A stretch of 64,000 nt of DNA, taken from Thozetella sp. PMI_491. Lineage: Eukaryota > Ascomycota > Sordariomycetes > Chaetosphaeriales > Chaetosphaeriaceae. Where the stretch lies: NCBI GenBank assembly GCA_021432635.1, contig MU270036.1:522182-586181 (forward strand), in the 5' to 3' direction. A program made the translations under genes and the position numbers. Within the stretch, counting starts at the first letter, position 1, and every line of letters begins with the position of its first letter. The notes beneath the pieces were generated by a model. That model ran no database searches, had not been told where the DNA came from, and worked only from the letters and a program-made list of their open reading frames with translations. Of the stretch, positions 1 to 64,000 are shown in pieces.

Positions 1-623
1 GGCAAATATCACTTGGCAGGCAATGGGGAGCCTCCAGGCGAGAGAACCCGAGGTAAAGCTCATTCCGTAGTCGAACCAGTAAGCAATTTCGATCCCTACG
101 CCGACAAACAGGGGCTCGGATGATACTAGACGGCCACGCTTGTTCGCCTCGCAGAGCTCCGACTGGTACATGGGCACGGTAGATGTCTCAATACCGGTAC
201 CTATCCCCGTTATGTATCGTGCGATCATTATGTGCGGGACAGTGAAGGCACAAGCCTGCAGCGCTCCTCCGACCTAAGACGGTGGTTAGAGGAGCCAACC
301 TCCTAGGAAGCCGCAATAGAGGAGAAAATTACAATGATGAAGCACATGGCAATCCACATGGCAAGTCTTCGGCCAGTCTTTTCGCAGAAGAAGAAGGCGA
401 GGATGCAGCCGCTGAAGCATCCTAGGTTGTATATACTAACGATGATGCCCTCTAAGGCCGAATTGGGGTGGCCAAAGGTTTCTAGGAAGTCCTCATTGCC
501 GACAATACCGCTAAAGACCCCCTGATCGTAGCCGAACAGTACGAAAGCAAGCTGGCAGGATATCGTTATAGCGAGGCGCAGACTGCGGCCACTGCCGAAG
601 AGGTTGAAATGTGGCGTCTTCAT
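1..623 (-). CDS. MFS sugar (hexose) transporter, 5' part
   Basis: N-terminal part of a sugar porter that runs off the left edge. Exons on the minus strand are 623-333 and 273 to beyond 1. A 59-nt intron (332-274) has a TCTAAC branch site and joins MCFII to VGGALQ, the usual family sequence. The start is the ATG at 623 (MKTPHFNL). Seen: FGYDQGVFSG in the first membrane segment, the GRR loop after segment 2 (EKTGRR), and TGIGTG in segment 4. These are hallmarks of fungal hexose/quinate-type carriers in the plasma membrane. No break is visible. The substrate cannot be told from this fragment. Confidence 0.9.
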
Positions 624-1768
624 AGTAACATTCACTCGGCTCTGTCAAGATGGGAGCCTCGTATCCTAGGTTTAGGGGAGCAGCTAAGAGGTATTGGTAA
701 AGCGTGTGAAAGGGGTAGTGGAGTATACATGTAAGGTAGTAAAGAGCTTGTGTGGGTGGTGTCTTCTTATACGACTTGGGCGGTTCAGGAGAGACGTTAG
801 TGGGATTGGGGCAGAGCTCGGGTTGATCATGGCCCGACTGGGAGCATGGCTACATAATGAGACGACCTCTCCCCAATATCATGCATCAGTTTGATAATGA
901 TCACAGGCCCCTTCCTCCGCAGTCGCAGCTTTGGGCGGGGGTGGAATGTTGGGGTGTGTAGCGCATACATGCCTCTGCATGTGACGTCAAAGTCAGCTTT
1001 TAGATTCACGGTTGCCAGCGCGGAGTGGCTTCATGGGCTCCTAACGCCCCACCAGGTCTCCCCTTACCCATGCACCGGCAATTGGAACCGACGGCGTTGG
1101 TGCTTGGCGGGGCAAACAGAATCGGCGAGTGTCCGGGGCACAAGGGAGCAAAGTCGCATCCGCCCCGCTCAGCTTGCCGAACGAAACTCCCGCCCGGCGG
1201 CACATTGCCGTACAAAGTGGCCCGCCAAGGTCGGGGACAGGGAATAGCACGGGCGATGTTGGTCCTGCATACTCAAATTACGCGCTCCAGTCAACGGACG
1301 AGAATAACCCACCTCGCGAGTCACGGGAGCGCGAGCTTGGGTGCTTATTAGGCGACTCTCATACTGAGCTGTGTTGCCCCGCGCACGACCGCAGAGTAGG
1401 AGCCTTGGTAAGGAGTCATGGTATTATTGGGTAGAGCCAGTACAAGGAATAAGTAGTAGTTTACCTGCCCTCTGGGTGAGCTTGTTGAAGTATATAGGCG
1501 ACCTTTTCTGCGCTGCACAGTCGACAATGTTCAACCTTGTCAACTTCCTAACTACTCAGGATGCCCTACCGCAGCCGATATTGCGATATTCCCTGGACAT
1601 GCTAGACACGCTAGATACGCTAGACGTCACGAACGAAGCTGTTGCAGCTGCTAGCATTTCACTATTGCCTGACCCAAAGGTTTTACCTCGTCCAGAGACT
1701 ATACTAGATGTAGAGGCGGTTGCTCTCGGCGACTCTGGTTCGCGGCATGAGAACGAGGTCTCCGCTAA
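624..1768. other. intergenic, upstream of the sugar transporter
   Basis: No convincing gene. A frame of about 200 residues is open on the plus strand from 1371 (first plausible ATG 1527) to 1994. It has low-complexity LDTLDTLD wording, no family signature, and overlaps a better-looking frame described next. Confidence 0.4.
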
Positions 1769-2115
1769 AGACCTCGGTCTAAAGGACCAGGATATACAGT
1801 CCTCCTCCATAATCCGGCGGCAGAAGCAATATTTCGGACTGAGAACCTTCTGTTATACAGCCAAGATGTGCGGTCCTATTCCACGGTGTTGCTGCTCAAT
1901 AAACCGAGTCTTGAGACTGTTTACAGCCTGGCTGATGGATTTTACTAGACTGTTCAAAACGGTTGCTTCCATATTGGGACCTCCCGCGGGGTAGCTTCAG
2001 TTGGATTCCCAATCATTGCCCATGAGACAGAGTTCAAAAACAAGCTACGATCCGTAGTCAAAGAAGTCCGAGAGGGCTGTACAGCCTCACGGCCAGCGAC
2101 ACCAGGCGTACACTG
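1769..2115 (+). pseudogene. decayed coding fragment, family not recognised
   Basis: One plus-strand frame reads as ordinary protein (GYTVLLHNP near 1790, STVLLLNKPSLETVY near 1880, GTSRGVASVGFP near 1977) and ends at TGA 2113-2115. It is interrupted once by TAG near 1945, in the context FY*TVQNG, where CAG would fit. A different overlapping frame is open from 1371 to 1994, so the choice of frame is uncertain. I do not recognise the family. It looks like the 3' end of a decayed gene. Confidence 0.3.
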
Positions 2116-2218
2116 AAGTGTGCCCAGCCTTCTTAGGTAGCTATCGGGCTATATACTCGAAGACGGGCCAACGAAACCAATGAGCCTTTCGGCTAGGATA
2201 TAAATGCTCTGCGTTGGA

Positions 2219-4142
2219 TCACTGCCAGACATCGTAGTCTGGAATTCTTTCTTCGTAGTATTCCTCACGAACATTTTGGAATCCGACGTCCGGAGCGTCA
2301 AACGGCCATGGCTCTCCTCCACCACTAGCAAACAGCGCAAATGAAGCGCCCGAGAAGACAAAGTAGTTCGCTGGTGCGAACGCAAGCCACGAAGAGGCCA
2401 AACTAGCAACCCAGACAGGCTGGTCGCTGCCCAAGACGTATCCTAAAGTGTATTTCAGAGGCTCAGCTCGGATGAGCAGCGTCAGGCCTGCTGGGATGTA
2501 AGAACGATTGACGGAAATCTCTTGGTCCTAAATCATAGTTTAGCGGGCGATGCGCAGCGGAGGCACAGTGGCACCTATAGTCCTACCTGTACGGTGGTGT
2601 TCATCCTTAGGGTGTAAAAGAGGCATAGCCCGGTTTGATTGGTACAACCCCGAACTCCGATGTCTTGATGCTGGAACTCACTGAGATATGCCGAGATTCC
2701 CACGGACTGGCGAGGCCCAAAACCGGACTTCGTCGAGAGCAGCGTCGCAGAGAATGTCATGTTGAGCGAGACTTGCTTTCGGAGCATGGCGGCTGGCGTG
2801 TCCCTTTCGCTCAATGAGAAGACATTTGGATTGAAAACCAGCCCGGATTCCGATGGTCGTCCACAACTTGTCTTGTTCCCTCCTGAAAACAAGCGGTAGT
2901 TATTGGTGTATGGGATACGAAGCTGGTACCAACTCGGGTCCAACTCCGGGCCCTCAAACTTGTCGACAAATGGGTCGGGAAATGGTTGCTGATCCGGCTC
3001 CCTCCCGAAGCTTTCGCTAAGCGTAATGGGATTTCCATTATTTAGAATTGGCCATCCATCTTTCCAGGCCACTGTGGTCAAAAATGTCTCACGGCCTAGA
3101 CACTTGTAAGCAAAGAGTTCTTCTCCAAGGTAGCCTAGGCATCAGCGGGAAGGTTCTTACCGAGGGGGGAACTGCCGTTGATCTTCCTTCGGGCGATAAA
3201 AGATGCGTACCAGTCCCCTTCTTTTGTCTCCACAAAGGTAGCATGTCCGGTGGACTGAACAGTCAGGTTGTCATAGCCATAAGCGCCATTGAAGAGTATC
3301 GGATTTTGCGGGTTCGGCGTCCACGGACCTTCTGGAGACGCTGACCTGGCAATGGTAGATCGATGGAGGTCGTCAGTACCACCCTCAGCAATTAACAAAT
3401 AGTAAAAGCCGTCTTTGTAAAACATTTTCGGGCCCTCATCTCGCGCGGCTGCATTATGCTCCATTGTTCCGTTCCATAACGACCTGTACTCTCCGATACA
3501 GTTTCCCGTCTGCAGGCTAATCTCGCATTGATATATGCCCCAAAGCCTATCCACGTTGTTGTTCGGGGCCATTAGGTTAAGGTAAGTCTTGTTTGTAAAG
3601 GGGTCTTGGAATAGCGCAGGATCAATCCCCCACGGTTCGCACCACACTGGATCAGACCAGGTAACGAGGTCTTTGGAGGTGGAGAAGAAGACGCGTGGCC
3701 AGACTCGCGCAACCGGGTCATAAGTCCACCGTGTCATGGATGCCAGATAGAACAGACCATCAATGTAAGATAGTGACGGCGCCCAGGCACCTGCGTTTGT
3801 GTCAGCGGCTGGCTTGGGTTGCTAGCCTTTTACATACCGGCTCCCGTGGGTGTGCCATAGAGTTGAACATGGCGAGGCGATGTAAGGGCGTGTGAGAAGA
3901 GCTCCCAATTTGCTAAGTCATTGGACTTATAGATTGGGATACCCGGGAAGTACTCGAACGAAGAGGTTGCGATATAGTAGGTCTCACCCACTCGTAGAAT
4001 GGCCGGATCCGGGTTCCAACTATCAGTGTGCGGTTAGCCATAGGGCATCGTCTGAGTCTGATTACACTTACCCGGATATGATTGGGTTCTTAATCGCCCC
4101 TGCTACAGACGCAAAGGCGCACAAGCTCGTGAGGATCCTCAT
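2219..4142 (-). CDS. secreted glycoside hydrolase family 43 (beta-xylosidase / arabinofuranosidase type)
   Basis: Five exons: 4142-4072, 4019-3838, 3790-3161, 3095-2587, 2527-2219. The model gives 566 residues with all phases closing. Residues 1-16 (MRILTSLCAFASVAGA) form a signal peptide, so the enzyme is exported. The five-bladed propeller holds the GH43 triad: Asp28 in WNPDP (base), Asp141 in GIDPALF (pKa modulator) and Glu203 in DEGPKMF (acid). The C-terminal half (about residue 300 on) is a beta-sandwich module of the GH43 C2 type, ending EEYYEERIPDYDVW. It probably removes xylose or arabinose from hemicellulose. Which of the two is not decidable here. The neighbouring sugar transporter on the same strand would suit uptake of the released sugar (inference). 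Confidence 0.92.
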
Positions 4143-5037
4143 GGCTGCATTGGCGAGTCGGGTGCCTACTGAGTGACGCTTATCACGGAGATACGTGGAC
4201 TATTAGCAGGCAAGCATCGTAGCCCAGGATTGGGTTACATATGCAAACGGCCAACATGAGTTCAATGCATCTCGTTATATCAACAGCGTGCGCGCAAACC
4301 CATTTGTTATTTCTATGATATATTGCAGGGGTTCCGGTCCGTAGTTTCGCCCGGCGGCCGATCGAGTGCCAGAAGTGGCTCACCTAGCCAGCTTATTCAT
4401 CTCAGAAGCCCCTGTCTCTTAATCTTAAATCCGGGGTCATTTACTGGGGCAACCGGGGCGCCATATTCGGCCGTGCGGGGTAATCTTTGGCAATTAATGC
4501 CATCCTTGAACGACTTGTTTAGAGGAGCTCAACGATGCTGTCGGTATCCTGCCGCATGTAGTCATAACCATATTATAGAATCCTACCCAAATCCTAATTA
4601 AAATTCTTTCTTACTTTTTGCTTGCAGCTGGAAATGCCGAAAGAAAAGAGTCCTTCTTACCTCCCACAAGCTGTGATGTAGCTGTGTTGGCAACCCTAGC
4701 TGCTTCCCCAAATCTAGTGTCGGCAGAGCGGACAAGCTTCGGAGCCGCTCCGAGGCCCGCCTTTTGGCTTCACGTTCCTCGCAGTGTATCCAAATCGCCG
4801 GACCGGTCTTCCCAGGAACTGGTGGTCGCTGTTCTCTTAATAGATAGTTACCGTAACATGTCGTGGGTCAAGGTAGACTTCATATTTTACCCCCGTAGTG
4901 GTATTGACCCGAGTGCTGCTACCTTGGATACACGCTTCCTAGGAGCCCCTAGGGTTTCTACTTGAAGCTTCTACACAAGAAGACCAGGGTTGTAGTCAAC
5001 GCTTGGAATAACAATATGAAGAACTTGAGTTTCCGGC
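4143..5037. other. intergenic, GH43 promoter and FMO 3' flank
   Basis: Open frames of about 90-115 residues on the plus strand (4323-4601, 4618-4965) show no domain, no codon consistency and no splice partners. I see no gene, RNA or repeat here. Confidence 0.5.
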
Positions 5038-7049
5038 TTATGCGCTAGATGTCGTATGATAAGTAGTCAGGCCCTCCTCCAATCCCTTAATCTGAAGGGC
5101 AAGATAGCGCCCGTAATAGCGTGCCAAGGCCAGGTTCCCGCCCATAAACCAGTACCCAGGATGGCCACTCTGGCGCCAGATGGTGCGCCACTCACCCTCT
5201 TCGTCGAATCCCCACACATCTTTCAGCTTATCTGCCACCTCGTCTCCCATCATGATGCGGGCTTGCGTGCGCATATTCTGGTAGCCAGTAGCGAAGACGA
5301 CCTCGTCGGCCTCGAGCTTTGTCCCGTCCGCGAAGAGAATGCCGTCGGGCTGCACCTCGGTGAGCTCCTGGCCCTGCTTGACCTTGATCTTCCCCTCGGT
5401 TATCAGCTGGCTGCAGCCGACGTCGATGTAGTAACCGCCTCCGCGCTGGAAGTACTTGAAGAAGAGGCCCGCGTTGTCGACGCCCTTGTCGATCCTGAAG
5501 CCGGCCCGCTCGAGGGCCTCCAGGGTGGTCTTGTCCATCTGGTTGGCCAGCTCCGTTACTTGGATTTGCTGCGTCTTGGACAAGGGAGTCGGCATGCTCC
5601 ACAGAATTGTGTCGGCGTCTTCAACCTCAGGCGTGCCCTCCTCGGCATACAACGGCCCTAATGCGATCTTAGTAATGGCCTCGGAGGAGACCACACAAGT
5701 CGTGCTACGCTGTATCATTGTGACATCGTAGCCGTTCTCGTAATAGTCCTGCGCAATGTCGTGCCCGGAGTTGCATGATCCCACGACAATCGCGCGCTTG
5801 CCCTGAGAGTTGGGCTGGGCGCCGGGGAACTCGGAACTGTGGCAGAGTCGGCCCTTGAAGGTCTCCATGCCCTTGATGGTTGGGAAGTTCTTTTTTCCCG
5901 AGTGCCCAGTAGCTTGGATGATGTGGCGGGGATGGATGGTTCGTGTCTCCTTGGCGTCTCCGATCTGGCGCTCGACGACGACATTCCACCGCTGCTTCTC
6001 GCCATCCCACGAAGCAGAGACAAAGCTGGTGCTGCACCAGATATTGAGCTCCAGGAGGTTGACATAGGCCTCAAAAAACTCGGCCAATTTATCTTTCGGT
6101 GTGAAGATCGGCCAGTGGTCAGGGAAGGAGATGTAAGGCATGTGGTCGAACCACACTGGATCGTGAAGGACTAGCTGACGGTACCTAGGGAGATAGAAAA
6201 GTCAGAAATGGCTGGTATGGCTTTGGACGAGGACCCATACCTCTGGCGCCAATTATCGCCGACGCGCTCGTTTCGGTCAATGACTAGTGTGTCCACATTC
6301 AGCATCTTTAGACGCGCGGCAGAGGTAAGCCCGCCTTGCCCAGCACCTGCGAATAGGAGTTAGCAACGCATGTAAGACATGTAAAAGGGGGGCCCAGGCA
6401 TACCAATAATCAACACAGCCGGTTCCCTGTCCTCAAAGGCAATTTCTGCCGACCTCTTTTCCTGCCAGTTCTTCATGCCACGACTGCCGCCGTGCTCGCC
6501 GCCCTTCGCTCGCCGGGTCCTCCGAGGCTCCTCAAAGCCCTTCAGCTCGCGGAGGCCGGTGTAGAAGGTCAGGATCTTCCACCCGCCGTCCCGATGGATC
6601 AACCGCACGTGCCCCTGTCCGGTGCCGGTCTTGGTTGTTACAGTGGTGAAGAAGGCAACGCACTTGGACTCTCCGTAGGCATCGAGCTGGTTGACGCCGG
6701 GGGCGCGCGCCGGCGTCGATCGGTCTAGGGCAATGGCTTCCAGCTCACCCCCGCGAAGGACAAGGTACTTTTCGATCTTCTCACGGCCCCTCAACGTGCG
6801 CATGTCCCAGGACAGGCACAGGTGGTCTCTCCAGAAGCCATCTTCGAGGAAAAGGTCGGCTATGGCCTTGAAATTCTTGTCGGCAAAATGCTTGGAGAGT
6901 GCGTCAATCAACTCGCTGGCAGCTTTGTCTGCGTCTAGATCCTCGGGGAGCTTGTCTTTGGGCAGCTCGGCTGGGAGGATGTTGACCGAACCGACCTCGA
7001 TTCGGTTGTCGCTCGGAGCTACAAAGGTGCCGTTGGTGTGGGCCGCCAT
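5038..7049 (-). CDS. flavin-binding monooxygenase with N-terminal NTF2-like domain
   Basis: Exons 7049-6404, 6346-6241 and 6184-5038 give 632 residues. The start is the ATG at 7049 (MAAHTNGTF). Residues about 40-175 are an NTF2/SnoaL-like fold. Then come the FAD-binding GAGQGG (216-221), the FMO/BVMO-type fingerprint FKGRLCHSSEF (360-370), the NADPH-binding GSCNSG (386-391) and FATGY (548-552). It should insert one oxygen atom into a small substrate (N-, S- or Baeyer-Villiger oxidation) using NADPH and FAD, in the cytosol. It is divergent from the CMD-like gene across a 499-bp shared promoter that carries the cluster motif at 7284. The two-domain layout is known in fungi. The substrate is not known. 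Confidence 0.9.
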
Positions 7050-7548
7050 GTTCGTAGACGGCAAGATGGTAGGAGACGAGGACAATAGTAAGAGTAATTT
7101 AAGGAGAGGAATGCCATACCACCCCCATTCCCTCGGGGTCGAACCCTCGTAAAATACGTAACCACATGTCTGAACCCGACTCGCGCCCCCTCAAGATCGG
7201 ACGACTATCCCCTCTTCCCCATCTTGTGGCGTGGGGTACTGTCTTGGGACTGCCACACGTGAGTCCGGGGAGTTGCGGCCGATGGGGACACTAGCATGAC
7301 TCCGGTCCAGGGTTCCTCCATGCTCAAAGCCACCACGAGGTGGAGTTCTTAGCGTTGTGGCACAAGAAGATTCGCTCCGCTATCGCGATGCCAAGTGTCC
7401 GCCCTAAGAGGTGTCTCCACGTTTCTCCAACGGATGAATGTCTCAAATTGAGCCCATTCTTAAGATCTTCTAGCATCCGAAGCAGCGACAAAAGTAACAC
7501 CCCGAAGTTGCTGCATCTCGTGGCCTATCTAGCACTTACGTCTTTCAA
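7050..7548. promoter_or_regulatory. bidirectional promoter of the monooxygenase and CMD-like genes
   Basis: This 499-bp gap separates two divergent starts (7049 minus, 7549 plus). It is rich in CGG and CCG triplets, including CGGCCG near 7276, and contains the shared cluster motif at 7284-7305, almost midway between the two starts. No gene lies inside it. Confidence 0.6.
7284..7305 (+). promoter_or_regulatory. cluster motif copy 1 (candidate Zn2Cys6 site)
   Basis: The pattern begins GGGGACACTAGC and ends ACTCCGG, 22 bp in all. It matches the copy at 8939 at 17 of 22 positions and shares both ends with the copy at 13132. It lies 235 bp from the monooxygenase start and 244 bp from the CMD-like start. 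Confidence 0.55.
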
Positions 7549-8289
7549 ATGGGATCCGAAGCCGCTCTTGCAAATGGCAAGGCCGTGGACAGCGGCCTCA
7601 CCAAGCTGTTCGAAGATCTTGAACAGAGATTTGCGGCAACGAAACTGGGGGATGACCGCTGGTACATTCTCGCGGCAGCATGCTTAGTTGCCGGCCCCGA
7701 TCCCGAAGCTGCTGACCAGCTGTATTTGCACTTGATCAACCAGCCGCGCTACAGCACGAGCGCTTCACGGCAGGCCCTGGTTCGGAGGTTGCGAGAGGCG
7801 CTCGTCAAGTCGATATCGCTCGTCGGTGTGTGTAAGCCCATCGAAGCGATCCTAGCCATCAGCAAAGTCGAGCGAGACGAAGACCGCGACTATTCCACGA
7901 CGCGAGAGGGCTGGCAGTGTGACGAGAGCAACCATGCGCGTGCTATGGAGTGGTACAACAAGATTTATACGCGCAACGCCAAGGACACTATTGGGCTGTT
8001 CAACTCGCACAAGGATTTCGCTTGGATCTCGGCCGAGATCACCTACGGCTTCTACCTGTCGGACCGCCAGGTCCTCGACGATCTCGACACGGAACTCGTC
8101 GTGTTCCCGGCCATCATGTCGCAGAACCTCCCGACCGAGACACACTGGCACATCCGCGGCACCCGGCGCATCGGCGTCTCGAAGGAGGAGACCCAGATGT
8201 TGTGGGATAGCATTAAGCTAGTTGCTAGCCACTTCGGCGTGTCTTTACATAAGGTGCCTACAGTGGATGCAGTTGAACCTGATGTCTAG
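7549..8289 (+). CDS. carboxymuconolactone decarboxylase-like (CMD/AhpD fold) protein
   Basis: An intronless 246-residue protein, ATG at 7549. It is all-helical, with the CMD-type segment from about 110 to 235 (YNKIYTRN, SAEITYGFYLSD, THWHIRG, SKEETQMLWD). This fungal branch lacks the paired cysteines of peroxidase-type AhpD, so a lactone, acid or hydration-type step, or an accessory role, is more likely than peroxide reduction. It is transcribed away from the monooxygenase from a shared promoter, and such pairs are often co-expressed. It probably works in the cytosol on the monooxygenase product (inference). Confidence 0.82.
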   Translation: MGSEAALANGKAVDSGLTKLFEDLEQRFAATKLGDDRWYILAAACLVAGPDPEAADQLYLHLINQPRYSTSASRQALVRRLREALVKSISLVGVCKPIEAILAISKVERDEDRDYSTTREGWQCDESNHARAMEWYNKIYTRNAKDTIGLFNSHKDFAWISAEITYGFYLSDRQVLDDLDTELVVFPAIMSQNLPTETHWHIRGTRRIGVSKEETQMLWDSIKLVASHFGVSLHKVPTVDAVEPDV

Positions 8290-9245
8290 TTTACAGGTTG
8301 TCGCATCTGGTTATGGGACGCCGATTGGAGGCATGGTGCTGCGGGGCTGGAGGGCTGGCGGCATACACGGAGCTTCTCAAAATGGCATTCACTAGAGCGG
8401 TTTAACTAGAAGCGAATATATCTTCGCCAATGGTTCAGCTCAATAATGTTATTGCGCGTTCTCAACTTCTTGTGGTAAACATGGTATGCGCAGAAATCCG
8501 ATTCCGGGGTAGCCTGTACGTACGTTTGCGGCAACGACTTAGTCTGCCAATAGCACGACACAGGTTCGCTTATCAAGGTAGAATGGACACCCCACGATTA
8601 TGGAGATCCCCAAGTATCCAAAACATGGCTCCATGACTCGCGGCCTTTGTCTGCCTTGAACTTGGCACAGCAAGGACGGTTCAGCCTCAGATACGTTGCC
8701 CATCTCAGATGCTGCCCCGATATTTCCGATCGCAGCTCCAGAATCTTGACCACTAGCCTGAAGATCCGATCCTATAGTTCACCTGGCAAGCGATGATGCC
8801 ACCGGACTAGCATGAGAACCAGCTCGGACGCATCATCCGTCCTCGATGCACAAGATTGCGGGGGCGTAGATTGCCCAGAATTTTCCCCCGCATGGGGACC
8901 CCGCGACCCCGCAGCAGGGGGGTTCAAAGGAGCTCGTAGGGGAGACTTGCCATACTCCGGGCTTCCTTTGGGCCACTTTCCCCTCAATTTCCCCGCCACA
9001 AGCAAGGCCAGCCCAGGGAATAGGCGCCGGTCACAACAAGTCTTCGGACGCAAGGGAAGTCCAAGTGGATCGGACTCGTCAATATCCCCCCGGATTTGAG
9101 CAATTTCGGGTCATCCTCCTTGATAGGTCTTCTTGACACGCCGCCCCTCCATCTCGGGGCAGCTAATATCTCTCCCTCTCCATGCGCTGGGCCAGCACCT
9201 CAGGAAGCCACTCTAGTCGAGCGCGGCCAAGCAGGGCCCGGAAGA
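8290..9245. other. intergenic, promoter of the Zn2Cys6 regulator
   Basis: No coding signal. The last 400 bp are GC-rich with runs of C and G (about 8885-8930) and hold the second copy of the cluster motif. Confidence 0.5.
8939..8960 (+). promoter_or_regulatory. cluster motif copy 2, upstream of the regulator
   Basis: Starts GGGGAGACTTGCC and ends TACTCCGG, 22 bp, 286 bp upstream of the regulator ATG. The first ten bases (GGGGAGACTT) and the last eight (TACTCCGG) are the same as in the copy at 13132. Its place before the regulator gene suggests autoregulation (inference). Confidence 0.55.
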
Positions 9246-11586
9246 ATGGAGCAGTCGCCGGCCAACGAATTCGCTGACTTGGACGACACTGCCCCGAAGC
9301 GGCAGCGGCTGTTCATTTCTCGCCAGGTAACGCCTCCCGCCGGTACCCCGTATGGGGTTTTGAGAGTCCTCCGACTAAGACTTTGTTGTGTGGTGGCTAG
9401 GCCTGCGAAAGATGTCGTCTGAAAAAAACGCGGTGCGATGGGGACACCCCCTGTGGCCAGTGTCAGGGGGTCGGAGCCGAATGCATTTTTGGAGATAGGA
9501 AGGCCAGCAGGTATGTATGTACGTGGGGCCCCACGGGGTCAGGTCCAGACCGTGGCTAATAGCTAAATTTCCGCGGCCTAGAAACGAGGTGTCCCTTGGC
9601 ATGATCTTCAATGCCCTGAAGCGGATTGAGACCAAGGTAGAAGGAGTCCGGAGTGGCGAACCCCAAGCCCCAACCTCAAAAGCCAAACGGCAGAGAAGCA
9701 ATGCCACAGTGGCCGCTTCAGTGTCTGAGTTTTCGCATTCCGCCAGTGATAACGATGGGTATCTCGACGCGGAGGGCGACCCAGCAACGCCCAAGGCAGC
9801 CTCTCTGCCGCCTCTACCCCTGGGGGCGTCCCTAGCTGCATCAGCAACTCAGTATCCATCCATCCCATATGCCATCCGCCAAATTCTGCTATGGCCGGCC
9901 GTGCGGAGAATGCTGAGGAGTGACGATCAGGCTGACCATCGCTTCGACCCCATCTATGCCACGATACTCGAACAGAAGCGGGCGGCGCTTCCGCCACCCG
10001 GTCCCTCCAGCGTGGACTGCATGGCAGGGCTCCGCATCTCCGAAGTCAATGCTCTCGCCGATAGCTACTTTTCGACCTTCAATTTGGCGAATCCGATCCT
10101 GGACCGCAAGCTCTTTGTCCAACACACCCTGGGCACGGCCATCAACAGCGACTTTGGGTCCAACATCGAGAGCTGCGTCGTATTGGTCGTCATGGCGCTT
10201 GGCTCTCTCGGCCACCAAGCCCTCCGTGAGGGTGGCTTCGTTGGCGCCTCAGCTGAAATTCCGGGGGCAGGGGGCACCGAGGATGGGATCCCCGGACTGG
10301 CCTTCTTTAATGAGGCTAGGAAGCGAATCGGGTTCCTTCTGTGCGAAAACAGCATCCAGAGCTGCCAGTACTATCTCCTATCTGGGTACGTCTGGACCCG
10401 CCACCCTGGGGTTGGAGACTTGCTAGTCCCCCTAGTCACTAACACATGGGCTAGACTATTCTTCGCGCACCTAACTCGCCCAGTCGACTGGTGGGTGATG
10501 GTCAACCGCGCATGCTTATGCTGCATCTCGTTCTGGGAAAGGTGCAGTTCGCGCCCCTGGCCACCCCTCTCCGACCTCCCCACATGACCGAGGTCCGCTA
10601 ACTTCACGCCCAGGATACCACGCGACTGCGATGAATGGATGCTGGACATGCAGTCTCGCCTGTTCTGGAACACGGCAATGTTCGAGGCAGTGCTCACCCA
10701 AGACCTAGACCTCCCCGTGAGCAAGCTGCTCGACTACGAGGACAAGGTCCCCCTGCCTCGGTTCGTCGAGGTCCCGGGCATCGCGTTGGCCGCATCGTTG
10801 AGCGCCGAGCACGAGGAGCGCGAGTCGCTCTCCCAGTACCATTTTCTCTCGCAGATCGCCCACCGGATCATCCTGACGCGCCTGCGCAACACCATGTTCG
10901 CCAGCCCCGGCTCCAAGCTGGTGGAGCTGTCTAGCCCCGACGATTACCCCCCGCAGGCGCTCGAGGATGAGCTGCTCCATCAGTTTGAGCAGTGGAGACA
11001 CAAGCTGCCGCCGTCGCTGCAGTGGGACAACCAAGAAGTGATCCCACCCGCCACGACCCCGGCAAACATGCTTGTCGTCCCGTGGCTTCGGTCCCGTTAC
11101 GTAATTTCCAGATATCATCTCCGGCGACCTCTCTTGTAAGTTCCCGTGTATATAATACGGTGCGGATAGACCCCTGACCTGACCCTAGTCACCGGGCCCT
11201 TCACCACCCCAATTCTATGTCGGAGCGTGACCTAGAAAAATGCAAAGATGCTCTTGCTCGCATCATGGACTGGACGTCGCTCACCAAGTTATCACTTGTA
11301 ATGCGAAACTGCCTGCCACTCAAATTCTTTATCTGCACCCAGTATGCCCTGTTCGCAACCTATTTCTCATGCTTCCTATCTAATCTGGCTATATAGGCTG
11401 TTCGGCATGATACTCATCATGGATGCCCTCGGTCAATGCGATGTGGTCAAGGTCAAGGAACTAGTCCCAGCAGGCTATGGCGCATGGCGCTTATTTGCCC
11501 TCGATCTCCTCAAGGCATTTGCGCCATGTAGCCCGGCGGTAGCCCGAGACTACGAGATAGTCCTAGGCCTATCCACACCAGAGTGA
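9246..11586 (+). CDS. Zn2Cys6 transcription factor of the monooxygenase cluster
   Basis: Seven exons: 9246-9326, 9401-9510, 9582-10385, 10455-10541, 10614-11135, 11189-11341, 11397-11586. The model gives 648 residues. The zinc cluster is C29, C32, C39, C45, C48, C55 (ACERCRLKKTRC, then CGQC), followed by basic residues and a short linker. The middle homology region (fungal_trans) spans about 180-560, with YYLLSG, RPVDWWVMVNR and RYVISRYHLRR. It is a nuclear DNA-binding regulator. Intron 3 (10386-10454) is 69 nt with no stop, so retention would add 23 residues in frame. The gene sits in the middle of the cluster and carries the shared motif in its own promoter, so it is the natural pathway regulator. 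Confidence 0.92.
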
Positions 11587-11804
11587 CAGCCCGTAATTCT
11601 CCCCAGTTTGGCATTGCTGGCGAGATGCAAAGGATCTCTAGCTTGAGCTAGAATACACTCGTAAAGGATACACAAGGACTTGAAGGGACAGCCCTGTTAT
11701 CTATAGAGTAGCTTGGGTGTATACAACAATAGTCTAGCTATCTAATGCGCCATCATGCACAAACATGAGATATTCAATCCGCTAAGCTCCAATGCTGTAA
11801 TCAG

Positions 11805-12668
11805 TTATAACTTTGCCTTTTCCTCGTAGAATCCCGTTCCGGTCGAACTTGTCAAGGCACCATCCACGACCAATGTCTGGCCTGTTACATATCTAGCCAC
11901 CTGGCTTGCCAAAAACGCGGCCGCGTTAGCAACATCTAGCGCGTCACCCATAAATCCCATAGGGACGTTGTGGCGCGTGATCCGGTTGAAGGTCTCTCGT
12001 ACGGAGGGATCTGAGCTTTCCTTCATTTGCTCCACCAGGGGCGTGAACATGAGACCCGGCGCCAGAGCGTTGACGCGGACTCCCTTGGCCGCAAACATGA
12101 CGCCTGTGACGCGTGTGAAGTGGATGACGGCCGCCTTGGCGCTGGCGTACGCTACCTGGGGCTTCCCCAGGAACTTGATGCCCGCGATGGACGCATTGTT
12201 GATGACGGCGCCCGATCCCTGCTTCTCCATGATGGGGAGCACCGCATGGCAGGCCAGGTAGACGCTCTTGAGGTTGAGCGCGATCTGCTTGTCCCAGACC
12301 GCCTCGGGCATGGTCGCTGGGTCACCTGCTGCAGTGGCTCCCACGTTATTGACGAGAATGTCGATTCTCCCGTGCTTCTTCATGACGGCGTCGACCACCC
12401 GGGCGATGTCGCTCGCCGAGGTCACGTCCGCGGCCATAACGTCGCACACGCCGCCGTCTTGCCGCACGCGCGATGCCGTGTGCTCCGCTGCGCCGAGATC
12501 AATGTCGCAGCCGAACACTTTGCAGCCGTTCCGCGCGAGCACCCAGGCTATCGCCGCTCCGTTGCCCCATGTGTCTGAGTTTGCTGTTTTGGCTTGGCCC
12601 ATGCCCATCAACAGGACCACTTTGCCCTGGAGGTCCGGGTACGTCGCGTGGACGTGTGTTCCAGCCAT
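11805..12668 (-). CDS. short-chain dehydrogenase/reductase (SDR)
   Basis: An intronless 287-residue protein, ATG at 12668. It is a classical SDR in most respects: NNVG at 107-110, catalytic Ser160, and Tyr174-x3-Lys178 (YASAK). The cofactor loop is unusual. The common TGxxxGIG is replaced by a longer stretch, residues 20-38, with GMG and then WGNGAA about ten residues later. The last residues (GFYEEKAKL) do not form a known targeting signal. It should reduce a carbonyl or oxidise an alcohol with NAD(P)H. It is divergent from the MFS carrier across a shared 814-bp promoter with the cluster motif. Confidence 0.9.
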   Translation of the reverse strand: MAGTHVHATYPDLQGKVVLLMGMGQAKTANSDTWGNGAAIAWVLARNGCKVFGCDIDLGAAEHTASRVRQDGGVCDVMAADVTSASDIARVVDAVMKKHGRIDILVNNVGATAAGDPATMPEAVWDKQIALNLKSVYLACHAVLPIMEKQGSGAVINNASIAGIKFLGKPQVAYASAKAAVIHFTRVTGVMFAAKGVRVNALAPGLMFTPLVEQMKESSDPSVRETFNRITRHNVPMGFMGDALDVANAAAFLASQVARYVTGQTLVVDGALTSSTGTGFYEEKAKL

Positions 12669-13482
12669 GCTGCACGTCTACCTCGGATAGCGAGGTGGGA
12701 GCAACAACAGAGAGTATAGAGACGTAATGGTGATGCGAGTGGCTCGCAATGGTATGTCTGATGAGATTTGGTGTCTGGCGAAGGGAATACCCCCCTCACC
12801 TATTAACATTGGTATGTAGAATCTTATAGGCCATTTGCTCGAGGACTTGGCCGGCAGCTCCTTGCATAAGCGTCTACTGGGGGAATTCGCCCCTGGGTGG
12901 CAGCATTCGGAGTTGGACTAACGCCCCCGAGCCCCCTGCTTGGCGGCGAGGAAATAGCTATGCACCCCGCATTGAGAGCAATCCCCCCAAGGGGCTTCGT
13001 GGAGCCCTAGCTTCAGCTACCTTACCAACTAACCAAGATCGAAGTGCACGGCATTGCAGCCCCTAGTCACGCGGGAATTGGTGCCGCTTCTAAAGGCTTG
13101 TGCCGTTCTCCCGCATGGCCCTCGCTCAACCGGGGAGACTTTGCTACTCCGGAGGGCCCACTCCTACCTACTCTGTGGTCCACCACAACAAAGCCCCCAA
13201 AGACTAGCCCCATGGGGTCTTAAGTGCCTCCCCACATTCGCCCCAGTAAGTCTCGGGCCAAGAGGCATAGGAATGGGTCCAGATTTTTCGGGGCGATGTT
13301 CACTCGCATTAACCCCCTGGACAGCAAAAGATGCATCTATATATCCGGTCCACCTAGCTGCACCTGCAGAGGAACTTTGACTCTCCAGTGCCAACTCCAG
13401 AGCAACCCTACCACCCGCCCTCGCCTCCAGGTGGTCTTGTCCGTCTGCTTTCTTTGAACCGCCCCTCGGCCAGCGCAACCTC
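12669..13482. promoter_or_regulatory. bidirectional promoter of the SDR and MFS carrier
   Basis: An 814-bp gap between divergent starts (12668 minus, 13483 plus). It is rich in CCCC and GGGG runs. It contains the cluster motif at 13132-13152 and a weaker reverse-strand look-alike at 12908-12927 (starts CGGAGT, ends GCCCC). Nothing coding is convincing. Confidence 0.6.
13132..13152 (+). promoter_or_regulatory. cluster motif copy 3, SDR/MFS promoter
   Basis: A 21-bp copy starting GGGGAGACTT and ending CTACTCCGG. With the preceding CC it forms an imperfect inverted repeat (CCGGGGAG, nine bases, CTCCGG), the kind of paired CGG half-site bound by Zn2Cys6 dimers. It is 331 bp upstream of the MFS carrier and 463 bp from the SDR start. 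Confidence 0.55.
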
Positions 13483-15425
13483 ATGTCTGCACACGAAGTC
13501 AAAAGCAACACGGGTTTGGGGGACAGTCCGTCCAACGAAAAGATGGCAACCGGCGTCGAAATGCTGGAGAACGGGAAGGAAGAGAGCCTTACCCACGACC
13601 CTCTGGCCTTCAACGATGATGAGAAGGGGCTGGAAAAGCGGTATGCCACTCTTGCTCGGAATCGATGGCATGCGAGGCTAATTACTCTACGATATATAGT
13701 ATCATCCGCAAGATCGACTACCGGCTCCTCCCGACCACGGCTACCATCTATTTGCTGTGCTACCTCGACCGTTCCAATATCGGTATGACGAGCCCCAGCA
13801 GACAATCTTTAATAGAGCAGAACAGGGCTCATTGATATACAGGCAACGCCAAGATCCTCAACTCATCGACCGGCAACGACCTCATGACAACCACAGGCAT
13901 GAACAACCAACAGTACATCGTCGCACTGATGCTCTTCATGGTTGCCTATACCATCTTCGAAGCCCCTAGCAACATGGCTCTTAAGATCTTATCGCCTAAG
14001 AGGTATGACTATATGCTCTCGCCACATTCACCTATCCAATTATACTAACCAGCCTTCCATACAGATGGCTTGGCTTCCTCGTGTTTGCGTTCGGCGCCCT
14101 CTGCATTGGTATTGGAGGTGCTCACAACGCTGAAACCATCACGGCGCTCCGGTTCCTCCTTGGCGCTGCCGAGGCCGGCGTCTTCCCGGGCATGATATAT
14201 TACTTCAGCTTCTGGTACCGTCCGCGGGAGCGTGCATCACGCATTGCCGCGTTCCTATGCAGTGCCACATTGTCCGGGGCCTTTGGAGGGTATGAGCCTC
14301 TACGTTCTACTGCCATTACGTCCTTAGTATTCGCTAACCTGCCTGATTGCAGTTGCATTGCTTATGGAGTTGGACACATGAACGGTGCAGGTGGCATACA
14401 GGCCTGGCGCTGGCTCTTCATCATTGAGGGCATTCCCTCGGGTAAGCCGACTCAGACCCGGTCATGGTACTATTGAGCGCCCATATTAACTGGAAATACA
14501 GTTCTTGCCGGGGTGCTGGTCTTCTTTTTCCTGCCAAACTACCCCGAGGATGTTTCCTGGCTCTCTACGGAGGAGAAGGACTTCCAGACGCGGCGCATGT
14601 GCAACGTTCTTCTACCAAGGTAAGTCCATCTGACTCAAGGGCTACTTAGCTTCAAGAATGACCGAGGCTAACGAAGTGGACAGTGAACAGAAGATCAACT
14701 GGGTAGACGCAAAGGCCTGTCTGACAGACCCGCGCATGTATGCGCATTACCTCGCATACTTCGGCATCGGCAGCTGCGTGGCTTCGCTTTCGCTGTTCTC
14801 TCCCACCATCGTTGCCGGCATGGGCTATAAGGATCTCGAGGCCCAGTTGTACACAGTGCCGCCGTATGCGGTAGCATATGTTGTCACCCTGGGTGCCGCG
14901 TGGCTCTCGGACCGCTACCAGACCCGTGGACTCATCGCTGGCATCTCATTTACCATCGGATTGATCGCCTTTATAGTTTCAGGTATGGCAGTCTCCTTCC
15001 TTTAACGGCATTCACTGTGCCATTGTCCCTGTAGCTTTGTCCATTGCAGGGACCCTAGCTGACACTCTTTCTTCTTAGCTACGATTTCGGGAAATGTGTA
15101 CGTCACGCGCTATGTTATGCTCATTCTCGCCACTACCGGCGTGTTTGGTGGCCTTCCGTCCCTCTGTGCATGGGTGGGCGACAACAGCCGCACCACCACG
15201 GCCGCGGCGCTCTCCACCGCGTTGAACATCGGGCTCTCTGGTCCCAGTCAGATCATTGGTGTCTGGATTTACCGAGCTCAGGATGCGCCGTTCTACCGCC
15301 TAGGGCACAGCGTCAACGCGGCGATGATCTCCATTAGCATGGTTGCCAGCTTTGGGCTCACATTTTATTATCGTCGCCAGAACGCGAAGATGGCAGGAAC
15401 CAACCAGCAGAGATGGATCCCGTGA
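13483..15425 (+). CDS. MFS transporter, allantoate permease (Dal5/ACS) type
   Basis: Eight exons: 13483-13640, 13700-13782, 13843-14002, 14065-14289, 14353-14441, 14502-14619, 14684-14982, 15079-15425. All phases close to 492 residues. Seen: RKIDYRLLP and YLLCYLDRSNIGNA before and in segment 1, segment 5 with RFLLGAAEAGVFPG, and the loop FLPNYPED. These mark the anion:cation symporter family, whose members carry nicotinate, allantoate, pantothenate and other small organic anions across the plasma membrane. In intron 6 (14620-14683) I prefer the acceptor after GTGGACAG, because a GCTAAC branch site lies just upstream. It is divergent from the SDR and is the likely uptake arm of the cluster. 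Confidence 0.9.
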
Positions 15426-16960
15426 GAGAGCAAATTTAGGCAACTTCATTTCAAGTATTATCAGATTCCGGAATCCAATAATAGCTCCTTTTCCCTTGGA
15501 GAATGGCATCTAGCAACCACCGAGTTGTATTTTTGAATCCGTGGTGCACACCTTCCTCCACAAAGTATCGTGTACTTCTTCCAAGGCTTAAAATATTAAG
15601 TAATTTCTAACTAAGAATAGCGATACTATACTATATCCAAATTGAACTAACTCTGTCACTTTCCAACCCTCGGGGCCCTTAGAACTCGGCATGATGATCA
15701 ATATTGCATTTGGCAGGCATTTACAACCCGTCATTTACAGCCCAGCATTATATAGACATAAAGTACCTGAATCTCTACAAATTAGAAACACCACAGCCTG
15801 ACGAAGTTTATCTAAACAAGAGTGCCCCTCTTAAGGCAGACCCACAGATGTAAAAACTAATTAAGATCCATAACGTAAAATATTCTTTTTGACTGTGTGA
15901 GCTTACGATATAGGGAAAAAGTGAGGATGGCTGAGTGGTGGGCAAAACAAAGGGAGTTCATTCATAGTACTAAGAGATGACAAATCATCGTCTTACACAA
16001 TCATATAGTACGTCAGGACAGCTACGCGTAGGGAGCCTCCACCCAGGAACATACTGGCCATACTACACAAGCATTTTGGTAGCCTAACGAGTCGCCAAGT
16101 GTCCGCAATGTATTCATCCACCTTCTTAATACAAAAAGCAGATATCATGGCATGTTGTCCAGCAACATAGGGGTATGCTACCGTCATGGCTGTGAGGCGG
16201 CACTCTCATCGAACTTGGAAGAGATTTGGTCGAGAACCGCTTGGGCTCGTAGCATGTAGTGTCGCTTTCTCTGGGCCGTGTTGCCAGGGCCAGATGGTAT
16301 GCCCATGAAAACGTTGTCGTGGGTATATTTTTCGACACGAGTTGTGGATTGGTCCTGGTTTTTTTGCCTCGAGGGCGGTATACTGGAGAGAGACGAAGTT
16401 ATTCGGTGGTTACTAAAATGTCTGGATAAGATACTGGCTAGGGAACTTAGGGGGTTGAGGAAGCAGGGAATGGCAGCGCGGAGAGAGTAGACTGCTATCT
16501 AGAGATAGTGAAAGGGGATCAGAGAAGGGGCGAGGCCTCGCAATACATGTGGCAAATACAAACCTCTCTTCGACCCAAGAACCTGCGAAAGTTGCGGCCG
16601 AACTCTTGTTGTCCATAGTAAAAAGGATACGGAAACTGGAGCAGGTTGTCGAAAAGCAAGAATACAGTAGGGTTTGGCAAGTCAAGTAGAGAAAAGGGTT
16701 GCTCTCACAGGTTTTGGTCGGAGATGTGAAGGGTATAAATAAGGCAAATGTTGTTAGCTGTTCTCCCTAGGCCGAAAGAATGGAGGCGAGCGCTCCCTTG
16801 AGCCATAGGTTAAGGTACTTATGGCGGAGCCCCGAACAAAAAAATCGGAAAAGGGTTAACCGCCTGCCCAGTCTGACCTGTTCACGAGGTGCTCATTGCA
16901 AGGTATTGGGTGCAAGGTGCCGAGTGCAGAGTCCCAGAGCGCCAGGTGCGATGCAGAAAG
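15426..16960. other. gene-free AT-rich stretch
   Basis: About 1.5 kb with low GC from 15550 to 16200. Short frames on both strands show no domain or splice partner. No tRNA or transposon terminus is recognised. Confidence 0.5.
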
Positions 16961-17210
16961 AAGAATTGGGAAGTGGCCAATTAGAAAGTTAGGCCTCACG
17001 GGCAACACCAAGCCATGCATGGCCATGCATAGTGGTGATGCCGTCCCGGCCGACTGGAAACCTCATATTGTGGGGCTAAGAATTGGGAAGTGGCCAATCA
17101 GAAAGTTAGGTCTCACGGGCAACACAACACAGAGACATGGTAACGTCGTCCCGGTCGACTGCACAGATGTGGGGCTAAGAATTGGGAACAAGCCAATCAC
17201 CAGGACTCGG
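16961..17210 (+). repeat. CCAAT-bearing tandem promoter repeat (two and a half copies)
   Basis: Three direct units start at 16961, 17078 and 17177, each beginning AAGAATTGGGAA. Units 1 and 2 are 117 and 99 bp and share GAAAGTTAGG and CTCACGGGCAACAC; unit 3 is cut to about 34 bp. Each carries a CCAAT box (GGCCAATTAG, GGCCAATCAG, AGCCAATCAC), and one more CCAAT lies near 17253. The array ends about 240 bp before the Clr5-ankyrin start, so it may be a HAP-complex landing array (inference). Confidence 0.65.
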
Positions 17211-17449
17211 CGTGGAGGGCTGCTTGGTAGAGAAAGCTGGTTTGGGATCCGGCCAATGGATAGCTACGAAGCCTTACTGCTGAACCGCGCTGACCGGTGC
17301 GGACTATTAAAAGCGCGTGGCTGCCTCGCCAACGCCTCGTCCCGGTACAATTCTGTCCTCATCCTGGCACCACGCTGCGGGAACAGCAGTGCTCGCGCAT
17401 CTTGAGGTCTAGCGAAGTTTACGCAGGGCACGATTGTCTACCGGCAGCC

Positions 17450-20400
17450 ATGTCTTCTTGCTTGGCGGCTCCCAGCTTGTGGGAGCGCTTCAAGGAAGAG
17501 ATCCACAGCCTTTTCATCATAGACAACCAGCCACTTGATGGTGCGAACGGCGTCATCGAGCAGATGAAGGCGCGCCACAAATTTGAAGCAACGTGCGTCG
17601 CTCAACTCTATTCATAAAGCTATGCTTTGACGATATAGTGCCTCTAACCTCTACTTGGGTAGCAAGGCACAATACGAAGTCAGGCTGAGGAAGTGGGGCT
17701 TTGGCAAGTATGCCAAAGGCACCAACCCCAAGGACTGGCAGATAGTCCTCCATAAAGTCCAGTCGGCCAAGAGGAAACTCGTGCGGCGCCGAAAGTGTAT
17801 CATCGTGGGAAACCTATATCCGCTAAAGTAATCAATCGGCATGGCTTCATGAACTATCTGGAACAAATGGCTTTCGAACAAGGTTTGACCGAGCCCTTTC
17901 TCTTACCCGCGAAGTCTATACTAACTCTTAAACCCAGCCCCTTCCCGTCGAACGCCGCCGGACTTCAGCATATGTCTACGTACCCCTTCGCCCGAGCCCC
18001 GAGCCGCGTTCTCCCCATCACGAATGCTCATCCGGTCACCCGAGAGGCAGCTACGACTGAGCCCACCCTGCTCAAGCTCCCCATTCATCCCCCTGGTCGA
18101 GCCAAGCCAGCGCAGGTACAGGGCTGGCTTGGTCTTCCAGACACTGCCATTCATGTCTTTCAAAGACACCTTACGCATGGTACTTTTCCCTACCAGAGAG
18201 AACGACATCAACGGAGCTTCGTCGCAGACAGTTATACAGGAGGTTCGGGATTCTCCTGTTAGAGGCGCCATTTCGACAACCAAGGTTCTCAAGTCTGTGC
18301 TACCATTGGAATTCTTTCGTCCTCATAACTCTCAGGATGGAGTCGGAGAATACCTGAGCGATACTAATTATCGTATCCTTGCCTCATTTCTCGTATCCAA
18401 CAACTTTCCCGGTCACTTAGACGGTACTCAACTTTACCCACACCTGAAGGTCCAAGGGCTACTCAACAAGTCGCTGTTGAATATTCTGGCCAGGTCCGAC
18501 AATCCGTCGGCGGCAACTCTGCTCGAGAAGCTGTTTCGCCTTGCGGTTGAAGCATTGGATCTACCGATGGTGAAAAATCTGCTTCAGGCTGGAGTGAACC
18601 CCCGCGGCAAGTCTTGCTGGTTTGGGGAGATACCTGAGGCCATTACTGGTCTTGAATATGCATGCATCTCAGGAGATATCACGCTTGCTATGCTTCTTCT
18701 CAGCCATGGTTGCCAATTGGAAGAGCCGGCCACAGGCTGGACGGCAAGCATCTTGGTACTCGCCATCATCGGCTGGGAGACAAAACCTCTCCATGAACGC
18801 GTTCGGGTTATTGAAATCAATTCCAGCGTTTCAGAAAATGTCGGGATGGCTCAGGAATCCGATGCCACGCGACCCTTGCTCTTTTTAATTCGGAAACTAG
18901 TGGATGTTGGTGCCAAGATTAATATCCCACGAAACTATCAACCTGACGATCTCTTTGAGACGATTGATTTTTGTTCAGCTCGCAATTATCGCTAATATGC
19001 CGGCAAGGAAATCAATTTAGTTCCTTTCTACACCCTTATTTGCGAGACCCATTCACCCCTCACTGCCGCTTCCAGGTTCCAAAACTTCGGAGTCGTCAAT
19101 TACCTTCTAGACCACGGCGCTGATCCCAACTTTGCGCCACGGTACGCTTTGCCCGCCTTGTCTGAATGTCTTCGAACCAAATCCTTGTCTCAAGAGCAAA
19201 TCGATACAACAAAACGCTTGCTAAAAGCCGGTGCAATAGCGAATTATACGTATAGTGAAGCTACTGTAAGGGATCACTTGCGCAGTGCGGCTGGCTCAGC
19301 GCCGCTCGACCTTCTGCTTCTCCTAGGCCCTGATAGCGACCTCGTAGAGTTCTTTCTTGACCATGGTGCTACCCCTACGCAACTATCACTCGGAAATCCT
19401 CTTCTAGGAAACAAGGAGCAAAACATGCGCCTCCTCGGTGGCGGCGCGCCTCCCCAGAATCCACTTCCCACAACCAAACTTCTCCAAGCCGCCGAGGATC
19501 TTTATAAAGGCAGCCGCGGATCTGAAGACTTTGGAACCGTAGGTTCTCATTCATGTTCCCATCTTGACTTCGATGCTATCGATCAACATGGAGATACAGT
19601 ACTATCTCACGCTATCAGAAATAGGGACAAGGAGCTCGCACTGTACCTAAAGCAGGCTGGAGCGAAGACTGTGCAGCCCGGAAAGCGATGTGTCTGTGGC
19701 TATGCATCAACTTCAAATGCTTTAGTTGCAGCTGTTCAGGGAGGGTTTTCCCTAGATGAGATTTCTGAGCTTGGCCTAGTAAGCCATGATAGCTTGAATG
19801 CCTGGGGTACCTGGCATGAGGACTTACAGACGCCGCATGTAGACCGAGACGCCTACGACAATCGCCCAACTTGCAAGTGCATAACACCTTTAGCCGCTGC
19901 CACCATAGCGCCCAAATTCTCACTGGTCTTCTCTTTCCTCAAGGCCGGCGCACAACCAAACAAACCCTCTGGGCGGCAAGCAATGAATTTTTCGTCTCAT
20001 TTTCCAGACATTTTCTTCCCGAGGGGCTTTACGATACCCCTCATTCAAGCCTTACTCACGCACGATGAAGGGCTTCTTCACCAAGGCGTAGAACTACTTG
20101 CATCATGTGGAGCAAGTCTTGACAATCTTAGCAAGAAGCTGATTTATTTATGTGTCGAGAAAATGCCTACGGAACAAGGTGCGACACGCGGTGGCAGCCT
20201 GCTCCTTGACTATGCAGTCGAACAAAACAATGAACAATTAGTCGAACGCATCATGCATAAAAGGATTGCTACACTCGATAGCGACAAAGCATGGGGTGGT
20301 AATCCTCCATCTCCCTTGTTTCACGCAATACGAGGGCACAGCGTACGGCTCGTGAAGATATTAACCTCAGCCGGTGCCCACCTGGATAAAATAATAGACC

Positions 20401-21056
20401 GCACTGGGAAAGAAGTCGAAGCCGTGCTCTGCTACATTCAAGCATTGCCTTTCTTTGGCATTGATCATACTTTTAAAAATATCGTCAGCTCTTTTCTCTG
20501 GATGATGTTGGAGCGCGGCGCCAACGTCGATCCATCTTCAGACGAGGTGGAAACAGCAGTCCAATTCGCGACCCGCCGAGGGGATATTATGTTAGTTGAA
20601 TGCCTTCTCGATAACGGCGCCAGCATAAACGCGGCCGGAGGTCCGAAAAGGACACCTCCATTAAATATCGCATCTGCTATTGGCAACTTGGACATGGTGA
20701 AGATGCTACTATCTCGTGGTGCGCGGGTCGATTTACACAGCGGAGCAAACTACGGTGCAACGGCGCTACATTATGCCGCGATGGGGGGGTTTCTCAGCAT
20801 TGCCGAGGTCTTGATTCAGCATGGCGCAGGTGTGAACACCCACGCTTCACGGTTCCAAGGCGCGACAGCGCTCGTTGGGGCGGCCGCTTGGGGCCGGATC
20901 GACATGGTCCAGTATCTTCTCAATATCGGGGCAGCAGTTAGGGAAGACAGTCAGTTCCAGTTCCAGTTAGCAGCTCAAGAGGCGTCAAGGAACGGACACC
21001 ATGTCGTAAGAAAGTTACTTGAGACATGGTATGCGAACACAAGTTCAGGAACCTAG
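17450..21056 (+). CDS. Clr5-domain ankyrin-repeat protein, frame disrupted
   Basis: The start ATG at 17450 opens a Clr5 domain (LWERFKEEIHSLFI, then after a 70-nt intron 17593-17662 YEVRLRKWGFGKYAKG). The frame then shifts by one near 17785-17793 into VYHRGKPISAKVINR, and changes again between about 17930 and 18150 into the long ankyrin frame. A TAA at 18993 interrupts that frame, but a 48-nt intron (18973-19020, GTTCAG donor, CGCTAAT branch, TTTAG acceptor) would remove it and keep frame. Ankyrin repeats are clearest near the end (TPPLNIASAIGNLDMVKMLL, TALHYAAMGGFLSIAEVL). Such proteins are thought to act in nuclear or recognition roles. It may be a recent pseudogene or misassembled at one base. 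Confidence 0.7.
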
Positions 21057-21843
21057 AGAAATCCAAGGAGATAGGTCGGGGACGTGTTCTCAGCCCCTAT
21101 CTACTGCCTTCCCTTTTCTATGACGTGAAATTCTCCGCGGTAGGCTGTAATTCCTACGGAGTAGAGGCGTTTGATAATAACCCAGCCTTAATGGGTTGTA
21201 CAATTCACTCTCTGTATAATTGTTAGCTTGGTTTAATATAGAGGCCGGCCAGGCATGAGAACTTGAAGCCTAGTAACCAGCCCTACAGGCTTGTATTAGC
21301 CCTTTAGCTCCCCATGGGCCCTATAGGTCAAATAATTTTCTTGTGAAGACAGTGGCCTTTTAATTCCCACGCTAACAAACAAACAAACAAACAAACAAAC
21401 AAAGGTTTTATCATAACTCACGGCCAGGCCAATAACTAAGGGTGTGGCGAACAGAAGAGAGGCGAACGAGCGTTGATTGCCAAAATGCTAACCTAAGAAA
21501 TGAAAGCAAACGAGCGGGAGCTATCCACGGATCCAGTGTGAATTAATAAAAAACCAGTTCGCTTAATCTATTACTGTCGTAAACAATATTGTTTAAGACT
21601 GTCTAGGCACTTGTGTAACCTCAGCCGCTCAAATGTTCACCTGTGGCGTTTTTCTGCCTCAGGTTTCCGCCTCAAGCTGCAGCCCCTCAGTGTCCAACAG
21701 AAGCTGCAGGCGACAGCCTGGTCCTCGAGAAACTTCTCCCCCATTTCATCATAGTGAAGAAATCTACTAAAGAACTATCCAGTAGCCTGATAGAACTGTG
21801 TTTACGTTACAACCCCTCCCACCCAAATTGGAACGACACCAAG
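21057..21843. other. intergenic between ankyrin and NLR-type genes
   Basis: Contains one microsatellite (next entry) and otherwise AT-leaning sequence with no gene. The last 200 bp are open in the NLR frame but have no ATG before 21844. Confidence 0.5.
21374..21403 (+). repeat. AAAC tetranucleotide microsatellite
   Basis: About seven units of AAAC in a row. Confidence 0.9.
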
Positions 21844-24800
21844 ATGGGAAAAGTATCAGCCATAGTCCTGGCTGTAGCGAGCCTTGTCACCATTACATTT
21901 GTCTACGACAGAGCCACAAGAGGGATTCGGACGCGCCTCGTCACCGAGAGATCACCAAAGTCTCGCTTTGAGCTCGTACAAGCCAAACAATACGACACCC
22001 CTGCACGGGCAGATGGGGTTGAGTACGTGGACTACTATAGGCCGGAAACATAGCAAGCTGACGAATGTAGCATCGTCTTTCTCCACGGCCTGGGATCAAA
22101 CCCAGATACAACATGGCGAGCGAGAGCAATGCCCGAAGCCCTCGAGGAGACGAGCGCTAGCGAGCGCTACGTGATATGGGTCAGCGACTTCCTCCCTGCC
22201 GACCTGTCTGATCATCTTCGAGATATTCGCCTGTTCTTCTACAACTACGACTCGTACTGGAAGAGAGACTCGCTGAATACGCGCCGTTCAATCCTTGGCA
22301 AAGAGCTCCTTGACCATATCAAGAGTAGGATCCGTACAACCGAATCAGTGCGTGTGAGGACTAAGCCGAGGCTTCAAGGTGCTAACAAGTCTTTAACAGA
22401 GCCAGAATCGCAGCCTAATCTTCGTGGCCTACAGTTATGGGGGTCTGGTTGTCAAACAGGTAGGCGAGCGGACCCGTATGACCAAACTTAGATCTGACTG
22501 GGATGCTTTAGGCACTCGTCAGGGCCCAAATCGATCCTGAATTCAGTTTCATTGTCGAATCTACCACTGCGGTCCTCTTTCTCGGCACACCGCATCGTGG
22601 ATCTGCCTTTAGCATGCCGGGGCGACTATGGGCGCGACTTCTTTGGCCCCTGGGGTCCAACACATCCCTTTTAGCTGACCTCGACTACGACTCGACTTCA
22701 TTGCGTGACCTTCATGATGAATTCGTGCAAATAAAACATGGTAGACTACCTGTTTTTAACTTTTACGAGCAGCGGCCGATACGAGTTGCTCAGTTTTGAT
22801 TTCTCAGGTGGCAGGAATTCGTAAATGGCTTCCCTCCTCGACCTCGCCAAGGTGTGCTAACATCAGATACAGTGTGTCATAGAGCAGTCTGCTGCCTACT
22901 CAGCGGGACCCAACGTCCACAACATCGGCCTGTCGGTTAACCACTTCGATCTAAACAGATTTAGTTCTCGCGATGAGAATTATCAGAGCATCTTGTCGAA
23001 GCTTCTGGAGGCTACGTCGTCTTCGACTGTTTCCGTCAAACACTTCTACTCCGTCCCCCTGGAGACAGTAGAGAGCTACACGCAGCGAGAGAGCCCGTGG
23101 AGGGAGCTGGAAGACAAAATGTGCCTACGACACGACCACGCCAGTATTCTTTACGGGTGCGTTATCTCCGGATTAGGGGGCGTCGGCAAGTCACAGCTTG
23201 CGCTAAAATATGCCGAAACTCATAAGCACCGCTACAATCCAATTCTTTGGATCGATGCCAGCGATGCTGAATCGTTGCGATCAAGCTTTCAGCGATGTGC
23301 TGTGGAGCTGGACCTTCCAGCTAGCAAATGGAGCCAAAATCAAGGGTCAGGTCTGGTGGACGACGCTGCTATACGAGCCGTGTTATGGTGGCTTCGAGAC
23401 AGAAGCGAAGCGGATGATGAGTGGCTGGTTATTGTCGACAACGCCGACGACCTCGGCGTAGGAGTCAAACAGATTATGCCGAAAGGGGAGCGCGGTAGCG
23501 TGATAATCACCAGCCGGGATGAACTAAGCTTAAAGCTCATTCCTCGAGGTTGCGAGAAGATCCAGATCGGAGATATGTCCTCAGAAGAGGCGACGACATT
23601 GCTTCTACACTATCTTGGTGGTCACGCTGATGAATACTCCGAGGCTGTTACCTTGAGGTGTAAGGAAGTGGTGCACAGCCTTGGATACCTAGCGCTCGCA
23701 GTAGATCTTGCGGGGGCCTACATTGGTGCCGACTCGGATCCAGCAACAGCACTAACACAATACCTTGAGGATTTCATCACACACCGTGATGAGCTTTTGC
23801 AGATGGATGCATTTCGAGGCTTGAAACCAACAGAAAAGACCGTTTGGACAGTCTGGGATACCACACTAGAAAAGATCCGGCGAGACAACCCAAACTTACA
23901 CCCGGATCGACTCCTAACACTGCTCGCCCATTTCAAAGGCACCATCATCCAGGACGAGATTTTTCGACTGGCCTCTCTCAGTATGCCCCTATTAAAGGGT
24001 GAAGCTGGGCCAGAATTGCCGCTACCATTGCGAGAGTTCTTCCAGCTGCACGAAGAGAGATGGGACAGTTACCAGTACCGAGAAAGCTGCAAAGTGCTCC
24101 TCCGCTATAACATGCTCAAGCGAGTTGACGGCGATTGGCCAGGCTTAACGATGCACGGCCTTGTTAAGTGGCGCGCTTTAAAAACTGTCGCTGAAGAGAA
24201 GAGACAACACTGGCGCGGGTGCCACTTGTTTATTATTCTAGCCGTCTGCGATCAAATTACGGCAAACAAGCATCGACCAGAATTCCGCCGACACCTGATG
24301 GTCCATCTACCACTAGCAGCCGGGATGGTCGGTGAAAATGTCCTGGACAGCGAGGTCGAAGTAGTTCTTCTCTTCTGTCTCCTCCTTAAGATAGCAATGG
24401 TTTATTACGATGAGGGCCGCCATGACGATGCTGAGACGCTAATGATGCGGAGAATGGAGATGAGCAAACTGATATGCGGAGCCGACCACCTCGTCACGAT
24501 GCAAAGTATGAGTAATCTAGCTGCAGTATATAGAAACCAAGGTCGGTGGGTTGAGGCTGAGAAGCTACAAGCAGAGGTATTAGCGATGGGAAAGGAGAAA
24601 TTCGGGGCGGACTCTTTTGGCACACCAACGAATATGAGTAATCTAGCGTTGATATATTGCGACCAAGGTCGGTGGGATAAGGCTGAGAAGCTACAGCTAG
24701 AGGCATTAGCGATAAGAAAGGAGAAACTTGGGGCCGATCATCCTGACACGCTGACGAGTATGGATAATCTAGCGGTGACATATGGCAAACAGGGCAGGTT

Positions 24801-25416
24801 GGATGAGGCGGAGAAGTTGCAGAGACAGGCGTTGACGATGAGAAAGGATAAACTTGGGAGCGACCATTATGATACGCTGACGAGTATGGATAATCTAGCG
24901 TCGATATTATGGAACCAGGACCGGTGGGATCAGGCTGAGAAGCTGCAGGCAGAGGTATTAGCGACGTTGAAGGAGAAGCTCGGGGCCGATCATCCTGGCA
25001 CACTACAAATCATTAATAATCTAGCATTGACATTAGGAAAGCAGGGCCGGTGGGATGAGGCTGAGAAGCTGCAGGTGGCAGCGTTAGCGTCGATGAAGGA
25101 GAAGCTCGGGGCAGACCATCCTGACATACTGATCATTATAGATAATCTATCGTTGACATATAGCGACCAGGGAAGGTTGGATGAGGCTGAGAAGCTACAG
25201 GTAGAGGTATTGGCAACGATGAAGCAGAAACTCGGGGAGGATCATCCTAGCACGCTAACAGCTATGAATAACCTTGCACTGAGCTGGAAGAGACAGGGGA
25301 GACATGAGGAAGCACTGGCACTAATGAAGGACTGTATCCGGGGTACACAAAGAGTCTTTGGTCCTGATCATCCAGACACTTTGGTTTCGTTGAAAACGCT
25401 GAAAGCGTGGAGTTAA
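21844..25416 (+). CDS. NOD-like receptor: alpha/beta-hydrolase, NB-ARC, TPR
   Basis: Exons 21844-22022, 22071-22347, 22400-22459, 22512-22820 and 22873-25416 give 1,122 codons in one phase. Intron 1 (48 nt, GTACGT donor, GCTGAC branch) removes an apparent stop and restores DGVDIVFLHGLGSNPDTTW, the family signature. The N-terminal part is a serine-esterase-like hydrolase (YSYGGLVVKQ, FLGTPHRGSAF). The NB-ARC part has a P-loop GLGGVGKS (about 375-382), Walker B WLVIVDNADD and GSVIITSRD. The C-terminus has eight TPRs. One TGA remains at codon 268 (22797-22799), where TGG would suit the usual FW..RWQEF, so the copy is broken, or reads through, at that site. Such receptors sense non-self and can trigger cell death in fungi. 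Confidence 0.85.
24415..25410 (+). repeat. eight 126-bp tandem TPR units inside the NLR gene
   Basis: Eight consecutive 42-residue units (126 bp) with the pattern GRWDEAEKLQ, KEKLGADHPDTL and NLA..Y..Q. Units 3 to 7 are very alike; units 1 and 8 are the most divergent. Near-identical units let repeat number change by unequal exchange, as known for fungal NLRs. Confidence 0.85.
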
Positions 25417-26078
25417 ACTACTGTATGGATATTTTCCATATAACCCTTCTATTTTATGATTCCTGATGTCGATTATAGTCCTTTATTCTGCCAAAGAATT
25501 CTACTTGTTCACTCATGATGTACATACACTACTACATGCTCTAACTAGTGCAATAGCGCGAAAGAAAAATCTAATTAATAGGTAGAATGTGGCTGCAGTA
25601 GAGGCGTGAGCATAGCGAGCTATAGTCGTCGGATTCCAGTCCCCGTGTGGAAATATGCCACCAATGCAACCAGAAGTACGGGATATACCGAATTTTATAC
25701 TATCGGGCTAGATAGTACTAGCATTCGTCGAGGCCTCAAAGGAAATTTCCTGTGCTGCCAGCTTTCTCCTTGCACTGTGCTTTCGCTAGACTAACCATGC
25801 ATGACAAACCTGCACTTGGTAACCAGTCACCCAGACGCAGAATAGTGGTGTTGATGCGAAATTTTGCTGCCAGAATGTTCCTTCACTTTTTCCTTCAAGT
25901 TAGGTCACTGGAAAGACATAGGGATTGTGCTTTCTTCAAATATATGGCAGACAAAACCCTCGTAAAGAATAAAAGCTTCATGGTTTAAACTTAGTCTACT
26001 GTAATATTGTGGATAAATAAGAATAGGGACGTTAATGATAATACAATACAATATAGCTATACTCTTAATATTCAATAA
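25417..26078. other. intergenic between convergent genes
   Basis: This holds the 3' flanks of the NLR gene and of the second regulator. It is AT-rich near 25980-26075. No gene or RNA is recognised. Confidence 0.5.
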
Positions 26079-28490
26079 TTATAGAAGATTGATATCCTCA
26101 GGACCTAGCTCATCAAAGATAGTCAAATCCAGGGAGAAATCAAAGTGTAAATGCGGATCTGGCAAGCCGGTTTGCCAACTGTCAAGATTTCCGGTCAGAC
26201 TAGGTTGATTAAGCTCAAACGTAGGGTTATAGGACGTTTCGTGGAGCCCAAGATCCTGGACTAGAGGATGTAGGAGGTTGCGCCGATTCTTTAGCATTCG
26301 AGCGAAGTAGGCAGCTGGGTGCATGTCGTCGCTCGCGGATGCCTCGAGTACCTCCACGCTCTGCTCGAGAAGGTCCACCAGACTAGCTGAACCAACCTTG
26401 TCACCTGTGCTGCTGTGTCTGACACCGAGCATGATGGCTTTGAGAACAAAGACGCAAGCGCAGGTGATACGATAGAACGTACGTGCAGGATGAAATCGGA
26501 GCCTATCGGCTGCCGCTAGGGTGATTGCCTGTTTAATGATGTGGTGAGCGTCGCAGACGGTTGCTCGGACTAGCTGGTATTCTGGTTGCGTTTCTAGGGG
26601 AACGTCTAACAGATCGAGATGATGGCCCTGACTCGCATTGGAAGAGGACCGTGAGAAAATTGCCTGCATGGAGAGACCATTGATCCACATTTTGACGGAG
26701 TGGTATTCAACTAATAGTATGGTGCTGCGCGGATCTGATAACTCGCCGTCCATGACCTTGTTGTCGCCCAGGTAGCTGTCGAACCAAATTGCAAGACTCG
26801 CGTTGAGTTGCGCTGCGAGTAGGATGTACTGGCCGCTACGTACAATTTTCTCCGTCGTTGCCTCGGTTGAGAACAACTGGGCATGAATGGTTCTGGTAAG
26901 TTTGAGCAGCTCAACCCAACCGTGTAGTGCTTTGTCACTGGGAATATCCGCTCCGCTAAGAAAGACTTGGGTGAATGTCAGCGGTATCATGGAGTGATGT
27001 CCAAGCCTGGCTGCGAGGATCGTCGTATAGATGAAGAGCAGCCTCCGAATTCCTAGAATCTCCTTGCACTCGACGCTCTGCATCGGAGCTGTGTCGATTT
27101 CGGAGCAGGTACAATCGTCTTTAAATATTCCAAGTTCATGTGCTAGAGCTTGTGCGGTGCCTAGGAGCATCCATCGCGTTCGATCGAGCCTCCTCAAGCC
27201 ATGCGCAATCTCACCAAGTCGACCTCTTGCTGACCCCGCCGCGAGTTGGCTGGAGCCTAAAATACTGAACTGGAGTCCACCCTGTAAGGTTACCGAATGC
27301 AGAGCGCCGGGATACCATTCTGCCAAGAGCATCAAAGCTTTTATCGAATTAATGGAACGAAGGCGACAATCAGAGTCGTTTCCCTGGCCTAGCGTGATCT
27401 CCTGGATCAAACTTTGTGCATACTTCCACAACTCATCATGGATGAAGTCACTTCGTGACCGAGAGGCGGCTGCTGGGACGGAATGATGCCGGATGGAGAT
27501 CATGAGCACGATCGTGCAGAGGAGAGGTTCACGCAACAACATTTCATGGCGGATCGCATCTTCTTGGAGGTAGTTTTCCATGACGGGGCAAAAATGCGAA
27601 GTGTTCTGGAAGAAACTAGAAAACGAATTATTAGCTAGCTACCAGAAGACTGATGAAAATTCCTCGAGGATAACGTACCAGTCGACTAATGTCACGGCGT
27701 GCTCCACGGAAAGCAAACCTGTCCGCACATAACTGGATGTGGTCCACAGAGACAAGGTGTGCGCGTCGATGTGGCCCGGCTTCGCCAGCTGCGAAGGATA
27801 AGGTTGTAGAGGAGGAGTAAAAGGGACGTTTCGCATGTTATGAGAGGGCGTCGCTTCCATTATCCTGGGGCTGTTTCCCGACGAGGGAGCAGGGCATTCT
27901 GGTGAGTGCTTCGCTGATTCGGAATCGGCCTCGAAAAGGATATCGACTGCGTCATTTCCTTTTGAGATGATCTTGTCCGTCACGAGCTTAGTGGAGAGAT
28001 CTGCCCGTGCCTGTGAAGCCTCGATGAGGGAGTAATCGGTTGCATGTCCTCGGGAGGTTCGGGTTCGGCTGGTGAGTATGTCACTGGCGACGGTATGCCC
28101 TGAGGAAGAGACAGACGTTGCCCCCTCTTGTATATGTGTCGAGGATGCCCGGAGCCCGGGTAGAAAACGTGAGCAAGACTGATGAGGCCGAGTCGACGGG
28201 GTATAGTTATCCGACGAGTGTGCAGACAGGTTTGACGATGTCACGGAGAGAGGGGGGTCCCTCACCGGGTCAGCACGCGAGCGGGTGACCCGGCGGTCCT
28301 TCTTGGCACTTCGTGTCTCTCGGAAGATGCATTCACGGCGCTCACGCCGGCATTGAGCACAAGGCGGGCCAGCGAAAGCATACAGGTTCTGCTCTCTTCC
28401 GCCCAAATCACATCGCCTCTTTTTCGTGCGGCACGCCTCGCACGCCTTGTAGTTCCTCTGGAACGCGCCCCCGCCTCCTTCTGTGGCCAT
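26079..28490 (-). CDS. Zn2Cys6 transcription factor with long zinc loop
   Basis: Exons 28490-27679 and 27615-26079 give 782 residues. The intron (63 nt) has a TACGTT-type donor and a TCTAG acceptor. The start is the ATG at 28490 (MATEGGGG). The zinc cluster is C17, C20, C27, C44, C47, C54 (KACEACRTKKRRC, PPCAQCRRERREC). The C27-C44 gap of 16 residues is longer than usual and is of the kind seen in Aro80-like regulators of aromatic amino acid use, but this is only a resemblance. The rest is a serine-rich linker (residues 60-240) and a middle homology region (300-600). The adjacent same-strand carrier could be a target (inference). Confidence 0.88.
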
Positions 28491-29027
28491 GCCGTGAGCA
28501 TTCAAGAGTGGCGCCTAAAACCCCACTGTATAGTTGAGACTGTGATTTGGGCCAAGCGTGGCACAAGAATGGAGGACAGCACGTCGGAGGTTCCAGGTCT
28601 GAGGATGATGTACCAGACAGCCAGAAAACAGAAAAATCCGGCGGTATGGCCGCACCCCACAGCACTCTCCCTGCCCCGCGGGGACGGAACGCGGGGCCTG
28701 AGACGCACTGGCTCTTCCCTAAGCCTTGCTGCTTTAGGATTAGGCCCGATCGTGCAAAACGCGACGGCAACCTCAAGCTCTTGGTGCTATACGGGCCTAG
28801 AACATGCACGGCCACGACATTATACGCGGCACTGTGCCTAGAGCACTTGAGACGAACAACTAGGAGTAGGATTTAAGGTGGCCTTTTTGTATCTTAAAGT
28901 ATTCTAACGGAACATTTGATACTAATAATCGGATCTTCGAGGGGACATCAAATGTGCATATTCGTGGCGTAAACTTGCAACGGCCCCTAAAGTCGCTAAT
29001 ACATTGTCTACCAAGATCCTTACGCCT
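28491..29027. other. promoter of the second Zn2Cys6 gene
   Basis: About 540 bp, GC-rich between 28640 and 28800. Open frames on either strand are overlaps without domains. No copy of the 22-bp cluster motif is seen. Confidence 0.5.
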
Positions 29028-31077
29028 TTAGAGAATGTACTGTAATGTATATTTAACATCTCCATTACCTCTTTCAAGTATCAAGCATAACTGAAAACTC
29101 ACCATGAAAGCTTTGTTCTTGCGATCCGTGAGATCTAGGAAGGCGTTATCACCGTCGGCGGTGCCATGGCCTTGTACGCTTAGCCGATGCGCCCGTCGTG
29201 AGTTACTACGTCGATATAGGTAGACCAAGATGGACAGGACAATAATGGCGAAGCCAAGAACTACAATTATTGTCACTTTCGCGCCCCAATACTCGGGTGG
29301 TGTCGTAAAGGTCAACGGGCCTGCCAAAAAAAAAAGAAACGTGAGCTTGAGATTAGGCGAACAGCTGGCCTGACCAGAAAATCTTGGTGCGTCATACCAA
29401 GAATATTTCCGAGGCAGAAGGCCATCATGATAATAGCATTGATCATGGTCTTTTTAGTATGTCCGGCAAAGTTCGCCGCGACCCAGGAGTAAATGATGGG
29501 CGTCGCTGCTCCGAGTCAGCCGGGCTGTATTGTACCTATAATAAAAACGCATTTCAAATAAACCTACTGCTCGGAATAGTGTTGATGAGGTAAACTCCCA
29601 TTAACCTACCAACCCCGCTGCCATTGGGCAGGAATGTCATTAAAGCAGCCCCAATTATGCCAGGAATCAAGAGGCTTAGAATGATCAGCGATCGGTTTCG
29701 GAACCGGAAGGCCGTGTAGGAAGCAGAGGTGATAGCGACGATGGCAACCACGCCGCTTGGAATGTTAAGCAGAGCTGCTTGTTTCGCGGTATACCCGAGC
29801 CTGATGATCTAGTTAGCACCAGCGGCCTGATCGACGTCGACAACCCTCAGTGCACCAACCCTTGTATGATACCAGCTTGGAAGGTGCTCACTGCCGCATT
29901 GGGGATGTTAATGGCAACGGTCATGGCACACATCAGCCAAGCATGGGGATCTCGCAAGAGCTCCCATAGCTGAGCCGGTTTGAAGACCTTGTTCTCAATG
30001 CCTGTTGTGTCTTCCTTCAGTCGGATCACCGCCACTACCCTTTCTCTTTGTGTCAAGTGACAGCTCATAGGATTGTCGGGGAGATATAGAACGACCAGAA
30101 TTCCGAAGAAGATGGTGATGAGCCCGAAGCAGAGGAACATGATCTATCCATCAGTCAGGAAACAACAAACCCTCGCAGAACTCAGTTAGGGGCAGTTTCT
30201 GACCTGCCAGCTCTTGAACGTAGTCCCCTGGTAATGCTGTAGACCGTATGAACACAGCGCTCCCACGATGATGCCCAAGCCAACGGACCCGGCCCATAGT
30301 CCAAATCGGAGAGGTTGCTCTATGACGCACGCCTTTTGAGCTTTGGTAAGGAGTATATTGGATGGAAAAGTCTCGAACCTCTTCTTTTGTACCACATGGA
30401 GGTGATTAACATCATGCTAATTATTATGGTCAGTCCGCTGCGGTAGGCCATAGATTGCTTGTATGCTCGAGAGTCTTACCTCGGGGAGACGCAGGATTCG
30501 AAAACGCCCAGCAGAACTCGCAGTGTAATGAGCGAGGCATAATTTTTGCAAACACAATTCAGAGTTACGCAAATGCCCCACAGTATCACTATCATCTCAC
30601 GTTAGACAAAATCTGGGAATTTAGGGACCCGACAGACGTACCATTGCAGCCCAGAACCTTGGCGACGGGCAGCTTCTGGAGTAAATAACCCGCCACAGGC
30701 TCGGACAAGAGATAGGCGAGGTAGAAGGCCCAGGCAAGGCTAGCGAACTGGGCCGGAGAGGTACCGGTATCTGCGCTCAGGCCCATGATATTGGCGAAGT
30801 TAACTGCAACCAGGTCAGTCAAGCAGATAAGCGACACTACCACAGGCATCTAGGAGAGCATACTGAGGTTCTTGTCCACGAACTGCAGAAAATAGACGAT
30901 TGAGAGCAAGGGCAACACCATCAAATCGATCTTTCTGACGAGGGCCTTTTCCTCTTCGCCTGTGAAAGACACATCGCCGGCCTCCTGCAAAAAGAGGAGG
31001 GCAGCATCGACCTGTTTTCCCGGGTCTTCCACCTCAATTGCAGTAGGCTTCCCGAGCCCTGCCCCGCCTGACTTCAT
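29028..31077 (-). CDS. MFS transporter, allantoate permease (Dal5/ACS) type, ten exons
   Basis: Exons: 31077-30864, 30803-30642, 30588-30480, 30416-30379, 30319-30204, 30143-29860, 29800-29568, 29505-29398, 29320-29103, 29039-29028. These total 497 residues with all phases closing. Seen: RKIDLMVLPLL and YFLQFVDKNL at segment 1, LLGVFESCVSP in segment 4, SMWYKRREQPLRFG, IYSWVAANFAGHTKKT and LGPLTF. The start is ATG 31077. Exon 4 is 38 nt, and the last exon is only 12 nt (Tyr-Ile-Leu-stop). Two donors are atypical (GTTCGA at 30378, GTTGGT at 29859). It looks intact and probably imports a small organic anion. Confidence 0.88.
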
Positions 31078-31365
31078 TTCGGCCACTGGGTGCTTTACTA
31101 GGATTGAGGTGCGAGAGAGAATGGAATGAAAGGGAGAGAGGAATAGGGTCTTCCAAAGCCTAGCCTTGCGTCCATCACCCCAGATGTGGAAGTGGAATGC
31201 CCCTTATACCCAAGGTAACAAAGGGTTTGCAGCACTCCTATTTAGGAGGGATTCGTTCGCTGTGTGCACTTTTCGTGGAGAAACCTCACTTACCCCCACG
31301 GGGCCAGACTAGGCCCTTTTTTCATGGAATGGGACTCGTGATACGTTGGCATGGGCGGCCGCCGT
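31078..31365. promoter_or_regulatory. promoter region of the ten-exon carrier
   Basis: 288 bp between the ATG at 31077 and the foldback element. Rich in C runs near 31290. No specific site is recognised. Confidence 0.35.
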
Positions 31366-31998
31366 AGGTATCCGCCGGATATTCGTGGAGGTGTTCGTTT
31401 TAGCGTGACGCCGCCAATATGCCCCAGGTTCCGGGAACCGGCTTGCACCGAGCCTGGTAAATCGCCTGTATGCTTTTCCTGTATCTAACTATATTTAGTA
31501 TAGCGTGACAGCAGATTACCATATTAGGTATAGCTGCACCGCCACAGTGAAAACACTTGGTATTACTACCACTAACATCTCCACAATAAGATTATAAGAG
31601 AAAGAAAATATTTAAAATAAAGAGTGCCCCTTTAAATTTATAAAATTCTTTTTAATTAAAATTTATACAATAAAGCTACTTTAAAATGAAATACTCTTAA
31701 CTACTTATTTTATCTCTAATAAATTCTAAATTTTAACTTATAGCAATACTGTTAGTGATATTAATTTGAGGGACCCCCTGTGTGGCTGGTACCGCCACTC
31801 CCAAATGGGTAATTGCCAGATGTGGTTAGATACAGGAAAAGCATACAGGCGATTTACCAGGCTCGGGCTTGCACTTCCCCCAGCTCTGATTGGATACCGG
31901 CCAGGGTTTGCCAGGTATGTAGCTGTGCGCTTCTTCGGGGATCGTGGCACTAAATGGGCATCAGCTCCGCACCTATCCGCCGGATACTCGCGGAAGCG
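31366..31998. mobile_element. long-TIR foldback (MITE-like) element, about 630 bp
   Basis: Two inverted arms flank an AT-rich core. The inner arms (31441-31489 and 31825-31872) share a stretch of about 42 identical bases, one beginning CCGAGCCTGGTAAATCGCC and the other its reverse complement. Similarity continues inward (CAGATTACC against CAATTACC) and outward to the palindrome TATCCGCCGGATA at 31369 and 31974. The core, about 31500-31760, is strongly AT-rich. No transposase frame is present, so this is a non-autonomous element. It lies about 180 bp before the esterase start. Its superfamily cannot be named, because no target-site duplication is clear. Confidence 0.65.
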
Positions 31999-32174
31999 AA
32001 CGAAGCTCCGCCGCAGATTGTCCTGTCGGATATACACAGTCGTTAGCTGTTTTTGCTCTCCTACTGGCTACCTACTTATGTGCACGTAGTTATGTCCATC
32101 CGGGGGCTCTGAGAACTCAAGAAAATGCTGCAAGCGCCCGCCGAAGTTCCGATCTGTCGCCAAGCAACCTCGCC

Positions 32175-33610
32175 ATGATCTTCCAGGTCCTTCCTCCCTT
32201 CATCAGGGATGTTATTCTGCATTTGCTGCGGCTTTCCAGGGCATCTTCTGTGCTGGATCTTAGAACAGCATCACGCGTTGCTTTAATGCGAGCCGTAACC
32301 AGAATGGCCAGGCCTGGGCGGCTGTCAGACCTGCAGAGAGCTTCGTTCAGCCCTGGCAATGTGGACGCACATATTATGCACTTAGAGACCGAGATTTCCA
32401 TCCCATCCGAGAATAATGTTGCAGAAATTTTTGAAGCGGCCTTCAAATCACTGGGCGAGGGACTGGAGACTTACACGCCTCCAGGATGCGAACCCTTGTC
32501 TGTAGAATGGATTGGGGGTTCCCTTCAGACCGACGAGTTGGGCTGGTCAAAAATGGAGTCTGAACGGATTCAATACGACGCATTCATACGTACCGTTCCA
32601 CAAAGCACCACAATATTGTACTTCCATGGAGGGCAGTTCTGGTAAGAATCGCCGGTTAACAACACGCGGAACATATGTTGACTTTGTTATCCTCCAGGCG
32701 AAGAGGTCGGGGAGGCCGATGGGCCACGCATGAGCTCGCACGCCAGACCGAAGGCCGATGTCTCGCTCTCCAATATCGGCTCTCGCCGCTAAACCCTTTC
32801 CCAGCTGCCCTGATGGACGGCTTATCAGCTTACCTAGCGCTTCTATACCCTCCTCGCCATAACCTCCACGACCCCGTCTCTGCCCAGGATATATACTTGG
32901 CCGGCGATAGCGCTGGTGGAAACCTCGTGATTGCGCTTCTAAAGCTGATCATGGAAATCGGCCACCTGTGCCGTACTGGCGCGGCAACATTAGTGTGGGA
33001 CGGGCAAGAACGCGACTTGCCCTTACCGGCGGCTGTCACAGCCTTGTCTCCTTATGTGGACCTGGCGCGAGCCTTGGACAGCGAAGCAGCCAACATGGAC
33101 GTCGATATCCTCCCGCCGCGTGGCCCGCCCTTCGCCAACTTGGACCGATGCGGCTTGTGGCCGGCAAGTTCACCACGACACCACGTGTACTGCGACGACA
33201 GTGCGCTGCTCCACCCCTTGGTGTCTCCGGTGACCGTGAAAGACTGGGCAGGCGCCCCTCCGACCTGGATATGCGTGGGGGAGGAGTGCCTGGCGGACCA
33301 AGCCATATTTGTTGCTCGGCAGATGGCAGCGGCCAAAGTCCCCATCGTATTGGAACTATTCTCCGCCATGCCGCACAACTTTCCTCTCCTTTTCAAGTCA
33401 GAATCGTCGACTCGCTCGATGGAGCATTGGGCAGCATTCATCCGTAAGGTCCGAGGCGGTTTTCCTGTGTCAACTGGGGCGATTAAATGGAGCGGGCGTT
33501 CGATCCAGAAAGAAGAGTTGCAACTCGAAAAGTTGGTACCTGTATCTCTACATGACTTGAAGGCAAGGATGAAGCTAGAAATTGCAGGCTGGGGACCATG
33601 TCCGGCTTGA
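32175..33610 (+). CDS. alpha/beta-hydrolase, HSL/arylacetamide deacetylase type
   Basis: Exons 32175-32641 and 32698-33610 (56-nt intron) give 459 residues. The start is ATG 32175 (MIFQVLPPF); the frame upstream is open but has no ATG. Motifs are the oxyanion HGG (151-153), the nucleophile Ser227 in GDSAGGN, an acid in the CVGEECLADQ segment and a His in MPHNFPLL. These define a hormone-sensitive-lipase-like esterase. After HGGQFW the usual glycine/serine stretch is replaced by an arginine-rich run (RRGRGGRW). It should cleave small esters or acetyl groups in the cytosol. The foldback element lies just upstream and may affect its promoter. Confidence 0.85.
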
Positions 33611-34255
33611 ATCGTTAGGTAGTGAAACGATGTGATTTTTTCTTCTTCCTCTTTTCGTGCTTAGAATTGGTTCACACAGGCTCGGAAATGCTCGGACAAA
33701 TGTTAAGTAGAGCTATCCGCCAAAAAGACTCACTGTGACGGGGAGACGGTGCGTAATCATTAGAGTGTGTACTATTAGGTCATCGATGTCTAAGTGGGTG
33801 CTATATTCATTTTTCATCCTTTGTCGCCTACTCAAATAAGTATCGTGGCGAGCCTCCCACCCGTTGGTAGTCGGGCGGCCTCCAATGGTGCACCTGGCTC
33901 CGGAGGCAGTATGCAGTAGTGATGTCTCAGTTATTACAATAATCATATACAATGAAGGGGACGTGGGCTGGTCCGCAGCGAGGGGCGGCCGCCTTCGGTG
34001 CATCCCTCACATCCACAGCAGGTCTGTGGGCCCGAAATATGTGCAAGCATCTAAAGCGACAGGTCATCATGAGTTCGTCGTCAACTCGTGCACCGAAATG
34101 AACGGCTGGTGGGGCCGCCAGACTGCCCGGGGTCTGGCCCCTGTCTCATTCATAAAAAAAAATGCGCCGCCTCCCGCCCGTCGGTAGTCCGATCGGAGAG
34201 CGACGGACTCCGGCCGGGCCCGAGTGAGGGCCGAGAGATGGGTGGCCGGAGGTGC
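33611..34255. other. intergenic between convergent esterase and sterol desaturase
   Basis: Holds the 3' flanks of both genes. Open frames on both strands lack domains. Nothing else seen. Confidence 0.5.
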
Positions 34256-35411
34256 TTAGTCGTGCTTCTTCTTCTGGGGAATCGGGTTGCCCTTCTCGTC
34301 GACGAGACCCTTCTCGTGCATGACGCGCAGGGCATCGATGAGAGGATCCAGCTCCGGGCGGGGCGGCCGGTTGGACTTGAAGTAGATGTCGGCCCAGGTG
34401 AAGTACTGACCGTAGTTGACGGTGAAGTACATATGATGGAGGGTGTGGTGAGCGGGGCTGTTGACGAATTTCTCAAGCCAGTGGCCCGAAATCATGTCGC
34501 CGTCGTGGATGAAGATGGTCCAGAGCTGCACCAGAATGAAGAGTACCATGTAGAGGTACTTTTGCACCGGGAACACGAATACGAATACGCTGCGAAGCGA
34601 TTAGTGGGGCTCGGCAGACGGGCAGCGCAGGACCCCGTCGCGGCACCGCGCGCAAACGGGCAGGCAAGCAAGCCAAAAAAAAAAAACCCCCTAAAAAACC
34701 TACTGGTACGGGAGTGACTGGACGTAGCCGTCAAGCGGATGGAAGGCAAGCGCAGCCCAAGGCGTCGGCACTATGTTGGTTAGCTTCGCTGTGCTCTTTG
34801 TCGCGCCGCACGTTTTGTTCCCAGGTTGCTAGGGCTTTCGAGGATGGGGGGCGGGCCGGCTTACCGATCCACTTGTGGTGGGGCTTGTGTATATATTTGT
34901 AGATGCTCGGGTGGTGCTCAAGACGGTGAATCCAGTAGATGAAGAAGTCGTTCCAGACCATGAACAGGACGGCCGAGAAGAAGAAGTAGCCCCAGCCGTA
35001 GTCCTCGACCTTGGCGTACAGGAAGCTGTGGCCGCGGACCTCGCCCAGGAAGATGGGCAGTGTGAGCAGGTTGATAAAGGGGACGGCCGACATGGACGAG
35101 ATCATCTCCTGGCGGACCTGGTTCTTGAGGAAGCGGGGGTGGTACTCGAGGCGGCGGTCGAAGATCAAGTAGTAGGAGAAGGCGCTGAAGATCCAGTAGA
35201 GTGCGCATGCGCCGACCTGCGTTACCACCAGGATCGAGATGATCTGGCGCACCATGTTGTCGCGCCCCCAGGCCGAGACGCCGTACGAAGGCACATCTTT
35301 GGCGGAGAAGGCGTCGGCCGTCGCATTGGCCGAGAGCGCGGGCGCCGGGACGAAATAGGCATACGCCCTGTCCAGTATTAGGGGATCGAGGAGCTCGAGC
35401 GCGACGTCCAT
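34256..35411 (-). CDS. ERG3: C-5 sterol desaturase
   Basis: Exons 35411-34865, 34770-34704 and 34589-34256 give 315 residues. Introns are 94 and 114 nt, longer than most here; the second contains T runs. The three histidine boxes of the fatty acid hydroxylase/sterol desaturase superfamily are present: HRLEHH, HKPHHK and HHTLHH. Three to four membrane spans precede and separate them (IISILVVTQVGACALYW, YFFFSAVLFMVW, YMVLFILVQLWTIF). The enzyme places the C5-C6 double bond during ergosterol synthesis in the ER, using O2 and cytochrome b5. The start MDVALELLDPLILDRAYAY matches the fungal family. Many fungi hold paralogues, so this may be one of several. Confidence 0.9.
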
Positions 35412-36526
35412 GGTGCAGCGATACCGTCGTCCGGTGACGTGTGAACTGGATGGACGCGTTTGGGGGATTTTTTTTTGGCGGGCGATTGATGAATGAGAGT
35501 TCAATTGGCAAGCCGATTTGGCGATTAAAGCCATTTTTTGTTTGGGCCAATCGAGCCACTATCGCCCCGCTGGCGCCACCCGGAAACCTCGCTTCCGCGG
35601 GCCATCGGCCGTGGGCAATTTGACAATTTTGACCAAACAGCAACCCTAACCCTCGGATTTGTCGGTCATTTGCGGATCAGCCAATCAGCCCCTGGCCGGC
35701 GGGCAATATTGCGGGGTGACGCCAGTTTTGTTGGGCCGGTGTCGGGTGGTTCCTGGGCTGTTTACGCCCAAAATCCCCAAAACGAACTGAGGAAAGCCAG
35801 CAATGACCTGACGCCTGCCAAAATCTTTGCACCGCAATCTCCACCCCTGGAGCCTGCAGATCGGCGCTCGGGGCGATCGCGTCCAAATTCGCTCGCGGCC
35901 ACCCGCCGCTCTAGGCAGGAGACCCCCGCGACAGAGCATGACAAGAGACTGGCGCGGCGAACCATTCGGGCCAAGCATGATGCCTCTCTGCAATTGAGTG
36001 TCGCTCTTCCCCGATCCTCTGCACGGCCGGATTTATCGGCGCTATCAAGGTCTTGGCAGCCAACCAATCGCCTCGTAAATTCTGCATCTCAGCACATGCA
36101 TAATCTTGCTGCATCCCTGAGGCACAGCGCCATTGATGGCGGGATATACCGATAGGCTTCTTATATAATGTTCTGTGCCTTAGTTATAAACCATGCGCCG
36201 CTAGGCTAGTAGAACCCGAATATACGGCCGGATATGCAATCCGGTCCAGCCCAGACCCCAGCTTCTCTTTTACACAGTGGAGCAATAGAGGAAGACGCAG
36301 CATGTTAATAGCTACCGATCCAATTCACCTCGGAGCACGAATGCGGATGCGAGCTCCTCGCTCGCCCGTCTTCATTCCAACTAGCCGGTTGCAAGTGCTT
36401 GAGGATAACGGGAATTGGTAAATTTAACATATATGGTACATATGCCGGGTATCTCAGTCCCTCGGTTCAACTCGGAGGCCACTTGCGCCGTCTCTACTAG
36501 AAGTACATGTCTAAAATCCACCCCCA
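35412..36526. other. promoter of the sterol desaturase and 3' flank of the DUF5672 gene
   Basis: About 1.1 kb. GC-rich to 36050, then AT-leaning. A 200-codon frame on the plus strand (35538-36155) and several minus-strand frames overlap one another with no domain. I reject them as genes. No sterol-response element is certain. Confidence 0.45.
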
Positions 36527-37547
36527 TCACTTCTGTTTCGGATCGTCGTTATCCCCCGGTAATCTCTTGTTGTCTCGGTTTACCAGCTCGACCTCAGGGC
36601 AATACTCCCAAATCTCTTGCATACGCTTTCGATTATAGAGCCGTGGCGCGTGATAACCGACGGGCTGGTCGTACCACTCTTGCTCGACCGAGAACCGCTT
36701 CGCAACGTCTCGGTCAGGCAGCTTGGCGTGCGGGAGCTCCTTCATCTTAGCATAATACCACTGGTCCTCGGTGTATGACTTAAAGTGCCCCGGATCCCAC
36801 TTTGTATCGAAGTCGTTGCTCGGGCTCGCAAGTATATCTAGGATCATCTTGGGGTTGCGTAGCGAGAGGCCGCCGTTGTATCCTTCGCCCCATGCGGAGG
36901 GGATGGGGGCACCGATGTAATCCCACTCTAGGAAGTCATCGACCGTCATGTTTGAGTTGCTACAGATGATGCTGTCCATCTGGAAGAGCAGCACCCGGCT
37001 GGCCGACTCGACTTGCTGCCATATCCAAGGCCTCGTCAGGAAGTAGTTAACCCAGATCCACTGGGTCACGATCGCGTCGGGAGGTAGGAACTGGATTCTG
37101 ATGCGGTCGGTCTGGACAGCATTCTGGAATTGGACGGAAGACGGCATTGTCCACATCTCCTCCATCGTGAAGAGTACCACTTGCCAAGATGGCCCCAGCA
37201 CCTCTGAAAAGTGCAGCATGAGGGGTGCAAGATTACCCGACATTCGCGTTTCTATAAGCATGGCGATTTTGTCACCAGAAGGCTCGGTTGATGGCTTTGT
37301 TGACGGGAGCAAGCCCGGGAGATCTGAAGTAGAATCGGACTTTAGGTCTGTATCAGCGAGGCAATGCAGACGGGTGGACACGGCCAGGACTGCCAGAACC
37401 TACCGAGGAAAGGCGCACGAAGGCCGACAGAGTTTGGTTTCCCGCCAGGAACCACATGACCAGCGCGGTATTGCCCGCGAGGACGACCGTCAGTATGATC
37501 CGTAGCACTGCCGCGTTGTCGAACCACTGCGTCTTCGGCATCGCCAT
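36527..37547 (-). CDS. DUF5672-type membrane protein (glycosyltransferase-like)
   Basis: Exons 37547-37404 and 37339-36527 give 318 residues. The 64-nt intron ends at TAAAG after GCTGATAC, which keeps the frame (VRLSS joined to SDSTSDLPG). One N-terminal membrane span (about residues 10-34, VLRIILTVVLAGNTALVMWF) gives a type II topology, probably Golgi. The lumenal domain has ETRMSGNLAPLMLHFSEVLG, LFQMDSIICSNS, WDYIGAPIP and GYNGGLSLRNP, the core of the DUF5672 family, which resembles nucleotide-sugar transferases. The donor and acceptor are not known. Confidence 0.85.
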
Positions 37548-38783
37548 GATATCGCTTGGTCCAGGTGGTGGTCCAGGTGGAAGAACAACGATGCTCCCGA
37601 GGCTCGCATCGAAAAGGAAATAAAACGACCGAACAGTCAACAGAAGAATCGTCCCGATATGTCTATGCTAGGAAGTGAAACGCGAGACACGAGGCCCAGG
37701 AGAAGTGGACAATCCTGCCAAGCATAAATACCCAAAGTAGGAAGCAAGACTCGAGCACGGGGGGGGGGGGGGGGGGGGCGCGGGATGTACAGACGCCAAA
37801 GATGTTGTGTGTTACACCAAAGTATAATTGAAGATACGAGCACTCTTAGGACCTCCTCTTAGAGCCGCGGGCGACCCCCCCTTTCCCTAATAATCGCTTC
37901 TGGAAAGGGTAACCGACTTCGTAGCCTCGACTTTTCGAGTCAGAGAGCCGGGTGGTGAGCGAATGAGCGAGCCAGCTGAGCACCTGTGTTAGTCGGCGCC
38001 GGGCTGATGTATGCACATGTTGACAGAGAGGTCTTCGTCTAAAGTACCTTGTGTACCTTATTCAATGGTAGCAGTGCTCCCTAAGGTGCTTATCTATCTG
38101 TAAAGGCTGAGACCTCACTCGACAGCATATGCCTTCTCATTTGCTGCAGCTAACTCAGCCCCCTTCCCCTCCCCCGGGCAAAAATTCTACCGGCCTTGGC
38201 TTGCGCGTCCTTATCCTGAAAGATATGAAGCACACGACGCCTACGCCCAGGCCTACTGCTGGCGCCGACACCTTGGCACCGAGTCGGCGCCAGACTCCGA
38301 TTGGGGGTTAGCGGGACCCTCAGGTTTTGTGTGCCGCGCGCCATGACCTCCGCAGATATCCACAAGCCGCGTCAAACTTTGGCAGGTATGACCAAATGCG
38401 AGAAACCTTAGGGGTACATGATGCGCCAGTTCTTCAGGCGTGGAGCCAGCGAGCGAAATAATGTTCGTCGGAACAACGACTGCTCGACAGCCGTGACGGG
38501 GCTGACTAGAGGAGACATTTTGCATTGCCGACGCTCTTTCGAGCACTCCGCCATAGACTCTCTAGTGTGTTTTAATAACATGTAATTCCCCATAACTTAG
38601 TAAAATGCTAACTAGCCACACCTGCGAAATCAGCCAGCATGGCTCCACCTTTATACGCTAGTATCGTCGTGATGCGTAAGCTTGTATTCATGCTCCGAAC
38701 TCTGGACTTCATATCTACCTTATCTTTCGATAGGGGGGATATTTATATCACCGATGGTTGTTTCTATCGTCGGCGCACTACCG
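37548..38783. other. intergenic, DUF5672 promoter and acyltransferase 3' flank
   Basis: Contains the 20-G tract listed next. Otherwise short frames only. No gene or RNA is recognised. Confidence 0.5.
37759..37778 (+). repeat. homopolymer of 20 G
   Basis: An unbroken G run about 215 bp upstream of the DUF5672 start. On the minus (coding) strand it reads as C20. Length may be uncertain for sequencing reasons. Confidence 0.9.
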
Positions 38784-40337
38784 TTACAGTGTACGCAACT
38801 CCTCCTCGATTTTGGCCCAGGTCTGGGGCATAAGAATGCCATTCAGCCAGTAGTTGTCATCGAGGTCCTTACCCAGCACCACAACCACGTTCCTCGCTGC
38901 CGCGCCTTCTCGCATCGAATGCGCATGATGGTACACCATGCTTCCAGGGGGGTTCGTCCTCGACTGGCTCACGTCTCCGGCACGCACAACTGCAGGCCCA
39001 AAGTCGACGATTTTGAAGAAATCGGCCCGGGTCCAGTTGGTGATGGGGACAAGCAAGGCGTCCGACTCGCCGCACACCATTGTCGGATCACTCTTCAATT
39101 TAGATTCCTGCCGCAGCTCGCGTAGGCCCGCCAGCACCTGAGCTTCCGTGGATTGCTCCATCAGATGGCGCCGGTTCTCCAGGGCGATGGGCCCCAGAGG
39201 GCCTCTCGCAACGTCTGCGGACAGGAACGCGAAGGCCGCCACCGCCATGTTCTGGACGTAAAGACCCGGGCTTTGCACAAGCGAAGAGAGTCTGAATCGC
39301 GCGTTGAGCGGGTGAAGTACCGTCACCGGCCGGGGCTGCGGGAGGGAGGAAGCTAATGCGCGTGTTGCCCATGCCGTCAGCACGTCGCCCTCGCTGATGA
39401 AGGGCGCATCCGTCCCGTCGTCTTGGTTAGCCAAATCACGCTGCGCCCGGTTTCGCAGCTCAGCTACCGCCTTTTTGGGCAAGAAGATGGTGCGTTTCTC
39501 AACCGCCTGATTCGACATCAGGTCCCAGGCAAATCGCGCCCCAAATTTGACCATGCTCCACCCAGTCAGCTTCTTTTGCCCTAATGCAAACTCCTCTGTT
39601 GTTTCCGCGGGCGCATCGGCAGCTGCGCATATAGGATCCTCTCGCGCGCCGAGCAGCGGAGGTAATTCCGACTCCCGACCAGCTAACACCAGAGACCAAC
39701 ATCGCAAGAGCGCCTGCTGGCCCATAACGTCCATCAGTGTGTGTGGCCAAGACAGCCCCACAAGGGTCGCGTTTTTGAACGAGGTGATATGGAGCGATAG
39801 CTGCGGCGTGTCGTGGTTGACAAAGTCCTCAAGTATCGCCGGCGCATCTTTCCGAGCCGCAAAGGCCTGAAAGCCCTGAGGTCCAACCTGGATCGACGGC
39901 CCTTCGGTGACTTTGGGGAGCGTCTTCCCTAATGGATGGTCCTCAATGTCGAGATCCAGGGCCTCGTGGGAGAAAGACACAGCAGGCCGTTCCGCTGTGA
40001 AGGGCTGCGGGACGTAGATCTCCAGCTCTCCGTTGTCCTAGACAGCGTCAGTATGCATTGATTGAACTGAGGACAAATGATGTAGATGAAACGCTACCTG
40101 CAACCTCAACCTCCCGCCGATTTTCCGCCAGTCTCCAATTTCCAGCAGCCTCGAAAGCGAATTATGCAGCTTTTCTGCATCCAGCACGTCGTTGAACCGC
40201 AGCGTCCATGTGACGACGATGCCCCGGAGCGATTTGGTGTCGTCAAGCATGTGGACAGGGTAGATATCATCGCTCTCAGCAGCAAGCTGTGGGGCTCCCG
40301 CAGGCGGCGCTCCGAGCAGTTTGCGTAATGCATCCAT
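38784..40337 (-). CDS. BAHD / trichothecene-3-O-acetyltransferase-like acyltransferase
   Basis: Exons 40337-40098 and 40037-38784 (60-nt intron) give 497 residues. The catalytic HxxxD motif is H179-T-L-M-D183 in LSWPHTLMDVMG. The second family motif DFGWG is changed to DFGPA (425-429). That motif is structural in plant BAHD enzymes and is often altered in fungal members. The protein should transfer an acyl group from acyl-CoA to a hydroxyl or amine in the cytosol. No polyketide synthase, peptide synthetase or terpene synthase is adjacent, so it is not clearly in a secondary-metabolite cluster. Confidence 0.87.
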
Positions 40338-41186
40338 CTTGTTGCGTCTAGAGTCTGTGGTGGATGATTCAACTTTAATTCCAGAAAGCTGCGAAGAAGG
40401 GTCGCGTCGACTTTCGATAATCCTGCCTAGATACTGTAGTATTTGACGGCTGTGCTCGGGTGCTATGACGATCCCGAAATAAGTTTAATTAAACCCGCGA
40501 GCCAGATGCGGTGAAATACGCGGCAGGGGGCTGGCACTTGGCATGGATTCCACTGTGCCCGACGCACTTCAAGCCTGTACTAGCGAATATATTCGATTTG
40601 TAAGGTGCTCGGTCCCTATTGTGGCGCTGAGCCACTCTTCAGGGGTTCGACTTTCCACACGTACAGTACTGTACATCACCATATAACACAATCCACCCTT
40701 GGCTTGATTAGGTGGGTGTACTTGTCAGCGTCTCGCCCAGAGCTAAAATCATTTGCCCGGGCCTGTGCTGCACTGCCTCGCCATATACTGCCTAGGCGCC
40801 TTAACTTCACCTTGCTTGGCAACTTGTTAGCATAGTCGGGTCCGAAACTATCGGACCAGGTTAAAATCACCATCATCTACATTCCAACTACTATGAAGAC
40901 GCTGCATTGTGCAATTTACCAAAAGTATGTACACATGTATATGTGAGATATGGACTCCATAGTTATTTGATATTGAATTGGGTCGTCTTATTTCAAAATA
41001 TATAGTTAAGAGGAAGAGGGCTAGTGCCCATTTCTAGAGGGGTACTCTCCCCGCATACTTCATATTTTCTGGAGTTTATAGGCACCAGACTAATGGCCGC
41101 GTTGGTGACTGGCGCTCGCCTTCTGGAGGCTCTGGGTTATACATTCCCACCCCTGGTTTAATTCTGCCCCGACTAGATAATATTCA
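40338..41186. other. intergenic, acyltransferase promoter
   Basis: No convincing coding sequence. AT-rich near 40900-41060. Nothing else recognised. Confidence 0.5.
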
Positions 41187-42782
41187 TTAAACATAAACTT
41201 TGCCCACTAGTGGAGCAGTTACATCTTGATTAACATTTCCAAAAGTCAAGTTCTCGCCGGGCTTGTACAACTCCGGCGGCATCCTCACCACATCCCAGCG
41301 AAATCTCGACCTACTCAGGAGGAGTAGAGCTTCCTCAACTGGTATCTCGTCTCTCTTCGAAATGTTGTTGGCTACTGGATCAGCGGCACTGGATGATTCT
41401 CCACTAGGATCTTCTTCAGCAATTATCGAGCGTTCTTGGCGAAGTGGTTGCATCTCGATGCTCCCATTCGCTCCAGATGAACGCTTCTGGACGTTCCACG
41501 TGGATGCGTGGCACGAAGCAGATATGACAGCACTGTTGCTAGCACAAAGCACCATGTGCCCCTTTAAGCGCATACGGAAGGAGATTGGAAGCAAGATAAG
41601 GACGACTGAGACGAGGAAAACGATAAGGATGGCAAGTGTAGAGTAGCCGAGTGCACAAAGGCATTCTCCGATACGCCAACCACAGGCGTCGAAACCCCAC
41701 CGGTCACATAACCTGCAGAATTCAGGAGCGAAATCGCGTCAGGTGACGTCTAAACACGCCGTGGATACGCGGCGGCACGAGAGACATACCTCCATCAATT
41801 ATGAACACATATGTTGTGTTTGAGACTAGCCAGTGTAGGAGGATCGATATCATCAGGAGTGGAAAGCTGTATTTATAGGGAATCTGGAGACGGTAGCTCG
41901 AAACTTGTTCCCCTTGTGGAGCGGTAGCTCTCAGACAGAAGCTGATAGGATAATGAATATGAGTTCCACTCCTTCTCTGCGCATGCCCTAGTGACTAGTG
42001 TGTTGTATGCGAAATAACACAGAGACAAGATCAGCTGTGGCATATTCGCCACGAGTATCTGCCCGATAAATGGCAATTCATCGATTTTGGCATCGATTAT
42101 GTCGTTGGTTTGATCATGAGAAAAGGCGTTCAACTTGAACAGAGTTTGTGGTTAGATCCCTGGCGCATCAACTTCAGAATGGACGCTTAGCCTAACTCAC
42201 CCTCCATGGATAGAAGAAGTCTGGCTTGCCGAGGCCAGGAGTACCAAAGCTACAATTAGAGCTACTTTGATCAGAAAATACGTGCGAACCCAAGCCGCAG
42301 CCGGGATCGCGGCAATAATACTCTCGCGCGTTGTTTTTTACACTTGCGGGAACTGACCGTGAGATTTGTCCACCCTGTTCGTTCTCTCAAGCTATCAGAT
42401 ATTTCCATCGTAGCCTTTCCTTCCGTTGTATGGTGCGGTCGCGCAAGAAATGAGGCCATGGCGTCTCCAGGAGTGACAAAGGGATTGCCTATGGATATCC
42501 ATGCTAACACAACACTTAAGAGCTACCTGCACGAGTATAGAGATAAGCGTACCGCCACTCTATAGAAAGGAGAATCAAGCTTTATCACACACCCTTATAC
42601 TTGGTCAGAACGTAGTTATCCCAACTCGTCCCCATATCGGTAAAGGGAAGCATCACCCAAGATAACGTTGACAGCCGTTCAGAAAATCCGCCCTCACGTC
42701 CAGCGTACCGCCGACGAAGGAGGCCCTGACCGGACTGTAGCGGAAGCTTTAATAACGAAGAAAAAGATTTATTTACCTTCAT
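41187..42782 (-). pseudogene. DUF6536-type polytopic membrane protein, truncated and frame-broken
   Basis: Family sequence runs from 42782 (FSERLSTLSWVMLPFTDMG) through GNPFVTPGDAMASFLARP, VALIVALVLLASA, ILVANMPQLILSLCYF, SYRLQIPYKYSFPLL, FIIDGG and WGFDACGWRIGECL to the stop at 41187. Several introns are plausible (for example GTGAGT at about 42205 and GTATGT at about 41790). The frame still changes without room for an intron near 42260 and near 41935, and phases do not close at the 41790 intron. The N-terminal domain that names the family is not found upstream. I judge it a decayed C-terminal fragment. Intact relatives are fungal membrane proteins of unknown role. Confidence 0.65.
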
Positions 42783-42832
42783 ATTACAATATATTAGCTC
42801 AACTAGAAATAATATTACTTGTACAATTAACT

Positions 42833-43138
42833 TTAAGGGTTTACTAGATTAAGTGATAACAATACTACAGTAATAAATATAAAACCCTTCTCCACCAAGT
42901 CTATTGTGGCACTTGACCTTATTTCCCAGGCTAGCATAAGAATTAGAGGAGCCAGCCTGGTAGAGATGACTCCGTCTAGGAGGTTAGTTCCGCCTAGGTG
43001 GATGATAACGATGGACAAGCCTATGGACACTGCTATTGTTAGGTAAGAGTAAGCAGGCAGAGATTCTTGGCTGATATGGTGAATGAGGTCAGTCGTTGCT
43101 TTGAGTAGTTTGTGAATGGTGCGCTGCAAATCTCCCAT
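42833..43138 (-). CDS. hypothetical small membrane protein
   Basis: ATG at 43138, 101 residues. Three hydrophobic stretches (LTIAVSIGLSIVIIHL, LAPLILMLAW, FIFITVVLLSLNL) could span a membrane. I recognise no family. It lies in an AT-rich stretch next to a pseudogene and could be chance or part of a decayed gene. Confidence 0.25.
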   Translation of the reverse strand: MGDLQRTIHKLLKATTDLIHHISQESLPAYSYLTIAVSIGLSIVIIHLGGTNLLDGVISTRLAPLILMLAWEIRSSATIDLVEKGFIFITVVLLSLNLVNP

Positions 43139-43607
43139 AACAAAAGGTTGTTACATCACTGGGGTTGCCTAAGTGTTAGTAGAGTTTCACTCTTCAATAT
43201 CCATTGCGCTCGGACCTGCAGACTATGAAATTATACTTTTGCAGCCATACAAATCCTGCAGTTCAGGCCCAATACAAAAGGGCCATTGCGCTAGAAAGTT
43301 CTTTACTCAAACGCTTATATGACTCACACATTTATCTCCGATAAGTACAATGACCTCATAAGTATCCCTCACAATAAGTATTCCACTCATTTTTACTATT
43401 TTGCAATTACCAATCGTATTTCGACTTCTTCACTGAAGAGTACTTAAGACCGACCGAGAGTCGTCTCTACAGACCTACAAGCTACTGGTGCAGCAGCAAA
43501 GATATCATTACCCTCAGGTTCTTCATTTCATGCTCAAGCAGAACCATTATCTACCGTCTTCTTTCTATATTCCAATTTGACATAGCCCTCGTCTCAGCTG
43601 AAGCGCT
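43139..43607. promoter_or_regulatory. promoter region of the metallophosphoesterase
   Basis: 470 bp, AT-rich, with no gene. No specific site is recognised. Confidence 0.35.
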
Positions 43608-44603
43608 ATGGATATCAGAACTAGATTTTTGATCCTTTCTGACACCCATGCCGATGACTGGGCACCCAAAACTACATCTCTTCCAGCCATAGATGTGGCG
43701 ATACACTGTGGAGATCTTACAGAAGAGTCTAAAATTGACGAATTCCGAACGTCACTAAGACTTTTAAACAGCATCGACGCTCCTTTGAAGCTAGTTATTG
43801 CCGGAAATCACGACTTCACCTTGGACCTTCCACTTTTTAAACATAAACTCTCTGAAGCGAGCCTATCAATAGAACCAGAGCTTCTTACAAAAGAGTTCGG
43901 TGAGATAGGAGAAATCCAGAGACTCTTCGATGACGCAAGAAAAAATGGCATCATTTTTCTTAACGAAGGGACCTATCGCTTTGATCTTCAAAACGGTGCT
44001 TCGCTAACAGTTTATGCAAGTCCATACACTCCATCTTTGGGCGAGTGGGGATTTCAGTTTAATCCACAAGATAGCCACAACTTCGAGATTGAGAACGGCG
44101 TGGACGTTGTAATCACTCACGGGCCGCCGAAAGGAGTCCTCGACATGACCGATTCTAGACAGCGTGGTGGCTGCGAAAATTTATTTGCAGCAATAACCAG
44201 ATCTCGGCCACGTTTACATTGTTTTGGACATATACATGAGGGATGGGGCTCGAAACTAGTTACTTGGAGAGACAGTCCCCCTGGCGACACACCTTCACAT
44301 TTTTCTAATATCGACAACGAACAATCTTTGGTCGTCGAGACACTCTACACCCTCTACTCGAAAAGTTTTGATACTCCGGAATCAGTACTTGAAAAGGACG
44401 TAAAACGGCAACAGTATATCATGGATGGGTTCTGCAGAACAAGTCATTGCACAGGTGATGATAATTCTTTAAAGCCAGGCTTACAAACTCTGTTTGTCAA
44501 TGCTGCTATCCAGGGTCTTGAAAAGGATTCAATGCAATGGCCATGGGTCGTTGATATTGAACTGCCGAAACGAACTGAATCTGCTGCGGAGAATGGAGAA
44601 TAG
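43608..44603 (+). CDS. calcineurin-like metallophosphoesterase (MPPED/239FB type)
   Basis: An intronless 331-residue protein, ATG at 43608. The metal-binding motifs occur in family order: D12 and H14 (LSDTHADD), D36 (HCGDL), N67-H68-D69 (AGNHD), THGPPKG at mid-protein and GHIHEG further on. These bind two metal ions. Family members cleave cyclic nucleotides or other phosphodiesters. No signal peptide, so probably cytosolic. Codon and base use are more AT-rich than in the cluster genes. The C-terminal 80 residues are outside the fold. Confidence 0.9.
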   Translation: MDIRTRFLILSDTHADDWAPKTTSLPAIDVAIHCGDLTEESKIDEFRTSLRLLNSIDAPLKLVIAGNHDFTLDLPLFKHKLSEASLSIEPELLTKEFGEIGEIQRLFDDARKNGIIFLNEGTYRFDLQNGASLTVYASPYTPSLGEWGFQFNPQDSHNFEIENGVDVVITHGPPKGVLDMTDSRQRGGCENLFAAITRSRPRLHCFGHIHEGWGSKLVTWRDSPPGDTPSHFSNIDNEQSLVVETLYTLYSKSFDTPESVLEKDVKRQQYIMDGFCRTSHCTGDDNSLKPGLQTLFVNAAIQGLEKDSMQWPWVVDIELPKRTESAAENGE

Positions 44604-45916
44604 AGAAGCTTTAATCATGTTTGGTCTCCCTTTGGAATAATAGCGTGGGGGCAAAACTTAGATTTGACAAAGTAACAACTAGCTGCGAATAAGAAATACT
44701 GGGAATTTGGATTAACCCAAAATCTTCTGGCAGGAAATATCAGTATGACTAGTCCTTGACTCGGTAAGAATGACGGCGACTGATCAAGTTGAAACACATT
44801 TGCCCCTGCTGTTCTCGACGACCATTGATAGTATGGCGCCACAGATCCTGCCAGAGGGGGGCCGCTAGCATGCAGCATGGCCCATTCTGGCGAGAGCTTC
44901 TTACAAGCTTGCTAAGTAATCGTGGCTGTCACGCCCTCCCCCCTTTCATGTATAGAATGCGGGTGGCTCCTCGTTGATGCAATTTGCTTCCATAGGAGCT
45001 TTGGTATATTTGGTAGCAAAGTGTCTCTTGAATTGGAAGTACAAGGAGTTCGGAGACTGCTGGCTCGCAGTTCCCCGGCACTGGCAGTACTGGCTCACCT
45101 CCAGCTCTCACTGACACCACTGGTTCGTCTAGCCCTCGTATACTGCCCTGAGCAATTGTCAACAACCCGAGAGCCATCATTACAAGCGGGGTATGACATG
45201 TCCCTAGTGTGGAAACGTACGTCGTCACTTGTACGGAATGCACGGATCGTGTTGCTTGCTCTGCTACACCCGTGATTCACGGCGAGGGCAGCAAAATAGT
45301 CGAGGCAGTCGTGTAATCGAAGCTGGTTTTCGTGCACGACGCGGAGCTGCTGATCGGCACTGGGGTCCAGTAGGTGGTCGTGATGGTTCCGCTCATCTTG
45401 CTGCTCAATATGTCGTACTAACATCACTGGCTCATCTCCGGCTCGCACACAGGCACCGTAGGCACTAGCTCACGCATAACTTGTGCCTAGCACAGCGGGT
45501 ATAGCTAATGCAGCAAGTGGAGCAAGTGGGCAGCTTGTTGTGCTACGCCAGAGGGAGGTAGTGTTCAAGAAAAGTGGCGCAGCCCTAACAGGATCCTCAG
45601 CCACACTGTTTAAAAAAATATGGATTCTTGGCTGTTAATGCAGGGATCGCTTAACAATTATGTTGGTAGTGCCCGGGAGGGGTAGCATGTTGATGACGTA
45701 CGTCCACGCCTCGCTGTTTACTTCTCTCCTCGTCCCAATTCCATCAATTTTGGTACTTTACCGACAGGCAAGCAGCTCGACAGTCATTTTGTCTTCAATC
45801 ACTACTAATAGCTCGTTAGATGTCTTGCAGCTGTATTCGGTATCTTCAAGAGGTTGAGTTCCGATCTGTCGCTCCTATTCTGGGCCTGTCTAGAGGTCTA
45901 GAATGACTAACATCTT
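44604..45916. other. gene-poor stretch with degenerate internal similarity
   Basis: The phrases CACTGGCTCA(C/T)CTCC near 45090 and 45430 recur, so the minus strand reads VRAGGEPV and MRAGDEPV in the two places. This may be a duplicated fragment. No frame is convincing as a gene. Confidence 0.3.
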
Positions 45917-46696
45917 ATGTCCAGCCAAACGTCTCAGCCTGCCCCAAATCTCTCCAGCTCTGCTCAATCTGGACATCTCCATCGTACGTACACCCACTCC
46001 CGCTTCTGGTGGCATTATTTAACCGTATTGTCTGTCTATACAGCACGCACCAGCTTTCTCGCCTCTTACCTCCGCAACATGCCGAAGCCGAACGTTGCCA
46101 TTACTACGCCAATTCGAGAAGCACTCCTAGAGTGCTTCTCATCAATCACCCGCCTAGTCCGACTAGAACTCCGCCGCCAGCTGATACTCGTTGGCGGTGC
46201 TGCCAGCATTGCCCACTCCTCGCCCTAGAAGACCGAGGACGTGGATGTTGCGGCGCCTCCCGCAGCGCTAATCGATATCTGGGAGGGAGTTTCGGCCGGC
46301 GCCCTCAACTTCTCTCTCGAATCCGACGGCAAGATTGTGTTCGATGCCCCACAGGGTTTTCGTGTCCGAGTTAACATTATCGAGATCGGAAACGGGTGCA
46401 TCGAACACATCTACGTAACAGAACCATTCTTGGATGGTTCTGTCGCGTCCGTGTCGGATTTGCTACTATTGAGGGCCGTGACGGTGATTGACCGTGGTAG
46501 TGATGGTGACGCTTGGGACTTCACATGGCTGTTGGCGGAGGCGGCGAGAAAGGGCAATTTCCCTGCGATTGGAGAAGAGGAGCTAGAATGTCTTTGCAGA
46601 GCTGGGGAGTCTTGTTTGGGGAGGTTGAGTCGTTTGGTGATTGCCGCAATTTTGGGCGGTAATAATGAAGCTGCCGCCATGCGGCTTCTGCAGTAA
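45917..46696 (+). pseudogene. nucleotidyltransferase-fold protein, broken copy
   Basis: ATG at 45917, a 60-nt intron near 45982-46041 (GTACGT...TACAG), then a frame of about 220 codons. LILVGGAASIAHSSP followed by KTEDVDVAAPP fits the GG..h..H....T.D.D pattern of the minimal nucleotidyltransferase fold. The rest is helical (SDLLLLRAVTVIDRG). It appears broken, with about one break. The role of intact relatives in fungi is unclear to me. Confidence 0.45.
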
Positions 46697-47383
46697 ATAA
46701 ACGGTATATTTTCCCTCTGATGTCTGGGATCAACAGCTGTGGCTCCTTATAGTAATCTGTTTAAGTTGAGTCAGTCACATTTATTCACACAGAGATTCTA
46801 TTTAAACCTGGATTGCTAGATGGGGATTAGTGGTGCATTTCGGGTAGAACTGGATTAGACAAACTTTGTATATGGTAAGATCTCATCGATTAATCTTATC
46901 GTACCTTCGACGTCTTTGCGAGATTGCTAAGATTGTTAATAGGTAGAGTAGTTATTTAAGGTCTGAAAAATACATTTAATTAGATATTATTACACAGCTG
47001 AAGCTACTTGCGCGGACAGCAAAGAGGGGAAGAACCAAGCTTACAACTCAGCATCGTGGAAGAACATCCGCGGGCCCAACGGCTTCTCCTCGGCCACGAG
47101 CACCGTAGGAAATTGTCCATCACAGCTACCTTGGTAGCATCACTCGTGTTGTCCCAAAAAAGAACAGAAGGAAAAACACAAGACTGTTGCAAGCACCTAG
47201 ACAGCACAATTAGGGTAGTGATAAGGCATATATCTGTTGTGTGGAGGTCTAAGAGGATAACTATCGAACTACATCTTTTCATGGCCCAGGTGAAAAGAAA
47301 GAAACCACCCCCGGGCTAGCCCCGGGGCAACCAGTGATATACAATCTCTTCGTCTCTTGAGATGTATTATGAGCAAATAATCC
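46697..47383. other. intergenic, AT-rich
   Basis: No gene seen. A short CCCCGGG...CCCGGGG palindrome lies at about 47309-47326, near the 3' end of the next gene. Confidence 0.45.
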
Positions 47384-47770
47384 CTAGAGTCCACCGCCCT
47401 CAATATGTCCGCCCTTGCTGTTCCGTTCCACGAGCCTCACTCCTTGAAAAGAACGGATTGCTGCCACGAGATCGTCCTTAGCCTCATGAATTGCGAACAC
47501 GAGACCCTTGCCATCCTTGAAGTCGAAGACCGTGTTAATGAATGACTCAATATCACGGCCTGTGGCGATGCCGACATCTTTGATCGTGTTGCCAGGATAA
47601 AGATGAACGAAGTATTGCTTTGGGATAAAGTCATCATTATAGGGCTTCTGGTCTGGGATCGATGATATCCACGGTTGTGGGGCCCCCTCCCATAGTCTCC
47701 AGCCGAGGAATGTGGCGAAGTTGGTTCCGAATAGAAGGATGGTCGCGGTCCTACTGGTGAGGTTCGCCAT
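47384..47770 (-). CDS. small hypothetical protein with N-terminal membrane anchor
   Basis: ATG at 47770 (MANLTSRTATILLFG), 128 residues, no intron. A hydrophobic stretch at about residues 8-25 could be a signal anchor. The rest (YFVHLYPGNTIKDVG, KDGKGLVFAIHEAKDDLV, RLVERNSKGGHIEGGG) loosely resembles the small inhibitor I9 / propeptide-like fold, ending in a glycine-rich tail. This likeness is weak. The frame reads smoothly and is probably a real gene. Confidence 0.55.
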   Translation of the reverse strand: MANLTSRTATILLFGTNFATFLGWRLWEGAPQPWISSIPDQKPYNDDFIPKQYFVHLYPGNTIKDVGIATGRDIESFINTVFDFKDGKGLVFAIHEAKDDLVAAIRSFQGVRLVERNSKGGHIEGGGL

Positions 47771-49284
47771 ACTAGATATAAAGCCCACAGAAGCCGCGGA
47801 GAAACAAGGCGTATCGGTGGTGGGTTCGTGGCCGGGGCTAGTCGGAGCAAGCTATGGGAGATGGGTGAGCTTTTTCCTTCTGGGCAAGAAAAGCTCCCAG
47901 ATTTAGGACTGACATTTGGCAAATTTGCACGTGACACTGCTAAAGGATCTATGTGATGGTCTAACCTGTGCGGCAGCATGCAGGACAATCGCCTCGACCT
48001 AAATCTCGTCCAGCTCCCAGCCACACTCGGTGATCTCCTCTAGATAGCGAAGCAAAAGAGCTTGTCGAGGCTCTGTGAGGAGATCGAACCTGAGAATCAT
48101 CAAACTGAAACTATTCAGCCTGGGTGTACTCACGGCCGCTTATACTTGTCGATGAGAACTGGGTTATGCAATGTCCCTGCATACACATAGCCTGCCAATT
48201 GGGCGTCCCTACTGATGGGCCTGTAGTAGTTGTGCCGGTATCATGTTGGTAGCTAGTTAGCGGTTAGTGACTTTGTGTGACCATGTTGGGACTCTAGTTG
48301 GCGACCCAGTCGATACGGTTGATTATTCGCGAAGCGTCAGCAGGTGCCCTGTATGATGCCGTCGTGGGCCACTGCCCATTTGAATGTCTTCCCCAGCCGC
48401 TGCCAAAAACCTCGTCACCCATTTCAACCAGATTTTCGGAAATTTAAGCCCTGAAATTGGCGTTCGAACCGATTTCCTATGGTGCAACTTGCTGCGCCGG
48501 TGACCTACCTTGGCGCTAGGTATAACCGAATCTAGGCTACTCAGGATCCATGTAGACAGGTAGATTTGCAATCTCCCTAGCAAAAGCTATCTTTAAATCT
48601 CTCTACTGAACGAGAGGAGTGCTCAGTGGCCTTCAAAACGCGTAGTTGAGCAGACATAAAGCAAAACACACACACCAGACCTTTTTGGTCTAGTAGCCGT
48701 AGCATGGATCTAATTCCAAACGCCCTTGGAGCGTATGAGGCGGGGCCACTGAAAGGACGTTAGTTCAGCGGTATAGTGGAAAACAAGTAAAAATGAAGGT
48801 ATTGAAGACTCCCTAAGCTCTGATTATAGCACAATAGATGGGGCGGGCGAAGACCCGTGATGAGGGTAACGAGTGTACCAAGGCTAGTCTTACGACCAAG
48901 TATTAGGAAGAGTAGTGGGCTCCTTTATGGATACCCTCTTGCGTAGCAGCTTGAGTGGATTAATAGTCCTCCTCGAAAGGGAGAGAGCGCTCTTTTTAGT
49001 CTTGTTTATATAGGAAAATGAGGTGCTGCCTTACATGGTCTCTAGCCACGCCAGTACGACCTCTGCTAGTGAAGATTTAAAAAAAAAAAAACACTTGGCT
49101 ATTTTGCCCAACATCCCTGCCTGAGATTAATAGGCACTTTGATTATCTAGACCTACATGATGAGCTTCATTCGACACCGTCGCGTTCATAAAGCTGTTCG
49201 TTACGATGTTGTGGAAGATTCAAACCCTTAAATAATAGTGCTGCTAAGCTAGTTGTTTTGGTACCTATAAACCTCCAGTCCCAT
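47771..49284. other. gene-poor stretch with one possible coding remnant and a tRNA-like motif pair
   Basis: On the minus strand 48240-47999, two segments (NYYRPISRDAQLAGYVYAG, then after a possible 44-nt intron FDLLTEPRQALLLRYLEEI) read like protein and stop at 47999. I do not recognise them. At 48459-48500 a B-box-like GGTTCGAAC and an A-box-like GGCGCAGCAAGTTGC lie on the minus strand, but too close together for a tRNA gene. Confidence 0.3.
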
Positions 49285-49966
49285 CTAAGGGAAAACTCGA
49301 ATAATATCCACCTTAATACACGACGGTAGCGATGGCGTAGACTCCGATGTAGCCCATACAAGACTAGGGTACACAATACCTGAATCGATATCGCAGATGT
49401 GCCATTTATTGAACGTGGCAGTAGACGCTACAGGGATTTTTCCCGTCTGGTCTGGGAGCGCCAGCACACCGAGTTTGTTCTGATTATTGAACTCCACTAG
49501 AGTAGCATCGCTTCGCTGTGCGTATCCAAATAGTGGGACAGAATAGCTGTCTTTGTTGTTGAGTTGCATCGAAGCCGACTGGTTTGCCGGCCCGCTGGCC
49601 GTGCTCCGGTTTATTAACTCATAGGTGAGGTAACCAATATTTTCATCAGCACCCGAGCTCGAGGTGTAATTGAGGTTGAAGAATTCAAGAGGGAAAATGC
49701 CGTAGGAGAGATTAGCCAGAGGGCAGAGGCCGGGGACTATTCGAAAGTCAGTTACGTGCTTGCAAAGAGAAGATGTTCCAATTTCGAGCGGGAAACCTAG
49801 TCTCACATGGTCGCTGTTTGCCTTTCTCGCATGGAATCACAGTGGAGTTATTGTAATTGGAATCTTGGGAAACGATGACCAGTACAAACTCTCGACTTTG
49901 ATCTCTCGGTAGCGTGGTGCTAAGCGTAGCCAATGCCAAGAGTACACCAAGCCATGTAATTTTCAT
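49285..49966 (-). CDS. secreted hypothetical protein, one frame break
   Basis: ATG at 49966 opens a clear signal peptide (MKITWLGVLLALATLSTTL). The first frame reads to EKGKQRP. The main body (EIGTSSLCKHVTDFRIVPG, GYLTYELINRS, WHICDIDSGIVYPSLVWA, CIKVDIIRV) is in another frame from about 49830, and there is no room for an intron between them, so a single-base indel or a sequence error lies near 49830-49845. The body has several Asn-x-Ser/Thr sites and four cysteines. I recognise no family by name. It looks like an extracellular lectin-like or effector-type protein. Confidence 0.55.
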
Positions 49967-50887
49967 GATGAGACTGTTTCGACTTAGAAGAGTCTATTTG
50001 GTTTGAAACATTTAAAAAGTAAAGCTATCGCAATTCAATAAATAAAATGATCCAAAGGGAAAACAGTGTGACGGGAAACAGGAGGCAGTACAATCTCGGT
50101 AATATGCGTCGATCAGGTAAGATGCCGTCCATAAGCACCTGGTAATGATGCTAGTCAACAACATTGGTACAGGAATTGGTCAACACTTCAACTTATATGT
50201 GCGTCTTGACTCTCCATTCCAATCACCACTCCGGGTAAATAGATAGCCTATTGGTGAAATTGTTAGATAACACATTAAAGGAATCTTGTTATAGCAAAAT
50301 AATGGTGGCTAACATTCCGAGGTCTCCTTTAGGCATGTAGTACTATGAATTTAACCGCATCCTTCTAAGTAACTAGCGCGGCAGATGCCGAAAATCTCGA
50401 CCTAAGCCCTAGATAGGATTGTATTGATATACTGTGCTTTAGGCCGGATAGAATTTTTTTTTTTTTAGACTTCTCTTGTCAAGTATCCAAATGGTCTATG
50501 TTTGCACAGAGGTTTGCACAGCTGGGTTTTCTGAGCAATGAAACCACCCACTAAGATAACCACATGCTCAAGTAACATTGCCAAATCTTGAGGAACTTCG
50601 CAGTGGCTGGCGCGCTAGCTATTCTATGCGCTGATGAAAAGCACCTAAGCCCAACCCCCCACCCCTTTCCTAAAGGGGGGAGATGGGCTTTTCTTCTTTT
50701 TGGGGGTTATTAGCTGCTAGCTGCTGTTACCGACTTGCCTATGCTTCGATAATTATAGACAAAGCTTTGGCTGTTATAAAACAAGCCGCGTCCTGTTACT
50801 TGATATCTATATATAAACAACATCTGCTAGGACCTAGTGCTACTATATTCAACCCCATCCAAGCAGCCTATCCAAACACGATCGGAC
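49967..50887. other. intergenic, AT-rich
   Basis: Low GC, a T10 run near 50457. No gene or RNA recognised. Confidence 0.5.
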
Positions 50888-52224
50888 CTATGAGCCCACG
50901 TGGCCACCGGCACCCGGCCCGCCGATTAAGGCGTAGCTTCCCATGCTCGTCCCGCTCAGCAAGTGAGCTTCATGGGTGTATCTGTCCGGGGCTGTGTCGT
51001 TAAATACGCCATTGTATGGTCTACTGATATTTTGTATGTCCCTGTAGGTCATGTTGAGAATATAGCCCGCTCGACCATAGCCCGCAGAAGCAAACTCGCC
51101 ACTTCCCATATCAGTCGTTGTGAGTGTAGTCTCGCTGTTGTAGACCTCGCCATAGAAGCGTATATCATCTGAACCTCCGGCAAGAGTTGTGCTTGCAGGG
51201 TCGGAGCTTACGTTGCTGAAAAGCGAGGCAGGATAGTATCCGATCCATCGTTCCTCGACCGCAAGCCACCAGTTGTCTTGGAAAAGTAAATATTCAACAT
51301 GGAGATTCTGTTGCGCTCCTCCAATTACGCTGAGAGGGGTAAAGACCGAGCCTGGATGGATAGTTTGGTCGACTTGAACCCACTATCAAATGAGATTAGT
51401 GAGCGAAACCAATTCGATAGTCGCCACGGAGTTTTCTGGGTATATATAGAAAGAAATGCAGGGCAATACAAGTAGAATATCCTTACGCCTGTGAATTCCG
51501 TGTTCCATCCACCTTGGTTATCTCCATCTTGCAAATATCCATTCGTGGTATAAAAAGTAAACAAGTGCTGAAGACCAATTAGCTCTAGAATTGCATGGGC
51601 GGCGTCGGGATCAGATTGATATACCGGTTGCGCTACTTGGTCAATGAAATTGATCCATCCTGCCTCAACCGTCTGCGGCACAACAATTGGCGGACCCCGA
51701 AACCCAGTGACCAGGACATTATCTTTGACGACGGCAGTTTGGAGCAGAGATGAGTCCGCAGTGTTTTGTGTATATGGCGCGAAGAGACTGAACACACACG
51801 AGCCTCCCAGGTTGGCCACTGACTGATTGGACGTCACGTACCAGTGCATTCCCTGTTGGCTATCCTGCCTCTTCAGGCTGGGCATGCCAGGTAGTTGTTT
51901 GGAGCGGCTAATCGATTTGGCGCGTGGGATCGGAACAGTACCAAGAGGTCCCAACTCAGCGCCCGGCAGCTCGAGTTCTGCGAGGGGTCTCGCCCCGTCT
52001 CTTGGTGTTCGTGGTGGAGGAGCTTGTGCAATCACCCCTTGGGAGTCAATTGAAACCCAGTCAATTGTATGGGATTTGGTGAATGTAGTGCTAATAACAT
52101 TCACAGCAGCCCGGTTATCCGCGATTGGCTGCTCATTTCGCCGGACCGATTTCGAAGAACTGCTGGCTGCTAAAGTTGTGGCGAGCAGCAAAATAATCGA
52201 GGCTTTGAGCGGAAGAGAAGACAT
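50888..52224 (-). CDS. secreted neprosin-family (DUF239) protein
   Basis: Exons 52224-51487 and 51382-50888 (104-nt intron) give 410 residues. Signal peptide MSSLPLKASIILLLATTLAAS, then a proline-rich pro-segment ending near a Kex2-like KR (118-119). The mature part matches the neprosin fold: QTVEAGW (184-190), HLFTFYTTNGYLQ, NWWLAVEERWIGYYPASLF, FYGEV (322-326), MGSGEF. Both glutamates corresponding to the catalytic pair of the plant glutamic peptidase neprosin are present, Glu187 and Glu325. It may therefore be an active proline-directed or acid protease secreted by the fungus. Activity is inferred from residues only. Confidence 0.83.
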
Positions 52225-53516
52225 TGTGATATTGCACCAAAACTACTAAGACGATACAGAGATGGTGCCAGGTTTCCCCATGCCGCAGTCTTTCTAAAAG
52301 CGCAGGCAGAGATTCTATTTATACTTAATGAGCGCGGCGCCGTGAGTTCTCTTTTACACTTAGGTTTTGTTAAGGCAAATCTGACATCATCCACAGCGCC
52401 GTGGTTGAGTTCACAATGTCAGCTTTAAGCGGCATCGCCGGTTTGCACGCCGCGGGCTGTGTAAGCAACTTTTCGTTGCCTGCCTCAGCTATCTAAATCC
52501 TCCATCATATGACCAGGTTGTTTGTGGATAGTTGCCAAAGGAACCGCGCTTCTCGTTAGCGCTGATTGAAACAGGTCCTCGCTAAATAGTATAACTGACA
52601 CAGTTGTTGGTGACGCAATACAGACTCTAATTCAGCGTGAAACCCCAATGGATCAGTTCTTGGTCGGCTGTATAGTAGATATCCATACCTAACTCCGCAT
52701 TAAAAGACTATTTGTCTTTAATCTTAAAAGCAGTCTGGTTCATGCATTATCCTTGTCTTTGTAGGAGAGTCAGCGCCATCCTCTTGTCGATTGTGTTTGG
52801 TGTGGCAGCCCCTTGAACTGTGCCGTACTAATCTGAGAACTGCTGAACTGGCGTTGCCTCACCTTGCAAGTTATGCCTTGATAAGACATGGTGGCCTTTT
52901 TTTTTTCTTTTACCTCAGACCTCCAGCTATTTCAAGCAAAAATGCTGTGCCGTACCTACAATTGCCCTACCGACTAGGCGGACCGTCGGGCCTGAGAGCA
53001 TTAGACTAGGCCTCTGCCTAAGGCTGAGTAAAACTGGTTACGCTAAGGCTTGTATGGCAATGCTTCCAATCTGCACTGCAAGCTTATTAACTTGAAACAT
53101 ATTATCTGATTAATATATTTACTTCACTAGTTTTCTACCAATTCATAATGTTCTTTTGTAGAACTTATCTTAGGTAGTGGCTGTAATTTTTAATTATTAC
53201 AACTCTATTTAATATGGATTACTACCTTTAAATCATCTCACAGTCTAAGTTCGTCAAAAGATATACATAAGCTAGGAACTTCCGCCCGACATTTTAACGG
53301 CTATTGGTATTGCGTTTCCGTCTCAAAAGGTGCCTCAAATCTTAATAGCTTGAGACAGTGGTCATAACATAAGCACTCTCCAATGGCTATTACAAATTGG
53401 CTAGGATATAGAGAACTCAGGAAGGGTGCCCTATGAGACAAGTGGAGTCGCAGGGAGATAACATAGATAGCATGGTCAGGGGGTGGTAAATAAGTGTATA
53501 TTAAGCAGACCTCTTT
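52225..53516. other. intergenic, AT-rich in its right half
   Basis: Low GC from about 53090 to 53270. Short frames only. Nothing recognised. Confidence 0.5.
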
Positions 53517-54010
53517 TTATTTCCTTGAGTCCATAGCATACTGGTGGTGGAAGTTTCGGAGCGCGGCGAGATATATCGATGGGATTTCGTCCGGTGGGAT
53601 GAAGCAAGTGGTGACACTCTTTAGAGGATGGCAGTTCGGACTGACACGACCTGGCCTGTTCGAGATATAGAGGCGTCTTGCCGAGTATCCACCTAGGTTC
53701 TTGGTCGATATAACATTTCCGCCCGTCACTCGACTTTGTGTTATTCTTGCGCCGAAAACACCAATTACGTAACTTCTCCAGCTGAGTCTGTTGCTGTATA
53801 TGGCTGAGGATCAAAGTCCACCGAAAGACTCAGGGAGGGAAACAAGCCACCGGCCGGTACAGTATTGAATATGATGGTCTCGTCCTGAGAGCGGGTGATG
53901 ATCGTCCTGTTGCAGTAGGGGCATTGGCGTCAGGGGCGCAAGATGTCATTGGCCTAGCGGAAAGACCGTGTGGCGTGGATAGCGATCGGCATGCAGCAAA
54001 AGTTGAATGC
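53517..54010 (-). pseudogene. decayed gene with RING-like CPYC segment
   Basis: The minus strand reads as protein in pieces: CCMPIAIHATRSFR, then RQCPYCNRTIITRSQDE, then TVPAGGLFPSLSLS, then near 53720-53520 GGYSARRLYISNRPG and PPDEIPSIYLAALRNF. The first part is interrupted by TAG and TGA (near 53950 and 53930), where CAG and CGA would fit. His followed by CPYC could be the second half of a RING finger. The whole is too damaged to name with confidence. Confidence 0.3.
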
Positions 54011-55655
54011 ACTAGCCACAGCGAAGCTTGACAGAATAACCTTCGAATCTACTATGCCAAACTTATTTGTCAACCCCTCGGGCACTCTCTAGCAAAGCTT
54101 GCTAGAGTTCCAGCTCTAGCCGGCTGGTGAGGGTTTGCCGTAAGGGGCGTGACTCTGGAGGGAGGGGTCGCCATTGCAGGACTTGCGAGCAGTGCGCAAA
54201 ACTAGAGATGTGTATATCTGCAAGTAAAAAAATATCTGCCCTCAGAACCAAGCCAGGAGGGGAAGGGGGAGGTCTCCGGACGCATGCCACGGTTGTAGTT
54301 TAGGAGATGTGCGCAAAGCCTCCGGCGCCGGAGGAATTAGCTCTCTCGGCTGATTGTTGCTATGAGGTTTCTCGTTAAAGTATATCGTAGCAAAAATCGT
54401 GGCTTAGTCTAGCTTTTGTGGGGCTGTACGTCCAGCTATCCTCAAACTCTAGTCGCCCACTGTATCGGCCACCCCCGATGTGGGGCCGATAAGCCGAGTA
54501 TAAATAGCCGCGGATGTGCTTTTCCCGTTGTCCCTATCCACGCCGCGAGCTTGGCTAGGTTGGTGGTCAGTGGTTTCTCAACCTAAGCAGGTGTCACTGA
54601 CACATCATTGCGCTAGGCAACTAGGTAACAGGTTAGCTTAGTTCTCTTGAGAATGCAGCAGCAACTGCAGTCAGCCTAGCTAGCATATGTAGGTACCTAG
54701 AAACGGCGGTGACGCTCGCTATAGGTTAGTATGACCGCGCCACCTTAACGATCTTGATGAGGCAGTCATCGTTTAGGAGGGAGGAGAGATGGGGACGGCT
54801 GTATGATTTGGGACGGCCTCAATATTTGGGGCGGCTCCAACATTTGAGGTGGTAATATTGAGGGGGTACCAAGTTTTTGGTGCGGCTGGACAACCGTTCC
54901 GCTCCCCTACATCATGTACCCGACTTCAGTATCCTAGCAAGGCAGACAAATCTTCACTAAAGATAAATATAAAGTTGAGTAACTATGTTCTTGGGTTATA
55001 TGTTTTTTCAAGGTGTATCAGTCTTTTGTATTCCTCAGAAGTCTAGGTAATTTGCTAGAATCTTATATAATAGAAAATAGATCTTAAAGTTTAGCTTTTG
55101 ATTCTTCTAAATGATCTTCTACAAGTCTATACTAGGCATCTCCTATTATCATGATATTTTTGCCCCTCTTCAGGATGTCTGTGCAACCTACCTATTGGTC
55201 ATTACTTTCCTCGGGCACAAAAGTCCCCTGCAAACGCTATGCAACACCTCGCCACTTATTACACCTTCCACTACTTGTAGGACGCCTCCGTCAGTTAACC
55301 CCTTTCAAAATATTCCCTATATTTCTTTAGGAAGTCAATATCATGTGTTATTGTTTCACTGGCGCTAAAAAGTTCGTGGGGGCTAAAATATGCACGGGGG
55401 CTAAAAAGTTCGCTGCATATATAGACTTCTGCTATAAGTTGCGGAATCCAACTACTGATTTCAAGGCGTTACCAGTTCTCTAATCTTTCATCGGCCTCGT
55501 AAAGACTCTAATCGCATCAGTATCAAATATGAGTCAATTCCCCAAGTGATTTTGTCATTATTCTCAATCTCTTAGTATCCAAACTTGTCTATTACACCAC
55601 GTCGAGAGTCGTAGCGTCGCTAATTCCACCCTCGAGTTCCCACTCTGATACTACC
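54011..55655. other. gene-free stretch with short degenerate repeats
   Basis: At 54780-54890 the phrase GGGACGGC or GGGGCGGC recurs at uneven 20-30 bp steps. At 55365-55412 GGGGGCTAAAA recurs two or three times. Between 54930 and 55640 the sequence is AT-rich. No terminus, tRNA or coding frame is recognised. Confidence 0.4.
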
Positions 55656-56276
55656 ATGCATATTACTTCTATTCTTTACGTTATAGCTTTGATGCTTCCT
55701 GCTGGGGTAAGAAACCCGCCTTTATGAAATATTTACTGAATAAAGCACCAACACCCTATTTTAGACCCAGGCCACTCCCGCTCCAATCCCGGGGATAGAA
55801 GCTTTCCCGGGCAGTGATACGGGAAACTTCGCAAGAGTTGTTCAGGAACGTACTGGCATCAAAAAGCGACTAGCCTTCCCATTTACCGGCCTTGCGTGCA
55901 ATCTGAGGGAAAGCGAGTGGGGAGACGCTACAAGGGACGCTGCTCGCGGAACCATCGATGTGCTTAGCGAGAGGGGAAGCAGCCGAACGCTTGGTCCAGG
56001 CCCTGGTAACTGTGTTACATTTATTTGCTTGGCAAATACCGCTATCGCGGCATGCAATGATGTATGCCTACAGATCACATCAACGTGGCTATTGCTGATC
56101 GATAAACTGACACATTCAATTAGGAACCCAATTCATTGACCCTTCCTGATTCTACTGTTGCTGCGGGCGCAGAGGTTGTTTTTGATAACTGCCTTGGCAG
56201 CGACGAGTCCGCGTTTAATGGACAAGTGTTCGCACAGTTCCTGCAGAACTGGAATGTAATTGTTCGAGACTGTTAA
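55656..56276 (+). CDS. small secreted cysteine-containing protein (effector-like)
   Basis: Exons 55656-55706, 55765-56061 and 56124-56276 give 166 residues with phases closing exactly. Both introns (58 and 62 nt) have good donors (GTAAGA, GTATGC) and TTAG acceptors. Residues 1-18 (MHITSILYVIALMLPAGT) form a signal peptide; a Lys-Lys-Arg site lies near residue 47. The mature part has six cysteines (ACN, NCV, ICL, ACN, NCL and the C-terminal DC). Size, signal peptide and cysteine content fit the effector-like class, though no family is recognised. It is easy to miss because no exon is long. Confidence 0.75.
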
Positions 56277-56920
56277 GTCTATCTATAAGCTGTACTTAGC
56301 CCCCTGGGCATAGTGGAGAGGTGTAGGCTAGTCTATCAGTATTAGCTCTAGTTCTTGGAGAGAAACATAGCGGATAGGCGGGGACATTACGCGGGATGGA
56401 TTCCGGATCTTACTTTTCCATCAAATAACTGTCGTTCCCGTAGTTAAATAGTTAAAATTAAATATCCTAGCTCCTGCGTCACATATACTGCTCTATGAAA
56501 AAACTTAGCTCTATGAATGATTGCATGACACATGGATCAGTTTTTTTTTTCAGACGATAGGACCCAAGAACTGTTAATTGCCCTAACCACAACAAAGCTA
56601 ATAAGTTTAATTCAAGCTTCGTTGCCATTCACAAGTCGAAAATCATTCCGTGCCTACCGTTATGTGGCGTAGTGGTATTAACTGGGCATATGAATCTGGT
56701 TAAGGCTTACTTGAAATGCTTCTGTTGTTTTCAACGCCTGATATTTTGGCTGAGTGTCGCACTAGAACTGCGTGTAAACACAATTATCCGAGTTCTTTAT
56801 CATCCCAATACATGTAAATCATTTATTTACTGCTCAAGATAGCCCTCTATATGCACGATATAAGTATGAACATGACCAGCATCTTTGCAGCTGAGCAAGA
56901 ATATTTAAATGTTACAGCAA
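56277..56920. other. intergenic, AT-rich
   Basis: No coding sequence. AT-rich, with a T10 run at about 56540. Nothing else recognised. Confidence 0.5.
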
Positions 56921-58180
56921 ATGCTCTACCGCGAGCTCCTCAAGATGGCCGAGTGCTACCAGCAATCGTATATCACCGTCGCCGCAACGAATAGCTCCAT
57001 AGAGCATAGCCTAGTCCCTTAGAGACCGCCGCTACCGCCGCTCGTCCGTCTCTCGTATGGGGCAAGGCTGAGACGCAGCACGGGTACTTTTACGTGCAGG
57101 AATTCAACCACGGAAACAAGGAGCAGTACACCAGGAGCGTGGAAGAGAGCGAGCTGCTCATCAGAGGGTGGGTCTTCTAGGAATGGACGGTGAGCCGTTG
57201 AATCGTATGCTTCATGCGGACCGGGTTTGTAGTACAGTGCCAGGAGGCCCTCCCGCGGCACGAGAGGGGTGGCCCAATAATCAATCCCCATGATCCCGAT
57301 CCAAATCGCCTGTTCCTCAAGACGTAGATAAGCTTCGACTTTTCTTCGCTCCTCTTCGTGTGTATCGCCTGGGATGTCATGGTGGGAGCATACTCCGGCC
57401 TGTAGCTTACAAAGCTCGAGCACGGTCGCTTAGTCGCGCTAGCAGGAATTGCCCAGGAGGTGATCGACGTGCTTACCGACATGTACTCTAATCCAAGAAA
57501 GATGAAGAGGAGGACGTGGAAGATCGACTCCCTTGGTACGCGGCCGGCCACTGGATTTACAATCTGTACAACAGTCTTCTCTTGGAGCATGTCGGAGCAG
57601 CCGTTCCATCTAAGATCACAGACTTGCCGACTTGGTCGTGAGCTTCACTCCCCAGCAGGTGAGGTGGATACAGAGACAGGCTAGCCAGGAGGAGACATTC
57701 AAGCTAATTGCTCTAGAGACGGCTGACGGCAGCAAGTACCCATGGCGGTCTATTGCCCCAACTCGAGCCGAAGACGTCCATTCGAATCCATTTGGAATCA
57801 CCTTTCGATTTGCAAAGCTTGTTCTACAGGCGCGCATGCAGCTAGTTCTCCTTCCCGAACGCTTCACCGACGAAGACGATGGGAAGATCGCGGCGAAGTT
57901 TGCTAAATGCAGCCCCAGCCCGTCCTGGCAGCGCTGGAGGAAGGAGCATTCCGCCCTCAAATCTACCAACATCACCAGCTGGGTATCCCTGGATGACACA
58001 GAACTCCCAGACGATATTGTCGACCACCAGGATCCGGAGATTTACGCCATGAACGTGGCGATGAGTAACCCAGTCCGAGGCACACGCAGCCTAGGGCTTG
58101 GCTACCTAGGACTCCGATCCCCTGTCTTCAAGATCCTGCTTCTTAGGCCGTCCGCTCGGTGCCAGGGATGCTACGAGTGA
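56921..58180 (+). pseudogene. decayed HET-domain (heterokaryon incompatibility) gene
   Basis: HET signatures appear in order on the plus strand. LLKMAECYQQSYITVAATNS (56939-57000) matches the K.ADIY..AY.TIAA motif. RGWVF*EWTVSR*I (57165-57215) matches RGW.LQE..LS.R. RLVALAGIAQEV (57425-57460) and WYAAGHWIYNLYNSLL (57535-57580) follow, then LPTWS*AS (57623-57645), the PTWSWAS hallmark. Stops replace Gln, Arg and Trp at these conserved places (TAG for CAG, TGA for CGA, TGA for TGG). The tail is open to 58180. Intact HET proteins trigger cell death on non-self fusion. This copy is a relic. Confidence 0.65.
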
Positions 58181-58992
58181 GCCGGTATGGGAATGTTGTT
58201 TGGGAAAGAGATCGAGAGGGGCTTCAAAGACGCGCTAGAGCAAGAGGTCCACCTCGTATAGGCGGTCGGGGAAACATTACACACCGCGAGAGCTGAGCAG
58301 CGGGTGCCGTGCGGGAATGCCGACGGCAACAACAACGCCAAGAGCACGGTGCCTCCCGGGGGAGGATTGCGCGGTGTCGGCCGCCGTGACGTCGCCTCAA
58401 ACTAGCCCTCGGGACATTCAGCCTCGGCCCAGCGATTTGCAGCCATATTTATAGCCACCGGCGGACGCCAGTTGTGCAGCGCAATAGGGGGTTACCATAT
58501 GCGATCCGAGTTTCAGGGACCGTGGATTGGCCCGGCTGGGGCAGTGGCCACGGCTCAAAACACCGCTGCCGCGTTGTTATTCCCCGGCCGCTTTTATCCA
58601 GATTACCACCACCGCCGACCGTGCCTCTCCTGGTTCCTGGATCATTCTCCCTCGCAGCGAGATGACGCCGCGATTCTGTCGGACTTCCCCATTGATCCAG
58701 CATAAGCCGTGTGTCCCTCCATCGGGATGTGGTGGGCCTGGGCTGTCAGATTGGCTGAACTGTCGCCCGATGCGGGAACGACGATGCGCTCGCCATTACG
58801 TATCTCCTTACTGGTTCACCAGCAACCCCTCACGTAGACGCTGCTCCGGGGCTTGCCGCGTCCCGAATTTGCTGGTATTCTACCCCCGGAGTCGATGCTT
58901 GTCCTGAGATAAGAACCGGGAATGCCCCTGGCTGATGCTAAGCTCTTCCTCTCTAGAATCCCCGGAAACCGGCAGCCACCCCTAGCTCGAAC
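58181..58992. promoter_or_regulatory. upstream region of the AA8 cytochrome gene
   Basis: About 810 bp, GC-rich from 58270 on. Overlapping open frames have no domain. No specific site is named. Confidence 0.35.
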
Positions 58993-60320
58993 ATGGGTGT
59001 GAGGACGTTTGCTCTGTTTGCCCTCAGCGGGACCCAGCTATTTGGGGCCCTGGCCGCTGCGGTCGAGAAGAGGCAGGATGTGACGCACAAGTACTGCCCG
59101 GGGGGGACCAACATCTGCTTCTCTGAGACTCAGGCCAACGATATCACGTTCCGTATCGCCATCCCGGATGTGCAATCGGCGCCTTTTGATATCCTCCTCC
59201 AGGTTGTCGCGCCAATATCCACGGCGGGATGGGCCGGCATCGGCTGGGGTGGCAAGATGGCAAACAACCCGCTAACCGTGGGCTGGGCGAACGGCAATGG
59301 CGTTGTCGTCTCTTCTCGGTGGACAACGTGAGTTATAGTTTCCTTTCATTCCGTCTTGAGCATCATATACTGACGATGAGCTCTAGTGGGCACACACAAC
59401 CGCAGCCGTATACGGGGGCTACGTACACAGTCCTGCCTTCCGCGCACACCAACGCTACGCATTGGCACCTCGATGTGCTCTGCACGGGCTGCAGCCAGTG
59501 GGGCACCACGTCTCTTAATCCCAACGGAGTGAACACGCTTGCTTGGGCCAAGTCTAGCAAGTCGGTTCAGACGGCGGCGAGCAACTCGAGCGTGTTCGGA
59601 TACCACGACGGCAGGGGAACTTTTGGCCACGACTTTAGCACCGCCAAGATCCCGCAAGGTGTATTTGACGCGCTTGTATATGACATCGGTAACCCCAGCA
59701 CGGCATCTACCACGTCCAAGGTGCAGTCTCATGCCGAACCCCCGTCCTCGGCGGGAGGATCATCAGCGGCCAACCCCCCAAGCTCAGCCCAGTCATCAGT
59801 TGTAACGAGGGTGACAACTCTGTCGCAGCCTCAGCAGCCCACACCTTCAACCCCCGTCGTCCAGACCAGTGTGGTGACTTTGCCGCACACGACACCTCCT
59901 ACCAGATCTGGCGGGGAGGACAGCCCGGTGACGCGAACAACTATCATTACAAAGCAGCCATCGCCCTCACCCACCCCGTCGGCGGTCACGATATGGATCA
60001 CGGAGCCTGACGATGGCGAGCCCGTCGCATTTACGCAGCCTCCCGGCGCCGGCAGTGGCGGTGTTGTCACAGTGACGGTCACAAGCGTTCTCGCACCAGG
60101 TGCTGTCACGCCCGGTCCGCTCGGCCCATGGGGAAACGGACCGCCACCTTGGGCGTCGTCGGGTGCTTTGCCGCCGTGGGGAACTTCTGGACCACCCCCT
60201 TGGGCGACGGCCGGTGTACCACCTATAGTTATCCCGCCAATCATCGGCAAGGGCAAGGGGAAGGGGAAAGGCCCCCCAGGTCGGCCTGTGGCGGCTGAGA
60301 ATCCGGAACAAGGTGCATAG
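58993..60320 (+). CDS. secreted AA8-type (cellobiose dehydrogenase-like) cytochrome b protein with proline-rich tail
   Basis: Exons 58993-59327 and 59387-60320 give 422 residues. Signal peptide 1-22, a KR at 26-27, then a CDH-type cytochrome/DOMON domain to about residue 220: YCPGGTNICF, GWGGKM with heme-ligand candidate Met89, DVLCTGC, and YHDGRGTFGHD with heme-ligand candidate His185 or His193. A long Ser/Thr/Pro linker follows, then PPPW-type repeats (about 340-395) and a GKGKGKGKG tract. No flavin domain is attached, so it is a free electron-transfer cytochrome. Known relatives feed electrons to lytic polysaccharide monooxygenases or reduce iron. No hydrophobic C-terminal GPI signal is seen in this model. 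Confidence 0.85.
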
Positions 60321-60894
60321 TGAGTTTGGCGGTCTAAGCCGTGAGGCGATGACGCAGGAGGTGAGCCATAAGGTACAAGTAATAAGGAGAAGAAGCAACG
60401 GAGGAGTCGTAACATGTAAATTTGACGAGTCATGCATAATATTCAGATTCCTATCAATCAGAGCACTGAACAGACATCATATCCACGGGAATATATGGAA
60501 AATGGTCACGATATGACTACCTAGGGTGGTCCTATGCGTCTATCCGCTGCTAGTATTCTATGCAATATCAAACTACTACTCATCAGAATGCTGGCTTTCG
60601 CCCCTCGTTAGAGGTGTCAAAGAGCTTTTTTCGAAACGAAAGGTTATAAATGTAAAGATCATTTTAAAAGAGATGTACATGATAAATTTAATCCTATGGC
60701 CGTAAGTATTAGGCGCTGAATAGTTCCGCCATTGGCTGGCATAAGGCAATCATCTTATTTCTTGACCAAGTTCACCTCCTTTCGATGCCCAGCTACTTAA
60801 TACCGAAGCTGAACGAGCATGAAAGCAAGAGCACTGGTTAAACATGACCAATAGGGGCAATATTCTTAGAAGTATAGGCGAGGTAACAAATCGT
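60321..60894. other. intergenic between convergent genes
   Basis: AT-leaning 3' flanks. No gene or RNA recognised. Confidence 0.5.
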
Positions 60895-61443
60895 TTAAAC
60901 AATATCGATGTCAGCGCCCAGACTATCCTGTCCAGCTACTCCAGGTACCTCTGTAAGAATGAAGAAGGTAGGGGGGCCAGTGTAGGTGAAAACCCCGTCC
61001 CCAAGATGTTCAAGATACTTTGCCAAGATTTCCCCGCTAAAGGCTAAGTAAATGGTGTCTAGGAAATCGAGCTGGTAGTTATGGGTGTCGTTGTTTTTTC
61101 CGAATCGGAATTTGAATGTGTCATTCAGACAATGCGCCCAGACTCCAGGCGCAATTTCGCCTAGGCCAGTGAATTTGCACTCAGATACCTCTCCGGACCC
61201 CAGAGCGGCCGAAAATGACAGGCTATAAGTCAAGGTAAGTAGCTGTTAGATGAAAAGTGCTTTTACAGCTACGGGACTGGTATGCAAGGTCGATTAAGAT
61301 GAAGGTTGTGATTCTTACTCGCAGCCCATTTCCTTAGAGCAGGTGGCATTAAAGTTATCCACAAACACTTTTACCTGAGCGGCCCCTCTATTAACGAGGT
61401 ACGTCGAAATCATGACGAGTATTGAGCCGAAGTTGACCTTCAT
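60895..61443 (-). CDS. small secreted protein, family unknown
   Basis: Exons 61443-61319 and 61222-60895 (96-nt intron) give 150 residues. The TATAG acceptor keeps phase, joining MGC to DLSFSAALG. Residues 1-21 (MKVNFGSILVMISTYLVNRG) are a signal peptide. The mature protein has four cysteines, Asn-linked sites and a beta-rich look (WAHCLNDTFKFRFG, YQLDFLDTIYLAFSG). I recognise no named family. It is a candidate extracellular or effector-type protein. Confidence 0.7.
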
Positions 61444-62295
61444 TATGAGATGGTTTGTCAGTGCGTCTGATGAAGTAGTGAAAGATACGAGTAGTTGGTA
61501 GTGTAGGTGCTTGCTAGCCCCATTTTCTCCATAGCTGGTTGAAAAACTAGCTATATATACTCGTGCGGCCGCCAGCCCTCGCGCATCGTATAGATCATCC
61601 AGCTGGCGCAAGGGAGGCTACATATTCTGTAGAAAAAAAAAGACAAGAGCGTCATGAAATACCAACTAGAAAAAATAGTGGGCCGTGTGACCATTTCCTC
61701 GTGGGAAGATGGTCTGACAACTGCTGGATTTCGCAAATCCCGTCGATCCTAGACGGGGCCTCATCTTCATCTGGCACTGCTCTTGGTCGACATCTGACAT
61801 ATAATCAAGGCTGAATGCTGTCCGACTTCGGAAAATAATGTTTGTATGGTCCGGACTCCAGGTTGTGCTACATACAATATACCTCTGATGCAGTTGCGGA
61901 CGCTTGTATGATCAACCGAGTACTTACAGATGAGAGCTGACTTGAAACTTCCAGATACGCTTAAAGGCGGTGGCTGGCCAGTTTTTAGCCAAATACTGGA
62001 TCTATGGGTTACCTTGACCCTCTGCCCTCGGGCATCCGGCCGAATGCCTAACATTACTAGTGCTTTGCTTGTCTCACAACTTCGATTTTTAAATCATCTA
62101 GAGAAGAAGGCCGAGACGAAGCAACTTGAGTGATCATCTAAAGTACAGGGCCACAGCCTAATAGCTCTACACAGCCCTCGCGAGGAAATACTCTCACGTA
62201 GCCATCTGCAAAAATAAGGCTTTAGAAGGGTTGTATTATCATTATTCCATATCTTCTGTTCGTTTTAGTAATTGTAATGGAACAGTTTGGAGATA
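61444..62295. other. intergenic, promoter of the small secreted gene and 3' flank of the MFS gene
   Basis: Short frames on both strands with no domain. Nothing else recognised. Confidence 0.5.
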
Positions 62296-63858
62296 CTAGC
62301 ACTTGACACCAAGTTTCCAGCCCCCCTTGAACACTCTAGTAGCCACCAGTAGAGCTAGACACGCCGTGGCCAGGACCCCCGTATAGATTTGCGCTCCCGT
62401 GAAGGACCCCCCATTCGCGCTCTGGATTGCACCTCCTAGAGGTGATCCCGTGAGGGCAGAAATAGATATAAGGCTGAACGCCATACCTAGCCTCGTCCCT
62501 GTCATATTTATCTGTGTGGTAATGCTCGTGATTGTCCCCGGGAAGAGACATTGAAACGCGGCTTGAGCCATTCCATAAAACACAGTAAAGACATAGAAGC
62601 CCGGTACATCTTTGACAGCCAGCCAGCACCATGTCACCAGGCAGGTAGCGACAGTGATGGGCAAAATGATATTTAAGGGGCCGAAGCGATCCGCCAGCAT
62701 GGGCGGGATCACCCGGGCGATGGTCCCCACGCCGTTGATGAGGATAACGAGGATAGAGGCCGAGCTGTAGGATAGGCCAAGCTGTTCTGTGCCGAAGGAG
62801 GCAATCTGCACGTCATCAGCAAAGCAACAGAGAGAAACCAGGTAGGTCAAGGCAGAGAGCATGCTTACGTAGTAGAAGACAAAATACATGCCCATGCACT
62901 GGGCAAATACAGAGAGCACAAAGCACAAGTACACAGGCTCACGGAATGCTGACCAGTCCACAATGGGGCCCGACTTCCTCGGCGGCAGCCGTGGGCGCAT
63001 GAATGCGAGGGCCAGCGAGAGCAAGCCTAGATTTAAAAAGGCTAGGACCCGGGCTGTCCAGGCGAACCCCAGCTTCGGCAGTAGCTCGCGCGCGAGGACG
63101 GGGTAGATCATACCGCCGACTGCATTGCCTGTGGTGGCCAGCCCTAGGGCGGTGGCGCGGTGCTTGTCGAAGTAGGTGGCAACGAGGGCTAGCGACGGCG
63201 TAAAAAAGATGCCACCGCCAAGCCCGGACAGCACCCCCTGGGTGAGCATCAGGTGCCAGTACTGTGTCGAGACGCTCATCAGAAACATGCCAAGGATCTG
63301 GAACAAGACCCCCACGGCGAAGGTGGGCAAGAAGAGGCCGGCGTCGAGCATGCGGCCCGAGAAGGCGCCCATCAGGAAGGTCAGGAACACCTGTACGGAG
63401 CCGATCCATGAGATGGTCGACGGCGGGTAGGGCAGCGTGGCCGTGTAGTAGGTCTGGAAGGCACCGAACGAGTTGACATAGCCCCAGGTTGTGAAGATGA
63501 CGATCCACCCCATGGCTACCTGCGTCCAGGCCTTGAAGCCGCCGTCCGGGGGCGGCGGCGGCTCGGGCCACGACCGCGTGGTCAACCGCGAGGCCACTTG
63601 GGAGAGGACATTGCTGGTGGCCCTCTTGATCTCGCCGGATGCGCGGACGTGGAGCCTCTCCTTCCGCGACGGAACCTTGATGGATTCACGCTCGTTCTCG
63701 TCCATGACCGTCTCGATGGCATCGTCATCGTAGTCGTCTTCGTCGTGGGAATGAGCCGTGTTCGAGGGGCTCAGGTTCGTTACTTCGTGGGCCTCTTTTT
63801 CGCTATGTGCCTCCTTCTCGTCCCGCGAGAGAGGCTCATCATTGTTGTTGCTGCTCAT
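62296..63858 (-). CDS. MFS transporter, monocarboxylate (MCT/SLC16-like) type
   Basis: ATG at 63858. Exons 63858-62869 and 62805-62296 give 499 residues. The 63-nt intron (62868-62806, GTAAGC...GCAG) has no stop, so retention would add 21 residues between segments 7 and 8. The N-terminus is long, charged and cytosolic (about 110 residues, with an acidic DEDDYDDDA run). The family motif PPPPPDGGFKAWTQVAMGW opens segment 1, and GLGGGIFFTPSLALVATYF marks segment 4-5. Fungal members import monocarboxylates or riboflavin (Mch-type) at the plasma or vacuolar membrane. The substrate is not decidable here. Confidence 0.9.
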   Translation of the reverse strand: MSSNNNDEPLSRDEKEAHSEKEAHEVTNLSPSNTAHSHDEDDYDDDAIETVMDENERESIKVPSRKERLHVRASGEIKRATSNVLSQVASRLTTRSWPEPPPPPDGGFKAWTQVAMGWIVIFTTWGYVNSFGAFQTYYTATLPYPPSTISWIGSVQVFLTFLMGAFSGRMLDAGLFLPTFAVGVLFQILGMFLMSVSTQYWHLMLTQGVLSGLGGGIFFTPSLALVATYFDKHRATALGLATTGNAVGGMIYPVLARELLPKLGFAWTARVLAFLNLGLLSLALAFMRPRLPPRKSGPIVDWSAFREPVYLCFVLSVFAQCMGMYFVFYYVSMLSALTYLVSLCCFADDVQIASFGTEQLGLSYSSASILVILINGVGTIARVIPPMLADRFGPLNIILPITVATCLVTWCWLAVKDVPGFYVFTVFYGMAQAAFQCLFPGTITSITTQINMTGTRLGMAFSLISISALTGSPLGGAIQSANGGSFTGAQIYTGVLATACLALLVATRVFKGGWKLGVKC

Positions 63859-64000
63859 GGTGCACAGGGCTACTACTCGTCTGCTGAAACAATAGCTTGA
63901 ATGGGGCCATTGGAGTTGCCGTCCAGAAAATTAGGCAAATATGTAAGACGAGAAGGAGAAAGAGAGCGAGAGAAAACGTGAGCGTCTAGGCCGGGCCGGC

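Follow-up and report, generated by a model that had tools for sequence, protein, structure and literature searches.

Five neighbouring genes of Thozetella sp. PMI_491, within a 64,000-nucleotide stretch of DNA (the window), share a motif in their three promoters, and we consider it likely that they form a metabolic cluster controlled by its own Zn2Cys6 regulator. The shared motif had been noticed in a first-pass annotation made from the letters alone; as an observation it is confirmed here, more firmly than that annotation could show, and the regulatory interpretation given with it is supported. The genes and motif copies are as follows.

5038..7049, minus strand: FMO gene, 632 aa, three exons (7049-6404, 6346-6241, 6184-5038); gene model, Pfam FMO-like/Pyr_redox
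7284-7305, plus strand: motif copy 1, GGGGACACTAGCATGACTCCGG; TGGGGA as left half; 16 bases between triplets
7549..8289, plus strand: CMD/AhpD-fold protein (predicted fold), 246 aa, no introns
8939-8960, plus strand: motif copy 2, GGGGAGACTTGCCATACTCCGG; AGGGGA as left half; 16 bases between triplets
9246..11587, plus strand: Zn2Cys6 regulator, 648 aa, seven exons; gene model, PF00172
11805..12668, minus strand: SDR, 287 aa; ORF; PF13561/PF00106
13132-13152, plus strand: motif copy 3, GGGGAGACTTTGCTACTCCGG; 21 bp; CCGGGGAG...CTCCGG; 15 bases between triplets
13483..15425, plus strand: MFS transporter, 492 aa, eight exons; gene model; PF07690 117.6 bits (cut-off 33.4)

All three motif copies were found where they had been reported, and by our gene models all are intergenic. 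Copy 1 lies in the FMO/CMD intergenic region, 235 bp from the FMO ATG and 244 bp from the CMD ATG, copy 2 has the regulator ATG 286 bp downstream, and copy 3 lies in the SDR/MFS intergenic region, 464 bp from the SDR ATG and 331 bp from the MFS ATG; this placement covers, as proposed, the FMO/CMD pair, the Zn2Cys6 gene and the SDR/MFS pair. The consensus originally given, GGGGA..ACT..GC..ACTCCGG, stood in its common core and fell in its two-base gaps and fixed GC (one site in the window, 3 mismatches, 0.17 expected by chance): the inner GC is out of register in the 21-bp third site, so the consensus as typed needs correcting. The corrected core common to the three sites is GGGGA[GC]ACT, then 6, 6 and 5 variable bases, and ACTCCGG. 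The description of copy 3 as an inverted repeat with CGG-type half-sites is borne out by CCGGGGAG...CTCCGG, and copies 1 and 2 are without the C of the left CGG; pooled with the sites of a second cluster described below, the left CGG and right CCG occur together in four of six sites.

The possibility that the motif occurs at random frequency was checked genome-wide with GGGGA[GC]ACT-N(4-7)-ACTCCGG, a pattern derived from the same three window sites: the 72,315,471-base genome holds three exact matches, all in the promoters of the window cluster, and none to the reversed-pattern control. With up to two mismatches, in genome-wide searches that covered spacers 6 and 5, no enrichment was seen (38 against 79 in the control at spacer 6, 46 against 61 at spacer 5), so a wider regulon is not visible. 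A relaxed pattern had four non-cluster matches (L032, L033 and L048, which were inspected, and one on contig C84). Of the seven sites made up by C14:594984 (L048) and the six with one mismatch at spacers 6 and 5, five fall inside an open frame of at least 130 codons. A full-palindrome pattern gave 3 matches against 8 in its control; the pyrimidine that it demanded before CTCCGG barred two of the three sites of the second cluster, and this result is given no weight.

This second five-gene cluster, on contig C19 of the same genome, has the same five gene types in a different order and is an old, diverged counterpart of the window cluster. Two of its proteins, P0007 and P0139, are catalogued on a contig of 1,122,538 bases, against 1,045,342 bases for C19 here. 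Identity between the two clusters is 59% for the FMO, 69% for the CMD-like protein and 47% for the regulator; for the SDR and MFS it falls to about 28-31% and covers parts of the proteins only, which means that the pathways may differ in operation. A test pattern built from the window cluster alone (spacer 4-7, cut-off 2 mismatches) matched three times in the 12-kb cluster region of C19, nowhere in the other 28 kb of the 40-kb stretch and nowhere in the window outside its cluster, and shuffling the 12 kb 200 times yielded on average 0.075 matches and never more than 1. If four mismatches are allowed, 25 rows come from the 40-kb stretch, so that only the three best are distinct. All three are CGG-N17-CCG and stand in structural-gene promoters, at 298 bp from the SDR, 298/332 from the FMO/MFS and 300 from the CMD start codons; in the C19 regulator promoter there is at best a weak 16/22 likeness, at 677623, and no clear site. 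In line with the earlier interpretation, the five gene types recur together with three motif copies in the C19 paralogue, the only related cluster that was readable. In a tree of 30 chosen regulator rows a split with support 100/96 separates the window and C19 regulators, and among 28 chosen CMD rows the C19 protein clusters with Eutypa and Monosporascus (support 87/90). The same signal standing three times in the promoters of each cluster points to one kind of regulator that turns on each set as a unit. Putative binding by a Zn2Cys6 dimer is consistent with the CGG-N15/16/17-CCG arrangement and with the presence of a regulator gene in each cluster.

A chance likeness of three GC-rich promoters, or the remnants of a duplication, is a highly improbable explanation and already largely refuted. 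It draws on an ungapped 22-base comparison, which alone fails to single out the sites: scores of 17/22 also arose where the promoter stretches compared are unrelated. Among 15 pairs of promoters that carry sites, only three have the motif as their best pair; with 21 pairs overall, it turned up once more, weakly matching the C19 regulator promoter. Against this, dinucleotide shuffling of the three window promoters, repeated 1000 times with block lengths of 7 and 9 picked after the sites were known, gave at most 6/9 identical columns in the best block beside a common exact 7-mer, compared with 8/9 observed, and the uniqueness of the motif in the genome and the three C19 matches also speak against chance. 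The site-bearing promoters are otherwise without extended similarity (no blastn-short match longer than 16 bases, E up to 1), so the sites are not remnants of a recent duplication.

Control by carbon source or stress, through sites of general regulators and with no cluster regulator, seems improbable to us. The CreA-type consensus is SYGGRG and the stress-type element AGGGG; CTCCGG reversed, CCGGAG, fits the former, and the latter is present at copy 2. However, such six-base sites are ubiquitous (the 40-kb C19 stretch alone has 29 CCGGAG and 8 CTCCGG), while 72 Mb contain the joint pattern just three times, always in the window cluster, and the spacing in the C19 cluster is constant at 17. We also regard as unlikely, if conceivable, a biosynthetic (secondary-metabolite) cluster in which the FMO, SDR and CMD-fold protein would be tailoring enzymes and the MFS an exporter. 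Genes for FMO, SDR, MFS and Zn2Cys6 proteins are frequent in secondary-metabolite clusters, and many of the literature matches concern biosynthetic clusters, but Pfam found no polyketide, peptide or terpene synthase in the 18 other window ORFs (selected single-frame ORFs), and the solved chain nearest the MFS protein by sequence is a sugar-acid transporter, the D-galactonate transporter 6e9n (E 2.6e-7).

The gene content read from the letters holds, with the FMO, Zn2Cys6, SDR and MFS proteins identified by Pfam and the CMD by predicted fold, without a Pfam family match. By alignment, the FMO is a type II FMO with an N-terminal SnoaL-like extension: it matches PDB 8acs (JsFMO) with 482 bits in an unbroken alignment (its residues 43-625 to 27-606 of 8acs), in which the extension aligns with the JsFMO N-terminal domain; Pfam alone gives no SnoaL match. 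H258, D259 and Y502 are the equivalents of H216, D217 and Y458, the active-site residues of JsFMO according to the excerpt of PMC10028610, and FKGRLCHSSEFP at 360 fits FxGxxxHxxx[YF][KR] except at the last position, with P for K/R. JsFMO of Janthinobacterium svalbardensis and FMO-E/F/G of Rhodococcus jostii RHA1, type II FMOs, have the same domain layout as the Thozetella enzyme and resemble it in the FxGxxxHxxxF core and in the counterparts of these three residues, so far as that excerpt goes (PMC10028610); unlike them, the Thozetella FMO is fungal and lies within a five-gene cluster with a common promoter motif. In the same excerpt the best-studied type II FMOs are assayed on model ketones and sulfides (PMC10028610), and a fungal member, if its genomic context is regulated as proposed, could help find a natural substrate for this enzyme group. 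Paralogues of the FMO lie on contigs C20 (60%) and C16 (50%); neither contig has a relaxed-pattern match or a CMD match, and the regulator-like matches are weak and far from these paralogues.

The predicted fold of the CMD protein matches a 4-carboxymuconolactone decarboxylase. It differs from the 4-carboxymuconolactone decarboxylase/AhpD folds 4g9q (14% identical), 2af7 and 1gu9 in being without the AhpD CxxC, its only cysteines being at 45, 95 and 124, and in staying below the Pfam CMD cut-off: PF02627 was not matched at E up to 5, and the homologue P0122 reaches 12.7 bits against a cut-off of 23. The regulator carries PF00172 at 40.3 bits (cut-off 21), with the six-cysteine pattern starting at residue 29, and is 99% identical to GQ53DRAFT_600982 of Thozetella sp. 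PMI_491. The SDR, to judge from its matches to PF00106/PF13561 and YxxxK as YASAK at 174, is of the classical type; among the best 25 of 221 matched NCBIfam families none reaches its curated cut-off. A megablast of 5038-8300 against the plasmid collection gave no match.

Taken with these assignments, our preferred reading of a self-regulated cluster can be drawn as a pathway, in which we infer regulator binding, induction, the order of steps, the substrate and the catabolic direction. The MFS permease would import a small organic compound, possibly an organic acid, and this would activate the regulator, directly or indirectly; a dimer of the regulator would bind the inverted repeat (C)CGGGGAsnCT-N5..7-nCTCCGG in the three promoters. 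With two of these common to divergent gene pairs, all five genes would be turned on, including the regulator's own. Oxidation by the SDR could turn an alcohol into a ketone, beside whose carbonyl the type II FMO could insert oxygen in a Baeyer-Villiger type reaction; the ester or lactone so formed might be processed by the CMD-fold protein. No hydrolase for opening an ester or lactone is found among the cluster genes. The probable role of both gene sets is uptake and oxidation of an organic compound, and the earlier suggestion of an undescribed catabolic or detoxification system is plausible.

More tentatively, the two clusters may be anciently diverged copies of a complete regulon in which regulator and site moved together, the SDR and MFS slots were refilled with different genes and the substrates became different, a reading that we hold as possible but doubtful. 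The C19 cluster would then use the full CGG-N17-CCG at all three sites, and the window cluster 15 or 16 bases, with a left half-site weakened at two of its three sites; the change of one to two bases in spacing would prevent cross-talk between the two regulators. If so, the pair offers a natural test of regulator/site co-evolution after duplication in Zn2Cys6 proteins, and of whether spacer length in CGG inverted repeats insulates paralogous regulators.

Fungal metabolic clusters that contain a Zn2Cys6 regulator of their own are a known kind. Such clusters, for example that of terrein with TerR as far as the excerpt of PMC4360782 goes, are alike in having the regulator gene in the cluster and a common promoter site. 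The Thozetella cluster differs in its gene set, in an inverted repeat that spaces its CGG triplets by 15-17 bases, and in having two diverged copies in one genome. No described cluster with this five-gene set was found in the open-access literature, in titles and abstract openings among the matches listed. If the self-regulated reading is true, sequence alone has identified a regulator together with its site and its targets, for a fungal oxidation pathway not found described; three sites and one protein then make a ready assay and open a way to the substrate. The presence of Grosmannia and Ophiostoma regulators among the closest relatives had raised the idea of a limonene-type pathway, which found no support in the same titles and abstract openings among the open-access matches listed.

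Among 19 pattern stretches of viral_contigs there was no relative, and among 31 of genome_contigs there was one, L077, with a CMD of 44%. Filed as Deltaproteobacteria, this locus looks fungal by its ORFs; the other four genes are absent from it, and it has no motif within 2 mismatches and two strings at 3 mismatches. The CMD-regulator neighbourhood appears not to be universal among the fungi compared. In favour of the cluster reading, a gene model of Cephalotrichum gorgonifer (P0048) contains a complete CMD running into the mid-part of a regulator homologue, and the two genes are apparently on one contig in Xylariaceae sp. FL1272 and Niveomyces insectorum. Against it, they are apparently on different contigs in Fusarium sp. 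NRRL 66182, F. austroafricanum, F. decemcellulare and Penicillium herquei. One Fusarium regulator model (P0018) is fused to a RidA domain, which hints at other neighbours there.

The first-pass annotation had placed three copies of a 22-bp motif in non-coding stretches of the five-gene cluster at window 5038–15425 (cluster 1), and all three were found at these positions:

7284–7305, copy 1, promoter of the FMO gene and of the CMD gene (encoding a carboxymuconolactone decarboxylase-fold protein)
8939–8960, copy 2, promoter of the Zn2Cys6 regulator gene
13132–13152, copy 3, promoter of the SDR and MFS genes

The shared pattern held, but the sites depart from the proposed consensus, in which an inner GC is fixed; their alignment gives a corrected core of GGGGA[GC]ACT, a variable stretch of 6, 6 and 5 bases, and ACTCCGG. 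The triplets are 16, 16 and 15 bases apart, the left CGG being whole only at the 13132 copy. An additional CCGGGGAG half-site is present in the FMO/CMD promoter at 7265–7272, starting 19 bases before copy 1. When the genome (72,315,471 bases, 157 contigs) was scanned with the corrected motif and spacers of 4–7, exactly three full matches were obtained, all in cluster 1, and none for the reversed control (the same pattern reversed, scored as background), which is not the random genome frequency that had been named as grounds for rejecting the motif. With up to two mismatches, the counts were at or below background (38 vs 79 control matches for spacer 6, 46 vs 61 for spacer 5), indicating that the signal resides in the full matches. 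When the three promoters were dinucleotide-shuffled 1000 times, gapped likeness reached at most 6/9 columns compared with 8/9 observed, with columns scored beside the shared exact 7-mer and block lengths picked after the sites were seen; a 22-base comparison without gaps was weaker and alone would not pick out the three sites.

A genome search with the CMD and regulator from the window led to a second five-gene cluster on another contig, C19, at ~669–680 kb; the window itself is C22:522182–586181. Its genes, in order, and their motif sites are:

SDR, minus strand; site 298 bp from the start
FMO, minus strand; site 298 bp from the start, shared with MFS
MFS, plus strand; the same site, 332 bp from the start
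CMD, plus strand; site 300 bp from the start
Zn2Cys6 regulator, plus strand; weak likeness only, at 677623

Pfam matched the SDR, MFS, FMO and Zn_clus pieces, and the CMD again had no Pfam match. Identity to the window proteins was 59% for FMO, 69% for CMD and 47% for the regulator, compared with 28% for SDR (residues 78–210) and 28% and 31% for two parts of MFS; by sequence, the five gene types recur in both clusters, but the two SDRs, like the two MFS proteins, are not close counterparts. Directly downstream of the C19 cluster lies a 1631-aa frame with Thr/Pro-rich tandem repeats that appears adhesin-like (5050–9945, minus strand, of the C19 stretch L065).

The cluster 1 pattern gave 25 rows with up to four mismatches in 40 kb of C19, and all three rows with one or two mismatches fall inside the cluster. 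At the cut-off of two mismatches, the same as in earlier genome-wide scans, the 12-kb cluster region, the boundaries of which were set after the cluster was found, has three sites, and the other 28 kb and the remainder of the window have none; shuffling the 12 kb 200 times gave a mean of 0.075 sites and a maximum of 1. All three sites read CCGGGGAsnCT-N7-nCTCCGG, i.e., CGG-N17-CCG. A motif relaxed to fit both clusters had 10 genome matches (6 in the clusters, 4 elsewhere) vs 7 for the control, and was itself built from those 6 cluster sites. Of seven inspected non-cluster sites, comprising three of the four relaxed-motif matches outside the clusters and the other one-mismatch sites of the genome-wide scans, five lie inside open frames of at least 130 codons. 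Pairwise comparison revealed no extended similarity between the promoters of the two clusters' genes, so the sites are not leftover duplicated DNA. The sequence statistics from both clusters support the original reading of the motif as a shared regulatory site.

In a tree of 30 chosen regulator rows, a split with support 100/96 separates the C19 regulator from that of the window, which groups with Cephalotrichum, two Xylariaceae, Grosmannia, Niveomyces, Ophiostoma and two Sporothrix. Among 28 chosen CMD rows, the C19 protein was placed with Eutypa and Monosporascus with support of 87/90, which falls short of the customary 95, and the window CMD has no resolved place. These placements suggest that the divergence of the two clusters is probably old, or that one copy was acquired.

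Database entries from other species were compared as well; the window regulator is 99% identical to GQ53DRAFT_600982 of Thozetella sp. PMI_491 itself. In P0048, a Cephalotrichum gorgonifer gene model, the first ~245 residues are CMD and the remainder corresponds to the regulator's middle part, the zinc cluster being absent. Comparing contig sizes between CMD and regulator rows (sets of 64 and 58) gave four equal pairs, two of them Thozetella's own and the others from Xylariaceae sp. FL1272 and Niveomyces insectorum. The fusion and the equal sizes are indirect signs of the same CMD/regulator neighbourhood. Sizes differed in Fusarium sp. NRRL 66182, F. austroafricanum, F. decemcellulare and Penicillium herquei, so as far as the tables show the pair are not neighbours there; our confidence is unaltered, since it rests on the two Thozetella clusters. 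In the Fusarium gene model P0018, the regulator and a RidA-type domain make up a single protein, a hint of another neighbour in that genus. Several Fusarium CMD relatives (P0157, P0165, P0166, P0183 and others) are labelled 'DNA polymerase alpha subunit B', apparently a misannotation that has propagated. An outside stretch, L077 (NYXK01000071.1), holds a CMD relative (44% identity, two segments with an intron-like gap), with the other four gene types absent and no motif match within two mismatches; it is filed as a Deltaproteobacteria MAG, yet its neighbours look fungal, perhaps through eukaryotic contamination or misbinning. P0144, from a 3,272-bp contig, is listed under Candidatus Bathyarchaeota but is a typical fungal CMD protein and probably reflects fungal contamination.

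The simplest reading of the regulatory statistics is that a pathway-specific activator binds the inverted repeat in every promoter, in cluster 1 also its own, where two of the three sites would each serve a divergent gene pair. The enzyme families suggest that MFS would import the substrate, SDR would convert an alcohol to a ketone and FMO the ketone to an ester or lactone, with the CMD-fold protein acting after the FMO step. A lactone hydrolase is absent from the cluster 1 gene set, and the Pfam scan of the 18 other window ORFs revealed no polyketide, peptide or terpene synthase. The proposed 'undescribed catabolic system' is plausible. A cluster with its own Zn2Cys6 regulator is of a known kind; neither this gene set nor this site was found in the literature among the matches listed.

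Elsewhere in the window, Pfam indicated an NLR-like fungal protein at 22993–25416 (an 807-aa frame matching NB-ARC and, in seven stretches, TPR_10) and a frame with a cellobiose-dehydrogenase cytochrome domain at 59229–60320.
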